DNA of 64,000 nucleotides, from contig NZ_CP064786.1 in assembly GCF_017094485.1 (NCBI RefSeq), positions 62,001 to 126,000 of the forward strand, in the 5' to 3' direction. The stretch is from Natranaeroarchaeum sulfidigenes (GTDB lineage Archaea; Halobacteriota; Halobacteria; Halobacteriales; Natronoarchaeaceae). Below are positions 1 through 64,000 of this stretch, piece by piece. How positions within the stretch are numbered: the first letter of the stretch is position 1; every line of letters starts with the position of its first letter. Under the pieces are notes generated by a model. The model had not been told where the DNA came from and did no database searches. It was given only the letters and a program-made list of their open reading frames with translations. Position numbers and translations under genes: made by a program.

Positions 1-2
1 AA

Positions 3-44
3 CCGACCAACACGTTCGTGAGCCAGGGCGTTATCCTTCACAAT
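3..44 (+). other. C-terminal end of MCM intein (splice junction after N at 42-44)
   Basis: Fourteen codons end in ILHN, followed directly by TCG (Ser) and the MCM pre-sensor-1 hairpin. HN plus Ser/Thr/Cys is the standard C-terminal splice junction: Asn cyclises and Ser is the nucleophile. Only the last block is visible, so intein size and presence of a homing endonuclease cannot be judged from this window. Confidence 0.85.
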
Positions 45-908
45 TCGATCAGTATCAGCAAGGCAGGAATCAACGCCACCCTCAAATCCCGCTGTTCGCT
101 TCTGGGCGCGGCAAACCCCAAGTACGGCCGCTTCGATCAGTACGAGTCGATCGGCGAGCAGATCGATCTCGAACCGGCGCTGATCTCGCGATTCGACCTG
201 ATCTTCACGGTCACCGATCAGCCGGACGAGGAAGAGGACTCCCGGCTGGCCGAACACATCTTGCAGACGAACTTTGCGGGGGAGTTGAACACCCAGCGCG
301 AGGAGCTGAGCGCGCCAAACGTCACCCGCGAGCAGGTCGAGAGCCAGACCGAGGAAGTCGAACCCGTGATCGACGCTGAGTTGCTTCGCAAGTACGTCGC
401 ACACGCGAAATCGAACGTCTATCCGACGATGAGCGAGGAGGCCAAGGAGGCGATCCGGGACTTCTACGTCGACTTGCGTTCGAAAGGGACCGACGAGGAT
501 GCTCCCGTTCCGGTCACCGCCCGAAAGCTGGAGGCACTGGTCCGGCTTGCGGAGGCGAGCGCGCGGGTCCGCCTCGCCGACACCGTCGAGATCGAGGACG
601 CCGAGCGCGTCATCGAGATCGTTCGCTCGTGTCTCCAGGATATCGGCGTCGATCCCGAGACGGGTCAGTACGACGCTGACGTCGTCGAGACGGGGACCAG
701 CAAGTCCCAGCGCGACCGGATCAAGAACATCAAGCAGTTGATCGCAGATATCGAGACGGAGTACGATGAAGGCGCGCCCGTTGATGTGGTGCTCGATCGG
801 GCCGACGAGATCGGGATGGATCAAACGAAGGCCGAACAGGAAATAGAGAAGCTCAAAACACAAGGTGAGTTGTATTCGCCCAGCACCGATCACGTACGGA
901 CTACATAA
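3..908 (+). CDS. mcm: Replicative DNA helicase MCM, 3' part, with C-terminal end of an intein
   Basis: 5'-truncated by the window; the open frame runs in from base 3. Codons at 3-44 read PTNTFVSQGVILHN, which fits the C-terminal intein block (hydrophobic residues, G, then HN). Native MCM follows with Ser as the +1 residue: SISISKAGI, the pre-sensor-1 beta-hairpin with its conserved Lys. Then come sensor 1 (SLLGAANP), the SRFDLIF arginine-finger region, the AAA+ lid, and a C-terminal winged-helix-like tail ending near the stop. Native MCM has an EALEQQ-like stretch before this hairpin; it is absent here, supporting an intein junction. MCM is the hexameric 3'-5' replicative helicase of archaea. 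An apparent GTG start at base 18 would lie inside the intein and is not a real start. The next gene starts at the base where this stop codon ends. Confidence 0.95.
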   Translation, partial: PTNTFVSQGVILHNSISISKAGINATLKSRCSLLGAANPKYGRFDQYESIGEQIDLEPALISRFDLIFTVTDQPDEEEDSRLAEHILQTNFAGELNTQREELSAPNVTREQVESQTEEVEPVIDAELLRKYVAHAKSNVYPTMSEEAKEAIRDFYVDLRSKGTDEDAPVPVTARKLEALVRLAEASARVRLADTVEIEDAERVIEIVRSCLQDIGVDPETGQYDADVVETGTSKSQRDRIKNIKQLIADIETEYDEGAPVDVVLDRADEIGMDQTKAEQEIEKLKTQGELYSPSTDHVRTT

Positions 909-1183
909 TGGACCGAATTTCTGCGATCAGGAACGTCGAGGACGCGCTGGCAGCGTTCGAGGACGGTACGGTCGATCTTACAACGACTGAGGAGCGCGTA
1001 CTGGCGGCCGTTCGGACCTACGCAACGGACTACGAGGGCGAGGCCACTGCGGCATATCGAGTCCAGCCGATCAGCCGCCAAGAGCCGGTCGTCGTGGTTG
1101 CGGCGTCGCCCGACGAGGCGGTCGAACGGGCAACGTCCATTCTGGGGGAGAACGTCGTCGCCGAGTCCGTCGAACGTATATAA
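908..1183 (+). CDS. Small uncharacterised haloarchaeal protein downstream of mcm
   Basis: A 91-residue acidic protein; its ATG overlaps the last base of the mcm stop codon, so it is very likely cotranscribed with mcm. Composition and GC3 fit a real haloarchaeal gene. The N-terminal half looks helical (DALAAFEDG...EERVLAAVRTYATDY) and the C-terminal half contains a short hydrophobic strand (EPVVVVAASPDEAVERATSIL). I see no cysteine motif, membrane segment or catalytic signature. I do not recognise a function; its position suggests a lineage-specific helper or simply a conserved neighbour of MCM. Confidence 0.8.
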   Translation: MDRISAIRNVEDALAAFEDGTVDLTTTEERVLAAVRTYATDYEGEATAAYRVQPISRQEPVVVVAASPDEAVERATSILGENVVAESVERI

Positions 1184-1203
1184 CCCGGTCCAGTTCATTA
1201 ATT

Positions 1204-1211
1204 TTATTATA
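1204..1211 (+). promoter_or_regulatory. TATA box for the gene starting at 1233
   Basis: TTATTATA lies centred about 26 bp upstream of the GTG at 1233 in an otherwise GC-rich region, the spacing expected for a leaderless haloarchaeal transcript. It indicates that the 1233-3644 gene run has its own promoter. Confidence 0.55.
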
Positions 1212-1232
1212 TCTTGAGTGTAACATCCTGCC

Positions 1233-1577
1233 GTGATACTGGTGGTTACCTACTCGGTCGGGGCGCGACAGACGCTCCGGAACGTCTGCTCGGCCCACGA
1301 GGAAACGATCGTACGTCGACTCGGTCGGGCGGCGCTGTTCGAGGAGACGGAACTTGGGGCCTTTCTCGCGCTTCGACTCCGTGAGAAACACGGCTGTGAC
1401 GTGCAGGTCGAACGGACGCGACCGTTCAACGAGTTCTCACTGGTTCCCGAATCGGTCAGGGAGGCTGCACAGGCCTACGAAGCCCGTTCTACCCCCAGCA
1501 CGTCCTATGCGAAGTTCCAGTCGGGGACGGAGCATCCCCATCCGCGTGATCTTCAGGGGCAAACACTAACCGAATGA
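1233..1577 (+). CDS. Uncharacterised haloarchaeal protein (114 aa)
   Basis: Starts with GTG 26 bp after a TATA box. The N-terminus reads MILVVTYSVGARQTLRNVCSAHE, a strand-loop-helix start, followed by a helical RRLGRAALFEETELGAFLALRLREKHG region and a variable basic/polar tail. No recognisable catalytic motif or membrane segment. It overlaps the next gene by 4 bp (ATGA), consistent with translational coupling. Part of the mcm-to-tfb run of small unknown genes; function unknown. Confidence 0.8.
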   Translation: MILVVTYSVGARQTLRNVCSAHEETIVRRLGRAALFEETELGAFLALRLREKHGCDVQVERTRPFNEFSLVPESVREAAQAYEARSTPSTSYAKFQSGTEHPHPRDLQGQTLTE

Positions 1578-2482
1578 CTGCGCAGCGAGGGCCATACGAG
1601 GGCGCATCTGGCAGTGGGATAGCGACTGCACCGGCTGCGGATCATCCCTCACGTCTTACAGCGACGATCGATGGGGTTACAGTTCGTGGCGTTGCGGTCG
1701 ACCTCCGGCCGTGGTCGATCGATGCCGGGGACGCCGCCGCGGCAATCCGCGGGCGTGCTGACGAGTGTACCGTCGCGTGTTCGCGCCCCGGTTCGCTGTT
1801 TGACGCTGTCGGGGTGGTCGACCCCTCACTAAACGTATCACTTCGGCGGGTCCTCGCTGCGGTCGCACGTCGCCGCGGGTATCGGGCAGACGCCGCTGAG
1901 GAGCTCCGCCAGGTCCGGGTCGAACTTGCAACGCTTGCACCCCCCAGCTGTGATCGATCCAAGCAGCGGCGACAGGTCGCCACGGCCGGTGCCGACGAGG
2001 CTGAACTGGCCGAACGGGTCGCAACGATCCGCGGCGAACTGCAGGCCCGGCGTGACGCCGGTGTGGATGTCAGTGCCACCGAAAAGCGGCTCTCCGACGC
2101 TGTTGCTGCGCTGACGGATGCCCGGACTGAACGGCTATCGGCTGAACAGGCGCTCGACCGTGCTCGCGAGGACAGCAGGCCTTCCCGTAACCGGCGGGAC
2201 CAACGTCTCCAGTTGCAGGATCGCGAGCGGAACCTTCAGCGGGTAATCCATCGTGAGCTTGCCGGCGCAGTCTACGACGAGTTCAAGGCTGCAGTTCGGC
2301 GTGTTCCCGGTGGAGCCGAAACGGGGCGTTCGGTCGACGGGTACGACGGCGATGACGTGACGGCTGCTCTTGCTGTTCTCCGGATGCTCCGAACGGCGAC
2401 GCCAGCGGTCCTCGCAGTGGACCGGTTTGATGGCCCGAAACGGGCGGCACACACACTCGGTGTTCCCGTACTCCGGGTCTGA
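1574..2482 (+). CDS. Uncharacterised coiled-coil protein of the mcm-tfb cluster
   Basis: 302 residues. The first ~30 residues are low-complexity; residues ~30-110 form a mixed globular region (ATIDGVTVRGVAVDLRPWSI...SRPGSLFDAVGVVDPSLNVSLRRVLAAVARRRGY). The middle (~115-235) is rich in Glu, Arg, Ala and heptad-like Leu, consistent with a long coiled coil. A C-terminal segment (DDVTAALAVLRMLRTATPAVLAVDRFDGPKRAAHTLGVPVLRV) looks globular. The start overlaps the previous stop by 4 bp. No enzymatic motif seen. The coiled coil suggests a structural or complex-forming role, possibly with its neighbours, but that is inference. Confidence 0.82.
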   Translation: MTAQRGPYEGASGSGIATAPAADHPSRLTATIDGVTVRGVAVDLRPWSIDAGDAAAAIRGRADECTVACSRPGSLFDAVGVVDPSLNVSLRRVLAAVARRRGYRADAAEELRQVRVELATLAPPSCDRSKQRRQVATAGADEAELAERVATIRGELQARRDAGVDVSATEKRLSDAVAALTDARTERLSAEQALDRAREDSRPSRNRRDQRLQLQDRERNLQRVIHRELAGAVYDEFKAAVRRVPGGAETGRSVDGYDGDDVTAALAVLRMLRTATPAVLAVDRFDGPKRAAHTLGVPVLRV

Positions 2483-2523
2483 GCGGGCGGAAGTTCAAGT
2501 ACGATCGGGCGGCGATCCGTTCT

Positions 2524-2991
2524 ATGAAGTTGTCGTGGACTCAGCGGCGAGAGAACGGCGTAACGCTCGTCGAAGCGGTGATAGAGAGCACGGCGCCGAC
2601 CGGCGAGGCGGCTGTAACGCTTCGAAGCACTCTCTCTGGACCGGTCTGGCCACCGCGATCACAGGGAGTGCCGGTGGCTGGCTGGGATGGCGATCGGTAC
2701 GAGACGACCGTCGAGAGCGGCTGTCAGGTTGCTGTCGGCTTCGCAGCTCCCGGAGAGCCGTGTGAGCCCCCAGTCGAGATCGTCGAGCAAGAGCCGGTTG
2801 TGCGTGTCGATAACGATCAGGACGGGGCTGTCGATGCTGCCGACGTGCTCCGGGCGCTCGGTGATCCCACGCCACCTCGGAGAGCTATCCCGGCGTCGGT
2901 CCCCGATACTTCGGGTGCTGCTCCCTCGTTGCCGGAGGAGTGGCTCCCGGCTGGAAACGACCTGGGTGTCGAGACCGAACGTGAGCAATGA
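2524..2991 (+). CDS. Uncharacterised haloarchaeal protein (155 aa)
   Basis: The N-terminal ~75 residues look like a beta-rich domain (VTLVEAVIESTAPTGEAAVTLRSTLSGPVWPPR...GWDGDRYETTVESGCQVAVGFAAPGEPCEPPVEIVE), followed by an Asp-rich stretch (VRVDNDQDGAVDAADVLRALGDP) and a disordered tail. The NDQDG...DAADVLRAL segment resembles a dockerin/EF-hand-like loop but is too short to call. The stop overlaps the next start (ATGA at 2988), so it is coupled to the MinD-like gene. Function unknown. Confidence 0.8.
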   Translation: MKLSWTQRRENGVTLVEAVIESTAPTGEAAVTLRSTLSGPVWPPRSQGVPVAGWDGDRYETTVESGCQVAVGFAAPGEPCEPPVEIVEQEPVVRVDNDQDGAVDAADVLRALGDPTPPRRAIPASVPDTSGAAPSLPEEWLPAGNDLGVETEREQ

Positions 2992-3644
2992 TTCTGGCTG
3001 TGACAGGGGGAAAAGGTGGTGTCGGGAAGTCGACAGTCGCGCTAAACGTCGCTGCCGAACTCGACGCCGTGGTCGTTGATGCGGATCTCGGGATGGCAGA
3101 TCTACCCGAGCGCCGAGGGCCCGACTTGCACGATGTCCTCGCGGGGCGCGCGGATCCGATCGAGGCTGTTGACGAGAGTGGACCCGTCGACTTGCTCCCC
3201 TGTGGTCGATCACTTCATGGGTTGAACGCCGCCGACCCACCCCGGCTCGTCGAGGCAGTCGAAACCGTCGAGCGAGAGTACGGTCGCGTCATTGTCGACT
3301 GTCCGGCCGGGATGTCGGCCGATGCCGGGCTCCCGTTGCACGTCGCCCAGCGCTGTCTACTGGTCACCTGTGCCGACGAGTTCGCGCTGCCCGACGCCAT
3401 TCGTACACGAGCACTGGCACGGGTTCTCGACGCGGGGATCGAACGACTGGTACTCAATATGGCGGGCGAATCACCACCCGTCGATCGGGTTCGATCAGTG
3501 TTTGGGACGCCAGTCGTCACGATCCCGCGCTCCGACGCTGTTTCCCGGGCCCAGCGAACCGGTCGACCGGTTTCGACGGTCGCTCCGGGCGGTGGGCCAG
3601 CAGCACAGTTCGAATCGCTTGCAAGGGCGCTCCAGTCGGAGTGA
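2988..3644 (+). CDS. MinD/ParA-family P-loop ATPase
   Basis: 218 residues with a deviant Walker A at residues ~7-16 (GGKGGVGKST, with signature Lys9 and P-loop Lys14), a switch I Asp region (VVDADLGMADL) and Walker B (RVIVDCPAG, ~residue 103). These are the hallmarks of the MinD/ParA/Mrp superfamily, ATP-dependent dimerising switches used in positioning, partition or cluster assembly. It lacks the CxxC of Mrp Fe-S carriers. Slightly shorter than bacterial MinD and with no obvious C-terminal amphipathic membrane helix. Haloarchaea carry several MinD paralogues with unclear roles. Here it is coupled to an unknown gene and lies tail-to-tail with tfb. Confidence 0.9.
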   Translation: MILAVTGGKGGVGKSTVALNVAAELDAVVVDADLGMADLPERRGPDLHDVLAGRADPIEAVDESGPVDLLPCGRSLHGLNAADPPRLVEAVETVEREYGRVIVDCPAGMSADAGLPLHVAQRCLLVTCADEFALPDAIRTRALARVLDAGIERLVLNMAGESPPVDRVRSVFGTPVVTIPRSDAVSRAQRTGRPVSTVAPGGGPAAQFESLARALQSE

Positions 3645-3654
3645 CCCGGGCCAG

Positions 3655-4533
3655 TCAGTCCATCTCGCACAACGCCTGAAACACCGACCGAAGCGTGACC
3701 GGTGAGACGTCCGCGACTGCCGACGCTTCTTTCTGTGTCAGGTTGTCGTCCAGTTCGCGCGCTGCGGTGTATAGACAGCCCGCGGCGACGCCGCTCGGAT
3801 CGCGGCCGCCGAAGACGTTCGCCTCGCACCCTTCACCCGCCAGTTCGCGTGCGCGCCGCTCAAGCCCGGGGTCGAGGTCCAGTTCACTGGCAAAGCGGGG
3901 CAGATACTCACGCGGATCGATGGGACCAACGGGGAGTCCGAGCTCCCTGTTGAGCGCTCCGTAGGCGGCTTTGAACTCGTCCCGATCCGCACGGGCAACC
4001 GCCCCGATCTCGTCGATCGTTCGCGCGACGCCATTGACCCGGCAGGCAGCGTACGTCGTCGCCGCGGCAAACCCCTCCAGAGAGCGCCCACGCAGTAGAT
4101 CCTCTTTCTGTGCGGAGCGAAAGAGCGAGCACGCGCCGTCCCGCACCGACTGTGGGAGCGAGAGCGCGGAGACCAGCCGTCGGATCTCAGTGAACGCGTA
4201 CACCTGGTTACGCTCTACTTTCGTCGAGATCTGTGAGCGATTGTGTTCCCGGCGCATTCGTGCGACCTGTCGTCGTTTGCGGCCGGTGAGCCGAGTCCTG
4301 GAACCGGATCCAATCTCGGTTGACAGTCCTCTATCATGACGTGACCGAGTCAGGGGTGCGCCAGTTCGTTTTCGATTGCGGTCATCGTCCTCGAACGTTC
4401 GCCACTCCGGGCCCCGGTCGATCCGATCCGCACCGACAACCAGCCCACACTCCGAACAGAGTGTTTCGTCGCCGTCTACAGTCAATCCACCACCACACTC
4501 GGGACACGCGTTCGCCGTCGTACTGCCACTCAT
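3655..4533 (-). CDS. tfb: Transcription initiation factor TFB
   Basis: 292 residues. The N-terminal zinc ribbon has CPECGGG...CSECG (Cys ~10, 13, 28, 31), followed by the B-reader/linker region and two cyclin-fold repeats (around 110-200 and 205-290; the second contains DPSGVAAGCLYTAAREL). TFB recruits RNA polymerase to TBP-TATA complexes and contacts the BRE. Haloarchaea have multiple TFB paralogues with specialised regulons; I cannot tell which one this is. An AT-rich TATA box (4560-4567) lies 30 bp upstream of the ATG, implying a leaderless message. Convergent with the MinD-like gene, with a 10 bp gap. Confidence 0.95.
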   Translation of the reverse strand: MSGSTTANACPECGGGLTVDGDETLCSECGLVVGADRIDRGPEWRTFEDDDRNRKRTGAPLTRSRHDRGLSTEIGSGSRTRLTGRKRRQVARMRREHNRSQISTKVERNQVYAFTEIRRLVSALSLPQSVRDGACSLFRSAQKEDLLRGRSLEGFAAATTYAACRVNGVARTIDEIGAVARADRDEFKAAYGALNRELGLPVGPIDPREYLPRFASELDLDPGLERRARELAGEGCEANVFGGRDPSGVAAGCLYTAARELDDNLTQKEASAVADVSPVTLRSVFQALCEMD

Positions 4534-4559
4534 ACAGTTGGATCTTGGTCCCGCTCAAG

Positions 4560-4567
4560 TATTTAAA
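4560..4567 (-). promoter_or_regulatory. TATA box of tfb
   Basis: TTTAAATA on the minus strand, centred about 30 bp before the tfb ATG at 4533. This is typical haloarchaeal promoter spacing for a leaderless or near-leaderless transcript. Confidence 0.6.
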
Positions 4568-4609
4568 GAAGTGATGAATATGGAATAAACTCCCGGATCG
4601 TCCCAGTCG

Positions 4610-4632
4610 AACGTACCGGTAACCGGTACGTT
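4610..4632. promoter_or_regulatory. Perfect 23-bp inverted repeat between tfb and the 4682 gene (operator candidate)
   Basis: Arms AACGTACCGGT (4610-4620) and ACCGGTACGTT (4622-4632) are exact reverse complements around a single central base at 4621. It lies about 15 bp upstream of the TATA-like AAAATTATTT (4647-4656) of the rightward gene and about 45 bp upstream of the tfb TATA box, a position suited to a dimeric regulator controlling one or both divergent genes. No regulator can be assigned. Confidence 0.6.
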
Positions 4633-4681
4633 ATGGTTTGTTTCAGAAAATTATTTGTAATACTATGAATAAGTGGGGACG

Positions 4682-5194
4682 ATGCTTTCGGAGATCGCCG
4701 ACGGTATCGAGCTCACCGAGCGCCAGCGCGATCGAGGGATTGCGACCGTCGATGAGACGGCCGAAACGCTGGCGGAGGGGCTCGTCGAGCACGCTGACGA
4801 GCTTCCCTGCCAGCCAGCGACGGCTGCGATGGTCGTCAATACCTACACCGCCGGGCGGAGCGTCGGCGACGTGGCACGCGAGGCTGGCGTGACACCGATG
4901 ACCGCGGCCAAGACGCTCCACCTGCTCGGCGTCGATGGAATGTCGCCGCTCGCTCCGCGGGCACGAGGGATCGTTCGAGACTGGCAACGTGGTGAGATCT
5001 CACGTACCGACGCGGAAACACTCGTGCAGGCGAGCGAGACGGAGTTCGCACTGGCCGCGTTCATCGAAGCTCACGAGCCGATCGACGGTGTGACAGAGCT
5101 CACTTCGGCCGCGCTCGCCGAGCACGGCGACGCGGCGGTCGACAAGCGTGATCGGCTGGCCGAGACGATGAGCGGCGTCGGCGAACTTCGCTGA
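4682..5194 (+). CDS. Uncharacterised helix-turn-helix-containing haloarchaeal protein
   Basis: About 170 residues. I prefer the ATG at 4682, 30 bp downstream of an AT-rich TATA-like box, over the in-frame GTG at 4673. The central part (TAAMVVNTYTAGRSVGDVAREAGVTPMTAAKTLHLLG) matches a helix-turn-helix of the type seen in resolvases and sigma-like regulators. Acidic and helical throughout, with no membrane segment. It could be a DNA-binding regulator; the 23-bp palindrome just upstream might be its own operator (inference). Its stop codon directly abuts the stop of the convergent ATPase gene. Confidence 0.82.
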   Translation: MLSEIADGIELTERQRDRGIATVDETAETLAEGLVEHADELPCQPATAAMVVNTYTAGRSVGDVAREAGVTPMTAAKTLHLLGVDGMSPLAPRARGIVRDWQRGEISRTDAETLVQASETEFALAAFIEAHEPIDGVTELTSAALAEHGDAAVDKRDRLAETMSGVGELR

Positions 5195-5938
5195 TCAGGG
5201 ACGAAGCCGTTCTGTCAGTCCCGGCTCCTCGAATGCGAGATCTAGCGAGCGATCGAACAGTCCTTCCGCGACCGCCACAACCGCCGGTGCGAACTCCGGG
5301 TCCAGCGCCGTGACGGCCGGTGCGTCGGTAACTGCCGTCAGTTCGCTTTCCGGCACTGCGATGCCGATCGAACCGTCCGGTACCTCCTCGCACCGGTTTG
5401 CGACCGCCAGATCGTCGGTCGTTCCAATGTCGGTCAGGCGGGCCCTCGTCCGCTGGAGTGCGTCGACGCCGCGGTTAGTTCCCGGGGCAACCAGTCCAAC
5501 CCGATCAGTCGCGGTTACCGCCGCCACCGCCGGATTCGTAGCTACTGGCGGCGTGTCCACGAGCACGTACTCAAACTCGGTCGCTAGCTGATCGAGCACG
5601 TCCTCGAACGTCGTCGCTGCACCGGCAGTCTTGGCGCGGGCGAGCGCCCCGAACGAAGCACGGGACGGAAGGCATTCCAGCCGCCCCTCGGTGTCGATCG
5701 ATAGCTCCTGCGTCGCTGCGAGCGGCCGTGGATCCTCACCGGTTACGAGCGTCACGATATCGTCGTCGATCCGACCGGGAACGTAATCGGAGAGTCCCTG
5801 CGTTCCGAACGCGACATCGGTCAGCGCGACATCCGCGCCGTCCATCGCGAGCGCGGTGCCCACTTCCACCGTCATTCGTGTTGCCCCTGCGCCGCCGGTA
5901 ACGCCTGCAACCGCGGCCGTGGTAGGTGCCGTTTCCAT
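5195..5938 (-). CDS. ParA/MinD-like ATPase with degenerate P-loop
   Basis: 247 residues with the ParA/MinD fold: an N-terminal P-loop region (residues ~12-23), switch region (VALTDVAFGTQGLSDYV), Walker B-like YVLVDTPP (~155-162) and the usual C-terminal pattern. The P-loop reads GVTGGAGATRMT: both the signature Lys and the phosphate-binding Lys of KGGxGKT are absent. Nucleotide binding or hydrolysis may therefore be altered or lost. It is preceded by the beta-propeller gene on the same strand but separated from it by ~36 bp. Function unknown; a second MinD-like gene lies only 2.7 kb away. Confidence 0.85.
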   Translation of the reverse strand: METAPTTAAVAGVTGGAGATRMTVEVGTALAMDGADVALTDVAFGTQGLSDYVPGRIDDDIVTLVTGEDPRPLAATQELSIDTEGRLECLPSRASFGALARAKTAGAATTFEDVLDQLATEFEYVLVDTPPVATNPAVAAVTATDRVGLVAPGTNRGVDALQRTRARLTDIGTTDDLAVANRCEEVPDGSIGIAVPESELTAVTDAPAVTALDPEFAPAVVAVAEGLFDRSLDLAFEEPGLTERLRP

Positions 5939-5974
5939 AGAATATTGTTTATTTCTCTTCGAGCAAAAATATGT

Positions 5975-6787
5975 TCAAATATCTCTGGTGCCGTACTCGG
6001 TAGCCACCGCACATCCAACAACCCCACCGACGCCGAGGCGCTGGTGTCGCCAGCCATCATCGGCTTCGACGAGGATAGTTCCCTCCGCAGTCACAATGGA
6101 CGTCCGGTCCCCGTATGCGATATCGATGGGTGTCTCGTCGACTGGGATCCGGACCGGTGCCCACCGGTCGCCGTCCGGGCTGGCCGTGTACAGCGTGTTG
6201 TCGATCACGGCGTGACGCCGCCCGCCGCCGTCGCTCGTGACGGCCGCCGCGTCGCCCTCGTGAAGCGTCATCCAGCCGTTCCCGAGCCGGTACAGCCCCG
6301 TTTCCGTAGCAGCGAGCGGCGTGCCTCTCGCATCGATGTCTCGGACACGGTCGAGTCCGGCTGCGACTAGTTCGCCGTCGATGACGCGGTAGACACCGTC
6401 TTCGGTTCCGACGAGCGCACTGTCGATCGCCCTGACCGCGCCCTCCGTGGTACCGATCTCGTCGACGCCCTCGGCGTCCACCCGTACGACACGCCCCCCG
6501 TCGTCGCCCGCGATGACGTCCTCGCCATCGAACCCGACTGCCGATGCCGGCCCGACGCCGAGATCGACCGGCTCCTCGCCCAGCAGCGTGACGTCCTCGT
6601 CGGTCGCTACGACGATCCGACCCGGCGCGCCAGCGATATCCCGGACCGGCGTGCGGTACTCCAGTCCGAACTCGCCGACGCGCGGGCCCGAGAGTGAGGC
6701 GACGACGACGCCGAGTTCAGTTCCGACGAACAGTCGGATTCGGCCCTCCTTGCCCCCGAAGATCCGTTTCTCCCTGATGTCGTCCAT
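5975..6787 (-). CDS. Beta-propeller-like haloarchaeal protein (HVO_0234-type)
   Basis: About 270 residues (start taken at ATG 6787; a GTG four codons upstream is possible). The sequence shows repeated short strands with D/E-rich turns (VGPASAVGFDGEDVIAGDDGGRVVRVDAEGVDEIGTTEGAVRAID...), typical of a propeller built of degenerate blades. No signal peptide, so probably cytoplasmic. I recall this as a family restricted to haloarchaea and lying near mcm/tfb, but I cannot verify the exact family without a search. Function unknown. Head-to-head with nothing: upstream lies the 3' end of uvrB on the same strand. Confidence 0.8.
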   Translation of the reverse strand: MDDIREKRIFGGKEGRIRLFVGTELGVVVASLSGPRVGEFGLEYRTPVRDIAGAPGRIVVATDEDVTLLGEEPVDLGVGPASAVGFDGEDVIAGDDGGRVVRVDAEGVDEIGTTEGAVRAIDSALVGTEDGVYRVIDGELVAAGLDRVRDIDARGTPLAATETGLYRLGNGWMTLHEGDAAAVTSDGGGRRHAVIDNTLYTASPDGDRWAPVRIPVDETPIDIAYGDRTSIVTAEGTILVEADDGWRHQRLGVGGVVGCAVATEYGTRDI

Positions 6788-6853
6788 ACGGGAGACCACG
6801 GTGCGGTGTTCCGAAAGGATTCCGACAGTGGTCTCGACTTGGCTGTCGCCCGC

Positions 6854-8911
<2,058 letters not shown>

Positions 8912-9009
8912 TACCAGTACCTGGTGTGGGAACCACTTGAGACGCTCGGCTACCGGAGCTCAGTACGGTCGCCGGTACACTTTTTCGTACAGGTACCTAT
9001 ACAATACAC

Positions 9010-9237
9010 ATGAGCAAGAACATCTCCATCTCCGATGACGTGTACCGCGAACTCAAGCGGGAGAAAGGTGATCGGAGCTTCAGTGAAGTGATCAGAGAAT
9101 CAATCGAGAGTGGCACCCGACTTGCGGACGTGACGGGAAACGGTGTGCTTGATCCGGACGCTCATGAGGACGTCAAAGCCGACATCGAACGGATGAGCAA
9201 AGGGACTCTCGATCGGGTCGACGATGAAACTCTGTGA
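9010..9237 (+). CDS. vapB: VapB-type antitoxin
   Basis: 75 residues. The N-terminus (MSKNISISDDVYRELKREKGDRSFSEVIRESI) fits a ribbon-helix-helix DNA-binding antitoxin; the acidic C-terminal half would wrap the toxin. It overlaps the PIN-domain gene by 14 bp, the classic antitoxin-toxin arrangement. The upstream region (8960-9009) carries several GTAC/GGTACC half-sites close to the start that could be the autoregulatory operator, but they are too short to define. Confidence 0.9.
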   Translation: MSKNISISDDVYRELKREKGDRSFSEVIRESIESGTRLADVTGNGVLDPDAHEDVKADIERMSKGTLDRVDDETL

Positions 9238-9634
9238 TACGTCCGTTCTCGTCGATATCGACCGTGGCGATGTCGCCGACCGTGTCGAACGGCTCGACGA
9301 CGAAGGACGGCATGCGATCAGCAGCGTTAGCGTCACCGAACTGCGCCTTGGACTCAACAATCGATTCGGTGACCACGAGCCGCCATCCGACGTCGTTACT
9401 GGCCTCGAACGGTTGATCGCACGGTTCGAGATCATCGACGTGAGTCGTCCGATCGCGGTTGCTGCCGCGGATATCGTTACCGAACTCGAACGCAAGGGGA
9501 AACCACTTCACGATCTGCACGATGTCTATATTGCTGCCACCGCCCAGACACAGCAACTGTCGGTCGTAACCGCTAACGTCGATCACTTCGACCGTATCGA
9601 TGACGTCGATGTTGTTGACTGGGAACGGTTCTGA
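9224..9634 (+). CDS. vapC: VapC-type PIN-domain toxin (RNase)
   Basis: 136 residues with the PIN-domain acidic set: Asp5 (MKLCDTSVLV), Glu39 (SVTELRLGL), Asp100 (DLHDVYIAA) and Asp120 (VTANVDHF). All catalytic positions appear intact, so it is probably an active Mg2+-dependent ribonuclease inhibited by the upstream VapB. VapC toxins commonly cleave initiator tRNA or rRNA, but the target here is unknown. The module sits between uvrB and a small membrane protein gene. Confidence 0.93.
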   Translation: MKLCDTSVLVDIDRGDVADRVERLDDEGRHAISSVSVTELRLGLNNRFGDHEPPSDVVTGLERLIARFEIIDVSRPIAVAAADIVTELERKGKPLHDLHDVYIAATAQTQQLSVVTANVDHFDRIDDVDVVDWERF

Positions 9635-9652
9635 CACCGGTTGATCGTTCCT

Positions 9653-9847
9653 TCACCTTCCGTAGTAGAGATACGAGAACAGCACGAACGCGACCGCTCC
9701 GCCTGCGACACCGCCGACATAGCCGAACGGGAGGTCCAGTGACTCGAACAGTATCCAGCCGCCGCCAAACCCGACGAGGATGACGAACGCGATCAGTAAC
9801 CCGAACTTCCACTGGCCGAAGGTGTCCGTGTTCTGTGAGCTAGCCAT
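9653..9847 (-). CDS. Small two-helix membrane protein (64 aa)
   Basis: ATG at 9847. The 64-residue product has a short polar N-terminus (MASSQNTDTFGQWK) followed by two hydrophobic segments (FGLLIAFVILVGFGGGWILF and VGGVAGGAVAFVLFSYLYY) separated by ESLDLPFGY. This is a small integral membrane protein without a recognised family. The open frame continues upstream to 10303, but that part is the shadow of the rightward membrane protein. Tail-to-tail with vapC. Confidence 0.75.
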   Translation of the reverse strand: MASSQNTDTFGQWKFGLLIAFVILVGFGGGWILFESLDLPFGYVGGVAGGAVAFVLFSYLYYGR

Positions 9848-9922
9848 ACTAGTCCGTGATGGACGCCGCGGAAAAGCCTTGTTCCGCCACTGTTTTACTC
9901 CCGCTCGCCGTCCCCTCGATCG

Positions 9923-10300
9923 ATGAGTACCCCGTTGTCGAACGTCTCCGAGAGTCGGGCCGCGATGGGTCTCGGCGCGCTCCTCGTTCTTGCCGGATCG
10001 GCGCTGCCGTGGTGGGTGACGCCGGTGGAGTCGAGTACTGGACTGGCAGGCGACGGCGTCTTCACCATGCTCTTTGGCGCGGTCGTCCTCGGTATCCTCG
10101 TCTTTCAGGAGCAAAACGAGCGGACGGGAATCGTCGTCGCTGGCTTCGGCGCGCTGACTGCGGTCGTCGCCGGGTGGTTCTGGTACGGGACGGCCACGGA
10201 TCCGGCTGTTGCGGCCGGTTCCGGCGTCTACCTGACGCTGCTCGGCGCGGGGACGCTGCTCGCTGGCGGATGGATGGGCTATCGCGGGACGCAGGACTGA
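9923..10300 (+). CDS. Four-helix membrane protein, unknown function
   Basis: 125 residues with about four hydrophobic segments: MGLGALLVLAGSALPWW, VFTMLFGAVVLGILVF, GIVVAGFGALTAVVAGWFWYG and VYLTLLGAGTLLAGGWMGY. The SALPWW motif after TM1 is reminiscent of small haloarchaeal and actinobacterial membrane proteins of unknown role. Divergent from the 64-residue membrane protein. Confidence 0.8.
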   Translation: MSTPLSNVSESRAAMGLGALLVLAGSALPWWVTPVESSTGLAGDGVFTMLFGAVVLGILVFQEQNERTGIVVAGFGALTAVVAGWFWYGTATDPAVAAGSGVYLTLLGAGTLLAGGWMGYRGTQD

Positions 10301-10350
10301 CACACACTTTTGGGAGAACGGCTTTGTTCCTCCTCGATGAACACTCGGGC

Positions 10351-10614
10351 ATGACGAACGAACTCGCAGACGCGAGCGAGGCGCTTCGAGCGGCGAGCGA
10401 ACTCGCCGACCAGCATCGTGACCGACTGTACGAGCGGTCGAACGCGCTCGCCGAACTGGCTGCCGGTGACGCGCAGGTCGATCACGGGCGGCTGGCCCGC
10501 GAGACGACCAAACTCCACGAGATCGAAGGCGACCTCGCCGACGAGTCTGCTGAACTCGTCGAACAGGCGCGTGAGTTGATCGCGGCGTATCGGGAGGATC
10601 TGGAGGGCGTCTAG
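10351..10614 (+). CDS. Small helical haloarchaeal protein (87 aa)
   Basis: ATG at 10351. The 87-residue product is almost entirely amphipathic helix (NELADASEALRAASELADQHRDRLYERSNALAELAAGDAQVDHGRLARETTKLHEIEGDLADESAELVEQARELIAAYREDLEG) and would form a helical hairpin or coiled-coil dimer. The in-frame extension to 9856 overlaps the membrane protein and is not real. It overlaps the convergent gene by 4 bp. Function unknown. Confidence 0.75.
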   Translation: MTNELADASEALRAASELADQHRDRLYERSNALAELAAGDAQVDHGRLARETTKLHEIEGDLADESAELVEQARELIAAYREDLEGV

Positions 10615-11252
10615 CTCGGCAGCTGATCCGCCAGCAGTTCGTAGGTTTCGGTCGGCATCGCCACGCCGGGTGGCCCGGTGGCTTCCTCGGCGAACTGCAG
10701 GCGCAGGTACGTTACCGAGCCGAGTGGCACCGGCTGAACGGACTCGACCGCGGTCAGATCGATTTTCCGACCCTCGAAGGTAATCCTGTCAGCTTCGGGA
10801 TCGTACTCGCCGTCGCCTTCCAGCAGCGCCCGGGCGGGGAAGACGATCGCCGCGAGAACGAGCACGACCCCCGCCACCGCACCGTTAATCGTGAGCGTCG
10901 TCGCACCGATGAAGTACGCGAGCAGGAGCTGGATGGCGACGACGTCGGCGACCAGCAGGCCGTCTCGTCGGTTCCAGTCTCGACCTGACCTGTCGGTCGC
11001 GCTGGCACCGAGACGGCTCCGGTTGACGATCGGCAGGAGGACGTGCAGGGCGAGCGCGACGCTCACCAGCGCGACGACGCCGTAGAGGGTTGCCGACAGC
11101 AGGCTAGCAAAGGGTGTCGCCACGAACGGGTAGACGAGCACGACCGCGAGCAGTGAGCCGCCGATATACGCCACGACGCCTGCGGTGAACCACCGCAACA
11201 GCGGCGTCTCCGTCAGAACCGACCACTCGACGGTATCGGCATCCTCTGGCAT
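10611..11252 (-). CDS. Membrane protein with C-terminal PH-like domain, unknown function
   Basis: 213 residues. Hydrophobic segments at about 20-45, 50-75, 100-120 and 122-145 suggest four TM helices. The C-terminal ~65 residues (DRITFEGRKIDLTAVESVQPVPLGSVTYLRLQF...PTETYELLADQLPS) are soluble and resemble the bacterial PH-like domain placed after TM helices in many small membrane proteins. No catalytic motif. Convergent with the 87-residue gene (4 bp overlap). Confidence 0.8.
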   Translation of the reverse strand: MPEDADTVEWSVLTETPLLRWFTAGVVAYIGGSLLAVVLVYPFVATPFASLLSATLYGVVALVSVALALHVLLPIVNRSRLGASATDRSGRDWNRRDGLLVADVVAIQLLLAYFIGATTLTINGAVAGVVLVLAAIVFPARALLEGDGEYDPEADRITFEGRKIDLTAVESVQPVPLGSVTYLRLQFAEEATGPPGVAMPTETYELLADQLPS

Positions 11253-11292
11253 CGACTCGTGATTTCCGGCGCGCCGACGAAAAGCTGACTAT

Positions 11293-11916
11293 TCAACAGA
11301 CCGGCTTCGGGTTCACGCCCATCGCTTCGAGCCGGTCGGTGTACTCGTCGTAGGCTGCCTGAATCACGGTGCTGGCGGCGTCTTCGGCGGCCTGCCAGTC
11401 ACCGTCGTCCGCACAGACCTCATCGAGCAGGTCCAGGAGGCGCTCCTCGCGCTCGTCCAGCACGTCGCCGTAGCCGCGGAACGTCGAGGCTGTCGTCGGG
11501 TCAGCCTCGCCGACAAAGAAGCCGGTGCGCTGTTCGGTGAGCTTGCCCGCGACGAGCGCCGCGCCGACGAGTCCGCCGAGCCGCTCGACCGTCGAGTCGG
11601 CCTCCCGGAGCTGTTCCTGTGCTGGCGGGACCGCTCCCGGATCGTGGTCGTCCAGTTTGTCGAGCAGGTCCTCGTAGTGGCTCGCCTCCTCGCTCGCGAA
11701 CTCGTCGTACGCCGCGGCGGCCGCGGCGTTGCTCTCCTGGGGTACCCACCCGGCGACCGTCTCGCTTGCGGCGTGGAGCCGGTCGGCCGCGCTGGTCAGA
11801 ACTGCCGTTTCGGTCATCTCGCCGTCGGTGTTGGCGTACAGGGCCTTGGAGGAGCCGAGCCGCGAGAGCGCCGTCTCGTTCGCGCTCCGGACGCGTTCGT
11901 CGAAGTCGTCGGTCAT
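11293..11916 (-). CDS. Ferritin-like (rubrerythrin-type) helical protein
   Basis: 207 residues, start at ATG 11916. All-helical pattern with repeated E/H pairs (FASEEASHYEDLLDKLDDH; SAADRLHAASETVAGWV) suggests a ferritin/rubrerythrin-like four-helix bundle. The N-terminus (NETALSRLGSSKALYANTDGEMTETAVL) matches a haloarchaeal family that I recall being labelled 'transcription antitermination protein', a label I think is unfounded. Metal ligands cannot be confirmed without a structure-based alignment. The much longer open frame reaching 12885 is a shadow of VanZ and sulfurtransferase genes. Confidence 0.75.
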   Translation of the reverse strand: MTDDFDERVRSANETALSRLGSSKALYANTDGEMTETAVLTSAADRLHAASETVAGWVPQESNAAAAAAYDEFASEEASHYEDLLDKLDDHDPGAVPPAQEQLREADSTVERLGGLVGAALVAGKLTEQRTGFFVGEADPTTASTFRGYGDVLDEREERLLDLLDEVCADDGDWQAAEDAASTVIQAAYDEYTDRLEAMGVNPKPVC

Positions 11917-12041
11917 GCTTGCCCGTACGGCGTTCGGTCGCTTGTAACCACCGACTGCGTCGTCGTGCGGCGGCAGCCTTCCGTCTCCGATGGTACATTG
12001 TAACTTTGTATACAACGTGTCACAACATGGACGGTCGCACC

Positions 12042-12455
12042 TCAGTCGGCCCCCTCGAATGCCTCCGTACCGACAAAGTCGATCCGTCCCTCGAACCGGT
12101 ACCAGCCACAGGCGAGCGCAGCACCCACGGCGTTGGCGACCATGTCGAGAACGTCGTAGCGCCGGTAGGGGACGAACGCCTGTGCTATCTCGATGCCGAC
12201 CCCGTACAGCGTCGCGAGGCCGAAGACGAGCATGGCTTTCGTCCGTACAGACAGGCCGGCCTCCACCAGCGCGTACGCCAGCAGGAGTCCAAAGCCCAGA
12301 TACGTCGCCGCGTGCCAGAGCTTGTCGAAGCCAATCGTCCCTGTCTCCGGTGTGTCGGGCGGGACGACGAGCAGGGAGGCGGCCGCGATCGCTGCGGCGG
12401 CGACTACAACGGCGCTCCAGCGAAGCCAGCGCGGGACGAGCGGGAGTCGAACCAT
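12042..12455 (-). CDS. VanZ-family membrane protein
   Basis: 137 residues with four TM segments and the VanZ pattern: FDKLWHAATYLGFGLLLAYAL (conserved K..H...Y..l) followed by the VGIEIAQAFVPYRRYDVLDMVANAVGAALACGWY signature (E..Q.f.p.R..d..D...N..G). VanZ-like proteins are widespread integral membrane proteins, one of which confers low-level teicoplanin resistance in bacteria; the archaeal role is unknown. A TATA-like TTTTTATT about 28 bp upstream suggests an independent leaderless transcript. Confidence 0.88.
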   Translation of the reverse strand: MVRLPLVPRWLRWSAVVVAAAAIAAASLLVVPPDTPETGTIGFDKLWHAATYLGFGLLLAYALVEAGLSVRTKAMLVFGLATLYGVGIEIAQAFVPYRRYDVLDMVANAVGAALACGWYRFEGRIDFVGTEAFEGAD

Positions 12456-12556
12456 CGGCTATGCGGTGGCTGTACTCCAATAAAAACGTGTAGATGTGCT
12501 TCACGGCTCGCAACCGCGCTCGCCGCTTCACTACGAGGTCGACTCCCTCGCTACGC

Positions 12557-13426
12557 TCAGTCGTCGCCCTCGCCCTTCTCGATCGGCGCACCAACCAGAT
12601 TACCCCATTCCGTCCAGGAGCCGTCGTAGTTGACGGTGTCCTCGTAGCCGAGCAGTTCGTGGAGCGCGAACCACGCAACTGACGAACGCTCGCCGATCCT
12701 GCAGTACGCGACGGTCGTCGAGTCGCCCTCGATGCCGTAGTCTGCGTAGAGTTCCTGCAGTTCGTCGAAGTCCTTGAACGTCCCGTCGTCGTTGGTGACG
12801 GCCGCCCAGGAGATGTTCTCCGCGCCGGGGATGTGGCCGCCGCGCTGGGCGGTCTCCTGCAATCCCGGGGGTGCGAGGATCTCACCGGAGTACTCCTCGG
12901 GCGAGCGGACGTCTACGAGGGGCAGGCCCCGATCGATCGCGTTCTCGACGTCGTCGCGGTATGCGCGGATGCTCTCGCGCGGGCCGGACGCGTTGTAGTC
13001 GACGGCGGAGAACTCGGGAACCTCGTCGGTCGTCGGATAGTCGTTCCCGATCCAGTACTCGCGGCCGCCATCGAGCAGGCGGACGTCGCCGTGGCCGTAG
13101 TACTTGAACTGCCAGTAGGTGTAGGCGGCGAACCAGTTGGCGTTGTCGCCGTAGAGGACGACCGTCGAGTCCTCGGTGATACCGTGGCTGCCCAGCAGCT
13201 CCTCGAAGTCCTCCTTGGTCAGGATGTCACGGGTCGTCTGGTCCTGCAGCTGGCTCTCCCAGTTGAACCCGATCGCGCCGGGCGCGTGGGACTCCTCGTA
13301 GGCTTCGGTGTCGACGTCGACCTCCACCAGTCGATACGCGGGATCGTCGCTCTCGAACTCGTCGAGATGCTCTTCGACCCAGTCGGCCGAGACCAGTACG
13401 TCGTTTGCATACTCAGTGTCCGTCAT
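12557..13426 (-). CDS. Thiosulfate/3-mercaptopyruvate-type sulfurtransferase (two rhodanese domains)
   Basis: 289 residues with two rhodanese domains. The N-terminal domain contains VEVDVDTEAYEESHAPGAIGFNW and an inactive loop (LYGDNANWFA, no Cys). The C-terminal domain contains PLVDVRSPEEYSG...GHIPGAENISW and the active-site loop CRIGERS with catalytic Cys in AYCRIGERSS. It transfers sulfane sulfur to cyanide or other thiophilic acceptors. A TATA box (CTTTAA, ~28 bp upstream) implies leaderless transcription. A second rhodanese gene lies on the other side of the tnpB element in the opposite orientation. Confidence 0.93.
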   Translation of the reverse strand: MTDTEYANDVLVSADWVEEHLDEFESDDPAYRLVEVDVDTEAYEESHAPGAIGFNWESQLQDQTTRDILTKEDFEELLGSHGITEDSTVVLYGDNANWFAAYTYWQFKYYGHGDVRLLDGGREYWIGNDYPTTDEVPEFSAVDYNASGPRESIRAYRDDVENAIDRGLPLVDVRSPEEYSGEILAPPGLQETAQRGGHIPGAENISWAAVTNDDGTFKDFDELQELYADYGIEGDSTTVAYCRIGERSSVAWFALHELLGYEDTVNYDGSWTEWGNLVGAPIEKGEGDD

Positions 13427-13634
13427 ACACCAATTCGTACGATAGGCAGGGTTAAAGGCGCTCTACCCCCGGCAGCAACCGCCCCTCGTGGCTTGTTCGG
13501 GCAACGATTGCCGTCACCTCGGAGCCAGTACGCTCGTGTACGATGTGCCGGACCCGATACCCGTCATACGATGGGTATGGATGACTCCAACACCGGCAGT
13601 ACTGTCCGCAGCCGCCGAGTGACAGATAGACAGC
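13427..13634. other. Intergenic region left of the tnpB element
   Basis: Holds the promoter of the leftward sulfurtransferase (TTAAAGG complement at about 13451-13457) and an inverted repeat ATACCC (13557-13562) / GGGTAT (13573-13578). No ORF with haloarchaeal coding character was found. It may contain the rest of the element's left end. Confidence 0.4.
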
Positions 13635-13662
13635 GGACGCCCGCGTCTTCAGGCGCGGGTCC
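13635..13662 (+). repeat. Left-end hairpin of the IS1341-type element
   Basis: Stem CCCGCG (13640-13645) pairs with CGCGGG (13654-13659) around an 8-nt loop, extended by GGA/TCC pairs after a 2-nt bulge. The 3' side repeats TTCAGGCGCGGG found in the right-end hairpin. Confidence 0.6.
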
Positions 13663-13692
13663 GAACGATAGGTATAGCGAAACGACGACCGG

Positions 13693-13836
13693 CTACAGTT
13701 CGCCGGGAGTCTCCTCTCGAACGCGCTTTTCGCCTTCGAGAAGCAACCCCTTCCACGTCAGACCGCGGTGTTGCTTCAGCTCTTTCAGCCGTTCATACTG
13801 GTCGTCGTCATCGAACTCAATCCGAATCTCAACCAT
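13693..13836 (-). CDS. Small ribbon-helix-helix-like protein divergent from tnpB (47 aa)
   Basis: Reading the minus strand from ATG 13836 to TAG at 13693 gives 47 residues: a short beta strand (VEIRIEF), a first helix (DDQYERLKELKQHRG) and a second helix (TWKGLLLEGEKRVREE). The order strand-helix-helix, with a Thr/Trp-Lys N-cap at helix 2, fits the CopG/Arc ribbon-helix-helix fold that binds DNA as a dimer. Codon use matches neighbouring genes. It lies inside the tnpB element and its promoter is shared with tnpB (14-bp palindrome 13854-13867). I infer a regulator or accessory factor of the element; no experimental function is known to me. Confidence 0.75.
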   Translation of the reverse strand: MVEIRIEFDDDDQYERLKELKQHRGLTWKGLLLEGEKRVREETPGEL

Positions 13837-13853
13837 ATAATATCACATGCACC

Positions 13854-13867
13854 ACACATTTATGTGT
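13854..13867. promoter_or_regulatory. Palindromic bidirectional promoter/operator between the RHH-like gene and tnpB
   Basis: ACACAT-TT-ATGTGT is a perfect 14-bp palindrome. Its centre is about 26 bp from the minus-strand ATG (13836) and about 29 bp from the tnpB ATG (13890), so the same AT-rich core can act as TATA box in both directions. A dimeric RHH protein bound here would block both genes (inference). Confidence 0.6.
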
Positions 13868-13889
13868 ATTGCGGTCATAAGAGTAGTTC

Positions 13890-15203
13890 ATGAAGCGGAC
13901 CAATCAGTTCGTCGTTCGCCCGCGATCCGAACAGGATCGGGAGCTACTACACGAACTGTTGGACGCTTCTGCCAGTCTTTGGAACGAACTCACCTACGAG
14001 CGCCGCCAGCAGTTCTTCGACGGCGAGAGCGTGTGGGACACCGAGGACTACCGCAAGAAGTACGTCGGCGTTCTCGGCAGTGCCACGGCACAACAGCTCA
14101 TTCGGAAGAACAAGAGCGCGTGGCAGTCGTTCTTCGCGCTCAAAGAGGAGGGCGAGGAGTGTTCCCCACCCGGCTACTGGGGGAACGAGGACGACGGCCG
14201 CGAGCTGCGGACCTACATCCGAAACGACCAGTACACGCTCGAAACCGGCAACCGGAGCCGACTCGAAATCCCGGTCGGACAAGACCTGAAAGACGAGTAC
14301 GGGCTTGGATACTACGAACGTCTGCGCCTCGAAGTTGCTGGCGAGCCAAAGTGGAATGGCGATCAGGGCCGGTTGGAACTGTGCTACGACGAGCGTTCGG
14401 ACCAATTCAGGGCCTTTCAGCCTGTTACGGTAGACAATTCTCGACAGGATTCACCACTGGCCAACGAAACGGCCGCTCTGGACATTGGAGCGAACAACAT
14501 CGTCGCCTGTACGACCACCACCGGCACGCAACTGCTGTACGAGGGCCGCGACCTGTTCGAGCAGTTCCGCGAGACGACGCACCGGATCGCCGAACTCCAG
14601 TCGAAACTCGACAACCAGCGACGGACGAGCAAGCGAATCGACCGGCTGTACCGACGCCGGACACGTCGCCGCGATCACGCACAAAACGCGCTTGCTCGCG
14701 ATCTGATCGAGCGTCTGTACGACGAGGGGGTCGCAACGGTGTATGTCGGCAACCTCACCGACGTTCTCGAAACGCATTGGTCGGTGCGGACAAACGAGAA
14801 GATCCACAACTTCTGGGCGTTCCGGAGGTTCATCGATCGACTCGCGTGTACAGCCGAGGAGTACGGGATCAGCGTCGAGGTTCGGTCGGAGGCGTGGACC
14901 AGTCAGACGTGTCCGAACTGCGGATCGACAGAGGACACGACGCGATACCAAGACACGGTAACGTGTACCTGCGGGTACGAAGGACACGCGGACCTCACGG
15001 CAAGCGAGACGTTCCTGAGACGTCATCAGAACTCGCTGAGTTCTGATTGGCGAACGAACGACGTGTCTCGTCAACGGCACGAAGCGGTAGCACGGCCGAT
15101 GGCACGGCCCGTGTGCCTCAAGTGGGACGACCATTCATGGTCGGAGCAATCACACTCTCACCGTCCCAACGAGGAGCACACAAACCGGAGTATCCACGGC
15201 TAG
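13890..15203 (+). CDS. tnpB: TnpB (IS1341/OrfB family), RuvC-II glutamate apparently missing
   Basis: 437 residues. The N-terminal OrfB helix-turn-helix/wedge region is followed by a split RuvC domain: RuvC-I Asp198 (ALDIGANN), an Arg-rich bridge-like helix (~245-262), RuvC-II and RuvC-III Asp368 (GHADLTAS), with a zinc finger in between (Cys341, Cys344, Cys359, Cys361). TnpB proteins are RNA-guided DNA nucleases using an omega RNA from the element's 3' end. At RuvC-II, where active family members have E-D-L, this protein reads YVGNLTD (Gly287-Asn288). The catalytic triad therefore looks incomplete, so the protein could be nuclease-dead or use another residue. The C-terminal ~60 residues after the RuvC-III motif look degraded or poorly conserved. 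Confidence 0.93.
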
Positions 15204-15293
15204 GAGAAAGTCGCTCGTGTGGGGGTGTTTCGGCATGAGCCGAGATTCCCAGCGCGAGGATTCCCGCGCCCTTCAGGCGCGGGAGGATGTCAA
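15204..15293 (+). ncRNA. Candidate omega-RNA scaffold at tnpB 3' end
   Basis: The ~90 bp between the tnpB stop and the right end of the element correspond to the position of omega RNA scaffolds in IS605-type elements. It ends in a strong hairpin (15263-15283, 8-bp stem) and AGGATGTCAA. Any guide would be the flanking sequence immediately after ~15293. The assignment rests on position and structure only. Confidence 0.4.
15263..15283 (+). repeat. Right-end hairpin of the IS1341-type element
   Basis: CCCGCGCC (15263-15270) pairs perfectly with GGCGCGGG (15276-15283) around a CTTCA loop. It shares TTCAGGCGCGGG with the left-end hairpin. Confidence 0.7.
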
Positions 15294-15348
15294 GGTTACG
15301 GCTGGCGGTTTCCACGAGTTAATACCGCCCGCTTCCGTATCGACGATC

Positions 15349-16122
15349 ATGATCCAATTCGTTTCGACGGAGTGGCTTGCCGACCGGCGCAACGATGTGC
15401 GGGTCGTCGACGTCCGGGACGACTGGGAGTACTCCGGTATCGGCCACATCCCCGGTGCGGTCTCGATCCCCTTCGATCGCTTCCGCGCCGAGGACGGCGA
15501 CGAGGGGATGCTTCCGGGTCCGGATGTCTTCGCTGACCTGCTTTCGGAAGCGGGAATCGAACCGGGCGACCCACTCGTCGCGTACGACGACACCCATGGC
15601 GTCTTCGCGGCCCGCTTTCTCGTCACCGCGCTGTGTTACGGCCACGAACCGCTCTACCTGCTCGACGGCGATTACAGCGCGTGGAACCGCGAGCACGAGA
15701 CGACGACCGACGCTGCGGCCATCGAACCGACCGCCTACGAGATCACGATGCCCGAGACGACGCCGCTGGTCGACTACGACACGGTCGAGACCGCCATCGA
15801 CGACCCGGACGCCGTGCTGGTCGATACCCGGAACGAGAGTGAGTTCGACGAGGGCCATCTCCCGGGTGCCGTCCTGCTCAACTGGAAGGATCTCGTGGAC
15901 GACGAGAGCCGGGGGTTGCGTCCCGAAGCCGAGCTACGGGAGGTCCTCGACGACCACGGCATCACTCCGGATCGACGGATCGTGCTCTACTGCAACACCG
16001 CACGGCGGATCAGTCACACCTACGCCGTCCTCACACATCTCGGCTACGAGGACGTCGACTTCTACGAGGGAAGTCTCACCGAGTGGACTGCCGCGGGCGG
16101 GCCAATCGAAACGACCGATTGA
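15349..16122 (+). CDS. Two-domain rhodanese sulfurtransferase
   Basis: 257 residues from ATG 15349; a TTAATA box centred near 15322 gives leaderless spacing and lies just outside the right end of the mobile element. The N-terminal rhodanese domain (VRVVDVRDDWEYSGIGHIPGAVSIPF) has an inactive loop (AYDDTHGVFA). The C-terminal domain (AVLVDTRNESEFDEGHLPGAVLLNW) has the catalytic loop CNTARR with Cys in VLYCNTARRISH. It transfers sulfur in thiosulfate or thiol metabolism. Shorter than the 289-residue paralogue at 12557 and with a different active-site loop (CNTARR versus CRIGER), suggesting different substrate preference. Longer in-frame starts upstream fall inside the element. Confidence 0.92.
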   Translation: MIQFVSTEWLADRRNDVRVVDVRDDWEYSGIGHIPGAVSIPFDRFRAEDGDEGMLPGPDVFADLLSEAGIEPGDPLVAYDDTHGVFAARFLVTALCYGHEPLYLLDGDYSAWNREHETTTDAAAIEPTAYEITMPETTPLVDYDTVETAIDDPDAVLVDTRNESEFDEGHLPGAVLLNWKDLVDDESRGLRPEAELREVLDDHGITPDRRIVLYCNTARRISHTYAVLTHLGYEDVDFYEGSLTEWTAAGGPIETTD

Positions 16123-16265
16123 GAACGCTGTGTACGGTCCAATCGTGCCGCTGTCTATTGCATCTCCAGTTGAAATGAAGGGGTTCAGGCAGCGCTATCG
16201 GATAACTGCGGATTTCCTAGTCGTTGGACATCGAATATAATTGCTTTGGTTTCACTCTTCGCCTG

Positions 16266-18593
16266 TCAGTGCCGATCCCAGAACCGTTCTAGCCCGAACG
16301 CCAGCATGTCAGGGCTCACGGGCTGGAACTCCTCACCGGGGAGGTACTTGCGGACGCTGTCCCAGCTATCCCGGGCATAGCGTGCGTCGGCGAGCACGCG
16401 GACGCCGACCTCCTCGGGGCTGCGGATCACACGGCCGATCGCCTGTCTGGCCTTCCGGACCGCCGGGACCGTCAGCGCGTACTCGAACCCCTCGCCGAAG
16501 GCGTCGTCGTAGGCGGTCCGGATCGCTCGGGTTCGTGGAGAGGTGGTGTCGACGATCGGCACGCCACAGATGATCGCCGCAGCGAGCCGGTCGCCGCGGT
16601 AGTCCACTCCCTCGGTCAGCGTCCCGCGCAGGCTCGTCACGAGCACCTTCCCCTCGCCGTCGAAGAAGTCGGCTTTCAGCTGCTCGGTCGCGTCGTCCCC
16701 GCTCGACTCGTCGATCAGGACCGGCTTCTCGACCCGCTCGCGCAGGCGCTCGGCTGCCCACTCCGCTTCCGAGTAGCTTGGCATCCCCACGAGGACGTTC
16801 CCCGGACTTCTGGCGACGGTTTCGATCGCATCGGCGTAAGAACGTCTGGTCGGGTTCTCCTCGCCGGGGCTCCCGCGGTTATCGTAGGTGAACTTCGGGA
16901 GGTCGACCGCGAAGCTCTCGCGGTTCTCCGCGGGGAAGGAGAGTCCGTAGGTCCGCTCGACCACCGGGCGTTCCTCTGCCTCTCTGAGGTGTTCGAGTCC
17001 CGTGACCTCGGCGAAGACGTCGACGGGTTCGAGCGTCGCACTCATCAGGACGCCGCCGCCGAACTCCGCGAGACGCTCGCCGATCACGTCGCCGGGCACG
17101 CAGTTGTGGATCGTCAGCGCGGCGTTGTACGCGCGCCGCCACGAGCCCGACGGCTCCGTGTCGTCCCACGTCCGGTCGAGTTCGATCTCGCGGAAGTGCC
17201 GTTCGTGGTCAGCCCGGTACCACCGGCCGAGCACGCGTCCGACCCCCGGTGTCGCGCGCTGTTTGGTATCGTCTTCGTCCTCGTCGAGAATCCGCTTTAC
17301 GACCGCGCCGACGGTCTCCCCGCGGCTCCACACCCGGTCGCCGTAGCCCGCCCGTTCGGCCCACTCCGTGATCTCGTCGACCTGTGGCGTTTCGGGATCA
17401 CGGAGCGGGATCTCGTCGTCGGGCAGGTCGTTCAGCTGGCTCTTCCAGCCCCGATGCTCGCGCTCCAGATGCGCCGTGACCTGTCGATCCAGCTCCTCGC
17501 GGAGGTCCCGGACGAACGAGCGTAGCCCCTCGACCTCGTCGATACCGACGTCCGCCTCCTGTAGTTCTGCACGCACGAGATCGGCGTCCGCGCTCGTCTC
17601 TCCCTCCCGGCCCTCGAACTCGACGGCCTGAAGCACACGGGTCAGTTCGCGTTCGGCGTCTCTGAGACTACGGTCGGCCATCGAGTCGCTGACCAGGTCC
17701 CGCACGCGCGGTTCGAGCATGTGTGCCTCGTCACAGATCACGAACGTCGAGTCATCAAGCAGCGCGCCGGTAAACGACCCAGTGGTGGCCGGATCGAACG
17801 CGTGGTAGTAGTTGCCGATCACGACCTCGACGTGGCCCAGCAGCGCGCCCATCATCGAGTGCGGGCAGGTGCCCGCCGCGGTCGACTCGGCGACGAGTTC
17901 CTCCGGGCTCATCAGTCCAGCGTCGGTGAAATCGAACGGGACGGCTTCGGCCGGGTCGCCATCACTGTCGTCAGGCCGGTCCTCCAGATACTGGGCGTAG
18001 AATGGGCAGTACTGCACGCCCTCGTATTCGGGCAGTCCTGTGGGATACGGCGAGGGCTCGCCCGCCGTTTCGAGGTACTCCGCGCCACCGTCGCTACCCG
18101 AGTCCGCCAGCCCGACCTGCTGGCTGCGCGCGTCGCTCGTCAGGGCTGTCGCGGTCGTTGGACCGTCACCGGTCAGCGAGCGCGTCGTCTCCCGCAGGTC
18201 CTCACAGCGGTCGTAGACGTTCGTATCGTCGATGCCCGCCGCGCGCTCGCGGCTGTACGGGCAGACGTCCGCCTTCCCCACGAGGGTCAGCCCCGAAACA
18301 TCCCGCCAGTCCTCGGGCAGATCCCTGTTGATCCGCTCCAGATCGTCCTCGAACTGCCGGAGCTGTTGCTTGACGCTCGTGAGGACGAGCACGCGCTCGA
18401 AGTCCGAGTCCGGGTCGCGTACCAGATGGATCCCCGCACTCAGTGCGAGCATCGTCTTGCCAGTCCCGCAGGCACCCTCCAGCGCGAGGAAGCCGCCGTC
18501 CTTGGCGGCCCCGATGGCCGTCTCGACGCCGTCGACCTGCTCGTCGTATGGCTCGGCGTGTCCGAACACCTGCCGCCAGTCGTCGTCTGTCAC
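16266..18593 (-). CDS. XPD/Rad3-family Fe-S DNA helicase
   Basis: 775 residues. Walker A ALEGACGTGKT (~36-47), DEAH box VICDEAH (285-291) and C-terminal motifs V/VI (GVDYRGDRLAAAIICGVP; RKARQAIGRVIRSPEEVGVRVLAD). Four cysteines are spaced as in the XPD Fe-S domain: Cys111 (DVCPYS), Cys130, Cys196 (YCPFY) and Cys243 (GTCPHS). XPD-type enzymes are 5'-3' helicases in repair and damage processing. The protein carries an acidic insert between Cys130 and Cys196. The family has several haloarchaeal paralogues (XPD, DinG-like), so the exact orthology is open. It stands alone between the sulfurtransferase and a divergent DUF1684 gene. Confidence 0.92.
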   Translation of the reverse strand: MTDDDWRQVFGHAEPYDEQVDGVETAIGAAKDGGFLALEGACGTGKTMLALSAGIHLVRDPDSDFERVLVLTSVKQQLRQFEDDLERINRDLPEDWRDVSGLTLVGKADVCPYSRERAAGIDDTNVYDRCEDLRETTRSLTGDGPTTATALTSDARSQQVGLADSGSDGGAEYLETAGEPSPYPTGLPEYEGVQYCPFYAQYLEDRPDDSDGDPAEAVPFDFTDAGLMSPEELVAESTAAGTCPHSMMGALLGHVEVVIGNYYHAFDPATTGSFTGALLDDSTFVICDEAHMLEPRVRDLVSDSMADRSLRDAERELTRVLQAVEFEGREGETSADADLVRAELQEADVGIDEVEGLRSFVRDLREELDRQVTAHLEREHRGWKSQLNDLPDDEIPLRDPETPQVDEITEWAERAGYGDRVWSRGETVGAVVKRILDEDEDDTKQRATPGVGRVLGRWYRADHERHFREIELDRTWDDTEPSGSWRRAYNAALTIHNCVPGDVIGERLAEFGGGVLMSATLEPVDVFAEVTGLEHLREAEERPVVERTYGLSFPAENRESFAVDLPKFTYDNRGSPGEENPTRRSYADAIETVARSPGNVLVGMPSYSEAEWAAERLRERVEKPVLIDESSGDDATEQLKADFFDGEGKVLVTSLRGTLTEGVDYRGDRLAAAIICGVPIVDTTSPRTRAIRTAYDDAFGEGFEYALTVPAVRKARQAIGRVIRSPEEVGVRVLADARYARDSWDSVRKYLPGEEFQPVSPDMLAFGLERFWDRH

Positions 18594-18682
18594 TCGGGTA
18601 GTTCTCGGCGCGCGCTCGGATAAAAGGCTGTGGACCGCGTGGCGTGCAACGACCCTATGGGCCTCGGCCGAATACTCCGGGT

Positions 18683-19234
18683 ATGAGCGACACCGAGTTC
18701 GACGTCGACGCCTGGGAGGAGGAACTCAGGGAGCAGCGCGCCGAGAAGGACCGTTTTCTCGCCGAGCACCGCCAGTCGCCGATCCCGCCCGAGCAGCGCG
18801 AGGAGTTCGAGGGGCTGGAGTACTTCGATCCGGACCCCGAGTATCGCGTCGACGCCGCCGTAACCGTCCACGAGGACCCTGCTCCCGTCACGATGGATAC
18901 CAGCGCAGGGACCGAGGTCAGGTACCTCCGCACCCTGACGCTCGCCTTTCTGGTCAACGGTGTCGAACAGCATCTCCACGCCTACCAGCAGGACGGCGAC
19001 GGGGGGTACTTCGTCCCGTTCCGCGACAAGACGACCGGCCAGCAGACCTACGAGGGCGGCCGGTACATCGAGTTCGAGAGCGACCGCGAGCTGGAGACGG
19101 GCGACGAGATCGTCCTTGACCTCAACCTGGCGTACTCACCGTTCTGTGCCTACAGCGAGACGTTTGCCTGTCCGCTTCCGCCCGAGGAGAACTGGCTCGA
19201 CGTCGTGATTCCGGCGGGCGAGAAGTCGTTGTAG
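18683..19234 (+). CDS. DUF1684 family protein
   Basis: 183 residues from ATG 18683. The N-terminal helix (EFDVDAWEEELREQRAEKDRFLAEHRQSPIPPEQREEFEGLEYFDPDPEYRV) and the C-terminal PFRDKTTGQQTYEGGRYIEFE...DLNLAYSPFCAYSETFACPLPPEENWLDVVIPAGEK are characteristic of the DUF1684 family, whose conserved core includes the FxDxTxGxxTYxxGRY and NxxYxPxCAYxxxxxCPxPPxxN patterns. Biochemical function is unknown. No signal peptide. Divergent from the helicase. Confidence 0.9.
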   Translation: MSDTEFDVDAWEEELREQRAEKDRFLAEHRQSPIPPEQREEFEGLEYFDPDPEYRVDAAVTVHEDPAPVTMDTSAGTEVRYLRTLTLAFLVNGVEQHLHAYQQDGDGGYFVPFRDKTTGQQTYEGGRYIEFESDRELETGDEIVLDLNLAYSPFCAYSETFACPLPPEENWLDVVIPAGEKSL

Positions 19235-19293
19235 TCGCTGGGATCGGTTGCTGTCTGTTTGTTTGGTTCTCCGTGCTGGACAGGCTGGCATCA

Positions 19294-19306
19294 CAATGTA
19301 ACATTG
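19294..19306. promoter_or_regulatory. 13-bp inverted repeat CAATGT-A-ACATTG
   Basis: Perfect arms with a one-base centre, followed by a second TAACATT. It lies 60 bp after the DUF1684 stop in an AT-rich patch inside GC-rich DNA. The exact 10-mer ACATTGTAAC here also occurs at 11995-12004, upstream of the ferritin-like gene. Could be an operator or promoter element. Confidence 0.35.
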
Positions 19307-19492
19307 TAACATTCTGCACAAAGTAACGATCGGAGTGTTCTGGGTCTGTGTGTCGAGCATCCTGTACCGTAGCCTCGATGAAAGCCCCCGCGCCGCTCGG
19401 CGGCTCTGCGCCCGTGCGCTCCTCGCTTCGCTGCGGTGCTAACAGGCCGCGGACCCACCGACCGGCACGGCCCCTTTCGATCCACCCAACAC

Positions 19493-19530
19493 AGCCTCGT
19501 CCTCCCCAGCCTCGTCCTCCCCAGCCTCGT
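19493..19530 (+). repeat. 15-bp tandem repeat, 2.5 copies
   Basis: AGCCTCGTCCTCCCC occurs at 19493-19507 and 19508-19522, then AGCCTCGT at 19523-19530. It lies in the non-coding stretch before the methyltransferase. Confidence 0.8.
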
Positions 19531-19734
19531 CGCTCCACTCCGTTCCGCGACATCCCTCGCACAGGTTAGCTGGCGACGAGCGCCAGCCAGCGCGCGCCAC
19601 CGCAACCGCCACGGAACCGCATCCCCTGCGGGGCCGCGAGCGCGTGCCGTCGGGCCGCGCGAGGCGGGGAAAGGCAGGTGTGGTCGCCGTCCTGGCGGAT
19701 CGAAAGGGCGAGGGGCGGTGGCATACCTGGTCGT

Positions 19735-19773
19735 CACAGCGACCCCTATCGCCGGAGGCGATATGTCGCTGTG
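19735..19773. ncRNA. Strong two-part hairpin (structured RNA or DNA element)
   Basis: Outer stem CACAGCGAC (19735-19743) pairs with GTCGCTGTG (19765-19773). Inner stem TATCGCC (19747-19753) pairs with GGCGATA (19757-19763) around a GGA loop, with an asymmetric internal loop (CCC versus T). Sixteen perfect pairs in 39 bases is unlikely by chance. Whether it is transcribed is unknown. Confidence 0.45.
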
Positions 19774-19851
19774 CGACTGCCAGCGGCCCGAGGGCTTTCA
19801 GGTTCTCAGCGATAGGCTTTGAGAGGTACTCCTGTGAACTATCCGCGAACC

Positions 19852-20532
19852 TTAGGGCACGACGCCGACGGTCAGCAGCGTCCCGAACTCCCGGTAGCGC
19901 TCGACCATCGCCTCACGACTGTCCCACTCCTCGGTTGGAAACTCGCTCGCGGGCGGGATCTCGGTCTCCCGATCCGGGATATTGTCCTGCTCGGCGACGT
20001 GAAGCCCGGCCTCGCGGAACGCCTCGCGGTACTCCGCGCGATCCCAGCGAGTCATCTCGATCTCGATGAACTCCTGCCACTCGTGGGAGTGGACGTTCTC
20101 CTCGTAGTAATTGACTGCACAGTAGACGGTGCCGCCGGGTCGGAGGATCCGCCGGATCTCCCGGAGCGTCTCGACGGGATCGGCGGCGTAGTAGAATGCC
20201 TCCATCGAGAAGACGTGATCCACGCTGTCGTTGGCGAAGGGGAGGTCGCCGAAGTCACCGATCAGGAAGCCAACGCTGTCGTCGTCGGTGTACTCGCGGG
20301 CGTTGTGTGCCATCTCGGGCGAGCCATCGAGGCCGTAGGCACGTCCTGCCCCGCCAGCATCGCGCAGCGCGCGGGCGGCGTAGCCGCTTCCACAGCCCAG
20401 ATCCAGTACAGTCTCGCCGTCCTCGACGGGCATGCGCGAGAGGACGTGTTTCGCCGTGTGCCAGTGGCGCTGTTCCATTCCCCGATCCCGTCCCTCGCTC
20501 GCCCAGTCGTCGAACTCCTCGCGAACGCTCAT
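19852..20532 (-). CDS. Class I SAM-dependent methyltransferase
   Basis: 226 residues with the Rossmann methyltransferase motif I (ETVLDLGCGSGYAARAL, ~residue 40), acidic motif II region (AYGLDGSPEMAHNA), motif post-II (GDFGDLPFANDSVDHVFSMEAFYYAADPVETLREIRRILRPGG), typical of UbiE/Gcd14-like small-molecule methyltransferases. The substrate cannot be inferred. The N-terminal DDWASEGRDRGMEQRHWHTAKHVLSRM is shared with haloarchaeal methyltransferases of unknown substrate. Located upstream of nothing obvious; metX ends 41 bp upstream on the same strand, so cotranscription with the met genes is possible. Confidence 0.9.
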   Translation of the reverse strand: MSVREEFDDWASEGRDRGMEQRHWHTAKHVLSRMPVEDGETVLDLGCGSGYAARALRDAGGAGRAYGLDGSPEMAHNAREYTDDDSVGFLIGDFGDLPFANDSVDHVFSMEAFYYAADPVETLREIRRILRPGGTVYCAVNYYEENVHSHEWQEFIEIEMTRWDRAEYREAFREAGLHVAEQDNIPDRETEIPPASEFPTEEWDSREAMVERYREFGTLLTVGVVP

Positions 20533-20572
20533 ATCGACACCAGGCCACCCGAGGTAAAAACTGGTTCGGGAT

Positions 20573-21799
20573 TCAGTCCGAAAAGAGGCTGGTGTGGACC
20601 GGCGCGAACTCGCTTTCCTCTCGCGGATCGTCGTCGGTGTCGGTCACTGCCTTCCCCTCGACGCCCGAGTCGAGAAAGTCCGCGACCGGCGGGCCGACGC
20701 TGTCCGGTTCGACGAGGAAGGCGTCGTGGCCGTGATCCGACTCCACGACGTGGTGGGCGACGTCGACGTCGGCCTCGCGGAAGCTCCCGGCTAGCGCTTC
20801 TGCCTGCTCGGTCGTGAAGTGCCAGTCGCCGGTAAAGCTCATTACGAGCGCCTCGCCGGTGTAGGCCGCGAGCGCGTCGGCGTCGTCCTCGTAGCCCGAC
20901 GCGAGATCGTAGTTGTCCATCGCCCGCGTCAGGTAGAGGTAGCTGTTGGCGTCGAAGCGGTCGACGAACTTGTCTGCCTGATAGTCGAGATACGACTCGA
21001 CGTCCCGGTAGGGGAAGAAGGCGGCCGCGGCGTCCGTCGGGAACGGCTCGCCGCCCGCATCACGGCCCGCCGCGCGACGGCCGAACTTCTGGCTCATCGA
21101 GGCCTTCGAGAGGTACATGACGTGACCGATCTGGCGAGCGAGCGCGAGGCCGTCCGAGGGCGGCTCGTCGTCATAATAGTAGCCGCCGTTCCAGTTCGGG
21201 TCAGCGCGGATCGCCCGCCGTGCGATGGCGTCGAGCGCGAGACACTGCGGGTCGACCCGACCGGCGGTCGCGATGGGGATTATCCGCCGCACGTCGTCGG
21301 GGTACTGCTTCGCCCAGTCGAGCACGTTCATGCCGCCGACGCTGCCCCCGACGACCGCGTGGAGTCGCCCCACACCGAGGGCGTCGAGCGCCTGCCGCTG
21401 CGCGCGGGTCCAGTCGCCGACGGTGACCGGCGGGAACTCCGGCCCGTAGGGCTCGCCGGTTTCGGGGTTCGTACTCGCCGGGCCGGTCGTCCCATAGCAG
21501 GAGCCGGGGATGTTCACGCAGACGACGTAGTACTCCTTCGTATCGATAGCCTTGCCGGGCCCGACGATGTTCGACCACCAGGCGTGGGCCTGCCCGCCAG
21601 TGGGCTGGGCGTCGGCCGGCTCACTGTCCAGCCGGCGGTGCCCGACGTGGGCGCTCCCGGTGAGGGCGTGACAGACGAGAATAGCATTGTCGCCATCGAA
21701 CTCGCCGTAGGCCTCGTAGGCGACTTCCAGCTGGGGAATCGACTCGCCACACTCGAACTCGAACTCGCCAAGCGAGAGGACGCCGGCGTCGGCGTTCAT
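20573..21799 (-). CDS. metX: Homoserine O-acetyltransferase
   Basis: About 408 residues from ATG 21799 (a GTG two codons upstream is an alternative; GGAGG precedes them). Alpha/beta-hydrolase fold with [15 protein letters not shown], the conserved [14 protein letters not shown], nucleophile Ser in [12 protein letters not shown] and His in [13 protein letters not shown] near the C-terminus, with the catalytic Asp expected before it. Acetylates L-homoserine for methionine synthesis by direct sulfhydrylation. It lies about 50 bp downstream of metY on the same strand, a metY-metX operon. Some MetX-type enzymes use succinyl-CoA; the family label is by overall pattern. Confidence 0.94.
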
Positions 21800-21848
21800 C
21801 GACACCCCTCCGTAACGGCTGACCGCGCCGCCGTTGGCAGTGTCCCAG

Positions 21849-23141
21849 TCATGTTGCTGTCGCCTCCTCGATCGCTGCCTCGATGTCCGCGAGGATGTCC
21901 GCGGGGTCCTCGATGCCGACCGACAGACGCACGAGGTCGGGCGTCACACCCGCCTCTTCCTGTTCTTCGGGCGTCAACTGGCCGTGAGTCGTGCTCGCCG
22001 GGTGGATCACGAGCGTCTTCGCGTCGCCGATGTTCGCGAGGAAGCTCGCGAGCTCGGTCGCCTCACAGAAACGCTTGCCAGCCGTGTAGCCGTCTTCGAG
22101 GCCGAACGCGACCATGCCGCCGTAGCCGCCGTCGAGATACCGCGTGGCGTTCTCGTGGGTTTCGTGACTCGCCAGGCCGGGATAGGAGACCCACGCGACC
22201 TCGTCGTGCTCGGCGAGGTACTCCGCGACGATGGCAGCGTTCTCACAGTGTTTCTCCATCCGGATCGGGAGCGTCTCGACGCCCTGTAGCGTCTCCCAGG
22301 CGTCGAACGGTTTCTGCTGGTTGCCGAGGCTGCGCAGTGAGCGATATCGGACTGCTGCGGAAAAGGGTGCCTCGGGAAAGTCCCGCGTGAAGTCGGTGTC
22401 GTGATACGCCGCGTTCTGGCCGGCGATCTCCTCGTAGCCGCCCGCGGCCCAGTCGAACTCGCCGTCCTCGACGAGGACGCCGCCGACCGTCGTTCCGGAG
22501 CCGTGGATCCACTTCGTGGTGGACTCCCAGACCACGTCCGCACCGTGCTCGAACGGACGACAGAGCGCGGGCGTCCCGAAGGTGTTGTCGACGACCAGCG
22601 GGACGTTCTGGGTGTGAGCCACGTCGGCGACCGCCTCGAAGTCCGGGGTCACCAGCGAGGGGTTCCCGATCGTCTCGACGTGAACGTAGGCCGTGTCCTC
22701 GTCGATGGCCTCCTCGTAGGCGTCGATGTCGAGCGTCGGGACGAACCGAACCTCGATCCCGCGCCGTTTCGCCGTGTGTGAGAGGTACGCCGAGGTCCCC
22801 CCATACGTATCCGTCGAGCAGACGACGTTGTCACCCACCTCGGCGAGCACGAGCGTCGCGGCGTCGAGTGCGGCCATGCCGCTGCCGGTCGCGACCGCCC
22901 TCGACCCGCCTTCGAGTGACGCCAGCCGCTCTTCGAGCATCGAGACGGTCGGGTTGCTCATCCGGGAGTAGATGTCCTCCTCACGGTCGAGCGCGTACAG
23001 CTCCGCGGCGTGGTCGGCGTCGTCGAAGACGTAGGAGGTCGTCTGATAGAGTGGCGGCGCGCGCGAGCGGGTCGCCGGGTCCGGCGACTGCCCCGCATGG
23101 AGGCTCCGCGTCCGAAACTTCGAGAGATCCCGGTCGGTCAT
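21849..23141 (-). CDS. metY: O-acetylhomoserine sulfhydrylase (PLP-dependent)
   Basis: 430 residues, the usual MetY length (longer than MetB/MetC). Cys/Met-metabolism PLP enzyme signature: [69 protein letters not shown] with the PLP Lys in STTKWIHG, and [16 protein letters not shown] at the end. It converts O-acetylhomoserine plus sulfide to homocysteine. Its promoter shows a TATA box at 23170-23175 and a near-perfect inverted repeat just upstream (23188-23205). First gene of the metY-metX operon. Confidence 0.95.
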
Positions 23142-23169
23142 GTGTACTGTGCATATATCCCCACACTCC

Positions 23170-23175
23170 TATAAC
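23170..23175 (-). promoter_or_regulatory. TATA box of metY
   Basis: GTTATA on the minus strand, about 31 bp before the ATG at 23141, consistent with a leaderless or very short leader transcript. Confidence 0.5.
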
Positions 23176-23187
23176 TGTCAGTTACGG

Positions 23188-23205
23188 CAATATTCGCAAA
23201 TATTG
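23188..23205. promoter_or_regulatory. Inverted repeat CAATATT-N4-AATATTG upstream of metY
   Basis: Seven-base perfect arms with spacer CGCA, extendable with CG/CG pairs to 23185-23208. It lies directly upstream of the metY TATA box, a position for an activator or Lrp/other dimeric regulator of methionine synthesis (inference). Confidence 0.55.
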
Positions 23206-23647
23206 TCGCTTGTTTGCATGACTCATGCTGTTTTTCACGTTCTGGGAACCAGAAAGCATTGCTTCTATCTCTGTCGACAAGAGTTCACGTGAACCGTTGT
23301 TTTGTGGCCGCTTACTCCAGTTTAGTGGTCTCCTCACGCAATGGACCGACTGCAGAGCCGGCGAATACTACCAAACCGTGTTAACGGACGTTAGCGACAG
23401 TGTATCGCCCGTCTTCAGACCGATAAGGGAGATACTGCAGCGGGTTGAGGAACAGCGACTGTACGGCTGACTGTTTTCGCTCCGTGATTTCCGGGTAGCA
23501 CCGATCTACCGCTATCTGCTTCCGTTTCGGGATCCTGAATGTGTCTTTCTCACAGGGATCGCAAATTTCTCCGCCTTCAGGATGAACGGCCCACATTTGC
23601 TGGAGTGAGAGGGGATACATCAGTGTGGGTTGTACGCGTTTTCAACG
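23206..23647. other. AT-richer intergenic region between metY and pstS
   Basis: Base composition is visibly lower in GC than the surrounding genes. Short frames exist on both strands (23225-23470 plus, 23381-23620 minus) but neither has haloarchaeal acidic character, a recognisable domain or a start with promoter spacing. The part near 23611-23620 (GGGATACAT) could be the pstS TATA region. The rest may be a regulatory region or a decayed gene. Confidence 0.4.
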
Positions 23648-24622
23648 ATGACACGAGATTACTCTCGTCGTGATGCACTGGGGCTTCTCGGTACTGGCGC
23701 TACTCTCGGACTTGCGGGCTGTTTCGGCGACTCCGACTCCGCGGTCCGGATCTCCGGCGGTGTCGGCCCGCTCCCGATGGTCGAAGTCTGGGCAGACCTC
23801 TACGAAGACGACCACGACGTCTCGTTCGATATCAGCGGTGGCGGCACCGGGGTCGGCGTCTCGGACGTTCTCAACGAGCAGGTCGACATCGCGATGATGG
23901 GTCGCCAGCCCGACGAGTCGGAGATCGAGCAGGGGCTGTTCGCGGTACCCATGCTCATCGACACAGTCGTCGGGACGGTCAACGAGAACAACCCCGTCCT
24001 CGACGAGATTCAGGAACACGGGCTCTCCCGCGAACAGCTCGAAGCGATCTTCACCCGCGAGATCACCAACTGGGGCGAGCTTTACGACACCGACGTCGAC
24101 GAGGAAATCACCGTTTACGGTCGCTCGGACGCCTCCGCGGCGTACATGCAGTGGGGCGACTTCCTCGGCGGCGAGGACCACGCCCACACCGAAAACGAGA
24201 TGGAAGAATGGGCCGATGGCAACCACGACGGCGATCAGCGCGTCGCGCAGGCCATCGGTGACGACGAGTCGGCCATCTCGCTGAACAACATCAACTACGT
24301 TTACGATCTCGAAAGCGGCGAACTCGAGGGCGATATCCGGCCCGTCCCGATCGATCTCGACGGCGACGGCACCCTCTCCGAGGAGGAGGATTTCTACGAC
24401 ACGCGTGAGGAGTTCCTCGCCGCCGTCGAGGATGGGATCTACCCAGCGCCGCCAGCGCGGGAGATGTTCCTCTCCTCTGACGGTGCGTTCGAGGACGAGG
24501 CCCACGAGTTCGTCGAGTGGGTTCTCACCGAGGGCCAGCAGTACGTCTCCGACAACGGCTACGTCCCCCTTGAAGAGGATCGACTCGACGAAGCACAGAC
24601 GAACCTCGCCGAGGGACCGTGA
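23648..24622 (+). CDS. pstS: Phosphate ABC transporter substrate-binding lipoprotein
   Basis: About 324 residues from ATG 23648 (an upstream in-frame ATG at 23630 would add six residues). The N-terminus is a Tat lipoprotein signal: SRRDALGLLGTGATLGLAGC, with twin Arg and lipobox Cys25. The mature part shows the PstS pattern: ISGGVGPLPMVEVWADLY, FDISGGGTGVGVSDVLNEQVDIAMMGR, LEAIFTREITNWGEL and YGRSDASAAYMQW. It captures phosphate outside the membrane for PstCAB. First gene of the pstSCAB operon; pstC starts 6 bp after its stop. Confidence 0.95.
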   Translation: MTRDYSRRDALGLLGTGATLGLAGCFGDSDSAVRISGGVGPLPMVEVWADLYEDDHDVSFDISGGGTGVGVSDVLNEQVDIAMMGRQPDESEIEQGLFAVPMLIDTVVGTVNENNPVLDEIQEHGLSREQLEAIFTREITNWGELYDTDVDEEITVYGRSDASAAYMQWGDFLGGEDHAHTENEMEEWADGNHDGDQRVAQAIGDDESAISLNNINYVYDLESGELEGDIRPVPIDLDGDGTLSEEEDFYDTREEFLAAVEDGIYPAPPAREMFLSSDGAFEDEAHEFVEWVLTEGQQYVSDNGYVPLEEDRLDEAQTNLAEGP

Positions 24623-24628
24623 TCCGGA

Positions 24629-25549
24629 ATGGCCGAATCGACTGACACTCACCGACTCGGACGGCGACTCCGCATCGAGCGTGTCAGCGAGCTCTGGCTC
24701 CGGGTTGCGGGCTACTTTGCGATCGCGCTGTTCGTTCTGATCGTCTTCACGCTGGTCCATCGCTCCCTGCCGCTGCTCTCGGAGTACTCCGTCGTGCAGA
24801 TGCTGACCTCCACGGACTGGAACCCCGAACAGAACAGCTTCGGGTTCCTTCCCGCGATCGTCGGTACCGTCTACGTCGCTGTCCTGTCGATGCTGATGGG
24901 AACGCCGATCGCGATCCTGACGGCGATCTACATCGCCGAGTACGCCGAGGGACGCACGAAGACCCTCGTCTCCTCGTTTATCGACGTGCTCGCGGCAATC
25001 CCGAGCGTGATCTTCGGCCTCGTTGCGCTGGTCGTCGTGGTGCCGCTCGTCGGTGACTATCTCGCGCCACTCTTCGGGTCCAGTGCGACTGGCCTGGGCA
25101 TACTCACTGTCAGTCTCGTGATGGCGATCGTCGTCACGCCCTTTATGATCTCGCTGTCGGTCGAGTCGCTGGAAGCGCTTCCTGACGAACTCCGCGAGAC
25201 GTCGCTGGGCGTCGGCGCGACCAAATGGGAGACGATCCGGTCAGTACTCTTGCGTGCTGCAGGCCCAGGGATCTTCTCCGCAGTCCTGCTCGGTTTCGGC
25301 CGCGTTTTCGGCGCGACGATCGTTCCGGCGATGCTAATCGGCGGGCAGACACAGATGCCCGACTCGCTGTTCGCAACGGGCCAGACCCTGCCGTCACTGA
25401 TCGTCAGCGACTTCGGCGAGCTGATGTCGATCCCGATCACCCAGTCGGCACTGATCTTCGTCGGCCTGATGCTCGTCGTCGTCGTCTGGCTGTTCAACTT
25501 CGGCGCAATGTTGCTCCAGCGGCGACTTCGACGGAGGTGGCAGTACTGA
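24629..25549 (+). CDS. pstC: Phosphate ABC transporter permease PstC
   Basis: 306 residues with six predicted TM helices and the binding-protein-dependent transport signature (DELRETSLGVGATKWETIRSVLLRAAGPGIFSAVLLGFGRVFGATIVPAMLIGG, the EAA loop). The first TM (YFAIALFVLIVFTLVHRSLPLLSEYS) and the long external loop are typical of PstC. It forms the transmembrane channel with PstA. The stop codon overlaps the pstA start by one base. Confidence 0.95.
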   Translation: MAESTDTHRLGRRLRIERVSELWLRVAGYFAIALFVLIVFTLVHRSLPLLSEYSVVQMLTSTDWNPEQNSFGFLPAIVGTVYVAVLSMLMGTPIAILTAIYIAEYAEGRTKTLVSSFIDVLAAIPSVIFGLVALVVVVPLVGDYLAPLFGSSATGLGILTVSLVMAIVVTPFMISLSVESLEALPDELRETSLGVGATKWETIRSVLLRAAGPGIFSAVLLGFGRVFGATIVPAMLIGGQTQMPDSLFATGQTLPSLIVSDFGELMSIPITQSALIFVGLMLVVVVWLFNFGAMLLQRRLRRRWQY

Positions 25550-26409
25550 TGGACCGCTACGCGAAACAGCGTGCGTTCGGCGTGCTCGCCAGAGCCGCTG
25601 CCGGACTCGTCGTCTTCGTCATGGTGGTCGTAATCGGTGTGACGATCTTCCGCGGCGGTCGCGTCCTGCTTGCCGATCCCTCGATCGTGATCTCCCCGCC
25701 CGGATCGCGCTACGAGCTCGAAGGGACGGGCGGGTTCTTCCACGCCGTCCTCGGCAGCGCGTTCATCGTCGGTCCGGCGACCGTCGCTTCGATGGTCCTC
25801 GCGATCTCGACCGCGACCTACCTCCAGAGCGATTACTCCAGCGAGCGGTTCTCGGACGCGGTGAACATGTTCCTGAACGTTCTCTGGGCGACGCCGCCGA
25901 TCGTCTACGGTGTGTTCGTCCTGACGATCGTCATCGCGGTCGGTGCCCGGACGAGCCTGTTTTTCGGCATCATCGCGATCGCCGTCTTCCAGTACCCGAT
26001 CATGACCCGGTACATCGACGAGGCGCTCCGGTCGGCCCCTGACACCGTTCGGGAGTCGACCTACGGGCTCGGAGCAACACGGTTCGAGACCGCAACGATG
26101 ACTGCCCGCGCGGCCCTGCCCGGAATCGTCGCGGGCATCATCATGGGGTTTGCCCGCGGGATCGGCGACGCGGCGACGGTCCTCTTTACCGCCGGTCGCA
26201 GCACCAACATGCCCAGTGGGCTCTTCGAGCCGGCGACGACGCTACCGGTTCTGATCTTCGACAACTCGATGTCGTTCAACGAGGAGGTACAGGCCCACGC
26301 ATACGCGGCGTCGTTCGTCCTGATCGTTGTCGTGCTTGGCCTGATCGTCGTTTCTCGGCTACTCGCAGGGCGCTTCGCTCAGTACGTACCCGGAGGGAGA
26401 CACGCATGA
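25549..26409 (+). CDS. pstA: Phosphate ABC transporter permease PstA
   Basis: 286 residues from ATG 25549, sharing a base with the pstC stop (TGATG). Six TM segments and an EAA-type loop (PDTVRESTYGLGATRFETATMTARAALPGIVAGIIMGFARGIGDAATVLFTAG) are characteristic. It pairs with PstC. A longer frame beginning at 25225 overlaps pstC and is a shadow. The stop overlaps the pstB start (ATGA). Confidence 0.95.
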   Translation: MDRYAKQRAFGVLARAAAGLVVFVMVVVIGVTIFRGGRVLLADPSIVISPPGSRYELEGTGGFFHAVLGSAFIVGPATVASMVLAISTATYLQSDYSSERFSDAVNMFLNVLWATPPIVYGVFVLTIVIAVGARTSLFFGIIAIAVFQYPIMTRYIDEALRSAPDTVRESTYGLGATRFETATMTARAALPGIVAGIIMGFARGIGDAATVLFTAGRSTNMPSGLFEPATTLPVLIFDNSMSFNEEVQAHAYAASFVLIVVVLGLIVVSRLLAGRFAQYVPGGRHA

Positions 26410-27284
26410 CACGACAACCAGCGATTCGAACGGAGAACCTGTCAGTAACGTACACCGGAAACGAGGACGTCGAAGCCGTCACGGGCGTCGACATCACGTT
26501 CCCGGAGAACCAGCTAACCGCGATCATCGGCCCGTCGGGCTGTGGGAAGTCGACACTGCTGAAGTCGCTCAACCGGCTCCACGAGATTCAGCCCAACGTC
26601 GAGATCGAGGGCGACGTGGTGCTCGGCGAGTCGTCGATCTACGACACCGACGATCCGGCCCCGGAGATCCGCCGCCGGATCGGTTACGTCCCACAGACGC
26701 CGACACCGCTTCCGCTCTCGATCTACGAGAACGTGGCCTACGGCGTTCGCCTCCACGGCGAGTACGAGTCGAGCGAGGAGCTCGACGGGATCGTCGAGAC
26801 GTACCTGAAGAAAGTGAATCTCTGGGACGAGGTTCACGACCGTCTGGATACCCCTGCGGCGTCGCTCTCGACGGGCCAGATCCAGCGGCTCTGTCTCGCC
26901 CGCTCGCTCGCGGTGGAACCCGAGGTCCTGCTCTGTGACGAGGTGACCTCGGCGCTCGATCCGATCTCCGCCGAACGCGTCGAGGAGACGCTCATGGATC
27001 TGAAAGACGAGTACACGTTCATTATGGTGACTCACAGTATGAACCAGGCCAGGCGGCTCGCCGACGATGTCGTCTTCCTGTATCTCGGCGAGGTCGTCGA
27101 GCGCGGCGATGTCGAGTCGTTCTTCCAGGACCCCACCCACGAGCGGACGAAACAGTTCATCGGTGGCCACACTGCAGGCCGCGGGACGGATGACGAAGCA
27201 GATGGGGCCGAGGACGCTACGGACGGGGCGGATTCGGACGTTGACGGCGATACGACCAGATCACCTGCGATGGTTGAAAAGTAG
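26406..27284 (+). CDS. pstB: Phosphate ABC transporter ATP-binding protein
   Basis: 292 residues. Walker A GPSGCGKST (~40-48), signature LSTGQIQRL, Walker B EVLLCDEVTSALDP and H-loop VTHSMNQ. Length exceeds typical PstB (~250-260) because of a ~35-residue acidic C-terminal tail rich in Asp/Glu/Gly after FIGGHTAG. It energises PstCA. No phoU follows within this operon; the next gene is an MFS transporter after a 71-bp gap. Confidence 0.95.
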   Translation: MTRQPAIRTENLSVTYTGNEDVEAVTGVDITFPENQLTAIIGPSGCGKSTLLKSLNRLHEIQPNVEIEGDVVLGESSIYDTDDPAPEIRRRIGYVPQTPTPLPLSIYENVAYGVRLHGEYESSEELDGIVETYLKKVNLWDEVHDRLDTPAASLSTGQIQRLCLARSLAVEPEVLLCDEVTSALDPISAERVEETLMDLKDEYTFIMVTHSMNQARRLADDVVFLYLGEVVERGDVESFFQDPTHERTKQFIGGHTAGRGTDDEADGAEDATDGADSDVDGDTTRSPAMVEK

Positions 27285-27355
27285 CGCCCCCGATTCGCAT
27301 CCCGAAAATACTGGGAAACGCAACAGGTAACCGGATCGCTTCCGTACGTCTCCCC

Positions 27356-28558
27356 GTGTCTTCGACGCGACGCGAACGGCTCCTGCTCGCGGCGGTCATC
27401 TACGTCGTCTTGCTCGCGCAGGTACTACTGTATCCTGGCCTCGGCGAGCTCGTTGCGACGCTCGGTGCGACGACCGACTTGCAGCCACGCATGTGGTTTC
27501 TCGGTGCCGAGTTCGCCGCGTTCATCGTCTTTGTCGGCGTCTGGGGGGTAATCAGCGATACAACTGGTCGGCGGGTTCCGTGGATCGTTCTCGGCGCGCT
27601 TGGGGGTGCGCTCGGCTACGGCCTGCTTGCGATCCTTCCACGGCTCTCGCTTGCCACCTTTGAGATAGTCCTCTTGTTGCGTGTCCTGCAGGGGGCCGCG
27701 ACCATCGGTGCATTCTCGCTTGCGATTACGATGCTGATGGATCTCGATGGAGGTCACGGCCGCAACATGGGTGCCGCAGGGATCGCTATCGGTCTTGGAA
27801 CCGCCATGGGCGCGCCGATCGGCGGCCAGCTCGCGGAACTCTCCCCCCTTGCGCCGCTGTACGCGGCCGCCGTCCTGCTGGCATTCGTCGGCGTACTCGT
27901 CTCGTTCGTCGAGGATCGTGCACCCCAGGGGCGACGAAGCACGCGCGAGGCGCTGGCTACGATCCGGCGGACGCCGACGCTATCGATTCCCTACGCGTTC
28001 GGAATGATCGATCGAATGACGGCGGGCTTTTTCGCGCTCGTCGGCGTCGCGTACTTCGAGGCGACCTTCGATCTCTCGCCCGGTGAGAGCGGGATCATGC
28101 TTGCGCTGTTTTTCGCCCCCTTCGCCCTGCTTCAGTATCCGCTCGGCGCGCTCTCGGACCGGATCGGTCGGACGGTACCGATCGTCGTCGGCTCCTCGCT
28201 GTACGGGCTCGGGATCGTTGCCATCGGGCACGCCGGGACGGTCGAACTCGCCGGCGCTGGCATGGTCCTTATCGGCGTTCTCGGCGCACTGCTCGCACCG
28301 GCGACGATGGCGCTCGTTACCGATGTTGCCACCGACATCGACCGCGGTACGGCGATGGCTGGGTTCAACTTGTTCGGCAGTGTCGGGTTCCTCGCGGGCT
28401 TTCTGGTTGGCGGCGCTATCGCGGACGTCTACAGCTATCCACTGGCGTTTCTCGTTGTCGGTGGACTAGAAATACTGATCGCGCTCGTCACGCTGCCGGC
28501 CTTTCTCAGACTTGGGATCGGCGACGTATCGGCGTCTTCGGCTAGCCCGTCGGAGTAG
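27356..28558 (+). CDS. Major facilitator superfamily transporter
   Basis: 400 residues starting with GTG at 27356. Twelve hydrophobic segments, a motif-A-like GVWGVISDTTGRRVPWIVLG after TM2 and its second-half copy GALSDRIGRTVPIVVG. This fits a 12-TM MFS drug/sugar-type exporter. No substrate can be inferred; it follows pstB by 71 bp without an obvious promoter, but a phosphate link is speculative. Its 3' end overlaps the convergent stress-protein gene by 17 bp. Confidence 0.9.
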   Translation: MSSTRRERLLLAAVIYVVLLAQVLLYPGLGELVATLGATTDLQPRMWFLGAEFAAFIVFVGVWGVISDTTGRRVPWIVLGALGGALGYGLLAILPRLSLATFEIVLLLRVLQGAATIGAFSLAITMLMDLDGGHGRNMGAAGIAIGLGTAMGAPIGGQLAELSPLAPLYAAAVLLAFVGVLVSFVEDRAPQGRRSTREALATIRRTPTLSIPYAFGMIDRMTAGFFALVGVAYFEATFDLSPGESGIMLALFFAPFALLQYPLGALSDRIGRTVPIVVGSSLYGLGIVAIGHAGTVELAGAGMVLIGVLGALLAPATMALVTDVATDIDRGTAMAGFNLFGSVGFLAGFLVGGAIADVYSYPLAFLVVGGLEILIALVTLPAFLRLGIGDVSASSASPSE

Positions 28559-29021
28559 CCAGAGGGCGTGGGTCGTCACCTTCAGCAGTTGTCGTATTGA
28601 CCGTCATTACCGGAACTGGCGCGGTTCTGACCACTTTGTCGGCAACGCTCCCGACGATCGCACGCCTGAGTCCACCACGTCCGGCGGTTCCCATGACGAT
28701 CGCATCGATCGGCTCGGTGCTTGCGTATTCGACGATCTCATCGGCCGGGGTGCCGGTTCGGACGGCTACGATGGCATCGAGGCCGCGATCCTGTGCGTCT
28801 TTCCGCAGTGTCAGGGCACGATTGCTCGCCCGCTCGTGGAGCCGTTCGCGGATCTCTGCGGTGTCATCGCCCTGTGCGATCCCGGCCCACACACTATCGT
28901 CCGCAACCGAGAGAACGTGGATCGACGCGTTGCACTGCGCTGCGAGATCGAACGCCCGTTCTGCGGCGGCTTCGGCCGGGTCGCTGCCGTCTGTCGGCAC
29001 CAGATATGTCTCGAAGCTCAT
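28542..29021 (-). CDS. Universal stress protein (UspA) domain protein
   Basis: 159 residues from ATG 29021. One UspA domain: YLVPTDGSDPAEAAAERAFDLA at the start, a Val-Ala-Val core (AIVAVRTGTPADEIVEYASTEPIDAIVMGTAGRGGLRRAIVGSVADKVVRTAPVPVMTV), including the G2xG9GS/T ATP-binding motif (GTAGRGGLRRAIVGSVADK), so probably an ATP-binding type. Haloarchaea encode many such proteins; role probably in stress or growth arrest. Last ~20 residues are a disordered tail. Confidence 0.92.
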   Translation of the reverse strand: MSFETYLVPTDGSDPAEAAAERAFDLAAQCNASIHVLSVADDSVWAGIAQGDDTAEIRERLHERASNRALTLRKDAQDRGLDAIVAVRTGTPADEIVEYASTEPIDAIVMGTAGRGGLRRAIVGSVADKVVRTAPVPVMTVNTTTAEGDDPRPLATPTG

Positions 29022-29154
29022 AGCTAGACCGATCCGGAATGTCTGTATAGCTGTTTCGTCCGTTCTCACGTTTGGATACTCGACCCTGTTCCATATATCG
29101 ATATTTGGTTTACGTGTCGGTCGAAGACAGCAAACCGGATCAGTCGGACTACGA

Positions 29155-30219
29155 TCAGGCGTCGCTTCGCGCGCCAAGCGTCACCGACACTGACTGCTCG
29201 ACGCCGTCCCGAACTACCGTCATCGAAATCGTCTCGTCCGGACTCGTTTCCAGTGCCAGGTGCGACGAGAACGCGTTTTCGTCCGGGATCTCGGTGCCGT
29301 CGATACCGGTTACGACGTCTCCTTCGGGACTTTCGGGGCTCGCGTTCGTCTCTAGCTGTCCATCGGCTGGGCCCCCTGACTCGACGCCTGTTATCAACAC
29401 ACCACGGGCAGCTTCGAGGTCGTTCGCATCAGCAACTTCGGGGGTGACCGGTGTGAACTGAACGCCGAGATACGAATGATCGTACTCTCCGGTTTCGATC
29501 AGCGACGGGACGACACGGCGAGCTAGCGCAGCGGAGATTGCAAACCCGATGTTGTCACCCCCACCGGCGAAGATCACGCCCTCGACACCGCCGTCGAGAT
29601 TGACCAGCGGTCCACCGCTGTTGCCCGGATTTACGGCAGCGTCAGTCTGGATGGCATCGGGGATGTTGAACTCCGTCGGGCTCGGTAGCGAGCGCTCGAC
29701 ACCGCTGACGATACCACGCGAGACCGAGGCATCGAGTCCCAGCGGATTACCGATCGCGACGACCTCCTGACCGACGGCCGCATCCGTCTCCGACAGCGAG
29801 AGCGGCGTTGCCGATTCCGGTATGTCCTCGACGTCGAGCACCGCGAGATCGCTGTGTGGGTCCGTTCCGACGATCTCTGCCGAGCGCCACTGGCCCCCCT
29901 CGAACTGGATGTCGATCTCGTCGGCTCCGGCCACGACGTGGTCGTTGGTGACAAGATGCTCGTCATCGTACACGAACCCGGTGCCCTCTCCCTGACCGAA
30001 CTCCGAGCCGGTCACCTGAACGAGGACGACAGAGTCGATTACCGTCTCGTACACCGCCGTGTAGGCGTTTTCATCGCCGTTCTCTACCTGGGGAGCGGTC
30101 GCAGTCTCCTCCCCGTCGTCTCCGGGTTCCGGCGTACCCACACAGCCTGCGATCCCGCCGACGAGGACCGCACCTGTCGCCGACAGGACGCGTCGCCGTG
30201 TCGTTTCCCTGTCCGTCAT
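29155..30219 (-). CDS. HtrA/DegP-like trypsin-family serine protease with PDZ domain, Tat lipoprotein
   Basis: 354 residues. N-terminal Tat/lipobox signal (TTRRRVLSATGAVLVGGIAGC; Cys26) anchors it on the outer membrane face. Catalytic triad visible: His94 (LVTNDHVV), Asp124 (HSDLAVLDV) and Ser201 (NPGNSGGPL). C-terminal PDZ domain follows from about residue 250 (LGVQFTPVTPEVADANDLEAARGVLITGVESGGPAD). It degrades or refolds misfolded extracytoplasmic proteins. Haloarchaeal HtrA-type proteases are usually lipoproteins like this one. Divergent from the 30340 gene. Confidence 0.94.
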   Translation of the reverse strand: MTDRETTRRRVLSATGAVLVGGIAGCVGTPEPGDDGEETATAPQVENGDENAYTAVYETVIDSVVLVQVTGSEFGQGEGTGFVYDDEHLVTNDHVVAGADEIDIQFEGGQWRSAEIVGTDPHSDLAVLDVEDIPESATPLSLSETDAAVGQEVVAIGNPLGLDASVSRGIVSGVERSLPSPTEFNIPDAIQTDAAVNPGNSGGPLVNLDGGVEGVIFAGGGDNIGFAISAALARRVVPSLIETGEYDHSYLGVQFTPVTPEVADANDLEAARGVLITGVESGGPADGQLETNASPESPEGDVVTGIDGTEIPDENAFSSHLALETSPDETISMTVVRDGVEQSVSVTLGARSDA

Positions 30220-30339
30220 ATTCGTGGTCTAGGCCGCCGAGCGGATATATGAATCGCCGAGGGCTCGGTTCCGATGCCGAAAGATCACTACTTGCGGCGT
30301 TTCGGCCAGTTTTTGTGTCCGACCCGCCTTTGACCCAGT

Positions 30340-30657
30340 ATGACAGAGTTCGACCCAGAGAAGTTCGAGGACAAGTACGTCCACTACTTTCCCGAACTCC
30401 AGCGCGCATACAAGAACGCCTTCGAGACGATGAACGACGCGTACGACTCCGAACTGATCCATGCTATCGACCAGCAGGTGCTCAACGAGAGCGAGCCCTT
30501 CTACGATGACGGCGAGTTCCGGATCGAGCTCCCGGAGAACCCGACCGAGCGCGTAACGGCCATCGTCGTCGACGAGGACAAACTGGAGCGGACTCTCGAG
30601 ATCTATCTCGACGAGATCGAGGCGGAGCTCGAACGCGTGTTCGGAGTGAGTGAGTAG
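30340..30657 (+). CDS. Small conserved haloarchaeal protein (105 aa; DUF5783-like)
   Basis: Acidic 105-residue protein, mostly helical (DPEKFEDKYVHYFPELQRAYKNAFETMNDAYDSELIHAIDQQVLNESEP), then a strand-containing C-terminal part (FRIELPENPTERVTAIVVDEDKLERTLEIYLDEIEAELERVF). I believe it belongs to a DUF found only in haloarchaea. No metal site or membrane segment. It is 53 bp upstream of the NifU-domain gene on the same strand, so a joint transcript is possible. Confidence 0.82.
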   Translation: MTEFDPEKFEDKYVHYFPELQRAYKNAFETMNDAYDSELIHAIDQQVLNESEPFYDDGEFRIELPENPTERVTAIVVDEDKLERTLEIYLDEIEAELERVFGVSE

Positions 30658-30710
30658 GTCTCTGGGGCCGACTCCAAAGGTCTAAGGACGCTGGCTACGT
30701 ACGGAGCGAC

Positions 30711-31067
30711 ATGAGCACCGAGACGACCGAGGGAGACGACCTAGAAGAGCGCGTAGCGAATTTCCTGCGTCGGAACTTCCCGCAGATCCAGATGCACGGC
30801 GGCAGCGCGGCGATTCAGGATATCGACCGCGAGACTGGCGAGGTCCATATCCAGCTCGGCGGCGCATGTAGCGGCTGTGGTATCTCCCCGATGACGATCC
30901 AGGCGATCAAGAGCCGGATGGTAAAGGAGATCCCCGAGATCGAGAAAGTCCACGCCGGAACCGGCGATGCCGGTGGACACGGCGGCGGTGGCGGTATGAG
31001 CCCCTCGTTCCCCGGCGAATCCAGCGGTGACAGCGACTCCGACGAAGGTCCACAAGCACCCTTCTAG
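30711..31067 (+). CDS. NifU C-terminal-domain Fe-S scaffold/carrier protein
   Basis: 118 residues. The NifU/Nfu domain (LEERVANFLRRNFPQIQMHGGSAAIQDIDRETGEVHIQLGGACSGCGISPMTIQAIKSRMVKEIPEIEKVHAG) carries the CSGCG motif that binds a bridging [4Fe-4S] cluster in a dimer. It delivers Fe-S clusters to apo-proteins. The C-terminal ~35 residues are Gly/Ser/Asp-rich and disordered (GGHGGGGGMSPSFP). Convergent with the PanE-like gene, 1 bp gap. Confidence 0.93.
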   Translation: MSTETTEGDDLEERVANFLRRNFPQIQMHGGSAAIQDIDRETGEVHIQLGGACSGCGISPMTIQAIKSRMVKEIPEIEKVHAGTGDAGGHGGGGGMSPSFPGESSGDSDSDEGPQAPF

Positions 31068-31068
31068 G

Positions 31069-31971
31069 TTACTTTTTGTCGGTGTTTTCCCGTTCCCAGG
31101 CCCTGATCAGTGCCGTCAGCGTTCGGTTCACCGGCACGTCGATTCCGTGGACTTCCGCGCGTTCGAGGACGGCTCCGTTGATCGCTTCGATCTCCGTGCG
31201 CCGACCGGCGAGCACGTCCTGATACATCGAGGACTGGTTTCTCGCGGTCGCGTCGATTACCGCATCAATCCTCGATAGGACGGTGTGGCTGGACAGATCG
31301 GCCCCCTCTGCTCTGGCGACGTGTGCCGTCTCAACTGCGGCAGTACGGGATATCTCGCTGGCTGATCCCTCGCCAAGCACCCCATTTCGAACGCGTGAGA
31401 GTGCTGTAACGGGGTTGATACCCGCATTGACCGCCAGCTTCTCCCAGAGCTTCCGGGACATATCCGGCACCGCGTTGGCCTCGATGTCTGCCGCTGTGAA
31501 CGCCTCGGCCACGTCCTTTGCGACGGACGAAACACCACCGTCACGCGGACCAAGCGTTAGCTCTCCATGTCCGGTACAGTCGACGTGTCCGGGGCTATCG
31601 AGCCGAGCGCCGTACGTCGCCGTCCCGGCCAGCACGGGACAGTCGAGATGCTTGCTCAGGGTTTCCTCGTTTCCAATCCCGTTCTGTACGGACAGTGCGA
31701 CGTCGAACTCCCCGGTAGCGAGCGTCCGGGCGGCATCCTCGGTATCGAAGCTCTTTACAGTGACGACGACGAGATCCGCCGCCAGTCCTGCTCCGTCCGT
31801 CGTTGCCTCGGGAGCCACGGTTCGGTCGAACCTGCCAGTGATAGAGAGCCCCTCGGATCGGATTGTGGAGACGTGGGGGTCACGACCGACGAGTGTTACT
31901 CGATGTTCGCTGGCGAGAAGCCCTCCCAGTAGACTCCCCAGACTTCCCGCTCCGAACACGACGATTTCCAT
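31069..31971 (-). CDS. panE: 2-dehydropantoate 2-reductase (KPR/PanE family)
   Basis: About 300 residues from ATG 31971 (an ATG six codons upstream is possible). Rossmann dinucleotide motif GAGSLGSLLGGLL at the N-terminus, central NGIGNEETL, and the C-terminal catalytic Lys/Asn region (RKLWEKLAVNAGINPVTALSRV). It reduces ketopantoate to pantoate for CoA synthesis; haloarchaea use this route. The family also includes other ketopantoate-like reductases. Followed by a rubredoxin-like gene upstream on the same strand. Confidence 0.88.
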   Translation of the reverse strand: MEIVVFGAGSLGSLLGGLLASEHRVTLVGRDPHVSTIRSEGLSITGRFDRTVAPEATTDGAGLAADLVVVTVKSFDTEDAARTLATGEFDVALSVQNGIGNEETLSKHLDCPVLAGTATYGARLDSPGHVDCTGHGELTLGPRDGGVSSVAKDVAEAFTAADIEANAVPDMSRKLWEKLAVNAGINPVTALSRVRNGVLGEGSASEISRTAAVETAHVARAEGADLSSHTVLSRIDAVIDATARNQSSMYQDVLAGRRTEIEAINGAVLERAEVHGIDVPVNRTLTALIRAWERENTDKK

Positions 31972-32001
31972 ACCCGACGTGAGCACCACGCGGCGAAAAA
32001 G

Positions 32002-32295
32002 CTAATCTTCCGTCCAGTAGTACAGCTCCTCGCCACCGGCGCCGCAGGCCGGACACTCGTCTGGCATATCCTCGATCTGTCCCATCTCGCCACATTGCCA
32101 GCACCGCCACATTAGGTTCTTTTCGCCGTAGCTCTGTCCCGAGCGAAGACGATCGACGGACTCGGCCTCGGCATCCGCATCGAGCCGGACGTAAAACCCA
32201 CTATCGTCGAATCCGCGAACGATGCCGAGCTTCGTTCCGTCGTCGTTGTACACTGACGTGCCCAGCGAGACATCCGATGTCGTTTGCTGGCTCAT
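32002..32295 (-). CDS. Small zinc-ribbon/rubredoxin-like protein (97 aa)
   Basis: 97 residues from ATG 32295. The N-terminal ~55 residues contain a PRC-barrel- or SH3-like strand pattern (LGTSVYNDDGTKLGIVRGFDDSGFYVRLDADAEAE). The C-terminus has CWQCGEMGQIEDMPDECPACGAGGEELYYWTED, two CxxC knuckles as in rubredoxin/rubrerythrin zinc or iron sites. It may bind Fe or Zn. Function unknown. An in-frame extension to 32403 has no start support. Confidence 0.85.
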   Translation of the reverse strand: MSQQTTSDVSLGTSVYNDDGTKLGIVRGFDDSGFYVRLDADAEAESVDRLRSGQSYGEKNLMWRCWQCGEMGQIEDMPDECPACGAGGEELYYWTED

Positions 32296-32476
32296 ATGGT
32301 AGCGTACGACATGATCGGATATAAACGTCGCATAGCACGAAATGGTGTTTTCGAGCAACTGATACGAGTGGATGGGGGTCATCGGAACCGGTGTATAAAC
32401 CACATACAGCTATACTGAATCACTATCCGGTCACTTGCCCCTGTTGGCCACGGGCGATTCAGCCGGAGCGGACATT

Positions 32477-33715
32477 TCACTCCGGTGCACGCAGGAAGAG
32501 TCCGGCGACACCGGCGGTGAGCGCCAGCGCCCCGCCGAGCAGGAACGCCGCGTCCCACCCGACGACGCCGACCAGCCACCCCACCACGCCGCCACCGAAG
32601 ACGCCACCCCAGAGCTTCCCCGAGTACACCAGCGAGTAGTTCGTCGAGGAGTGTCTGGGTCCGTAGTAATCTCCCACGAGGCTGGGAAACAGTGAGAACT
32701 GTGAGCTCCAGAAGAACACGGCGACGGCGACCGTGAGTACGTACCCGACGCCGCTGTCGAGCCCCGCGAAGAGAACGATACCAATCGTACCGACGCCACA
32801 TGCCAGAAACGAGAGTGCCGTAACGCGTTCGCGCTCGAACCGATCGGAGAGCGCACCGACGACCAGGCGACCTCCCCCCGAGGCGATCGGCAGTACAGTG
32901 GCGGCGACGGTTGCGACGCCAGCTGTGAGCCCGGCCTGTTCCGCATAGAGAATACTCCGGGCGGTGATCATCAATCCGGCTGCGCTCACCGCAACGAACA
33001 TGAAGTACATCACCCAGAACTGCCAGGTGCGGACCATCTCTCGCCAGGAGTACTGCCCCCCGTTGTCAGTCGTTGGCCCGTTCCCCCCATCGGCAGCCCG
33101 CTCGTCCGTTGACTCGTGCCAACCGATGGGAGGGTCTCTGAGGACGACGGTTCCCACGACGATTCCGACCACAATGAGCACGCCCATGCTCCAGAGGCCG
33201 GTTGCAAGCGCATCCACGTCGACCATGTAGCGAACGAACGGGACGAACGCGGCGCTGCCAGCCGCGAAGGCCATCGTCCCGATCCCGGTTGTCAGCCCAC
33301 GCCGGTCCGGGAACCACTTGACAGCGGTGTTGACGGCGACGGTGTAGACCATCCCAACGCCGACCGCGCCGATCCCGTAGGCGGCGTACACCTGCCAGAG
33401 CTCGTTCGCGAACGCGAGCGCGATGTATCCGCCACCAGCGAAAAATCCTGCGGCGAGCGTCACCGCCTGTGGACCGTACCGATCCCGCCACCATCCGGCG
33501 GGAAACTGGATCATCGACATCACGACAACGTACAGTGTAAAAACGAAGCCCAGCGCCGAGAGCGAGGCGTCCAGCTCGGCCGCGAGCGGCCCCTCTAGCG
33601 ACGACCACACGTACTGATACGGGCTTACCAGGGCCATCATGACCGCGGCGGCGGCGATCTGCCACCATCGCGAGTAGCCAAGCAGTGACTTCGCTCGCTC
33701 GTCGGCAGTGTTCAC
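32477..33715 (-). CDS. OFA-type major facilitator superfamily transporter
   Basis: 412 residues beginning with GTG at 33715. Twelve TM segments; the loop GWWRDRYGPQAVTLAAGFFAGGGY and AVKWFPDRRGLTTGIGTMAFAAGSAAFVPF are characteristic of the oxalate/formate antiporter (OFA) branch of MFS; the second half has SDRFERERVTALSFL. A monocarboxylate or oxalate/formate type substrate is likely but unproven. The photolyase gene starts upstream on the same strand (45 bp). Confidence 0.9.
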   Translation of the reverse strand: MNTADERAKSLLGYSRWWQIAAAAVMMALVSPYQYVWSSLEGPLAAELDASLSALGFVFTLYVVVMSMIQFPAGWWRDRYGPQAVTLAAGFFAGGGYIALAFANELWQVYAAYGIGAVGVGMVYTVAVNTAVKWFPDRRGLTTGIGTMAFAAGSAAFVPFVRYMVDVDALATGLWSMGVLIVVGIVVGTVVLRDPPIGWHESTDERAADGGNGPTTDNGGQYSWREMVRTWQFWVMYFMFVAVSAAGLMITARSILYAEQAGLTAGVATVAATVLPIASGGGRLVVGALSDRFERERVTALSFLACGVGTIGIVLFAGLDSGVGYVLTVAVAVFFWSSQFSLFPSLVGDYYGPRHSSTNYSLVYSGKLWGGVFGGGVVGWLVGVVGWDAAFLLGGALALTAGVAGLFLRAPE

Positions 33716-33760
33716 GTGCCAACGAGAGACGAGCGTGGTAAAAAAACGTCCTATAACGAC

Positions 33761-35251
33761 TCAAAACTCCGAGAGCTCGGACTGGGATTCCGCGCTCGGA
33801 CGGTCCCCCTCGTCGACGTCACCGGCGGCCCGCGATCGACGCCCCGAGAGGCTTGCCCGGCGTCTGATCTCCGGATCCTCCAGCGCTTCCTCCGCTCGGT
33901 CGACCAGCTCCGCGAGGATCGCTCTGGTCTCCTCGCGGCGGCGCTCGAACTCGACGACTGGATGAGGGTAGTCCTCGCCGATCCGGACGTCACACTCACG
34001 CTGGACCGACAGGGGCGTCTTCTCGGGCCGGTCGAGATGTTCGGCTGGGAGGTCGGCCAGTTCTGGTACGTATTTTCTGATGAACTCCCCGTCGGGATCG
34101 TTCTCCCGGACCTGCTTTCGCGGGTTGTAGATCCGCAGCGGGTGGACGCCGACCAGCCCAGACTGCATCTGCCACTGCTGGTAGTTGATCGCTGCGTCCG
34201 CGTCGATCAGGTGCCGGTAGAACCAGTCCGCACCGATCTTCCACCAGCACTGCAGGATGTACGTATAAAACGTCGCACACATCGCCCGCATCCGGAAGTT
34301 GAGCCAGCCGGTCGCTTCGAGGGCACGCATGCTCGCGTCGACGAGTGGAAATCCGGTCCTGCCCTCCTTCCACGCATCGACGAGGTCGGGATCGTGTCGG
34401 CTCCGGAACAGGCCCCGGAACACCGGGTTGATCGCCCGATCGGTCGCAGCGGGCCAGTCAGCCAGTTTCTGTGAGAAGTGGCGGTTCCAGAAGAGTCGTT
34501 CGACGAACAGCTCGCGTCCCCGGCCCTCACGACCATGCTCGGTGACGTAGCTGTAGGCTTCCCGCGGCGAGAGACAGCCAAGCGCGAGATACGGCGAGAG
34601 ATGGCTCGTTCGCTCCTCGGCGGCGGCAGGCGGCGAGATCCCGCCGATGTACTCGTCGAGGCGCTCGGTGAACGCCTCCAGTCGCTCGTGAGCGGCGCGC
34701 CAGCCGCCGGTCGGGACACCTCGTTTACTCGGCTCGACGCCGTACCGCCGCTCGATCTCGTCGGTCGTCACTGCGGCGTCGACCGTCCCAAAGTCCGTCT
34801 CGGGAATCGCCAGCGGCTCCCGCTCGAAGTAGGCCTCCGCCTGTGCCTGCCAGTCGTAGGCGCTGCGGGGACGCTTGGACCAGTCGATCCCGTCGTCGGC
34901 GATCGGCGTCACTTCCTCACGCTCGAACAGCCGCCTGTCGCGTTCGTGGCCGTACCGCCCGGTAACGCTCCTGTTGACGTAAACCCTGTCGACGTCCAGC
35001 GCCGGCAGTACGGTGGCCGGATCACCGTGGACGGTGGCGAGTTGCCCGCCGTGCTCGCGGTAGCCCTCGCCGAGGGCGTCGATCGACTCGTGGAGAAAGC
35101 GGATCCTGCTGTCACAGGCAATCCCGTCGTAGAAGGTCGGGTCGAAGACGAACACCGGCACTGGCTGTCCATCCGCGGCCGCCCGAACGAGCGCAGGGCT
35201 ATCTCGCAGGCGCAGATCGTCGCGGTGCCACACGGCGATTCGGTCTCCCAT
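33761..35251 (-). CDS. phr: Class I photolyase/cryptochrome family protein
   Basis: 496 residues. N-terminal photolyase alpha/beta domain (VWHRDDLRLRDSPALVRAAADGQPVPVFVFDP), then the FAD-binding region: TSHLSPYLALGCLSPREAYSYV, the TGFPLVDASMRALEATGWLNFRMRAMCATFYTYIL block and QMQSGLVGVHPLRIYNPRKQ. It reverses UV cyclobutane dimers using light and FAD, or acts as a cryptochrome photoreceptor; the sequence alone does not separate these. C-terminal ~40 residues are Arg/Ser/Asp-rich and disordered. Not clearly DASH-type. Confidence 0.92.
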   Translation of the reverse strand: MGDRIAVWHRDDLRLRDSPALVRAAADGQPVPVFVFDPTFYDGIACDSRIRFLHESIDALGEGYREHGGQLATVHGDPATVLPALDVDRVYVNRSVTGRYGHERDRRLFEREEVTPIADDGIDWSKRPRSAYDWQAQAEAYFEREPLAIPETDFGTVDAAVTTDEIERRYGVEPSKRGVPTGGWRAAHERLEAFTERLDEYIGGISPPAAAEERTSHLSPYLALGCLSPREAYSYVTEHGREGRGRELFVERLFWNRHFSQKLADWPAATDRAINPVFRGLFRSRHDPDLVDAWKEGRTGFPLVDASMRALEATGWLNFRMRAMCATFYTYILQCWWKIGADWFYRHLIDADAAINYQQWQMQSGLVGVHPLRIYNPRKQVRENDPDGEFIRKYVPELADLPAEHLDRPEKTPLSVQRECDVRIGEDYPHPVVEFERRREETRAILAELVDRAEEALEDPEIRRRASLSGRRSRAAGDVDEGDRPSAESQSELSEF

Positions 35252-35284
35252 CGACGGTGGTTAGGAACCGACCGTGAAAGGTGT

Positions 35285-35485
35285 TTATTCGGTCCAGTCC
35301 TGGAAGGACGTGTCGCTCCTGTACCAGTGTTCGATCAGCACCGCCACGACGATCACTGCCGGGAGGAGCCCGAGCGTGTACAGTCCCATCACGAACAGGA
35401 CGGCAAAGAGCAGGGTCGTCGCCCCCACCTGTACGCCTATGGTCTGGTCGCCGAACCAGTCGACAAAGCGCCCGAGTACCGACAT
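35285..35485 (-). CDS. Small membrane protein (66 aa)
   Basis: 66 residues with one or two TM segments (VGATTLLFAVLFVMGLYTLGLLPAVIVVAVLIEHW) and short polar ends. No family recognised. It lies between photolyase and polC genes, all on the minus strand; a 64-bp gap separates it from the polC stop. Small haloarchaeal membrane proteins are common but mostly uncharacterised. Confidence 0.7.
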   Translation of the reverse strand: MSVLGRFVDWFGDQTIGVQVGATTLLFAVLFVMGLYTLGLLPAVIVVAVLIEHWYRSDTSFQDWTE

Positions 35486-35549
35486 ACTCAGTTGGTTGGA
35501 CGCGGTGGGTATAATACGTTGGCTTCCCGCGAGGGAGCACCACCGTCCA

Positions 35550-38500
35550 TTACATGAAGTCCGCGATCCCGCTCTGTTTGTTGGTATCGTCCTCGAAGAT
35601 ACTCTTCAGTTTCATTTCCAGCACTTCGAGGCGCTGTTTCGTGTAATCGCGTGCGCCGAACTCGTCGGCGACAGTGATGGCAGTCTGCATGTACTTGTTG
35701 ACCGATCCCTCGTGGACGGTGAGGTTCACTCTACCGCCACACTCTCGACACTCGCGAGTCAGTGGCATCCGGCGATACTTCTCGCCGCAGTCCAGACAGC
35801 GCGTCTCCTGACGGGAGAATGCCCGCAGGTTCCCGATCAGGTCCGGCAGGAAGTGATACTCGATCACCCGCTCGGCGACGTCTGTCTCGTCGACCGCCCG
35901 GAGCTTTCGGGAGAGCTCCAGCTGGGCATCCATCTTGTCCATCATCGAGCCGAGCGTCTTGTACGCCGACAGATCCGGCCCGAGGGCGATGTCCGTGGTA
36001 TCGTGGGTGTGCCCGAAGTCGGTGTACTCCCGGTCGGTCCCCAGCGTCGCCTCGGCGATCTCGATGTCGACGTCTTCGGGGTCGGCCAGCTCCCGGGTCG
36101 CCTCGTAGAACTCCAGCGGGTACTCGTCGACGACATCGATGTTGTGGGCCTCGTCGTCGATCTCGGCGGGATCGATCCGGGAGGACATGACCAGCGGGGC
36201 GTCCATCCGCCCACCTCGCTGATCTGGTAAATATTCCATACTAAAGTTCAAAAGTCCATCAAGGAGGAGCATTACACAATCCTCATCTCCGTCACAGTTT
36301 CGCCGCTTTGCCGCGTGGAAGAACGGATGCGCGTAGCCCACGGCTGCGCTCGTAAAGCCGATCACGCGCCCGACTGTCGCCGCGCTGGTGTGGGGGGCCA
36401 TCCCGAAGACGAGCTCGCCGACCAGTTCCTCGCGGTCCTCGACCTCGTAGTAGGGATCGAGCCCGTAGTACTGCTCCAGCAGGTCGTCGACGAAGTCCGC
36501 GGTCTTGAGCATGTGCTCGGCCGCGCCATCGGAGAGGACGACGTCCTGGACTTTCAGCTCGACCAGCTGGTCGGCGTGTTCGAGCGGCTCGCCGTGGATG
36601 TCCTCGTGGTAGCCAAGCGACTGGAGCTGATCGACCGTGACGTCCAGTTCGCTGGCCCTGACTGCGGTGATCGGCAGGTCGGTCATGTCGTACCGAACCG
36701 TGCCGTCCTTGAACGAGGAGACGCCGTGTTTCGCGCGGAAGATTCCCTTCTCCATCGGCTCGGGCGTCTTATTCTTGGAGGACAGCCCCTTGACACCTTT
36801 GAGCATCTCGAAGGCGTTCTCGCGCTCGCCGACCGATTCGAGCGCGTTGCGGTACTCCGCGTGGACGTCGACGATCCGCGTCTCGACGCTGGTTCCCTCG
36901 ACCTCGCAGTGATCACAGAATACCCTGCCGGACTCGTCGGGGGACAGTCGCGTCTCGCAGTCCGGACACTCGTAGTGTGGCTCCGTGTGGCCGTCACAGT
37001 CCGGACAGCGGGTTTTGAACGTGTGTTCGCCACACTCGCCACACTCTCGGCGGCCCACCTGTACTTCGACCTCGCCCGGGGTGTCGGTCATCGAGTCGGC
37101 GTGTTTGACCGCGGCGGAGACGTCACGCTGTGAGCCACCTGCCTCGCCGATCGGAAAGAGCGTGTGGACGGCGGGGCTCAGGTCGCGGGACTCGGACTTT
37201 TCGGGACGGCCCATCCGGTTGCCGACGCGGGTCGGCGAGCGCTCCCGGATCGAGAAGGGGGCGACCTCGTTGACCGCCTCGACGGCGTTGGGCCACGACC
37301 GAGCGTCGGCGGACAGCTCGTCCCACGTCCGCGTGAGGTCCTCGCCATCGACTTCGAAGCCAAGCGAGCGCACGAACGGACGCCAGACGGGGATCCGCAG
37401 CGTCGTGTCGGTCTGGGTGTGTTCGAGCAGGAGCGCCTCGACGGCCTCCCGAACGGTCTCCGAGCGCGGCAGGACGAGCACGTCGAGGATCGACGGCTCG
37501 ACGCTCTTGTGTTCGATCGTGGGAACGTCCACGTCGACCGTCCCATCCTCGACCGCCGAGACAAGCGCCTCGAACTCGTCGACGTCGATGTCGTGCCAGA
37601 GACAGGTGTAGTTCGGGTGGAGTGGCGCGTCGTACTCCGTGGCCCAGTCGAGCGCCTCCTCCGGGTCGGGGTCCGCGAGGTCGACGCTCGGATCGTCCTG
37701 CATCGCCTGGACGTCCGCGCCGGCCGCCTCGAACTCCTTGACCCACCACTCGACGGTGTAGCCCGCGGGCACCAGCGGGTGGTTGTTCTCGACGAACTCG
37801 CCGTAGTTGACCAGATACTCGCCGATGTCGAGGACTTTCTCGACGCCGTTTCTGATCTCGATGGCCTCCGCCGGATCGTCGATCTGGCGGACCTCGCCGT
37901 TGGCCAGCCGGACCGTCGGCCCCTCGATGGTGTCGACCGGGACGACGCCTGCCGCTTTCCCCGGCAGCTCGGTCTTGATCTGGGTGCCGGTCGCGAGGAA
38001 ATCGTCGACCAGATGCATCGTTGCGGGATGGACACCAGCGGTCGCGTTACCGTGGTTCCGGGCACGACCGTAGTGGAGCCGGAACCCGCCAGCCTCGCTG
38101 GGATGCGAGAAGACGGGACGCCCGGCGATCAGATCGCGCAAAAACTTCTTGTTCGGTTCGGCCCGCGGCGGTCCCTCGGGCTTGACCGGTTCGTCGGTGG
38201 CGTCGTCAGCGTCCGCCTCCTCGTCGTCGGCATCCTCGCTGTCGCCGTCGTCGCCGTCTCCGTCGGCTTCCGCCTCGCCATCCCCGATCGTGCCGTCCAT
38301 CAGATCGTCGAGCCAGGGCCAGTCGACCTCGTCGAGGTTGCGTGTGTACCGCTTGATCTTCGGCGCTTTCAGTGCGATCCCCTCCGCCAGAACGAGACAC
38401 ATCCCTCCGCGGGGGCTGTTGGTATCGATCCGCTCGAGATCCCGGAATCCCGAGACCTCCTCGTCGCCCGTCGCCTCGCCGTCGAGCATGATCGGGCAGT

Positions 38501-39122
38501 TCCGGGTGATGAACTTCGTCTCCTTGTCCTTCGGCGAGTACTGCAGGCCGGTCTCCTTGTCGTAGAGGCCGACCTCCTCGGCGTAGCGCTCGACCTCGTC
38601 GTCGCGCGGTTTGAACTCGTCGACATCGAGCAGGGACCGGGCGTAGTCGGCGACCAGCACGGAGAGCGCCTGTGCGGTTCCGCCCGCGGAACGGATCGGT
38701 CCGGCGTAGTAGACGGCGACGAACTCGGTGCCGTCGTCGTTCTCGTTGATCTCGACGCGGTCGATCCCCTCGATCGGTGCCGCGACGACGCCCTCGGTCA
38801 GCAGGGCGACCGCGGTCCGGACCGCCCCCTCGATCTTGCCGTCACGGGACTCGTAGTCGCCGACCCGTCCCTCGACGAAGTCGGTCACGAGTTCGAGTGC
38901 GGCCTCCTCGCGGCTCATCTCCCCTTCGAGTTCGCGCACGCGCTCGGCCACGCCGTCGATGCCGAGGATGTTCTCGACGCGGTCGGCCATGTCCCGCGCG
39001 ATCGGGATCTCGACCTCCGGCTTCGGATCGCCGCCACGGGTTTTCGCCTCGCTGGCAATGTCCATCGCGACGTCGAGTTCGGCTTCCAGTCGCCCGAAGT
39101 ACTCCTCGTCTTCCTCCCGCAT
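35550..39122 (-). CDS. polC: DNA polymerase D large (catalytic) subunit DP2
   Basis: 1190 residues. The catalytic metal-binding motif NCDGDEDCVMLLLDGLLNFS is intact at ~940, with no intein in it, although some haloarchaeal DP2 proteins carry one there. Further conserved blocks: SAGGTAQALSVLVADYAR, VHPATMHLVDDFLATGTQIKTELPGKAAGV and a zinc-rich region (CGECGEHTFKTRCPDCDGHTEPHYECPDCETRLSPDESGRVFCDHC) plus C-terminal zinc fingers (CLDCGEKYRRMPLTRECRECGG). A long Asp/Glu-rich insert sits near residues 280-315. With DP1 it forms the replicative PolD. The PPC-domain gene ends exactly where this start codon begins. Confidence 0.97.
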   Translation of the reverse strand: MREEDEEYFGRLEAELDVAMDIASEAKTRGGDPKPEVEIPIARDMADRVENILGIDGVAERVRELEGEMSREEAALELVTDFVEGRVGDYESRDGKIEGAVRTAVALLTEGVVAAPIEGIDRVEINENDDGTEFVAVYYAGPIRSAGGTAQALSVLVADYARSLLDVDEFKPRDDEVERYAEEVGLYDKETGLQYSPKDKETKFITRNCPIMLDGEATGDEEVSGFRDLERIDTNSPRGGMCLVLAEGIALKAPKIKRYTRNLDEVDWPWLDDLMDGTIGDGEAEADGDGDDGDSEDADDEEADADDATDEPVKPEGPPRAEPNKKFLRDLIAGRPVFSHPSEAGGFRLHYGRARNHGNATAGVHPATMHLVDDFLATGTQIKTELPGKAAGVVPVDTIEGPTVRLANGEVRQIDDPAEAIEIRNGVEKVLDIGEYLVNYGEFVENNHPLVPAGYTVEWWVKEFEAAGADVQAMQDDPSVDLADPDPEEALDWATEYDAPLHPNYTCLWHDIDVDEFEALVSAVEDGTVDVDVPTIEHKSVEPSILDVLVLPRSETVREAVEALLLEHTQTDTTLRIPVWRPFVRSLGFEVDGEDLTRTWDELSADARSWPNAVEAVNEVAPFSIRERSPTRVGNRMGRPEKSESRDLSPAVHTLFPIGEAGGSQRDVSAAVKHADSMTDTPGEVEVQVGRRECGECGEHTFKTRCPDCDGHTEPHYECPDCETRLSPDESGRVFCDHCEVEGTSVETRIVDVHAEYRNALESVGERENAFEMLKGVKGLSSKNKTPEPMEKGIFRAKHGVSSFKDGTVRYDMTDLPITAVRASELDVTVDQLQSLGYHEDIHGEPLEHADQLVELKVQDVVLSDGAAEHMLKTADFVDDLLEQYYGLDPYYEVEDREELVGELVFGMAPHTSAATVGRVIGFTSAAVGYAHPFFHAAKRRNCDGDEDCVMLLLDGLLNFSMEYLPDQRGGRMDAPLVMSSRIDPAEIDDEAHNIDVVDEYPLEFYEATRELADPEDVDIEIAEATLGTDREYTDFGHTHDTTDIALGPDLSAYKTLGSMMDKMDAQLELSRKLRAVDETDVAERVIEYHFLPDLIGNLRAFSRQETRCLDCGEKYRRMPLTRECRECGGRVNLTVHEGSVNKYMQTAITVADEFGARDYTKQRLEVLEMKLKSIFEDDTNKQSGIADFM

Positions 39123-39542
39123 CTATAACCAGAGATCCAGATCGGTGCGTTCGTCGTGTTCTCGAACCAGTGATTCCTCGAAGGTCCGCATGTACACCTC
39201 GCCCGCCCAGACCGTCGCGGCATCCAGATGTCCGGCGAGCGCCTCGCCGCTCGGCCGCGAGAGGACGGCGTGGGTGTGGGCGAACCGCTCACCGTCGAGC
39301 AAGGAGACGTTGCCGACACAGCCTGCGACCTCAAGCGGTTCGTCGAAGGAGACGGGCTCGTACTCGGTTGTCTCCTGATCGTAGAACCACACCTCCGCGT
39401 CCTGTATGGCTCCAAGCGCCGTGAACCACGCCGCGTCGGCGTCGACCTCGCTTGCGAGGGATTCGATCTCCTCGCGCCAGTCCGCGCCGTGGTCCAGGCT
39501 CGCGAGGTACTCGCCCGTCGTCGTGACCTCCCGATAGTTCAT
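39123..39542 (-). CDS. PPC/DUF296-domain protein
   Basis: 139 residues (start ATG 39542, MNYREVTTTGEYLASLDHGADWREEIE). PPC domain pattern: ALGAIQDAEVWFYDQETTEYEPVSFDEPLEVAGCVGNVSLLDGERFAHTHAVLSRPSGEALAGHLDAATVWAGEVYM, including the His-x-His/His set thought to bind metal in DUF296 proteins. These proteins form trimers; related plant AT-hook proteins bind DNA, but in prokaryotes the role is unknown. Its stop codon directly adjoins the polC start, so the two are probably cotranscribed. Confidence 0.9.
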   Translation of the reverse strand: MNYREVTTTGEYLASLDHGADWREEIESLASEVDADAAWFTALGAIQDAEVWFYDQETTEYEPVSFDEPLEVAGCVGNVSLLDGERFAHTHAVLSRPSGEALAGHLDAATVWAGEVYMRTFEESLVREHDERTDLDLWL

Positions 39543-39611
39543 AGCCAAAGGGCCGTTCCCCACGAACAAAAACCTGCGTGTTGGCGTTCAGGTTGTTGCG
39601 ACCCCACCGGG

Positions 39612-40556
39612 TTAGCGCCACTGCCTCAGGCGTGCGCCAAGTCGCCCGATCCGGGTCGTCGCCCACCCGAACGCACGCCGGATCGGATCGAGGAGCGCGG
39701 GTGGAAACCAGCGCGTCCACCTGATGAACGTCGCCACGATCCCGACAGGATATCGTGCCCGTGGCGAGCGGTCGGTCGCGGCGGCGACGATCGTCTCGGC
39801 TACCTGTTCGGGCGAGAGCGCGAGCGGCCCGCCGTCCAGTGCCCAGCCGTCCTCCAGGGCTGCGTACGTCTCCGCATAGCTCTCGTGGCGCTCGCGCCGG
39901 GAGAGGTCTGCCCGGGCCCGCTTACCAAAGGGTGTCTCGACCCACGGCGGCTCGACGAGCACGACGTCGATCCCGGTTCCGCGCAGTTCAAGCCGAAGTG
40001 AGTCCGACAGCGCCTCCATTGCGGCCTTTCCTGCCGCGTAGCTGCCCAGCCCCTGATAGGCGGCCAGCCCGAGCACGCTGGAGACGTTGACGATGGTCCC
40101 CGATCCCTGCTCGCGCATCGCGGGCAGCACCTCCCTGATCAGCCGGTGTGGCCCGTGGACGAGCACGTCGAACTCTGCTTTTGTCTCATCGACCGGCACT
40201 TCCTCGACCGCCCCCGGTACGGCGTAGCCCGCGTTGTTGACCAGCACGTCGAGCCGGCCTGTCTCCGCAAGCACGTCCGCAACGACTGCCCGACACTGTT
40301 CGTCGTCGGTGACGTCCAGCTCGCGCGTCCGACAGCGTGCCCGGATCTCCTCGGACAACGGCGTCTCGACGTCCGTCGCGTACACCGCCCAGCCCTCCTC
40401 GGCGAACGCGAGCGCTGTCGCCGCGCCGATCCCCGAGCCAGCGCCGGTGAGCAGAACAACAGGGCTGTCCCCCTCGGCGTCAATCTCCCCAGCCGATGTT
40501 GAATCGGACACGAGTTCGAGTTGTTTCGTCCCCGACGTAATCGTTTCGAGACCCAT
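39612..40556 (-). CDS. Short-chain dehydrogenase/reductase (SDR) family oxidoreductase
   Basis: 314 residues with a ~25-residue N-terminal extension before the Rossmann motif (LLTGAGSGIGAATALAFA), then LDVTDDEQ, NNAGYAVPG and the catalytic Ser...Tyr-x3-Lys (VSSVLGLAAYQGLGSYAAGKAAM). Overall a classical SDR using NAD(P)H; the C-terminal part (RWTRWFPPALLDPIRRAFGWATTRIG) suggests membrane association, as in some sterol-type SDRs. Substrate unknown. Divergent from a CxxC protein gene. Confidence 0.92.
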   Translation of the reverse strand: MGLETITSGTKQLELVSDSTSAGEIDAEGDSPVVLLTGAGSGIGAATALAFAEEGWAVYATDVETPLSEEIRARCRTRELDVTDDEQCRAVVADVLAETGRLDVLVNNAGYAVPGAVEEVPVDETKAEFDVLVHGPHRLIREVLPAMREQGSGTIVNVSSVLGLAAYQGLGSYAAGKAAMEALSDSLRLELRGTGIDVVLVEPPWVETPFGKRARADLSRRERHESYAETYAALEDGWALDGGPLALSPEQVAETIVAAATDRSPRARYPVGIVATFIRWTRWFPPALLDPIRRAFGWATTRIGRLGARLRQWR

Positions 40557-40583
40557 CGTATTCGACAGCGGGATTCAAAAGCG

Positions 40584-40604
40584 TTGGTCGAGAACAACGA
40601 CCAA
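40584..40604. promoter_or_regulatory. Inverted repeat between SDR and the 40604 gene
   Basis: TTGGTCG (40584-40590) and CGACCAA (40598-40604) are exact inverted arms with a 7-base spacer, ending at the first base of the rightward ATG. It may be an operator or RNA hairpin at the start of that message. Confidence 0.4.
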
Positions 40605-40939
40605 TGACCGACGACGCGCCCCACGAGATCGATGACACGCCGACGATCGCCTGCTCGCGCTGTGACCGAGAGTGGGATCTCGCGTACGAACTCGACGAGA
40701 TGGGGCTTGGCAACCAGGCTGTCGAGCAGTTCGCCCTCGATCACATGCGTCATACGGGTCACTTCCCGGACGACGTCGCGACGTGGCGGGCGAACTGTCG
40801 ACAGTGTCCAGCAAGCGAGGAGCAACTGGCCGAACACGGCGTGCGCCGCTGGGCCGAGTTGCACGCCCGGCACACGCGTCATGACGTCGAAATTCGGGGT
40901 GGCGATGACAAACAGAGCGTTGTTTCGCCGTCCGAGTAG
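40604..40939 (+). CDS. CxxC zinc-binding haloarchaeal protein (111 aa)
   Basis: 111 residues. IACSRCDREWDLAYELDEMG and ANCRQCPASEEQLAEHG provide two CxxC pairs spaced for a zinc site; His residues (DHMRHTGHFPDD, ELHARHTRHD) follow. Resembles a family of small haloarchaeal proteins with unknown function. No DNA-binding evidence beyond the zinc site. Divergent from the SDR gene. Confidence 0.78.
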   Translation: MTDDAPHEIDDTPTIACSRCDREWDLAYELDEMGLGNQAVEQFALDHMRHTGHFPDDVATWRANCRQCPASEEQLAEHGVRRWAELHARHTRHDVEIRGGDDKQSVVSPSE

Positions 40940-40967
40940 GTGTTGGTTCACGCGACCCGACCTGTAA

Positions 40968-40985
40968 TTAATGGTTATTCATTAA
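40968..40985. promoter_or_regulatory. Inverted repeat TTAATG-N6-CATTAA overlapping the TATA region of the acetamidase gene
   Basis: Arms at 40968-40973 and 40980-40985 with spacer GTTATT. Centred about 37 bp before the ATG (41014) and covering the putative TATA sequence ATTAAA, so a bound regulator could repress transcription. Confidence 0.5.
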
Positions 40986-41013
40986 AGTCTCTGCGTGCGT
41001 ATTCTCGGACACA

Positions 41014-42324
41014 ATGGCATCTCAGGAGATCCACGACGAACTCCATGTTGACCAGTACACACTCGGGCTCGTGGGGCCCGATCAGGAGTGGGCCGGAACG
41101 GTCGCCGACGGCGGTACGATCTCGACCTACACCCCGCCGGCGTGCTGGGGGCCGATGATCACGCCCGGCTTCCGCGGGGGCCACGAGGTCACCCGGCCGA
41201 TCCGGGTCGAGAACGCCGAAGTCGGCGACGCCATCGCGCTCCACATTCGCGATATCGAAGTCACTAGCGTCGCGACGAGCACGGGATCAATGCGGGAACG
41301 TGAGGAGGCGTTCGGCAGCGATCCGTTCGTTGACCACCGCTGTCCCGAGTGTGGCACAGAGTGGCCGGACAGCGTCGTCGAGGGGACCGGTGAGGACGCT
41401 ATTCGGTGTGCGGAGTGTGGCGCGAACGCCTCCGCCTTTGGCTTCGAGTTCGGCTACACCGTCGCGTTCGACGAGGACCGGACCGTCGGGATCACCGTCG
41501 ACGAAGCGGGCGCACACGACCTCGCCGAACGGGCCGAGGAAGCGATGGACATCCCCGAGAACTCCCGCCAGCATCCCATCCTGCTTTACGAACCCTCGGA
41601 GATCCCGGGGACACTCGGTCGACTCCGGCCGTTCATCGGCAACGTCGGCACGACGCCGCCGATCGAACTCCCGGACTCGCACAACGCCGGGGACTTCGGC
41701 CAGTTCCTCATCGGCGCGGAGCACGACTGGGGGCTCGACGACGAGAGCGACCTCGACGCACGGACGGACGGGCACATGGACGTTCCCGAGGTGCGGGCGG
41801 GCGCGACGCTGATCTGTCCGGTAAAAATCGACGGCGGCGGCGTCTACGTCGGTGACCTCCACGCGAACCAGGGCGATGGTGAACTCTCCCTGCACACGAC
41901 CGACGTGAGCGGCCGCACCGAGATCGATGTCGAGGTGATCAAGGACGCCGGGATCGACGGCCCGATCCTCCTGCCCAACGAGGAGGATCTCCCCTTTATC
42001 AGTCGGCCCTATACCGACGAGGAGCTGGCTGCGGGTCGCGAACTCGCCGACGAATACGAGACCGACCTCACCGAGGGGATGGGCCCGATCCAGGTGATCG
42101 GCAGCGGCGCGACAATAAACGACGCGACCGAGAACGCGTTCGACCGTGCAGGAACGCTACTGGACATGAGCGAAGGGGAAGTCCGCTCGCGGTGTACGTT
42201 CACTGGCGGCGTCCAGATCGGCCGGCTTCCTGGCGTCGTCCAGCTGGACATGCTCGCCCCGCTCGATCGGCTCGAAGAGCGCGGACTCGATGGGATCGTC
42301 CGCGAGCAGTACGGTCTGGACTGA
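41014..42324 (+). CDS. fmdA: Acetamidase/formamidase family amidohydrolase
   Basis: 436 residues. FmdA/AmdA signatures: GDAIALHIRDIEV, GNVGTTPPIELPDSHNAGDFGQFLIGAEHDWG, GGGVYVGDLHANQGDGEL and FTGGVQIGRLPGVVQLDMLAPL. It hydrolyses formamide or short-chain amides to ammonium and acid. An unusual segment around residues 105-140 (CPECGTEWPDSVVEGTGEDAIRCAECGAN) forms a zinc ribbon inserted in the hydrolase. The promoter has an inverted repeat over the TATA box (40968-40985). Stand-alone gene between two small genes. Confidence 0.9.
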   Translation: MASQEIHDELHVDQYTLGLVGPDQEWAGTVADGGTISTYTPPACWGPMITPGFRGGHEVTRPIRVENAEVGDAIALHIRDIEVTSVATSTGSMREREEAFGSDPFVDHRCPECGTEWPDSVVEGTGEDAIRCAECGANASAFGFEFGYTVAFDEDRTVGITVDEAGAHDLAERAEEAMDIPENSRQHPILLYEPSEIPGTLGRLRPFIGNVGTTPPIELPDSHNAGDFGQFLIGAEHDWGLDDESDLDARTDGHMDVPEVRAGATLICPVKIDGGGVYVGDLHANQGDGELSLHTTDVSGRTEIDVEVIKDAGIDGPILLPNEEDLPFISRPYTDEELAAGRELADEYETDLTEGMGPIQVIGSGATINDATENAFDRAGTLLDMSEGEVRSRCTFTGGVQIGRLPGVVQLDMLAPLDRLEERGLDGIVREQYGLD

Positions 42325-42372
42325 CTGTCACAGCACGTCAGATACATACCAGTACGCACGTTACGCCCGTCC

Positions 42373-42639
42373 ATGACCGAGAATTCGGTGCAGTGCTGGC
42401 TCGTCGAACGCTCTTATAGCGACGAAAACCTCGTCTCGTTCGTCTACGCGACACCCGATGGGAGCCGATATCACCAGCGTGATCTCTCCGCGAACATGCT
42501 GTTTCGACTCGACGTGACAGCAGCCCGATCGGTCCCCGAGAACGACCTCCAGCCGGTCGACGACGACGCGCTCCGGGAGCGCTACGCCTCCGAGGCCGAC
42601 CGGATGGCGAGCGAGCACGCCCCTGACGACGTTCTCTAG
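42373..42639 (+). CDS. Small uncharacterised protein (88 aa)
   Basis: 88 residues, acidic, with an N-terminal strand-rich part (VQCWLVERSYSDENLVSFVYATPDGSRYHQRDLSANMLFRLDVTAARSV) and a helical C-terminal half (ENDLQPVDDDALRERYASEADRMASEHAPDDVL). Codon usage fits the genome. No family recognised. Lies between fmdA and an ABC transporter pair; it could belong to either transcript. Confidence 0.72.
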   Translation: MTENSVQCWLVERSYSDENLVSFVYATPDGSRYHQRDLSANMLFRLDVTAARSVPENDLQPVDDDALRERYASEADRMASEHAPDDVL

Positions 42640-42689
42640 GCGGGAGTCGTCGGCGTGTTCGGATACTTTTCCACGTGGTTGCACAAAGA

Positions 42690-42697
42690 AAATATAT
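42690..42697 (+). promoter_or_regulatory. TATA box of the ABC transporter operon
   Basis: AAAATATAT starts near 42690 and is centred about 26 bp upstream of the ATG at 42720, supporting that start and a leaderless transcript. Confidence 0.55.
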
Positions 42698-42719
42698 GCG
42701 AGGGCCGTCAATCCCGGGT

Positions 42720-43627
42720 ATGGCCGCCATCCAGCTCGACGGGGTCACGAAACGGTACGGCTCGCTGACCGCCGTTCGTGATCTCTCCCTCCAGGTCGAG
42801 GACGGCGAGATCTACGGCTTTCTGGGCCCGAACGGCTCCGGGAAGTCCACGACGATCAACGTCCTCCTCGATTTCGTCCGCCCGACCGACGGTACCGCCG
42901 AAGTGTTCGGTATCGACTGTCAGGAAAACCCCCTCGCTGTGCGCGAGCGCATCGGCGTCCTTCCCGAGGGATTTAGCGTGTACGACCGGCTCACCGGTCG
43001 CCAGCACCTCGAGTTCGCCTGCGAATCGAAAGCGATCGACGCGGACCCCCAATCGTTGCTCGACCGTGTCGGCCTCTCCGATTCCGCGGATAGACGGGCC
43101 AGCAACTACTCGAAAGGGATGAAACAGCGTCTGGTTCTTGCGATGGCGCTCGCAGGGGACCCCGACCTGCTGATTCTCGACGAACCGACGACCGGGCTCG
43201 ACCCGAACGGAGCGCGTCGGATGCGCGAGCTGATCGAGGCTGAACGGGATCGTGGTGCAACCGTCTTCTTTTCGAGCCACATCCTCGCGCAGGTCGACGC
43301 CGTCTGTGACCGGGTCGGCATTCTTACGAACGGCGAACTCGTTGCGGAGGACAGCATTGACGCCCTCCGGGAATCGACAGGCTCCGTTGACGAGCTCCGG
43401 GTTACCGTCGCGCAACCGGACAAGCGCGCCCTCGAAGCTGTGCGATCACTCCCCGGCGTCTCTGGCGTCAGAACCGACGGGAACTCGCTGCTCGTCGACT
43501 GTGAGGACGGCGCGAAAGCGGACGTGATCGCGGCGATCGAGGAGAGCGGCGTCGAGGTCACCGATTTCTCGATCGAGGAGGCCTCTCTCGAAGAGCTGTT
43601 CGAGCGCGTCACTACGGGGGCGGACCG

Positions 43628-43631
<4 letters not shown>
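42720..43631 (+). CDS. ABC transporter ATP-binding protein
   Basis: 303 residues from ATG 42720 (an upstream frame start at 42675 lacks promoter spacing). Walker A GPNGSGKST, signature SNYSKGMKQRL, Walker B LLILDEPTTGLDP and H-loop SSHIL, all in the CcmA/Nat-type exporter family. The C-terminal ~80 residues (VDELRVTVAQPDKRALEAVRSLPGVSGVRTDGNSLLVDCEDGAKADVIAAIEESGVEVTDFSIEEASLEELFERVT) form the small ferredoxin-like domain found after the ATPase of such exporters. Overlaps the permease gene by 4 bp (ATGA). Confidence 0.93.
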
Positions 43632-46551
<2,920 letters not shown>

Positions 46552-46584
46552 TCAAAAAATCGACCATCCGGAGTGCGTCCGGTC

Positions 46585-46752
46585 TTATCGCATCGCGTCA
46601 AGCTTCACTGCATCGGCGAGATCTATCGAAATCCACGCCCCATCCCGAGTGATATCCGCGATTACGTACTCGTCCTCGTGGCCGTCGCCGTCGATCGTTC
46701 CAACGACCTCGCACGTGTCCGCCAACGACTCGCTGTAGCCTGACGTGGACAT
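46585..46752 (-). CDS. Small haloarchaeal protein, 55 aa
   Basis: Minus-strand reading from ATG 46752 to TAA at 46585 gives 55 residues: STSGYSESLADTCEVVGTIDGDGHEDEYVIADITRDGAWISIDLADAVKLDAMR. Acidic and strand-rich, with the compact look of a conserved haloarchaeal mini-protein; an AT-rich region (TATAACTAT...) lies just upstream in the divergent spacer. Not in the longer frames one would call first. No domain recognised. Upstream of ligA on the same strand, 57 bp from its likely start. Confidence 0.7.
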   Translation of the reverse strand: MSTSGYSESLADTCEVVGTIDGDGHEDEYVIADITRDGAWISIDLADAVKLDAMR

Positions 46753-46840
46753 ATCTATAACTATCTTTCATACATACATAAGTCCGTCGGATTCGATATG
46801 AACGCTTGTCCACTTTTCGACCAGCTACGGCGCGTTTGTT

Positions 46841-46866
46841 CTTCGCGTCTCGATGCGCACGCGAAG
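46841..46866. promoter_or_regulatory. Inverted repeat upstream of the CBS-glyS operon TATA box
   Basis: CTTCGCGT (46841-46848) and ACGCGAAG (46859-46866) are exact inverted arms with a 10-base spacer. They end just upstream of the TTTATT TATA box (~46874-46879), which is 28 bp from the CBS gene ATG at 46904. Confidence 0.55.
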
Positions 46867-46903
46867 CACGGAGTTTATTGCGGTTTTGCACGTACGCCGG
46901 TGT

Positions 46904-47755
46904 ATGAATGTATCCGACGCGATGACGCCCCGTTCGGAACTCGTCACGGTATCGCTTCCCGGTAGCCGGGACGATGCCCTCGAATACCTGCAGGACCGGG
47001 AGTTCTCCTCGGTTCCGGTTGTCAAGGAGACCGATGGGGGCGAGCAGTACCGTGGGCTCGTCTCCCGCGAGAGCCTGATCGAACAGCCTGACGAGGACCA
47101 GCTCGCGCTGTTAATGGACGAAGTACCGACGGTCGAACGCGACGCCAGCGTCGAGGAACTCGCTGAACTGATGGCGACCGAGAACGCCCGGCGGATCCCC
47201 GTTGTCGACGGCGAGCTCGAAGGCATCATCACGATCACCGACGTGATCCGGGCGATTGCGACCGGCGACGTCGACGCCGAGACGAGCGTCGAGGAGCTTG
47301 CGACGACCGACATCAACACGACCTACGAGGCTGCGCCGCTGCTCGTCGGGATGCGAGAACTGTTCTACGCGAACGTTCCATACGCCGTCGTGCTCGATGG
47401 GGACGGCGACCCGGCGGGGATGCTGACCGAGGTTGACATCCTCGACGTTGCCCGCGTCGTCGAGGAGGAGGAGCGAACGGGCAACAGCTTCGCCGATCAG
47501 GACAACGACTGGATGTGGGAGGGGATCAAGGGCGTCGGCAGTCGATCGATGACGGTCCGGAACGTCGAACTTCCCGACGAGACCGTCGGCGACCTGATGA
47601 CATCGGACCTCGTGACGGTCTCGAAGCGCAAGACCGCAAAGGAGACGGCCCAGCAGATGATCACCCACGACATCGAGCAGATCCCGCTGGTCTCCGGTGA
47701 CGAGCTCATCGGCGTCGTCCGTGATATGGACCTGCTGGAGGCGCTGTATGAGTAG
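46904..47755 (+). CDS. Four-CBS-domain protein
   Basis: 283 residues from ATG 46904 (28 bp after a TTTATT TATA box). Four CBS repeats in two Bateman pairs: MNVSDAMTPRSELVTVSLPGSRDDALEYLQDREFSSVPVVKE, AELMATENARRIPVVDGELEGIITITDVIRAI, LVGMRELFYANVPYAVVLDGDGDPAGMLTEVDIL and VGDLMTSDLVTVSKRKTAKETAQQMITHDIEQIPLVSGDELIGVVRDMDLL. CBS pairs bind adenosine nucleotides and regulate partners by energy state. It overlaps glyS by 8 bp, an unusual physical link to glycyl-tRNA synthetase. Confidence 0.93.
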   Translation: MNVSDAMTPRSELVTVSLPGSRDDALEYLQDREFSSVPVVKETDGGEQYRGLVSRESLIEQPDEDQLALLMDEVPTVERDASVEELAELMATENARRIPVVDGELEGIITITDVIRAIATGDVDAETSVEELATTDINTTYEAAPLLVGMRELFYANVPYAVVLDGDGDPAGMLTEVDILDVARVVEEEERTGNSFADQDNDWMWEGIKGVGSRSMTVRNVELPDETVGDLMTSDLVTVSKRKTAKETAQQMITHDIEQIPLVSGDELIGVVRDMDLLEALYE

Positions 47756-49484
47756 TCAGAAACTCGTCGAGCTCGCCAAGCGTCGGGGCTACTTCCTGCA
47801 GGCCTCGGGCGCGTACGGCGGCGTTTCGGGCTTTTATACTTTCGGCCCGCAGGGCGCGGCGCTCAAGGGAAACGTCGAGGACGCCTGGCGGGACCGCTTT
47901 GCGGTCAAGGAGGGCAACCAGGAGATCGACGCGCCGACGATCATGCCCGAGCCCGTCTTCGAGGCGTCGGGTCACCTCGACACGTTCGACGACATGCTTG
48001 TCGAGTGTGCGGAGTGTGGTGCGACCCATCGTGCGGATCACCTGATCGAGGACAACACCGAGCTCGAAGACGCCGAGGCGATCCCGATTTCGGAGGTCGA
48101 GGCGCTCATCGCCGAGCACGACCTCGCCTGTCCGGCCTGCGGTGCGGCGCTCGCGGGCGAGTCCGTCGAGGAGTTCAACCTCATGTTCGGCACCAACATC
48201 GGTCCCGGTGACTCCGCACCGGGTTACCTGCGTCCCGAGACCGCACAGGGCATCTTCGTCGAGTTCCCCCAGCTCAAAGAGTACGCCCGCAACCAGCTTC
48301 CTTTCGGCGTCACCCAGATCGGGAAGGCCTACCGGAACGAGATCAGCCCGCGCAAATCCGTCATCCGCACACGGGAGTTCACCCAGGCCGAACTCGAACT
48401 CTTTATCGACCCCGAGGAGGACGAGCCCGACCTCGCGCGGGTCGAGGACGTCGAGGTGACCCTGTATCCCGTCCCCCAACAGCAAGACGACGACGGCGAG
48501 CCCATCACGACGACGATCGGCGCGGCAGTAGAGGACGGCACCATCGCCAGCGCGTGGATCGGCTACTACCTCGGCATCGCACAGCGGTGGTACGACCGCG
48601 TCGGCATCGATATGGATCGGTTCCGCTTCCGCCAGCATCTCCCCGGCGAACTCGCTCACTACTCGGTGGACTGCTGGGACGCCGAATCCGAACTGGACGG
48701 CGACTGGGTCGAGCTGACCGGCTTTGCCTACCGCAGCGACTACGATCTGAGCAAACACGGCGAGTACTCCGACGAGGACTTTACGATCTTCAAACAGTAC
48801 GACGAACCGAAGACGGTCGAGCGCGCGACGGTCGACCCGGACATGAGCTATCTCGGACCGGAGTTCGGTGGCGCAGCAGGCGAGATCGCCGACGCGCTCG
48901 AAGCGCTCGCCGAGCGGGACAGGTCGGCCTTCGAGGGCGACGAGGTGTCCGTCGAGATCGACGGCGAGACGTACACTATCCCGGTCGAGAAGACCGGTTT
49001 CGCCGTCGAGGAGGTTACCGAGGCGGGCGAACACATCACGCCCCACGTCGTCGAGCCCTCGTTCGGTATCGATCGTGTGCTCTACACGATCCTCGCACAC
49101 AGCTACCGGGAGGACGAGGTCGACGGCGAGGAACGGACGTATCTCGAACTCTCCCCGGAAGTCGCCCCGACCTTCGTCGGCGTCTTCCCCCTGATGGACA
49201 AGGAAGGGCTGGGCGAGCTCGCCGAGGAGGTCGCAACCGACCTGCGCGAGGCGGGCCTCTCGGTCGCCTACGACGACTCTGGCGCGATCGGGCGACGCTA
49301 CCGCCGTCAGGACGAGGTCGGCACGCCCTTCTGTGTCACCGTCGACTACGAGGCGCTCGAAGACGGTACTGTCACGGTCCGGGAGCGCGATTCGACCGAA
49401 CAGGTACGGGTCGAGCTGGACGACCTCGTCGAGACGCTGACGGCGCTCCGGTCGGGAGAACTGTCGTTCGGCGAGTTGGCGTAG
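47748..49484 (+). CDS. glyS: Glycyl-tRNA synthetase
   Basis: 578 residues from ATG 47748, eight bases inside the CBS gene end. Class II synthetase features: motif 2 region (GKAYRNEISPRKSVIRTREFTQAELELF) and motif 3 (EPSFGIDRVLYTILAHSYRE). The anticodon-binding domain follows (VAPTFVGVFPLMDKEGLGELAEEVATDLREAGLSVAYDDSGAIGRRYRRQDEVGTPFCVTVD). A zinc finger, CAECGAT...CPACGAA, is inserted near residues 80-145. It charges tRNA-Gly. The long open frame on the opposite strand (47706-49844) is a shadow of this gene. Confidence 0.97.
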   Translation: MSSQKLVELAKRRGYFLQASGAYGGVSGFYTFGPQGAALKGNVEDAWRDRFAVKEGNQEIDAPTIMPEPVFEASGHLDTFDDMLVECAECGATHRADHLIEDNTELEDAEAIPISEVEALIAEHDLACPACGAALAGESVEEFNLMFGTNIGPGDSAPGYLRPETAQGIFVEFPQLKEYARNQLPFGVTQIGKAYRNEISPRKSVIRTREFTQAELELFIDPEEDEPDLARVEDVEVTLYPVPQQQDDDGEPITTTIGAAVEDGTIASAWIGYYLGIAQRWYDRVGIDMDRFRFRQHLPGELAHYSVDCWDAESELDGDWVELTGFAYRSDYDLSKHGEYSDEDFTIFKQYDEPKTVERATVDPDMSYLGPEFGGAAGEIADALEALAERDRSAFEGDEVSVEIDGETYTIPVEKTGFAVEEVTEAGEHITPHVVEPSFGIDRVLYTILAHSYREDEVDGEERTYLELSPEVAPTFVGVFPLMDKEGLGELAEEVATDLREAGLSVAYDDSGAIGRRYRRQDEVGTPFCVTVDYEALEDGTVTVRERDSTEQVRVELDDLVETLTALRSGELSFGELA

Positions 49485-50060
49485 ATGGCCGACGAGATCA
49501 AGCGGCGACTGTTCCACGCGAGCAGTTCGATTATCCCCGGCCTCTACCTGCTCGACGTCCTGACGTGGTCGCAACTGGGCGTACTCATGCTCGCGGCCAG
49601 CGCCGCCGTCGTCGTCATCGAGATCCTGCGCCTGCGCACGGGCCTCGACCTGTGGGTCTTCGAGAAGCTCACCCGGGAGTACGAACAGGAGACGGTCGCG
49701 GGATACGCGCTGGGTGCCTTTAGCATGACGGCAGTCATACTCGCCTTCGAGCCCGCGATTGGGGTCCCAGCCATCCTGATGCTCACGATCGGTGACCCCG
49801 TGAGCGGGCTGCTCGGGACCGACGAGCTCCGGACGATCAAACATCCACGCTCGCTGGTAGCGATGTTCGTCATCAGCTTCGCCATCGCGTGGCCGTTCCT
49901 GAGTCCGGCTGTCGCCGCGGTCGCGGCGCTCGGCGCGATGGTGGCGGACGGCGTCAAACCGCGAATCGGCGAGTTCGTCGTCGACGACAACCTCTCGATC
50001 CCGCTCGTCGCTGGTGGGGCGGCGTACGTTGCCGTCGAGCTCCTGTCGATACTCGTCTGA
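49485..50060 (+). CDS. Dolichol kinase/CDP-archaeol-type membrane kinase-like protein
   Basis: 191 residues, immediately after glyS (stop and start adjoin). Six to seven TM segments, and motifs of the dolichol/phytol kinase family: RRLFHASSSIIPGLYLL, RLRTGLDLWVFEKLTREYEQE and MLTIGDPVSGLLGTDELRTIKHPRSL (conserved D-P-x-S-x-x-x-G). Members phosphorylate polyprenols using CTP, forming carriers for N-glycan assembly. Substrate not proven; sec59-type relatives. No haloarchaeal-specific anomaly seen. Third gene of the CBS-glyS operon. Confidence 0.85.
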   Translation: MADEIKRRLFHASSSIIPGLYLLDVLTWSQLGVLMLAASAAVVVIEILRLRTGLDLWVFEKLTREYEQETVAGYALGAFSMTAVILAFEPAIGVPAILMLTIGDPVSGLLGTDELRTIKHPRSLVAMFVISFAIAWPFLSPAVAAVAALGAMVADGVKPRIGEFVVDDNLSIPLVAGGAAYVAVELLSILV

Positions 50061-50063
50061 GCG

Positions 50064-50906
50064 CTATTCTTCCGGCTCGCTCCGCACCAGCATCACGGCA
50101 CTCGCTGCGGAGCGCCCGACACCTTCCGCCACCGACCCGACGAGTTTGCGACGCAAGAACGGGTCCCGCGTCGCACCGAGGATCGTCAGGTCGTGATACG
50201 TCGTTTCGTCGTTGATCGCACCTGGGACGTGATCGTGCTGGAGTACATCCGTCTCGATGTCGAGCCCTTCCGGGAGCGTCCCGGCGCTCTCTTTCAGCAG
50301 GGCGTTCGCGTTCTCGACCGCGGCGTCGTCGGCGTCGGATGCGACGACGTGGACCAGTCGGACGCTGGCGTCGTGTTCCGTCGCGAGCGCTCCGGCGAGG
50401 TCGACGGCGAGATCGGAGTGGGGGCCGTCCGCGACCGGCACGAGAATCGAGTCGACGTGCCGGGCGGGACGACGGATTCGCTTGACGAAGACGTCACAGT
50501 CGGCCTCTGCGAGCACGCGATCGATGAAGCTCCCCAGAATGATATCCCGCCGACGTGGACGACCGTGCCAGCCGAGCAAGAGCCCGTCGGCGTCGTGTTC
50601 TCCCACCGCGCCGACGATTCCTGTCGCAACGTCGCGGGCGTACCGGAGCGTCGTCTCGACGGGCACGTCGGCCGCTTCGACTCGTTCCCTGGCGTCGGCC
50701 AGTACTCGTCGCTCCTCGCCGTCCTCCTCGACGAGCTGATGGCCCTCAGAGAGCGGGACCTGTGCCGGAACCTCGACGACGTGCAGGGCGAGGATCCGGA
50801 GCGAGCGCCCTCGGGCGATGTCGACGGCGGTGTCTATCAGCCGCTCGACCGTCTCCGGGTTGGAAACGGGAACCAGCAGGGTTCCGTCGGCGGTGTCGGT
50901 TGCCAT
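50064..50906 (-). CDS. Universal stress protein with two UspA domains
   Basis: 280 residues: first domain residues ~8-145 (LLVPVSNPETVERLIDTAVDIA...GVEHDADGLLLGWHGRPRRRDIILGSFIDRVLAEADCDVFVKRI), second ~150-278 (ILVPVADGPHSDLAVDLAGAL...ILGATRDPFLRRKLVGSVAEGVGRSAASAVMLVRSE). The final G-rich ATP-binding loop is weak in the second domain (GATRDPFLRRKLVGSVAEGVGR), so ATP binding may be limited. A TATA box (TTTTATAC complement, centred ~50934) lies 27 bp upstream. Convergent with the dolichol kinase gene, 3 bp apart. Confidence 0.9.
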   Translation of the reverse strand: MATDTADGTLLVPVSNPETVERLIDTAVDIARGRSLRILALHVVEVPAQVPLSEGHQLVEEDGEERRVLADARERVEAADVPVETTLRYARDVATGIVGAVGEHDADGLLLGWHGRPRRRDIILGSFIDRVLAEADCDVFVKRIRRPARHVDSILVPVADGPHSDLAVDLAGALATEHDASVRLVHVVASDADDAAVENANALLKESAGTLPEGLDIETDVLQHDHVPGAINDETTYHDLTILGATRDPFLRRKLVGSVAEGVGRSAASAVMLVRSEPEE

Positions 50907-50989
50907 ACCGGGATATCGCGCCGACGATGTATAAAATCCGCTGCCGGTGCCGAACTGGAACTATTCGGTGCCCATCAGAACTTCGAAAT

Positions 50990-51008
50990 CTGTAGTGTTT
51001 CACTACAG
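50990..51008. promoter_or_regulatory. Perfect inverted repeat CTGTAGTG-TTT-CACTACAG
   Basis: Eight-base perfect arms, 3-base spacer, in the divergent spacer between the stress-protein gene (start 50906) and the membrane protein gene (start 51106). Probable operator, or a hairpin in a 5' leader of the rightward gene. Confidence 0.55.
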
Positions 51009-51105
51009 CATTCGAACTATTGGTTCACGACGGCTGTTACTCCGGTCCCCTCGGCAACGCAGATCAGCCAGTGGGGTTTTCAGTTCCACCTCCCTATCAC
51101 CAGCC

Positions 51106-51690
51106 ATGTCGACGATCGCTGGCGCGCTTCGGTCGACGCCGCTCCGGACGAAACAGCCCCGCGGCCGGAGCGGGAAGCTCCTCGTTGGTTCCGGTCTCTG
51201 CGTTCTGACGCTCGGTATGTTCACCGATAGCCTCGCGTATCGGATCGGGATCGGCGGCCGAGACCTGTCCGTACTGGAACTCGGCGTCCTGCTCGTCGCC
51301 GCGGCGGTCGCACTGGCGTTTGGCAAGTACCTGCTGGGGAAACTGAAACGGCTCGGGGGGTATGGACTGCTGGGTGCGTTCGGGATCGGAATCGGACTCC
51401 CCTCGCTGATCGCGCTCCCGGCCATCGGCGGTGTCGTTCGCCGACTGGGGTCGGGGCTCTACAGCGCGCTCCCGTGGGTCGAGAGGTCGAGGTGGGTACG
51501 TCTCCTGGGTATCGCTGGTGGTCCGAAAGGACTCGCATCTGGCTGTTACGGCACCGTCGTGTTCTCGGTCGGTGCGTGGACCGGCACGCTCTCCGAGGAG
51601 TACCTGGTGTTCGGTTACGAACTCTCACTGCTTTCCGTCTTCGTCGGATTGACCGTTCCCGGCGTCGTCGTCTACTACTTACGCCGGTGA
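51106..51690 (+). CDS. Membrane protein with five or so TM segments, unknown function
   Basis: 194 residues from ATG 51106. Hydrophobic segments around LLVGSGLCVLTLGMFTDSLAY, LSVLELGVLLVAAAVALAFGKYLL, YGLLGAFGIGIGLPSLIALPAIGGVV and LASGCYGTVVFSVGAWTG followed by YELSLLSVFVGLTVPGVVVYYL. N-terminal basic stretch (RSTPLRTKQPRGRSGK). No family recognised; a spacer with an inverted repeat (50990-51008) precedes it. Confidence 0.78.
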   Translation: MSTIAGALRSTPLRTKQPRGRSGKLLVGSGLCVLTLGMFTDSLAYRIGIGGRDLSVLELGVLLVAAAVALAFGKYLLGKLKRLGGYGLLGAFGIGIGLPSLIALPAIGGVVRRLGSGLYSALPWVERSRWVRLLGIAGGPKGLASGCYGTVVFSVGAWTGTLSEEYLVFGYELSLLSVFVGLTVPGVVVYYLRR

Positions 51691-51691
51691 T

Positions 51692-53824
51692 TCACTCGAC
51701 CTGCTCGACGCCGGTAATCTCGAAGCGCGCCCCACCTGCTGTGCTTCCGGTAACGTCGACCTCCCAGCCGTGTGCCGACGCTATCTCCGCGACGATTGCC
51801 AGTCCGAAGCCGGTGCCGTCCTCGGTCGAGGAGTGACCGGCCTCGAAGACCGCCTCGCGTTCCGCTGCCGGGATCCCGCGTCCGTCGTCCTCGATGTAGA
51901 ACCCGTCGGACAGGTCGCCGACAGTGATCGTCACCGGCCTGGCGTTGTGTTCGACCGAATTTCTGAACAGGTTTTCGAGCAACTGTGAGAGCCGGCTCCG
52001 ATCAGCGCGGATCTCGCCCGACGTCTCGCAGGTCAGCGTCGCCTCCCCGGTCGCCACGTTACTCCAGCACTGGACGGCGATCGAATCCAGCGTCATCGGC
52101 TCCGTCTCGCCGACCGTTTCTCCGTCGCGGGCAAGCGTCAGCACGTCGTCGATCAACTGGTCCATCCGGTCGAGCGCCCACTCGATCTCCGCTACGTGCT
52201 CGCTATCACAGTCCTCGGCGAGTAGATCCAGGCGTCCGTCCGCGACGTTTAGCGGGTTTCGCAGGTCGTGGGAGACAACGCTCGCGAACTGATCGAGGCG
52301 CTCGTTCTGTCGCTGGAGCCTCCGTTCTTTCTCCTTGCGCTCGGTAACTTCCCGGATCGTCACCAGCACGCCGTCGATCGGCTCGGTGCCGATGAAGTTC
52401 TGGGAGCGAGTCTCGAACCACCGCCACGTACCCTCGGCATCCTTCGCCCGGAACTCGCTCGTCACGACCTCGTCGGGGCTCGTTAGCGCCAGCTGGAACC
52501 CGTTGATGGCCGCTTTCTGATCGTCGGGATGGACGTACTGGATCGGGTTCTCTGCCGTGACGACCAGTGGATCGTACTCGACCGCGGGCGAGATCGGGCT
52601 CTGGTATCGGACGGTGAGATCCTCCTCGAGAATGATCATGAAATCGGGCGTGTGCTCGACGAAGAACTTGAACTTCTCGAGCTCTTTTTGCCTCGCTTTT
52701 CTCTCGGTGATATCAGAGAAGATGGTAATAAACCGCCCGTGGCTCGGGGCGAACGCCGAGATCTCGTAGTGGCGATCCAGCGGTTCGGAGTACGATTCGA
52801 ACCGTTTCGGCTCGCCTCCCAGCGCCACCTCCCCGAACGTTTCGATGAATCCCGTCTCCTCGATCCCGTCGATAGCCTCGGTCGCACGACGCCCGACGAT
52901 CGCGTCGCCGTCAAGACCGGTCAACTCCTCGAACTGGTCGTTTACATGTAGATACTCGTAATCGACCGGCGTGCCCTCCTCGTCCGTGATGATCTCCTTG
53001 ATACTGATACCGTGTAACGACTGCTCGAACAGCCCCTCCAGAAGTCTGGTCTGTTCCCGATCGTCAGTGACGTCCCGGTACATCCAGAGGTTCGCCGCCC
53101 CGCTTGGCAGCTCGTACGGAATGTAATCGCGCTCGACGATCCGACCGTCGGCGAGCTCGAAGGTCTCACCGATGACTGGCTCGCGTGCGTCGAGGTGGTC
53201 CTCAATCGAGGCCAGGAACTCCTCGCTCCGGACGAAGACGTCTTTGAGCTCCCGTGCCAGTTGTGCACAGTCCGCGCCGACGAACTCCTCGACGCTCATG
53301 TCGTCGCCGAACAGTTCGAGGAGCTCCGTGTTTGCCGTCAGCACTTCCCGGGATTCGTCCTCCACGAGGATTCCGGCTGGCAGGTTCTCGATCACTGTTT
53401 CGAGCACGATCCGTTGCTGCTCGAGTTCGTGTTCGGTCCGGTGCTGTGAGACGGCGTTCTCGATCCGGTTGGCGAGCAGCTCGAACTGCTCGGTGGCAGT
53501 ATCCTTCTGTAGGTAGTCCGTGACGCCTGCCGAGATGGCGTCACTGGCGACCTCCTCGCTTCCCTTGCCGGTGAACAGAATAAAGGGGAGGTTCGGATCT
53601 GACTCCCGCACCGCTTCGAGGAAGTCGATGCCGTTTTTCCCCGGCATATCGTAGTCGGAGACGACACAGTCGAATCGTCCATCCGCCAGTCGGTCCAGCC
53701 CCTCTGTTACACTCTCCGCTGTTTCGACCACGTAGCGGTCGTCGATCCGCTGCAGGTGGGTCGTCGTCAGTCCGGTAAACCGGGGCTCATCGTCGACGTG
53801 TAGCACCCGGACCGATCGGTTCAT
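51692..53824 (-). CDS. Hybrid receiver-PAS sensor histidine kinase
   Basis: 710 residues from ATG 53824, 25 bp after a TATA box (AAAATATA region at 53845-53852). N-terminal receiver domain with phosphoacceptor Asp57 (VVSDYDMPGKNG) and Lys near 107-112 (DYLQKDTATEQFE). Three PAS domains follow (about 140-260, 270-385, 395-505), then HisKA with the phospho-His in SVVSHDLRNPLNVADGRLDLL and HATPase (LLENLFRNSVEHN, IEDDGRGIP, GTGFGLAI). It is an orphan kinase: no separate response regulator is adjacent. Receiver-first order is common among haloarchaeal kinases. The ligand of the PAS domains is unknown. Confidence 0.93.
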   Translation of the reverse strand: MNRSVRVLHVDDEPRFTGLTTTHLQRIDDRYVVETAESVTEGLDRLADGRFDCVVSDYDMPGKNGIDFLEAVRESDPNLPFILFTGKGSEEVASDAISAGVTDYLQKDTATEQFELLANRIENAVSQHRTEHELEQQRIVLETVIENLPAGILVEDESREVLTANTELLELFGDDMSVEEFVGADCAQLARELKDVFVRSEEFLASIEDHLDAREPVIGETFELADGRIVERDYIPYELPSGAANLWMYRDVTDDREQTRLLEGLFEQSLHGISIKEIITDEEGTPVDYEYLHVNDQFEELTGLDGDAIVGRRATEAIDGIEETGFIETFGEVALGGEPKRFESYSEPLDRHYEISAFAPSHGRFITIFSDITERKARQKELEKFKFFVEHTPDFMIILEEDLTVRYQSPISPAVEYDPLVVTAENPIQYVHPDDQKAAINGFQLALTSPDEVVTSEFRAKDAEGTWRWFETRSQNFIGTEPIDGVLVTIREVTERKEKERRLQRQNERLDQFASVVSHDLRNPLNVADGRLDLLAEDCDSEHVAEIEWALDRMDQLIDDVLTLARDGETVGETEPMTLDSIAVQCWSNVATGEATLTCETSGEIRADRSRLSQLLENLFRNSVEHNARPVTITVGDLSDGFYIEDDGRGIPAAEREAVFEAGHSSTEDGTGFGLAIVAEIASAHGWEVDVTGSTAGGARFEITGVEQVE

Positions 53825-54014
53825 GACATCCACTTTCCCGCTTGAAAATATAAGCGTTGTGGGGAGTGTACGCCCCTCGTGGGTATTCCGCATCGCTTTG
53901 TTGTGGATAGCTGCGCGCAACATCGGTGTCGTTACCCGTTCTCCGTCGTGGATAATGTTCGAAGTCTGAGTATAAACGCCACCTCTATACTCCGTCGGCG
54001 ACTCGCAACGCGCA

Positions 54015-55247
54015 ATGACTTCGGCACAGGTTGCTGACGTTCTCGTCGGCATCTATCTCGGGCTTCTCGCGGGGATCTTCCCGGCGTTTATCGCCTTCTC
54101 GATCGGCTTTGGGTTCAAGTACTTCACCGATGTCACCGTGCCCGGTCTCGGTGTCGTCGTGCTCGGCGGGGCGCTCGCGGGCGTCTCCGGCGGTCTCATG
54201 GGGCTGGTCGATCCGCAACTGGCGGATAGCTGGACCGGTATCACTGCCGTGCTGGTCATCCTGATGGCCTGTCTGTGGGCACACGGCCAGGGCGACAAGC
54301 TCGGGGCGTCGACCCCGCGAAAGCTCACGCTCAAGTCGATTCGAGAGAGTCGGCTGTCGGCGGATCTCGTCGATCGCGTCGACTCGTACGGCCAGATACG
54401 GATTCGCCCGGTCGGAGAGATTCTCGATGTGGAGGGGTATCCACCACTCCCGAACAGTCTCCGCGAGACGCTCCACGAGGGGTCCTGGAAGTTCCCTGCG
54501 AGTCTCTCGCTTGCGGAACTGGAATCACGGCTCGAAGAACGGCTTCTCACGGAGCACGAACTGGCGGCCGCCACGGTCACGATCGACGAGCAGGGGCGGG
54601 CCGAGATCGCCGCCGCGCCCAGTGCTGCCGGTCTCTCCCGCCGGGTCCCGCCCGGACAACGCGCCGTCTCGATCAGGACGCTGCTGCCGAGTGGGGTCGC
54701 CCGTGGGGACTCGGTGACGATCCGGCTTTCCGATGGACCGGTGACCGGTCCGGTCGTGAGCGCACGGACGGAGGGCGACGACACGATCTCGACACAGGAA
54801 CCGCCAGGCGAGACTGCGGGGACGGCCGGGGACGAAAGCGCCGATATGTCGCCGAGGACGCCACCTGTACCGACGACGACGGGCGGGGAGGGTCGCATCA
54901 CGGTCGCCCTGTCGCCCGAGGACGCCCGGCGTGTGATTCGCGCCGATTTCGCGCCGGTGATCGTCCACTCGCGCGGCAAACAGCGCGAATACGAGGCGAT
55001 CGGCGTGCTCAGAGCCCACGGCAACCGCTTCCGGAAGGTGACGATCGGGGCATCGAGTAACCTCGCCGGGGGGACGATCGGCTCCGAACGGATCCGTGAT
55101 ACCTACGGCGTCGCCGTGCTGGCGATCCGCCGTTCGATGGAACGGATCGTCGCTCCTGACGGCGACGCCGAACTGACGCCGGGCGACGCGTTGATCGTCG
55201 TCGGGCGACCGAGCCAGCTGCGGGCGTTCGAGGAGGTGGCCAGATGA
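54015..55247 (+). CDS. Membrane protein with C-terminal RCK_C (TrkA-C) domain, first of a pair
   Basis: 410 residues. N-terminal three TM helices (VLVGIYLGLLAGIFPAFIAFSIGF; VTVPGLGVVVLGGALAGVSGGLMGLV; WTGITAVLVILMACLWAHG), then a soluble central region with LSLAELESRLEERLLTEHELAAATVTI that is shared with the next protein, a low-complexity linker and a C-terminal RCK_C domain (TIGASSNLAGGTIGSERIRDTYGVAVLAIRRSMERIVAPDGDAELTPGDALIVVGRPSQLRAFE). RCK_C domains bind K+, nucleotides or c-di-AMP and gate transporters. Coupled to the following paralogue by a 4-bp overlap. Candidate promoters TATAAAC (53971) or CTATAC (53985) lie upstream. Function unknown. Confidence 0.9.
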   Translation: MTSAQVADVLVGIYLGLLAGIFPAFIAFSIGFGFKYFTDVTVPGLGVVVLGGALAGVSGGLMGLVDPQLADSWTGITAVLVILMACLWAHGQGDKLGASTPRKLTLKSIRESRLSADLVDRVDSYGQIRIRPVGEILDVEGYPPLPNSLRETLHEGSWKFPASLSLAELESRLEERLLTEHELAAATVTIDEQGRAEIAAAPSAAGLSRRVPPGQRAVSIRTLLPSGVARGDSVTIRLSDGPVTGPVVSARTEGDDTISTQEPPGETAGTAGDESADMSPRTPPVPTTTGGEGRITVALSPEDARRVIRADFAPVIVHSRGKQREYEAIGVLRAHGNRFRKVTIGASSNLAGGTIGSERIRDTYGVAVLAIRRSMERIVAPDGDAELTPGDALIVVGRPSQLRAFEEVAR

Positions 55248-56473
55248 CGCTGCTTGCGACGGTTCTCTCGAACCCGCTCGTCGAGGCGGGGATCCGAATC
55301 GTCGGCCTGTCGCTGCTTGCCGCCGCGGTGACGACGCTCGTGGCCTACGTCTATCGGGTCCGGGCACGGGCAGAACTGCCGGAAGGGGCGACCCTCATCA
55401 TCGGACTTGGAGCCGTCGCCATCTACCTAAACACCCGGATCGTGTTCATCCAGTTCGTCGGCGAGACCGGCGACCCGTTTACCGTCTCCGAGGCACTGCT
55501 CAACGTTTCGGTATTCGTGGCGGCGGGGGTGGCATCCTACGGCGGACGCCGACTTGGCAACTGGGCCGGGGAATCGGAGCGATTCTCCTGGGGACGGCTC
55601 CAGCCGGATTTCAGCCCGCTCGTTCGCGCCACGGGGCGGTACATTACCGTTACGCTCCCCGACGACATCGAGGATATCGAGGGCTACGATCCGGTCGAAG
55701 ACGAGACACGAGACGCACTGTCCGGCCGAACGCTCGATTTCTCGCGCGGACTGACGCTTGCGGAACTGGAATCGGGATTGATAACGCGGCTCAAGGAGGA
55801 CCACGATATCGGTTACGTCGACGTCGATCTCGCCGAGGACGGCACGGTCGAGTACTTTGCGGTCGGCCGTCGCGTCGCGGGGATCGGCCCCACGCTCCCC
55901 CCGAAGACCGCGGCGGTCGCGGTCCGTGCGGATCCGCCCTTTAGCGCGACGCCGGGCGATACCGTGCAGGTCTGGCAGGTTCTCGAGGGAGAGGAGACGC
56001 GAATCGGGACTGCAGAGTTGCGCGCCAGCGTCGGGTCGGTCGCGACGCTCGCGACGGACGAATCGGTCGCCGAGCGGATCGATCCGACGGCGGAGTACCG
56101 CCTGATGACGCTCTCGGCGGACTCCCACCCGGATCGGGAGTTCGCGGGGATGCTCCGCCGCGGCGAGGAAACGATGAGCGTCGTCGAGATCGGTACCGGG
56201 AGTCCGCTCGTCGGGAGCCCGATCAGTGCGCTCGACGTGACTGTCATCGCGGTCCAAACGGCGCGCGGCGAGGTCGAGACGATCCCCGCACGCGAGTGGA
56301 TAATCGAGGCGGGCGAACGGCTGTTCGCGATCGGTCGGCCAGACGTGCTCCGCAAACTGGAGGCGACGAACGCGGTCCAGCCCATCACGGTCGACGGGGA
56401 GCTGTCAAATGCCGACGATGCTACGCTGCTGGCGGAACCGGTATCGGAACGACCGCTGGCGGACGAGGAGTAA
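55244..56473 (+). CDS. Membrane protein with C-terminal RCK_C domain, second of the pair
   Basis: 409 residues. Three TM helices (VEAGIRIVGLSLLAAAVTTLVAYVY; LIIGLGAVAIYLNTRIVFIQFVG; SEALLNVSVFVAAGVASYGG), then LTLAELESGLITRLKEDHDIGYVDVDL, the same motif as in the first protein, a beta-rich middle part and a C-terminal RCK_C domain (EIGTGSPLVGSPISALDVTVIAVQTARGEVETIPAREWIIEAGERLFAIGRPDVLRKLEATN). Clearly a diverged paralogue. The pair resembles no characterised transporter I know; three TM segments each suggest a heteromeric channel, regulator or sensor. Convergent with a CPA2 antiporter gene. Confidence 0.9.
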   Translation: MTLLATVLSNPLVEAGIRIVGLSLLAAAVTTLVAYVYRVRARAELPEGATLIIGLGAVAIYLNTRIVFIQFVGETGDPFTVSEALLNVSVFVAAGVASYGGRRLGNWAGESERFSWGRLQPDFSPLVRATGRYITVTLPDDIEDIEGYDPVEDETRDALSGRTLDFSRGLTLAELESGLITRLKEDHDIGYVDVDLAEDGTVEYFAVGRRVAGIGPTLPPKTAAVAVRADPPFSATPGDTVQVWQVLEGEETRIGTAELRASVGSVATLATDESVAERIDPTAEYRLMTLSADSHPDREFAGMLRRGEETMSVVEIGTGSPLVGSPISALDVTVIAVQTARGEVETIPAREWIIEAGERLFAIGRPDVLRKLEATNAVQPITVDGELSNADDATLLAEPVSERPLADEE

Positions 56474-56483
56474 CGGCACGGGG

Positions 56484-57755
56484 TCAGTCGGCGGGTGTCA
56501 CGTCCTCGTCCTCGACGAGGATCGGCTCGGCGATGAGCCACAGACGGTCGGCGTACTGCATCGCCAGCGTTCCGAGGACGCTCATGACGAGCACGTAGCC
56601 GACGGCGATCGATGGAATCGTTTCGGTGACGGCCTGTCCCCACTGGTCCACGCTCGCGGACGTGGCGATCGCCGCAATAATCAGGGAGAACTCCCCGCGC
56701 GTGGTCATCCCGCAGGCGACCCGGAACGATCGGCGCTCGTCGAGATCGTACACGCGCCCACCCAGATAGCCGGTGAGGAACTTCGTTGGCCCCGAGAGGG
56801 CGACCGCCGCGAGGATCAACCCGGCGACGGTCGTATCGAGGAACACGAAGGGATCGGTCAGCAGGCCGATCCAGAAGAAGAAGACGGCGGCGAAGACGTC
56901 CCGGATGGGGATCAACAGCTCCTCGATCTCGTGGACGTGTGAGGTGCTCGAAAAGCCCATCCCGACGAAGAAGGCCGCGACTGCTTCGCTGACTCCCAGT
57001 GCGAGTGCGCCCCCGGCGACGAAGACCGTGATGGCGACCGTTCGCAGGACGGTCAGCTCCACGGAGTCGATCTCGAGGAACTCCTGGAAGTACTCGGTGC
57101 CGAAGTAGACGACGAACACGAGCACGAACAGGACGCCGATCGCGAGCAGGATATCCGTCGTCGCTCCCGAGATGCCGCCTGCCCCGAGCAGGATGGCCGA
57201 GACGACCGCGAGATACAGCGCGATCACGAGATCCTCGTAGACCAGCGTCCCGAGCATCGGGGCACTCTCGTCGTTGGCGATCCAGCCCAGATCGATCAGC
57301 GATTTCGTGATAATCGCCGACGAGGAGATGTATACGACCCCGCCGAGCAAAATCGCCTCTACGATCCCGCCGAAATAGAAGTAGCCGATCAGCACACCCG
57401 GCAGGAAGTTCAGGAGATCGATCGTTCCGGCCTTCCCGATCCGATCCTTGCTCTCGATGAGCCGGTCCATGCTGAACTCCAGTCCGAGGAAAAAGAGCAG
57501 GAAGACGATCCCCAGCTCCGCGCCGAGGTGGATGAACTCCGAATCGGGATCGAGCCAGAGCTCGCTCCCCGAAATCGCCACTCCAATGGTATCCAGCGAA
57601 AGCGTGCCGACACTTCCCAGCACTGCTTCGCCCATCAGGATCCCGGCGACCAGATAGAACGGGATCACCGACTGTCCGACCCGGTTCGCGAGCCCGCCCG
57701 CCACGGCGAGCACCGCGAACATCACACCGACGTGGATCAGTTCTAGCTCCGCCAT
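56484..57755 (-). CDS. CPA2-family cation:proton antiporter (KefB/KhtU-like)
   Basis: 423 residues, ~12 hydrophobic segments, with the CPA2 features FFLGLEFSMDRLIESK, SSSAIITKSLIDLGWIANDESAPMLGTLVYEDLVIALYLAVVSAILLG and GMTTRGEFSLIIAAIATSASVDQWGQAVTETIPSIAVGYVLVMSVLGTLAMQYADRLW. It exchanges K+ or Na+ for H+. The gene for a KhtT-like regulatory subunit ends one base upstream, matching the KhtTU arrangement. Last gene of the four-gene minus-strand operon. Confidence 0.93.
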   Translation of the reverse strand: MAELELIHVGVMFAVLAVAGGLANRVGQSVIPFYLVAGILMGEAVLGSVGTLSLDTIGVAISGSELWLDPDSEFIHLGAELGIVFLLFFLGLEFSMDRLIESKDRIGKAGTIDLLNFLPGVLIGYFYFGGIVEAILLGGVVYISSSAIITKSLIDLGWIANDESAPMLGTLVYEDLVIALYLAVVSAILLGAGGISGATTDILLAIGVLFVLVFVVYFGTEYFQEFLEIDSVELTVLRTVAITVFVAGGALALGVSEAVAAFFVGMGFSSTSHVHEIEELLIPIRDVFAAVFFFWIGLLTDPFVFLDTTVAGLILAAVALSGPTKFLTGYLGGRVYDLDERRSFRVACGMTTRGEFSLIIAAIATSASVDQWGQAVTETIPSIAVGYVLVMSVLGTLAMQYADRLWLIAEPILVEDEDVTPAD

Positions 57756-57756
57756 G

Positions 57757-58269
57757 CTACTCGTTTAGATCGTCTCCCTCGGGTGATTCGCCGCCGGCAA
57801 GGTTTTCGAGCTTTCTGTGACTCTCCCGATCGCCGACCGCGACGAGCGTGTCGCCGTGCTCGATGACGGTGTCGGCGGTCGGATGGTCGATCGTGTCCTC
57901 GCCACGCTGAATCGCGATGATCGACGCACCGGTCTTGTTCCGGATCTCCGAGCTTTCGATCGTCTCTCCGACGATATCGGCCGATTCAGTGACCTTCGAC
58001 CACTCGATCAGGGTGTTTTCGCCCAGCACCGTGTTGACCGCGGTATCCTTGATCGGCTGGAAGTATGCTCCCTCCATGATCGTCCCGATCTGCCGGGCCA
58101 TCTTGTCCGAGAGCTCGAACAGTTTCTCGGAGTCATCGTCGGCGCTCTCTCGGAGGAACACTTCCCGCTTTCCGGTGTTGTGGATGACGATAATCAGCTG
58201 TGTCTCGTCCTCGAGATCGATCTCGAACTTCTTTCCGACCCCCGGCAGGTCGCTCTCGTAGATTACCAT
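57757..58269 (-). CDS. KhtT-like regulatory subunit with RCK_C domain
   Basis: 170 residues. N-terminal KhtT-type domain (ESDLPGVGKKFEIDLEDETQLIIVIHNTGKREVFLRESADDDSEKLFELSDKMARQIGTIMEGAYFQP) and C-terminal RCK_C domain (TESADIVGETIESSEIRNKTGASIIAIQRGEDTIDHPTADTVIEHGDTLVAVGDRESHRKLENLAGG). In KhtTU the KhtT dimer gates the antiporter in response to nucleotide (including c-di-AMP) and pH. The one-base gap to the antiporter gene supports a functional pair. Confidence 0.92.
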   Translation of the reverse strand: MVIYESDLPGVGKKFEIDLEDETQLIIVIHNTGKREVFLRESADDDSEKLFELSDKMARQIGTIMEGAYFQPIKDTAVNTVLGENTLIEWSKVTESADIVGETIESSEIRNKTGASIIAIQRGEDTIDHPTADTVIEHGDTLVAVGDRESHRKLENLAGGESPEGDDLNE

Positions 58270-58314
58270 GGTAGCTCAATGGCAACCCCTCATGGTAAAG
58301 CTCAGGGAATTCGG

Positions 58315-60000
58315 TCACTCGTCGATGTCCGCTGTTACCCGCTCGGTAAACTGGCAGAACTGCTCTCTGGACCGCTCGCTCCCAGCGACGATAAGTACGT
58401 CCTCTTCACGGATGGTAAAGGTCGCATCGACATCGGTCAGTACCTGCTCATCACGTTCAACTGCCACGATGGTACAGCCAGTCTGTCTCCGCAGATCGAG
58501 TTCTTTGAGTGACCGTCCGACGAAGGCGGGCACCGAGGATCTCACGAACTCGAAGTCCGCATCGGGCGTCAGTATCTCCGCTTCATCGATCAACAGTGAC
58601 GCCAGACTCTCGCCGGTGACGTTTGGTAGTGAGAGCACAAAATCCGCGCCAGAGCTGTACAGCTTCTGGACGCTGTCGGCGTCGTCTGCCCGTGCGATAA
58701 CTTCTACATCAGGAGCCAACTGCTCGAGGACGAGCGTCGTGTAAATCGTCGGGGTATCCTCGTCGAGCGAAAGCACGACCGAACGGGCGTTTCTCACATT
58801 TGCTTGCTCCAGAGTCGCTGGGTCAGTAATATCTCCAACGACATCGACCCCGTCTTTGTCTTCGATATCGATCACTTCGACATCGACCCCTTTCTGTCGT
58901 AGCGTCTTCGTAATCGTACGTCCGACAGTTCCGTAGCCACAGACGACAACCCGCGGTTCGTGTGTATCGTGTGTCGGGATAGATCTCGTCTGGATATCTT
59001 CAAAGTCCTCGTGCTCTCCGGCAACCAGTAAAATGGTGTTCTCCTCGATGATCGTGTCGGGATCCGGCGTGACAACGAACTTCCCCCCGAGCCACGCGCC
59101 GACGACCGTCATTCCACGCTCTTCGAAGATATCAGCTTCTCGGAGTGTCTGGCCAACGAGCTCGCTGTTGCGTTCGATCAACAACTCCGTGACACGAAGA
59201 TCGCTCTCGATTTCGATTGCGGCCCGGAGTTTTTCCGCGTAGGTTCCCGCAGCACGGAGTGCGAGGCTTTTGCCGAGCAGTTGCCGTGCGGAGACGATAT
59301 CGTCCGCACCTGCGTATCGGTGGTACGCTTCTACGTCCTCGGACCTGATGACGCTAATCGCTCGCAGTTCCGGGTTTACTTGTCTGGCAGAAAGTATCAC
59401 CGTCGGATTCGTCTCGTCACCGATGTCGGCGACGAGCGACCGTGCGTGTGACGCGTTGGCTGCTCGATAGGTATCGACGACCTCCGGATCCCCGACGATC
59501 GCGTTGAGACCTTGCTCATTCAACTCCGTTACTACATCCGGATCGTCGTCGACGTACAGGTATGAAATGTTCATCGCTTCGAGCTCTTTGCGGAGCACTT
59601 CGTCACGCATAGAGTAGCCAGCGATGATAACGTGGTCCCGGAGGGTACTCTCCGTTGGGGGCTGCGTCTCCAGTGCCTGCCGGAGAAGGGGGACACCAAA
59701 CAGGGGAATCGCCACAAAGACCAGAAGCACCGCCGAGAGGTTCATAAATACGATCAGGAGGGCGAACCGGTCGCTCTGTTCCCAGAGAGCTGTATCGCCG
59801 CCAAAGCCAGCCGTCGTTACGATCTCGACGACGTTCTGTAGTGCCTGAGCGAACGAGATCTCCTCGCCCGTGAACGCGCTTGCCGCCCACTGGTACAACA
59901 GCGTATAGACGACGATGATCGCGACAATGCCTAGTACGGCGACCCAGATACGTCGACGCCAGTCCGCTTCGTCCTGAACTGTCGGTGTGTTTGTACTCAT
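58315..60000 (-). CDS. Two-RCK potassium channel-like protein
   Basis: 561 residues from ATG 60000. Two TM helices (WVAVLGIVAIIVVYTLLYQWAASAF and FALLIVFMNLSAVLLVFVAIPLFGVPLLRQALE) flank a pore loop with ALQNVVEIVTTAGFGGDT, containing a TxGFG-type K+ selectivity filter. Two RCK modules follow: RCK_N (HVIIAGYSMRDEVLRKELE...VVDTYRAANASHARSLVADIGDETN) and RCK_C (VTELLIERNSELVGQTLREADIFEERGMTVVGAWLGG), then a second RCK_N (VVVCGYGTVGRTITKTLRQKGVDVEVIDIEDKDGVDVVGDITDPATLEQANVRNARSVVLSL) and RCK_C. This is the architecture of MthK-like gated K+ channels with fused tandem RCK. The APC-permease gene ends 1 base upstream. Confidence 0.92.
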   Translation of the reverse strand: MSTNTPTVQDEADWRRRIWVAVLGIVAIIVVYTLLYQWAASAFTGEEISFAQALQNVVEIVTTAGFGGDTALWEQSDRFALLIVFMNLSAVLLVFVAIPLFGVPLLRQALETQPPTESTLRDHVIIAGYSMRDEVLRKELEAMNISYLYVDDDPDVVTELNEQGLNAIVGDPEVVDTYRAANASHARSLVADIGDETNPTVILSARQVNPELRAISVIRSEDVEAYHRYAGADDIVSARQLLGKSLALRAAGTYAEKLRAAIEIESDLRVTELLIERNSELVGQTLREADIFEERGMTVVGAWLGGKFVVTPDPDTIIEENTILLVAGEHEDFEDIQTRSIPTHDTHEPRVVVCGYGTVGRTITKTLRQKGVDVEVIDIEDKDGVDVVGDITDPATLEQANVRNARSVVLSLDEDTPTIYTTLVLEQLAPDVEVIARADDADSVQKLYSSGADFVLSLPNVTGESLASLLIDEAEILTPDADFEFVRSSVPAFVGRSLKELDLRRQTGCTIVAVERDEQVLTDVDATFTIREEDVLIVAGSERSREQFCQFTERVTADIDE

Positions 60001-60001
60001 T

Positions 60002-62302
60002 TCAAACGCTGAGTCGTTTCCGTATTGCGGCACGAAGCGACCGCTCGGTCCCGTCCCTGCTCCGTACAAGCAGGATCGTTCCCGGTACTTGCTCACCGAT
60101 CGTTTCCGGGATCGCTCCCGAGAGGAGCCGTTCGACGGAGCTCACTCTCGAGACACCGAGACAGACGGTATCGTATCTACGCCCGATCTTCACGAGTTCT
60201 GACTCAACATCGTCGGTCACGACGACGTTCGACTCGTACCCTTCGACATCAACCGATCGGGCGGTTTCGTCGATGATCTCTTGGCCTCGCTTGACGAGCG
60301 CATCAGTCTCTTCGCTTCCGTCACTGGTCTGGACGTTCACCAGCGTCAGCGTTGCGTCGTCATCCATTCGTGCGATCGCTGCTGCCTTTCGGACGGCGAT
60401 CGACGAGTAGGGTCCCTCTCCAACGAACGCAACGACGTCACCGGCCGTTTCCTCCACATACCTTACAAGTGTCACTTCACAGGGTGCCTGCTCGATGAGG
60501 CGGTCGATGTTCGATCCGAGCACTCGGTCACGGCGTTTCCGTGTCCCGGACCAGCCCATCACGACATCGTCTGCGTTCTCCTGTTCGATCACGTGCAGGA
60601 CCGTCTTCCCGACGTCACGACCGACGAGCGCACGTGTCCGTAGCCCGATATCCAGTTCTGTTGCAATTTCCTCGGCTTCGGCTAGCAGTTCCTGCTGCCG
60701 GTCGATCCGCTCTTGCTCGTAGCTGACCTCCTGGGCAAGCGAGGTTTGATCCGGTACCGTGATGACGTTCATTACGACGAGTTCGGCCTCACCGTCGTGG
60801 CTTGCCGCACTCGCAGCAGCCAGACGTATCAGTCCTCGTTCAGTCTCTGGGCTCGCAACCGGTACAACGACACGGTACGGGCTCTCGCCCCCTTCAGGCG
60901 TGGGTTCGACCGTGTCGATCAGCGCTTCGCCGACGATTCCGGTTCGGTCAACTCGCGGACGGCCGTAGACCCAGTACCAGAGCGCACCCAGCAGGGCGAT
61001 ACCGATCCCGCCCACTTGTGGCAACAGGTCCATCTGTGTGATAATCCCGAGTCCGGCAAACACGCCGAATAACTGGATCCACGGGTACAGCGGCGACCTG
61101 AAGTCAGGGTCATACCACTCTGGATCCCGGCGTCGGAACGCGATCAGGGAGAGACAGACGAGAATGTACACAACGATCTGGAACGCCCCCGCAGTCTTGG
61201 CAATCTCTTCAACCGGTAACGTGATGATAATGAACAGCATCGCGCCGCCGGTGATCAGGATCGCGGTCACGGGCGTGTGGAACCGGTCACTGACCGTCGC
61301 AAACTCGTCCGGCAGGAGGTTGTCCCGGCTCAGCGCGAACGGGTATCTCGATGCGGTGAGAATACCGGCGTTCGCGGTACTGATCAGCGCAAACATCGCG
61401 GCAACGATAATCAACAATACGCCGATGAAGCCGAAGAACGGCTCCGTCCCGTCGACCATCGGGATGTCGGATCCTGCCAGCGTCTCGGCGTCGACGACGC
61501 CGACGAGCACGAACACAATAAGCGCGTACAGCGCCGTAGTGAGCCCGAGCGACAACAGAAGCCCAAGCGGTAGGTTTCGACCCGGATTCTTGATTTCTTC
61601 GGCAACGGCAGCGACTTTCGTCACACCACCGTAGGAGATCAGGACCATCGCTGTAGCAGCGAACAGCCCGACAGCACCCTCCTCGAAGAAGCCGTCGTAG
61701 CTTCCTCCCTCGATGTTGCCCATCGAGAGTGCGACGAAGCCGCCGAGAATAAACATCATTACAAGAACGAGGATCTTCTGGAGTCCGCCGGTCTGTTTGA
61801 CACCGACGACGTTGATCGTGATCAGAAGGGCTCCGATGACGACCGCTATTAGTTCGAGGTATGTTATTTCGAGCGCGTACGACAGACCGATCGCCGCGCT
61901 TTCAATCGGAAACGGGCCGACCAGTTCGCCGGATACATCAACGCCAAGCCTGTCGAAGATCGGGCCGAGATACAGCATCCCGCCCACGAGTGCGAGCGCA
62001 CCCTTAAACATCAGCATCAGCCACGTCCCGAGACCGGCGATCGTCCCGGCACCCGGGCCCATCCCTCGTTCGATGAAGATGTAGTCCCCACCCGCTTCGG
62101 GCATTGCAGTCCCCAGCTCGGCGATACTGATTGCCGCGGGAAGGACGAGGAGTGCTGCGATGACGAACGCGAGAATAACCGAGGGACCCGCCTCTGCCAT
62201 TGCTAGCCCCGGCAGAATAAAGATCCCACTGCCGATCATCGCGCCCATGCTGATTGCTACGACCGCTACCAGTCCCAGATCCCGCTCTAGTTCTTCTGCC
62301 AT
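60002..62302 (-). CDS. APC-superfamily amino acid permease fused to two UspA domains
   Basis: 766 residues. First ~450 residues: 12 TM APC permease with SMGAMIGSGIFILPGLAMAEAGPSVILAFVIAALLVLPAAISIAELGTAMPEAGGDYIFIERGMGPGAGTIAGLGTWL, the GSGIF substrate motif. C-terminal ~300 residues: two UspA domains (VVVPVASPETERGLIRLAAASA...GWSGTRKRRDRVLGSNIDRLIEQAPCEVTLVRY and VVAFVGEGPYSSIAVRKAAAIARMDDDATLTLVNVQ...LLSGAIPETIGEQVPGTILLVRSRDG). Fused UspA domains suggest direct regulation by ATP or AMP. First gene of the four-gene operon; divergent from the Lrp-RCK_C gene. Substrate unknown. Confidence 0.93.
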   Translation of the reverse strand: MAEELERDLGLVAVVAISMGAMIGSGIFILPGLAMAEAGPSVILAFVIAALLVLPAAISIAELGTAMPEAGGDYIFIERGMGPGAGTIAGLGTWLMLMFKGALALVGGMLYLGPIFDRLGVDVSGELVGPFPIESAAIGLSYALEITYLELIAVVIGALLITINVVGVKQTGGLQKILVLVMMFILGGFVALSMGNIEGGSYDGFFEEGAVGLFAATAMVLISYGGVTKVAAVAEEIKNPGRNLPLGLLLSLGLTTALYALIVFVLVGVVDAETLAGSDIPMVDGTEPFFGFIGVLLIIVAAMFALISTANAGILTASRYPFALSRDNLLPDEFATVSDRFHTPVTAILITGGAMLFIIITLPVEEIAKTAGAFQIVVYILVCLSLIAFRRRDPEWYDPDFRSPLYPWIQLFGVFAGLGIITQMDLLPQVGGIGIALLGALWYWVYGRPRVDRTGIVGEALIDTVEPTPEGGESPYRVVVPVASPETERGLIRLAAASAASHDGEAELVVMNVITVPDQTSLAQEVSYEQERIDRQQELLAEAEEIATELDIGLRTRALVGRDVGKTVLHVIEQENADDVVMGWSGTRKRRDRVLGSNIDRLIEQAPCEVTLVRYVEETAGDVVAFVGEGPYSSIAVRKAAAIARMDDDATLTLVNVQTSDGSEETDALVKRGQEIIDETARSVDVEGYESNVVVTDDVESELVKIGRRYDTVCLGVSRVSSVERLLSGAIPETIGEQVPGTILLVRSRDGTERSLRAAIRKRLSV

Positions 62303-62488
62303 GGTGTATTTGTTCAGTCTCGACCGCTGTGGATCGCTGGTCGATGAAGTTCGTTATTCTGTCTTCCCCTGTCCAGATATATAATATCTCCGAATGGATT
62401 GCTGGTCGCACAATTAATGGGGTATATTTTGCGCCTTGAGCAGACTAGTAGTATTATATTCATTGAAACTAAAGCACATACTGTTGCT

Positions 62489-63271
62489 ATGGTATCTGGC
62501 TCGAAGCATGGACACGACTACCGGTTAGACGAGATTGATCGGTTGATCGTCCACGCGCTGATGACGGACGCGCGATCGATCTCCGCACCCGATATTGCGG
62601 ACGACGTCAACGTCTCCGCCGGGACAATACGGAACCGAATTGCACGGCTTGAAGAACATGGGATCGTCACCGGGTATCATGCCGCGGTCGATTTCGAACG
62701 TGCGGATGGCAGTCTCACGAACCTCTTTCTCTGTAATGTCCCGTTCCCGGATATCGAACGTGTGACCGCACAGTCGGGAGGGATCCCTGGTGTCATCGAT
62801 ATCCGCGAGCTTATGGGTGGGCGAACGAACCTCCACGTCCTTGCAGTGGGCGATAACACGACCGAACTGCGTCGTATCGGCCGTCAGCTCTCGGAAATCG
62901 GCGTCGAAATCGAGGACGAGATGCTCGTCAAAGACAGATCACGGTTCTCGTACGGCCCGTTCGGGCCGGAGGCAGACGAGTCGGTGTCGCTTGCGGACTC
63001 CATCTCGCTGGCGGGCGGCGCGGAGGTCATCGACATCCCGGTCGATGCGGATGCACCGGTCGTCGGTCTGACTGTCGAGCACGCCGTCGAGGAGGGGCTC
63101 CTGCCGCCGGAGGCACTGCTGGTTGCAATCGAACGGGACGACGAGACGATCACGCCACACGGCGACACAGTCATTCAGTCGAACGACATCGTTACCGTGT
63201 TTTCTCGCGATCCATCCGAGACCGTTCTCAATGGGTTCGAGGTTGCGGACCCCGTGGAGGTCGATGAATGA
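62489..63271 (+). CDS. Lrp/AsnC-type regulator fused to an RCK_C domain
   Basis: 260 residues from ATG 62489 (a start 30 codons upstream lies before the TATA-like TATTATATT at ~62452-62460, so is unlikely). N-terminal winged HTH (DEIDRLIVHALMTDARSISAPDIADDVNVSAGTIRNRIARLEEHGIVTGYHAAVDFERAD), a partial ligand-binding region (LTNLFLCNVPFPDIERVTAQSGGIPGVIDIRELMGGRTNLHVLAVGDN) and a C-terminal RCK_C domain (IDIPVDADAPVVGLTVEHAVEEGLLPPEALLVAIERDDETITPHGDTVIQSNDIVTVFSRDPSETVLNGFEVADP). A DNA-binding protein with a potassium-transport sensor domain; probably controls the divergent permease-channel-antiporter operon. Coupled to the next stress-protein gene (ATGA). Confidence 0.9.
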   Translation: MVSGSKHGHDYRLDEIDRLIVHALMTDARSISAPDIADDVNVSAGTIRNRIARLEEHGIVTGYHAAVDFERADGSLTNLFLCNVPFPDIERVTAQSGGIPGVIDIRELMGGRTNLHVLAVGDNTTELRRIGRQLSEIGVEIEDEMLVKDRSRFSYGPFGPEADESVSLADSISLAGGAEVIDIPVDADAPVVGLTVEHAVEEGLLPPEALLVAIERDDETITPHGDTVIQSNDIVTVFSRDPSETVLNGFEVADPVEVDE

Positions 63272-63711
63272 TGCCTGGCTCCCTCACCGAACGCGTTGTC
63301 GTCCCGCTTGCGAACGAGGACGACGCCACGAACTCCCTCTCGGCGATCGAACAGTGGTTCGATCCGGCCGGGACAAAACTGACCTTCGTTCACGTCATCG
63401 AGAAAGGCGGTGGCGCACCTGATAAAGCACCGCTTGGTGCCCGCGAAGAACAGGCCGATCGGATCTTTGATATCGTCGAGGCGCACTTTGGCTCCGGCGA
63501 ATTCGCGGTCGAAACGACGCTTCGATACGGCACGAGCGTTACTGACGAAGTTGTCGCAGTTGCCGACGCAGTAGACGCAACAGTGATTGCGTTCACGCCG
63601 AGAGATCACACTATTCTCTCGAAACTCCTCTCCGGCAACCTGACCACCGGAATCGTCTCGAACGAGCGGTTCCCGGTCGTTGTTTTGCCCCCTCAGACGG
63701 ACGATGAGTAG
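63268..63711 (+). CDS. Universal stress protein
   Basis: 147 residues, start at ATG 63268 overlapping the previous stop by 4 bp (an ATG one codon later is equivalent). One UspA domain: RVVVPLANEDDATNSLSAIEQWF at the start, FAVETTLRYGTSVTDEVVAVADAVDATVIAFTPRDHTILSKLLSGNLTTGIVSNERFPVVVLPP at the end. The classical G-x2-G-x9-GS/T loop is not conserved (PRDHTILSKLLSGNLTTG), so ATP binding is doubtful. Coupled with the Lrp-RCK_C gene, hence likely part of the same cation-stress response. Confidence 0.9.
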   Translation: MMPGSLTERVVVPLANEDDATNSLSAIEQWFDPAGTKLTFVHVIEKGGGAPDKAPLGAREEQADRIFDIVEAHFGSGEFAVETTLRYGTSVTDEVVAVADAVDATVIAFTPRDHTILSKLLSGNLTTGIVSNERFPVVVLPPQTDDE

Positions 63712-63808
63712 TCGTCTGGGCGGTTCATTCTGGCACTGGGACAATTCTGGCGCGTCTCATTTGCAAGTCTTAAAACCCCGACGAGTGAAGGGCTACTGAG
63801 ACTACTCG

Positions 63809-64000
63809 ATGAGTGAGATAGCCCTCGCCGCGAACTTTGCGACCATCGTCGTCGTCGCGACGATCATCGGCCTGCTCGCTCGACAGACCGGCCAGCCCAC
63901 GATCATCGCGTACATCCTCACGGGGATCATCCTCGGGCCAGTGATGATCGACCTGCTGGAACTGCTGGTCGGCATCGACGTTGTCAGAGCCATCGTCGGC
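63809..64000 (+). CDS. Cation:proton antiporter, N-terminal part (truncated by window)
   Basis: Starts at ATG 63809 and runs past the end of the window; 64 residues visible. Two TM segments (NFATIVVVATIIGLLARQTGQPTIIAYILTGIILGPVMIDL) with the RQTGQPTIIAYILTGIILGP motif typical of CPA2 antiporters of the KefC/NapA group. The fourth transporter or channel of the 54-64 kb island. The rest cannot be judged. Confidence 0.8.
   Translation, partial: MSEIALAANFATIVVVATIIGLLARQTGQPTIIAYILTGIILGPVMIDLLELLVGIDVVRAIVG

Follow-up and report, generated by a model that had tools for sequence, protein, structure and literature searches.

The window, a 64,000-nucleotide stretch of the 3.04 Mb chromosome of the haloarchaeon Natranaeroarchaeum sulfidigenes, includes two coupled genes, here called TMR1 and TMR2, that encode membrane proteins ending in an RCK_C domain (Table 1). 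RCK_C is a nucleotide- and ion-sensing domain known from potassium channels, and haloarchaea hold molar K+ inside the cell; to our knowledge, little is known about how haloarchaeal K+ is gated. The start of TMR2 overlaps the stop of TMR1 by 4 bp (ATGA), and the two proteins share 30% identity over 300 columns (BLASTP E 3e-15). They are paralogues, as an earlier sequence-only reading of this DNA had proposed. The pair is under purifying selection (dN/dS 0.11–0.30 vs relatives, a rough guide as dS is near saturation in distant comparisons), and because of these values and its presence across the class, the pair is not a chance arrangement.

Table 1. Coordinates of the TMR1/TMR2 pair, its parts, and neighboring genes in the window.
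Feature	Position	Strand	Note
TATAAA, possible archaeal promoter, ~40 bp 5' of TMR1 start	53971..53976	+	by eye only
TMR1 (410 aa), three TM segments and RCK_C	54015..55247	+	
TMR1 TM1–TM3, residues 8–92	54036..54290	+	model and relatives
TMR1 alpha/beta linker domain, residues 122–203	54378..54623	+	holds LSLAELESRLEERL motif
TMR1 small beta domain, residues 204–299	54624..54911	+	weak RcpC/CpaB resemblance
TMR1 RCK_C, residues 342–407	55038..55235	+	
TMR2 (409 aa), paralogue of TMR1, three TM segments and RCK_C	55244..56473	+	
TMR2 TM1–TM3, residues 12–100	55277..55543	+	model and relatives
TMR2 linker and beta domains, residues 129–292	55628..56119	+	holds LTLAELESGLITRL motif
TMR2 RCK_C, residues 313–374	56180..56365	+	
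CPA2-type cation/proton antiporter (Na_H_Exchanger)	56484..57755	-	convergent with pair
KhtT-like protein with RCK_C	57757..58269	-	
Two-TM channel-like protein, two RCK_N and two RCK_C	58315..60096	-	TTAGFGG filter-like motif

The genome encodes 15 RCK_C domains in ~12 genes. Five of these 12 genes lie within 8.2 kb (117038–125202 of the contig, ~55038–63202 of the window), a density that none of 200,000 random placements attained.

Domain architecture of TMR1 and TMR2

Both proteins have three TM segments, in agreement with the sequence-only reading. AlphaFold models contain long N-terminal helices at residues 3–38, 45–65, and 67–99 of TMR1 and 11–41, 47–72, and 80–110 of TMR2, which coincide with hydrophobic segments conserved in 66 relatives. 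The models were built from shallow alignments (12–13 rows; pLDDT 71 for TMR1 and 66 for TMR2) and have low pTM (0.30 and 0.29, respectively), and we used their local domains alone. In both, the three helices are followed by an alpha/beta domain, then by a small beta domain, and finally by RCK_C, with a disordered linker before RCK_C in the TMR1 model. Hydrophobicity and charge across the 66 relatives fit an N-out/C-in topology, and basic residues after TM3 of TMR1 suggest that the C-terminus is cytoplasmic.

The stretch of ~200 residues that links the TM segments to RCK_C, overlooked in the earlier reading, makes up a conserved alpha/beta plus beta-barrel-like module. The shared LxLAELESxLxxRL motif that had been reported is indeed present in both proteins and is located within the alpha/beta domain. 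In TMR1, this domain is among the most conserved soluble parts and occurs in all three clades described below.

TrkA_C (RCK_C) is the sole Pfam match in each protein (55.1 bits for TMR1 and 33.5 for TMR2 vs a 27-bit cut-off), and the top Foldseek PDB matches of both models are the RCK_C domains of MthK, KhtT, and BusR, with no other part matched among these top structures; by sequence and fold, both are RCK_C domain proteins. Pfam TrkA_N (RCK_N) is absent from TMR1, TMR2, and 46 scanned family members, so the description of one C-terminal RCK_C and no RCK_N holds. RCK_C is kept in 22 of 25 scanned TMR1 proteins, all clades together. In aligned relatives, the first helix region of the TMR2 RCK_C is shorter than that of TMR1.

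The region before RCK_C matched no Pfam family, known transporter, or solved structure, and a profile of this part of TMR1 had no significant match in the PDB. This bears out the earlier statement that the topology fits no known transporter family, and none was found outside RCK_C in Pfam, NCBIfam, PHROGs, PADLOC, or the PDB. RcpC scored below threshold (16.8 bits vs a 28.8-bit cut-off), with weak matches in 8 of 25 TMR1 relatives (best E 0.001); since these are below the cut-off, we rejected an identity as an RcpC/CpaB pilus protein. The match of TMR2 to the SMUBP-2 1B domain is also weak, and we read it as small-beta-barrel resemblance only.

Distribution, divergence, and genomic neighborhoods

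Of 194 Halobacteria genomes in 65 genera, 164 (57 genera) have a TMR1 match and 163 (56 genera) have a TMR2 match. The pair is therefore in ~83% of these genomes, though a few of the weakest TMR1 matches probably reflect RCK_C only. When 345 genomes from across the phylum were scanned, the core profile matched 54, all within the Halobacteria order sampled, and had no match in ~280 non-Halobacteria genomes of the phylum. Whole-protein searches outside Halobacteria returned RCK_C matches only, and viral contigs contained no relatives of the pair. One MAG contig labeled Thermoplasmata (L009) carries a pair with 61% identity, by transfer or mis-binning.

In each of the 63 loci, TMR1 comes before TMR2 and shares its strand, and in 45 the ends overlap. 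Conservation of the two genes as a unit, on which the earlier proposal depended, is thus borne out. In the phylogenetic tree, the TMR1/TMR2 split is ancient and fully supported. The same sub-clades are repeated in both halves, and the two genes therefore evolved together. TMR1–TMR2 distances retain a partial correlation of 0.60–0.82 after control genes. Fixed gene order and parallel divergence favor a heteromer, which is the part of the earlier "heteromeric channel" suggestion that stood; we found no support for the pair itself transporting ions. We rejected a strong co-divergence of TMR with Kch, as the TMR1 correlation with this channel (r 0.73) is not distinguishable from that with a TM-Usp control neighbor (0.68).

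The neighborhood survey identified a Kch-type channel as the commonest neighbor. In the main clade (a), with 45 loci, a Kch-like channel lies divergently upstream of the pair in 39 loci from different genera (38 seen as open frames, and L110 in a tblastn search), and the next gene after the pair is often one for a small ThiS-like protein similar to SAMP1. In one locus (L103), a CPA2 gene lies between Kch and the pair. Kch consists of Ion_trans_2 and TrkA_N, with TrkA_C absent.

The window pair belongs to clade (b), with 12 members in the tree and varied K+ settings. In genus g4 (L073, also G001), Kch lies 50–68 bp upstream on the same strand, and Kch and the pair form an apparent operon. In L010 (9200–10820), a frameshifted pair is followed by a Kch fragment and then KhtT and CPA2; this pair is decaying. 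In the window and in L070 of the same genus, the pair adjoins CPA2/KhtT. A cation/proton antiporter adjoins the pair or lies close to it in the window, L070, L010, L103, and two Natrinema plasmids. Clade (b) pairs occur on four megaplasmids; on two of these (Natrinema) the pair is found with antiporters and ion channels, and on the other two it is not. One Natrinema plasmid has a Kch fragment, and the plasmid records label the pair only as "TrkA C-terminal domain-containing protein." About half of the clade (b) loci have no recognized K+ gene nearby (L007, L008, L085, L113, and L177).

Clade (c) comprises nine loci. Most lie close to a HerA-like ATPase gene, and those examined also have a secretion ATPase (T2SSE) and DUF7310/7311. 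The HerA-like/T2SSE sub-clade loci are L095, L102, L115, L122, L124, L125, and L129.

Kch itself is present in 190 of 194 Halobacteria genomes, ~26–30 of which lack the pair, and we therefore rejected the idea that Kch always requires the pair. All four genomes without Kch also lack the pair (hypergeometric ~5e-4, which ignores kinship and joint deletion). In many loci that lack the pair, Kch lies beside a SAMP1-like gene, usually divergently (L148–L150, L152, L155, L157, L158, L160, L163, L164, and L167–L170), and pair fragments remain in L171 and G030. Many of these genomes look as if the pair had dropped out between Kch and the SAMP1-like gene. The Kch of the genome studied here (2025948–2027063) similarly adjoins a SAMP1-like gene without the pair, and lies elsewhere than the window pair. 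Because the Kch–pair–SAMP1 neighborhood also holds unrelated genes (Udp, the TM-Usp protein, and the ThiS-like gene), the Kch–pair synteny may be only inherited order.

Possible role in potassium transport

The recurrent K+-gene context points to a role in K+ transport. We propose, with a probability of about 50%, that TMR1 and TMR2 together regulate K+ channels or efflux as an accessory RCK_C heteromer anchored in the membrane, for which partner and ligand are candidates. The two proteins would form a heteromeric membrane complex with three TM segments each, N-termini outside and C-termini inside, whose cytoplasmic module and RCK_C domains would serve K+ channels and K+/H+ antiporters as an accessory regulator. 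Its partners would most likely be the class-wide Kch-like channel, which has RCK_N and no RCK_C, and, at this locus, the CPA2/KhtT system. TMR1 has a canonical RCK_C and would be the subunit that binds the ligand at a dimer interface, whether c-di-AMP, some other adenine nucleotide, or a cation, and TMR2, with its truncated RCK_C helix, may be a structural or transducing partner. Ligand binding would alter the RCK_C dimer, then the beta module and the TM bundle, and the partner would open or close. The clustering of RCK_C genes here and the lack of the pair in all four Kch-less genomes also speak for this proposal; against it stand the genomes that have Kch and no pair, the possibly inherited synteny, the clade (b) loci with no recognized K+ gene, and clade (c). 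With its presence in most haloarchaea, including a model species, and its undescribed core, the pair is a concrete, deletable candidate for K+ control.

For TMR1 only, c-di-AMP is a plausible ligand. The closest PDB sequence to its RCK_C is the c-di-AMP-binding RCK_C of Staphylococcus aureus KtrA (4xtt, E 4.5e-8). We mapped the BusR pocket residues (PMC8517857) to KtrA and TMR1 by our own alignment: TMR1 keeps the hydrophobic wall positions I355, I360, V366, A367, and V368, plus R361/D362, but has G383 at the position of BusR Pro181. TMR2 is without the pocket helix in aligned relatives. A diadenylate cyclase is encoded in this genome. According to a 2019 study (PMC6741144), Haloferax volcanii produces c-di-AMP, and its dacZ is essential and tied to osmohomeostasis; the c-di-AMP targets were unknown in that work. 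The pair is a candidate archaeal c-di-AMP receptor.

We consider it doubtful that the system goes as far as a split RCK, in which the RCK_N-only Kch would receive RCK_C in trans from a TMR1/TMR2 heteromer that is also an archaeal c-di-AMP receptor. If true, this would be a channel-plus-membrane-sensor assembly of an undescribed kind.

The context of clade (c) points elsewhere than to a K+ regulator. The pair could instead serve more generally as a membrane scaffold or nucleotide sensor that has no tie to K+ and is recruited to different machines, with RCK_C as an optional input. Consistent with this, one sub-clade adjoins the HerA-like and T2SSE ATPases and DUF7310/7311, the TMR1 of L095 in clade (c) has no recognizable RCK_C while its TM and linker parts are conserved, and the weak RcpC/CpaB resemblance recurs among TMR1 relatives. 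However, RCK_C is retained in the main and window clades, which are found repeatedly next to K+ genes in several different layouts, and we consider this reading unlikely.

It is more improbable that TMR1 and TMR2 themselves make up a heteromeric channel or transporter, with their own RCK_C domains as the gate. Such a role would fit the pair's six conserved TM segments, the glycine-rich TM2 of TMR1, and the fact that RCK_C is typical of gated transport proteins, but the pair has no transporter or channel similarity outside RCK_C (Pfam, NCBIfam, and PDB), has no selectivity-filter motif, and recurs next to complete channels and antiporters. Pfam Ion_trans and Ion_trans_2 pore domains are absent from TMR1, TMR2, and scanned relatives. 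MthK and GsuK share the RCK_C fold and are also membrane proteins with a cytoplasmic RCK, but they have a K+ pore and a full RCK_N–RCK_C unit, whereas the pair has neither pore motif nor RCK_N, which sets it apart from RCK-gated K+ channels of the MthK/Kch type.

Least probable is a specific regulator of the neighboring CPA2/KhtT antiporter, as KhtT is of KhtU: CPA2 adjoins the pair in the window and L070, and antiporter or KhtT genes lie near L010, L103, and on the two Natrinema plasmids, but most main-clade loci examined have no CPA2, the antiporter already has a KhtT-like subunit, and the pair and CPA2 are convergent with no common operon. Thus, where an antiporter regulator had been suggested, "regulator" fits the recurrent K+-transport neighborhoods, but the antiporter link is found in a minority of loci only.

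Returning to the accessory regulator, its closest known counterparts are built differently. KhtT (KhtTU, 7agv) is likewise an RCK_C regulator encoded beside a CPA2 antiporter and is a structural match to both models; however, it is soluble, small, and unpaired, whereas TMR1 and TMR2 each cross the membrane three times, have a middle module unrelated to KhtT, and adjoin antiporters only in some loci. The K+ uptake regulators KtrA and KtrC (4xtt, 6i8v) are among the closest sequences to the TMR1 RCK_C, but they form soluble rings with RCK_N and RCK_C, whereas the pair is membrane-integral and lacks the RCK_N Rossmann domain that precedes RCK_C in KtrA/TrkA-type regulators.

As far as we found, the family has been noted once before and never studied. 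In most genomes the gene after the pair is SAMP1-like, and we take SAMP1 to be HVO_2619. For this reason, and because HVO_2617 (haloarchaeal composite family 1329) is described as a 403 aa Halobacteria protein with a three-pass N-terminal membrane part and a C-terminal TrkA domain, like TMR1, the two very probably belong to the same family, equated by description and SAMP1-like neighbor, not by alignment (PMC5992828). The "undescribed system" of the sequence-only reading was thus already noted in 2018, without function, with K+ uptake as a guess (PMC5992828). In its description of this family, that source treats one gene, without a paired paralogue, Kch neighborhood, sub-clades, or conserved middle module.

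Two other genes near the pair have unusual layouts. In the channel-like protein at 58315–60096 (-), TTAGFGG replaces the usual TVGYGD filter, and the two RCK units are complete. The gene at 62399–63271 (+), which lies in tandem with a Usp gene, encodes an AsnC-type HTH fused to RCK_C, an archaeal version of a BusR-like transcription factor layout.
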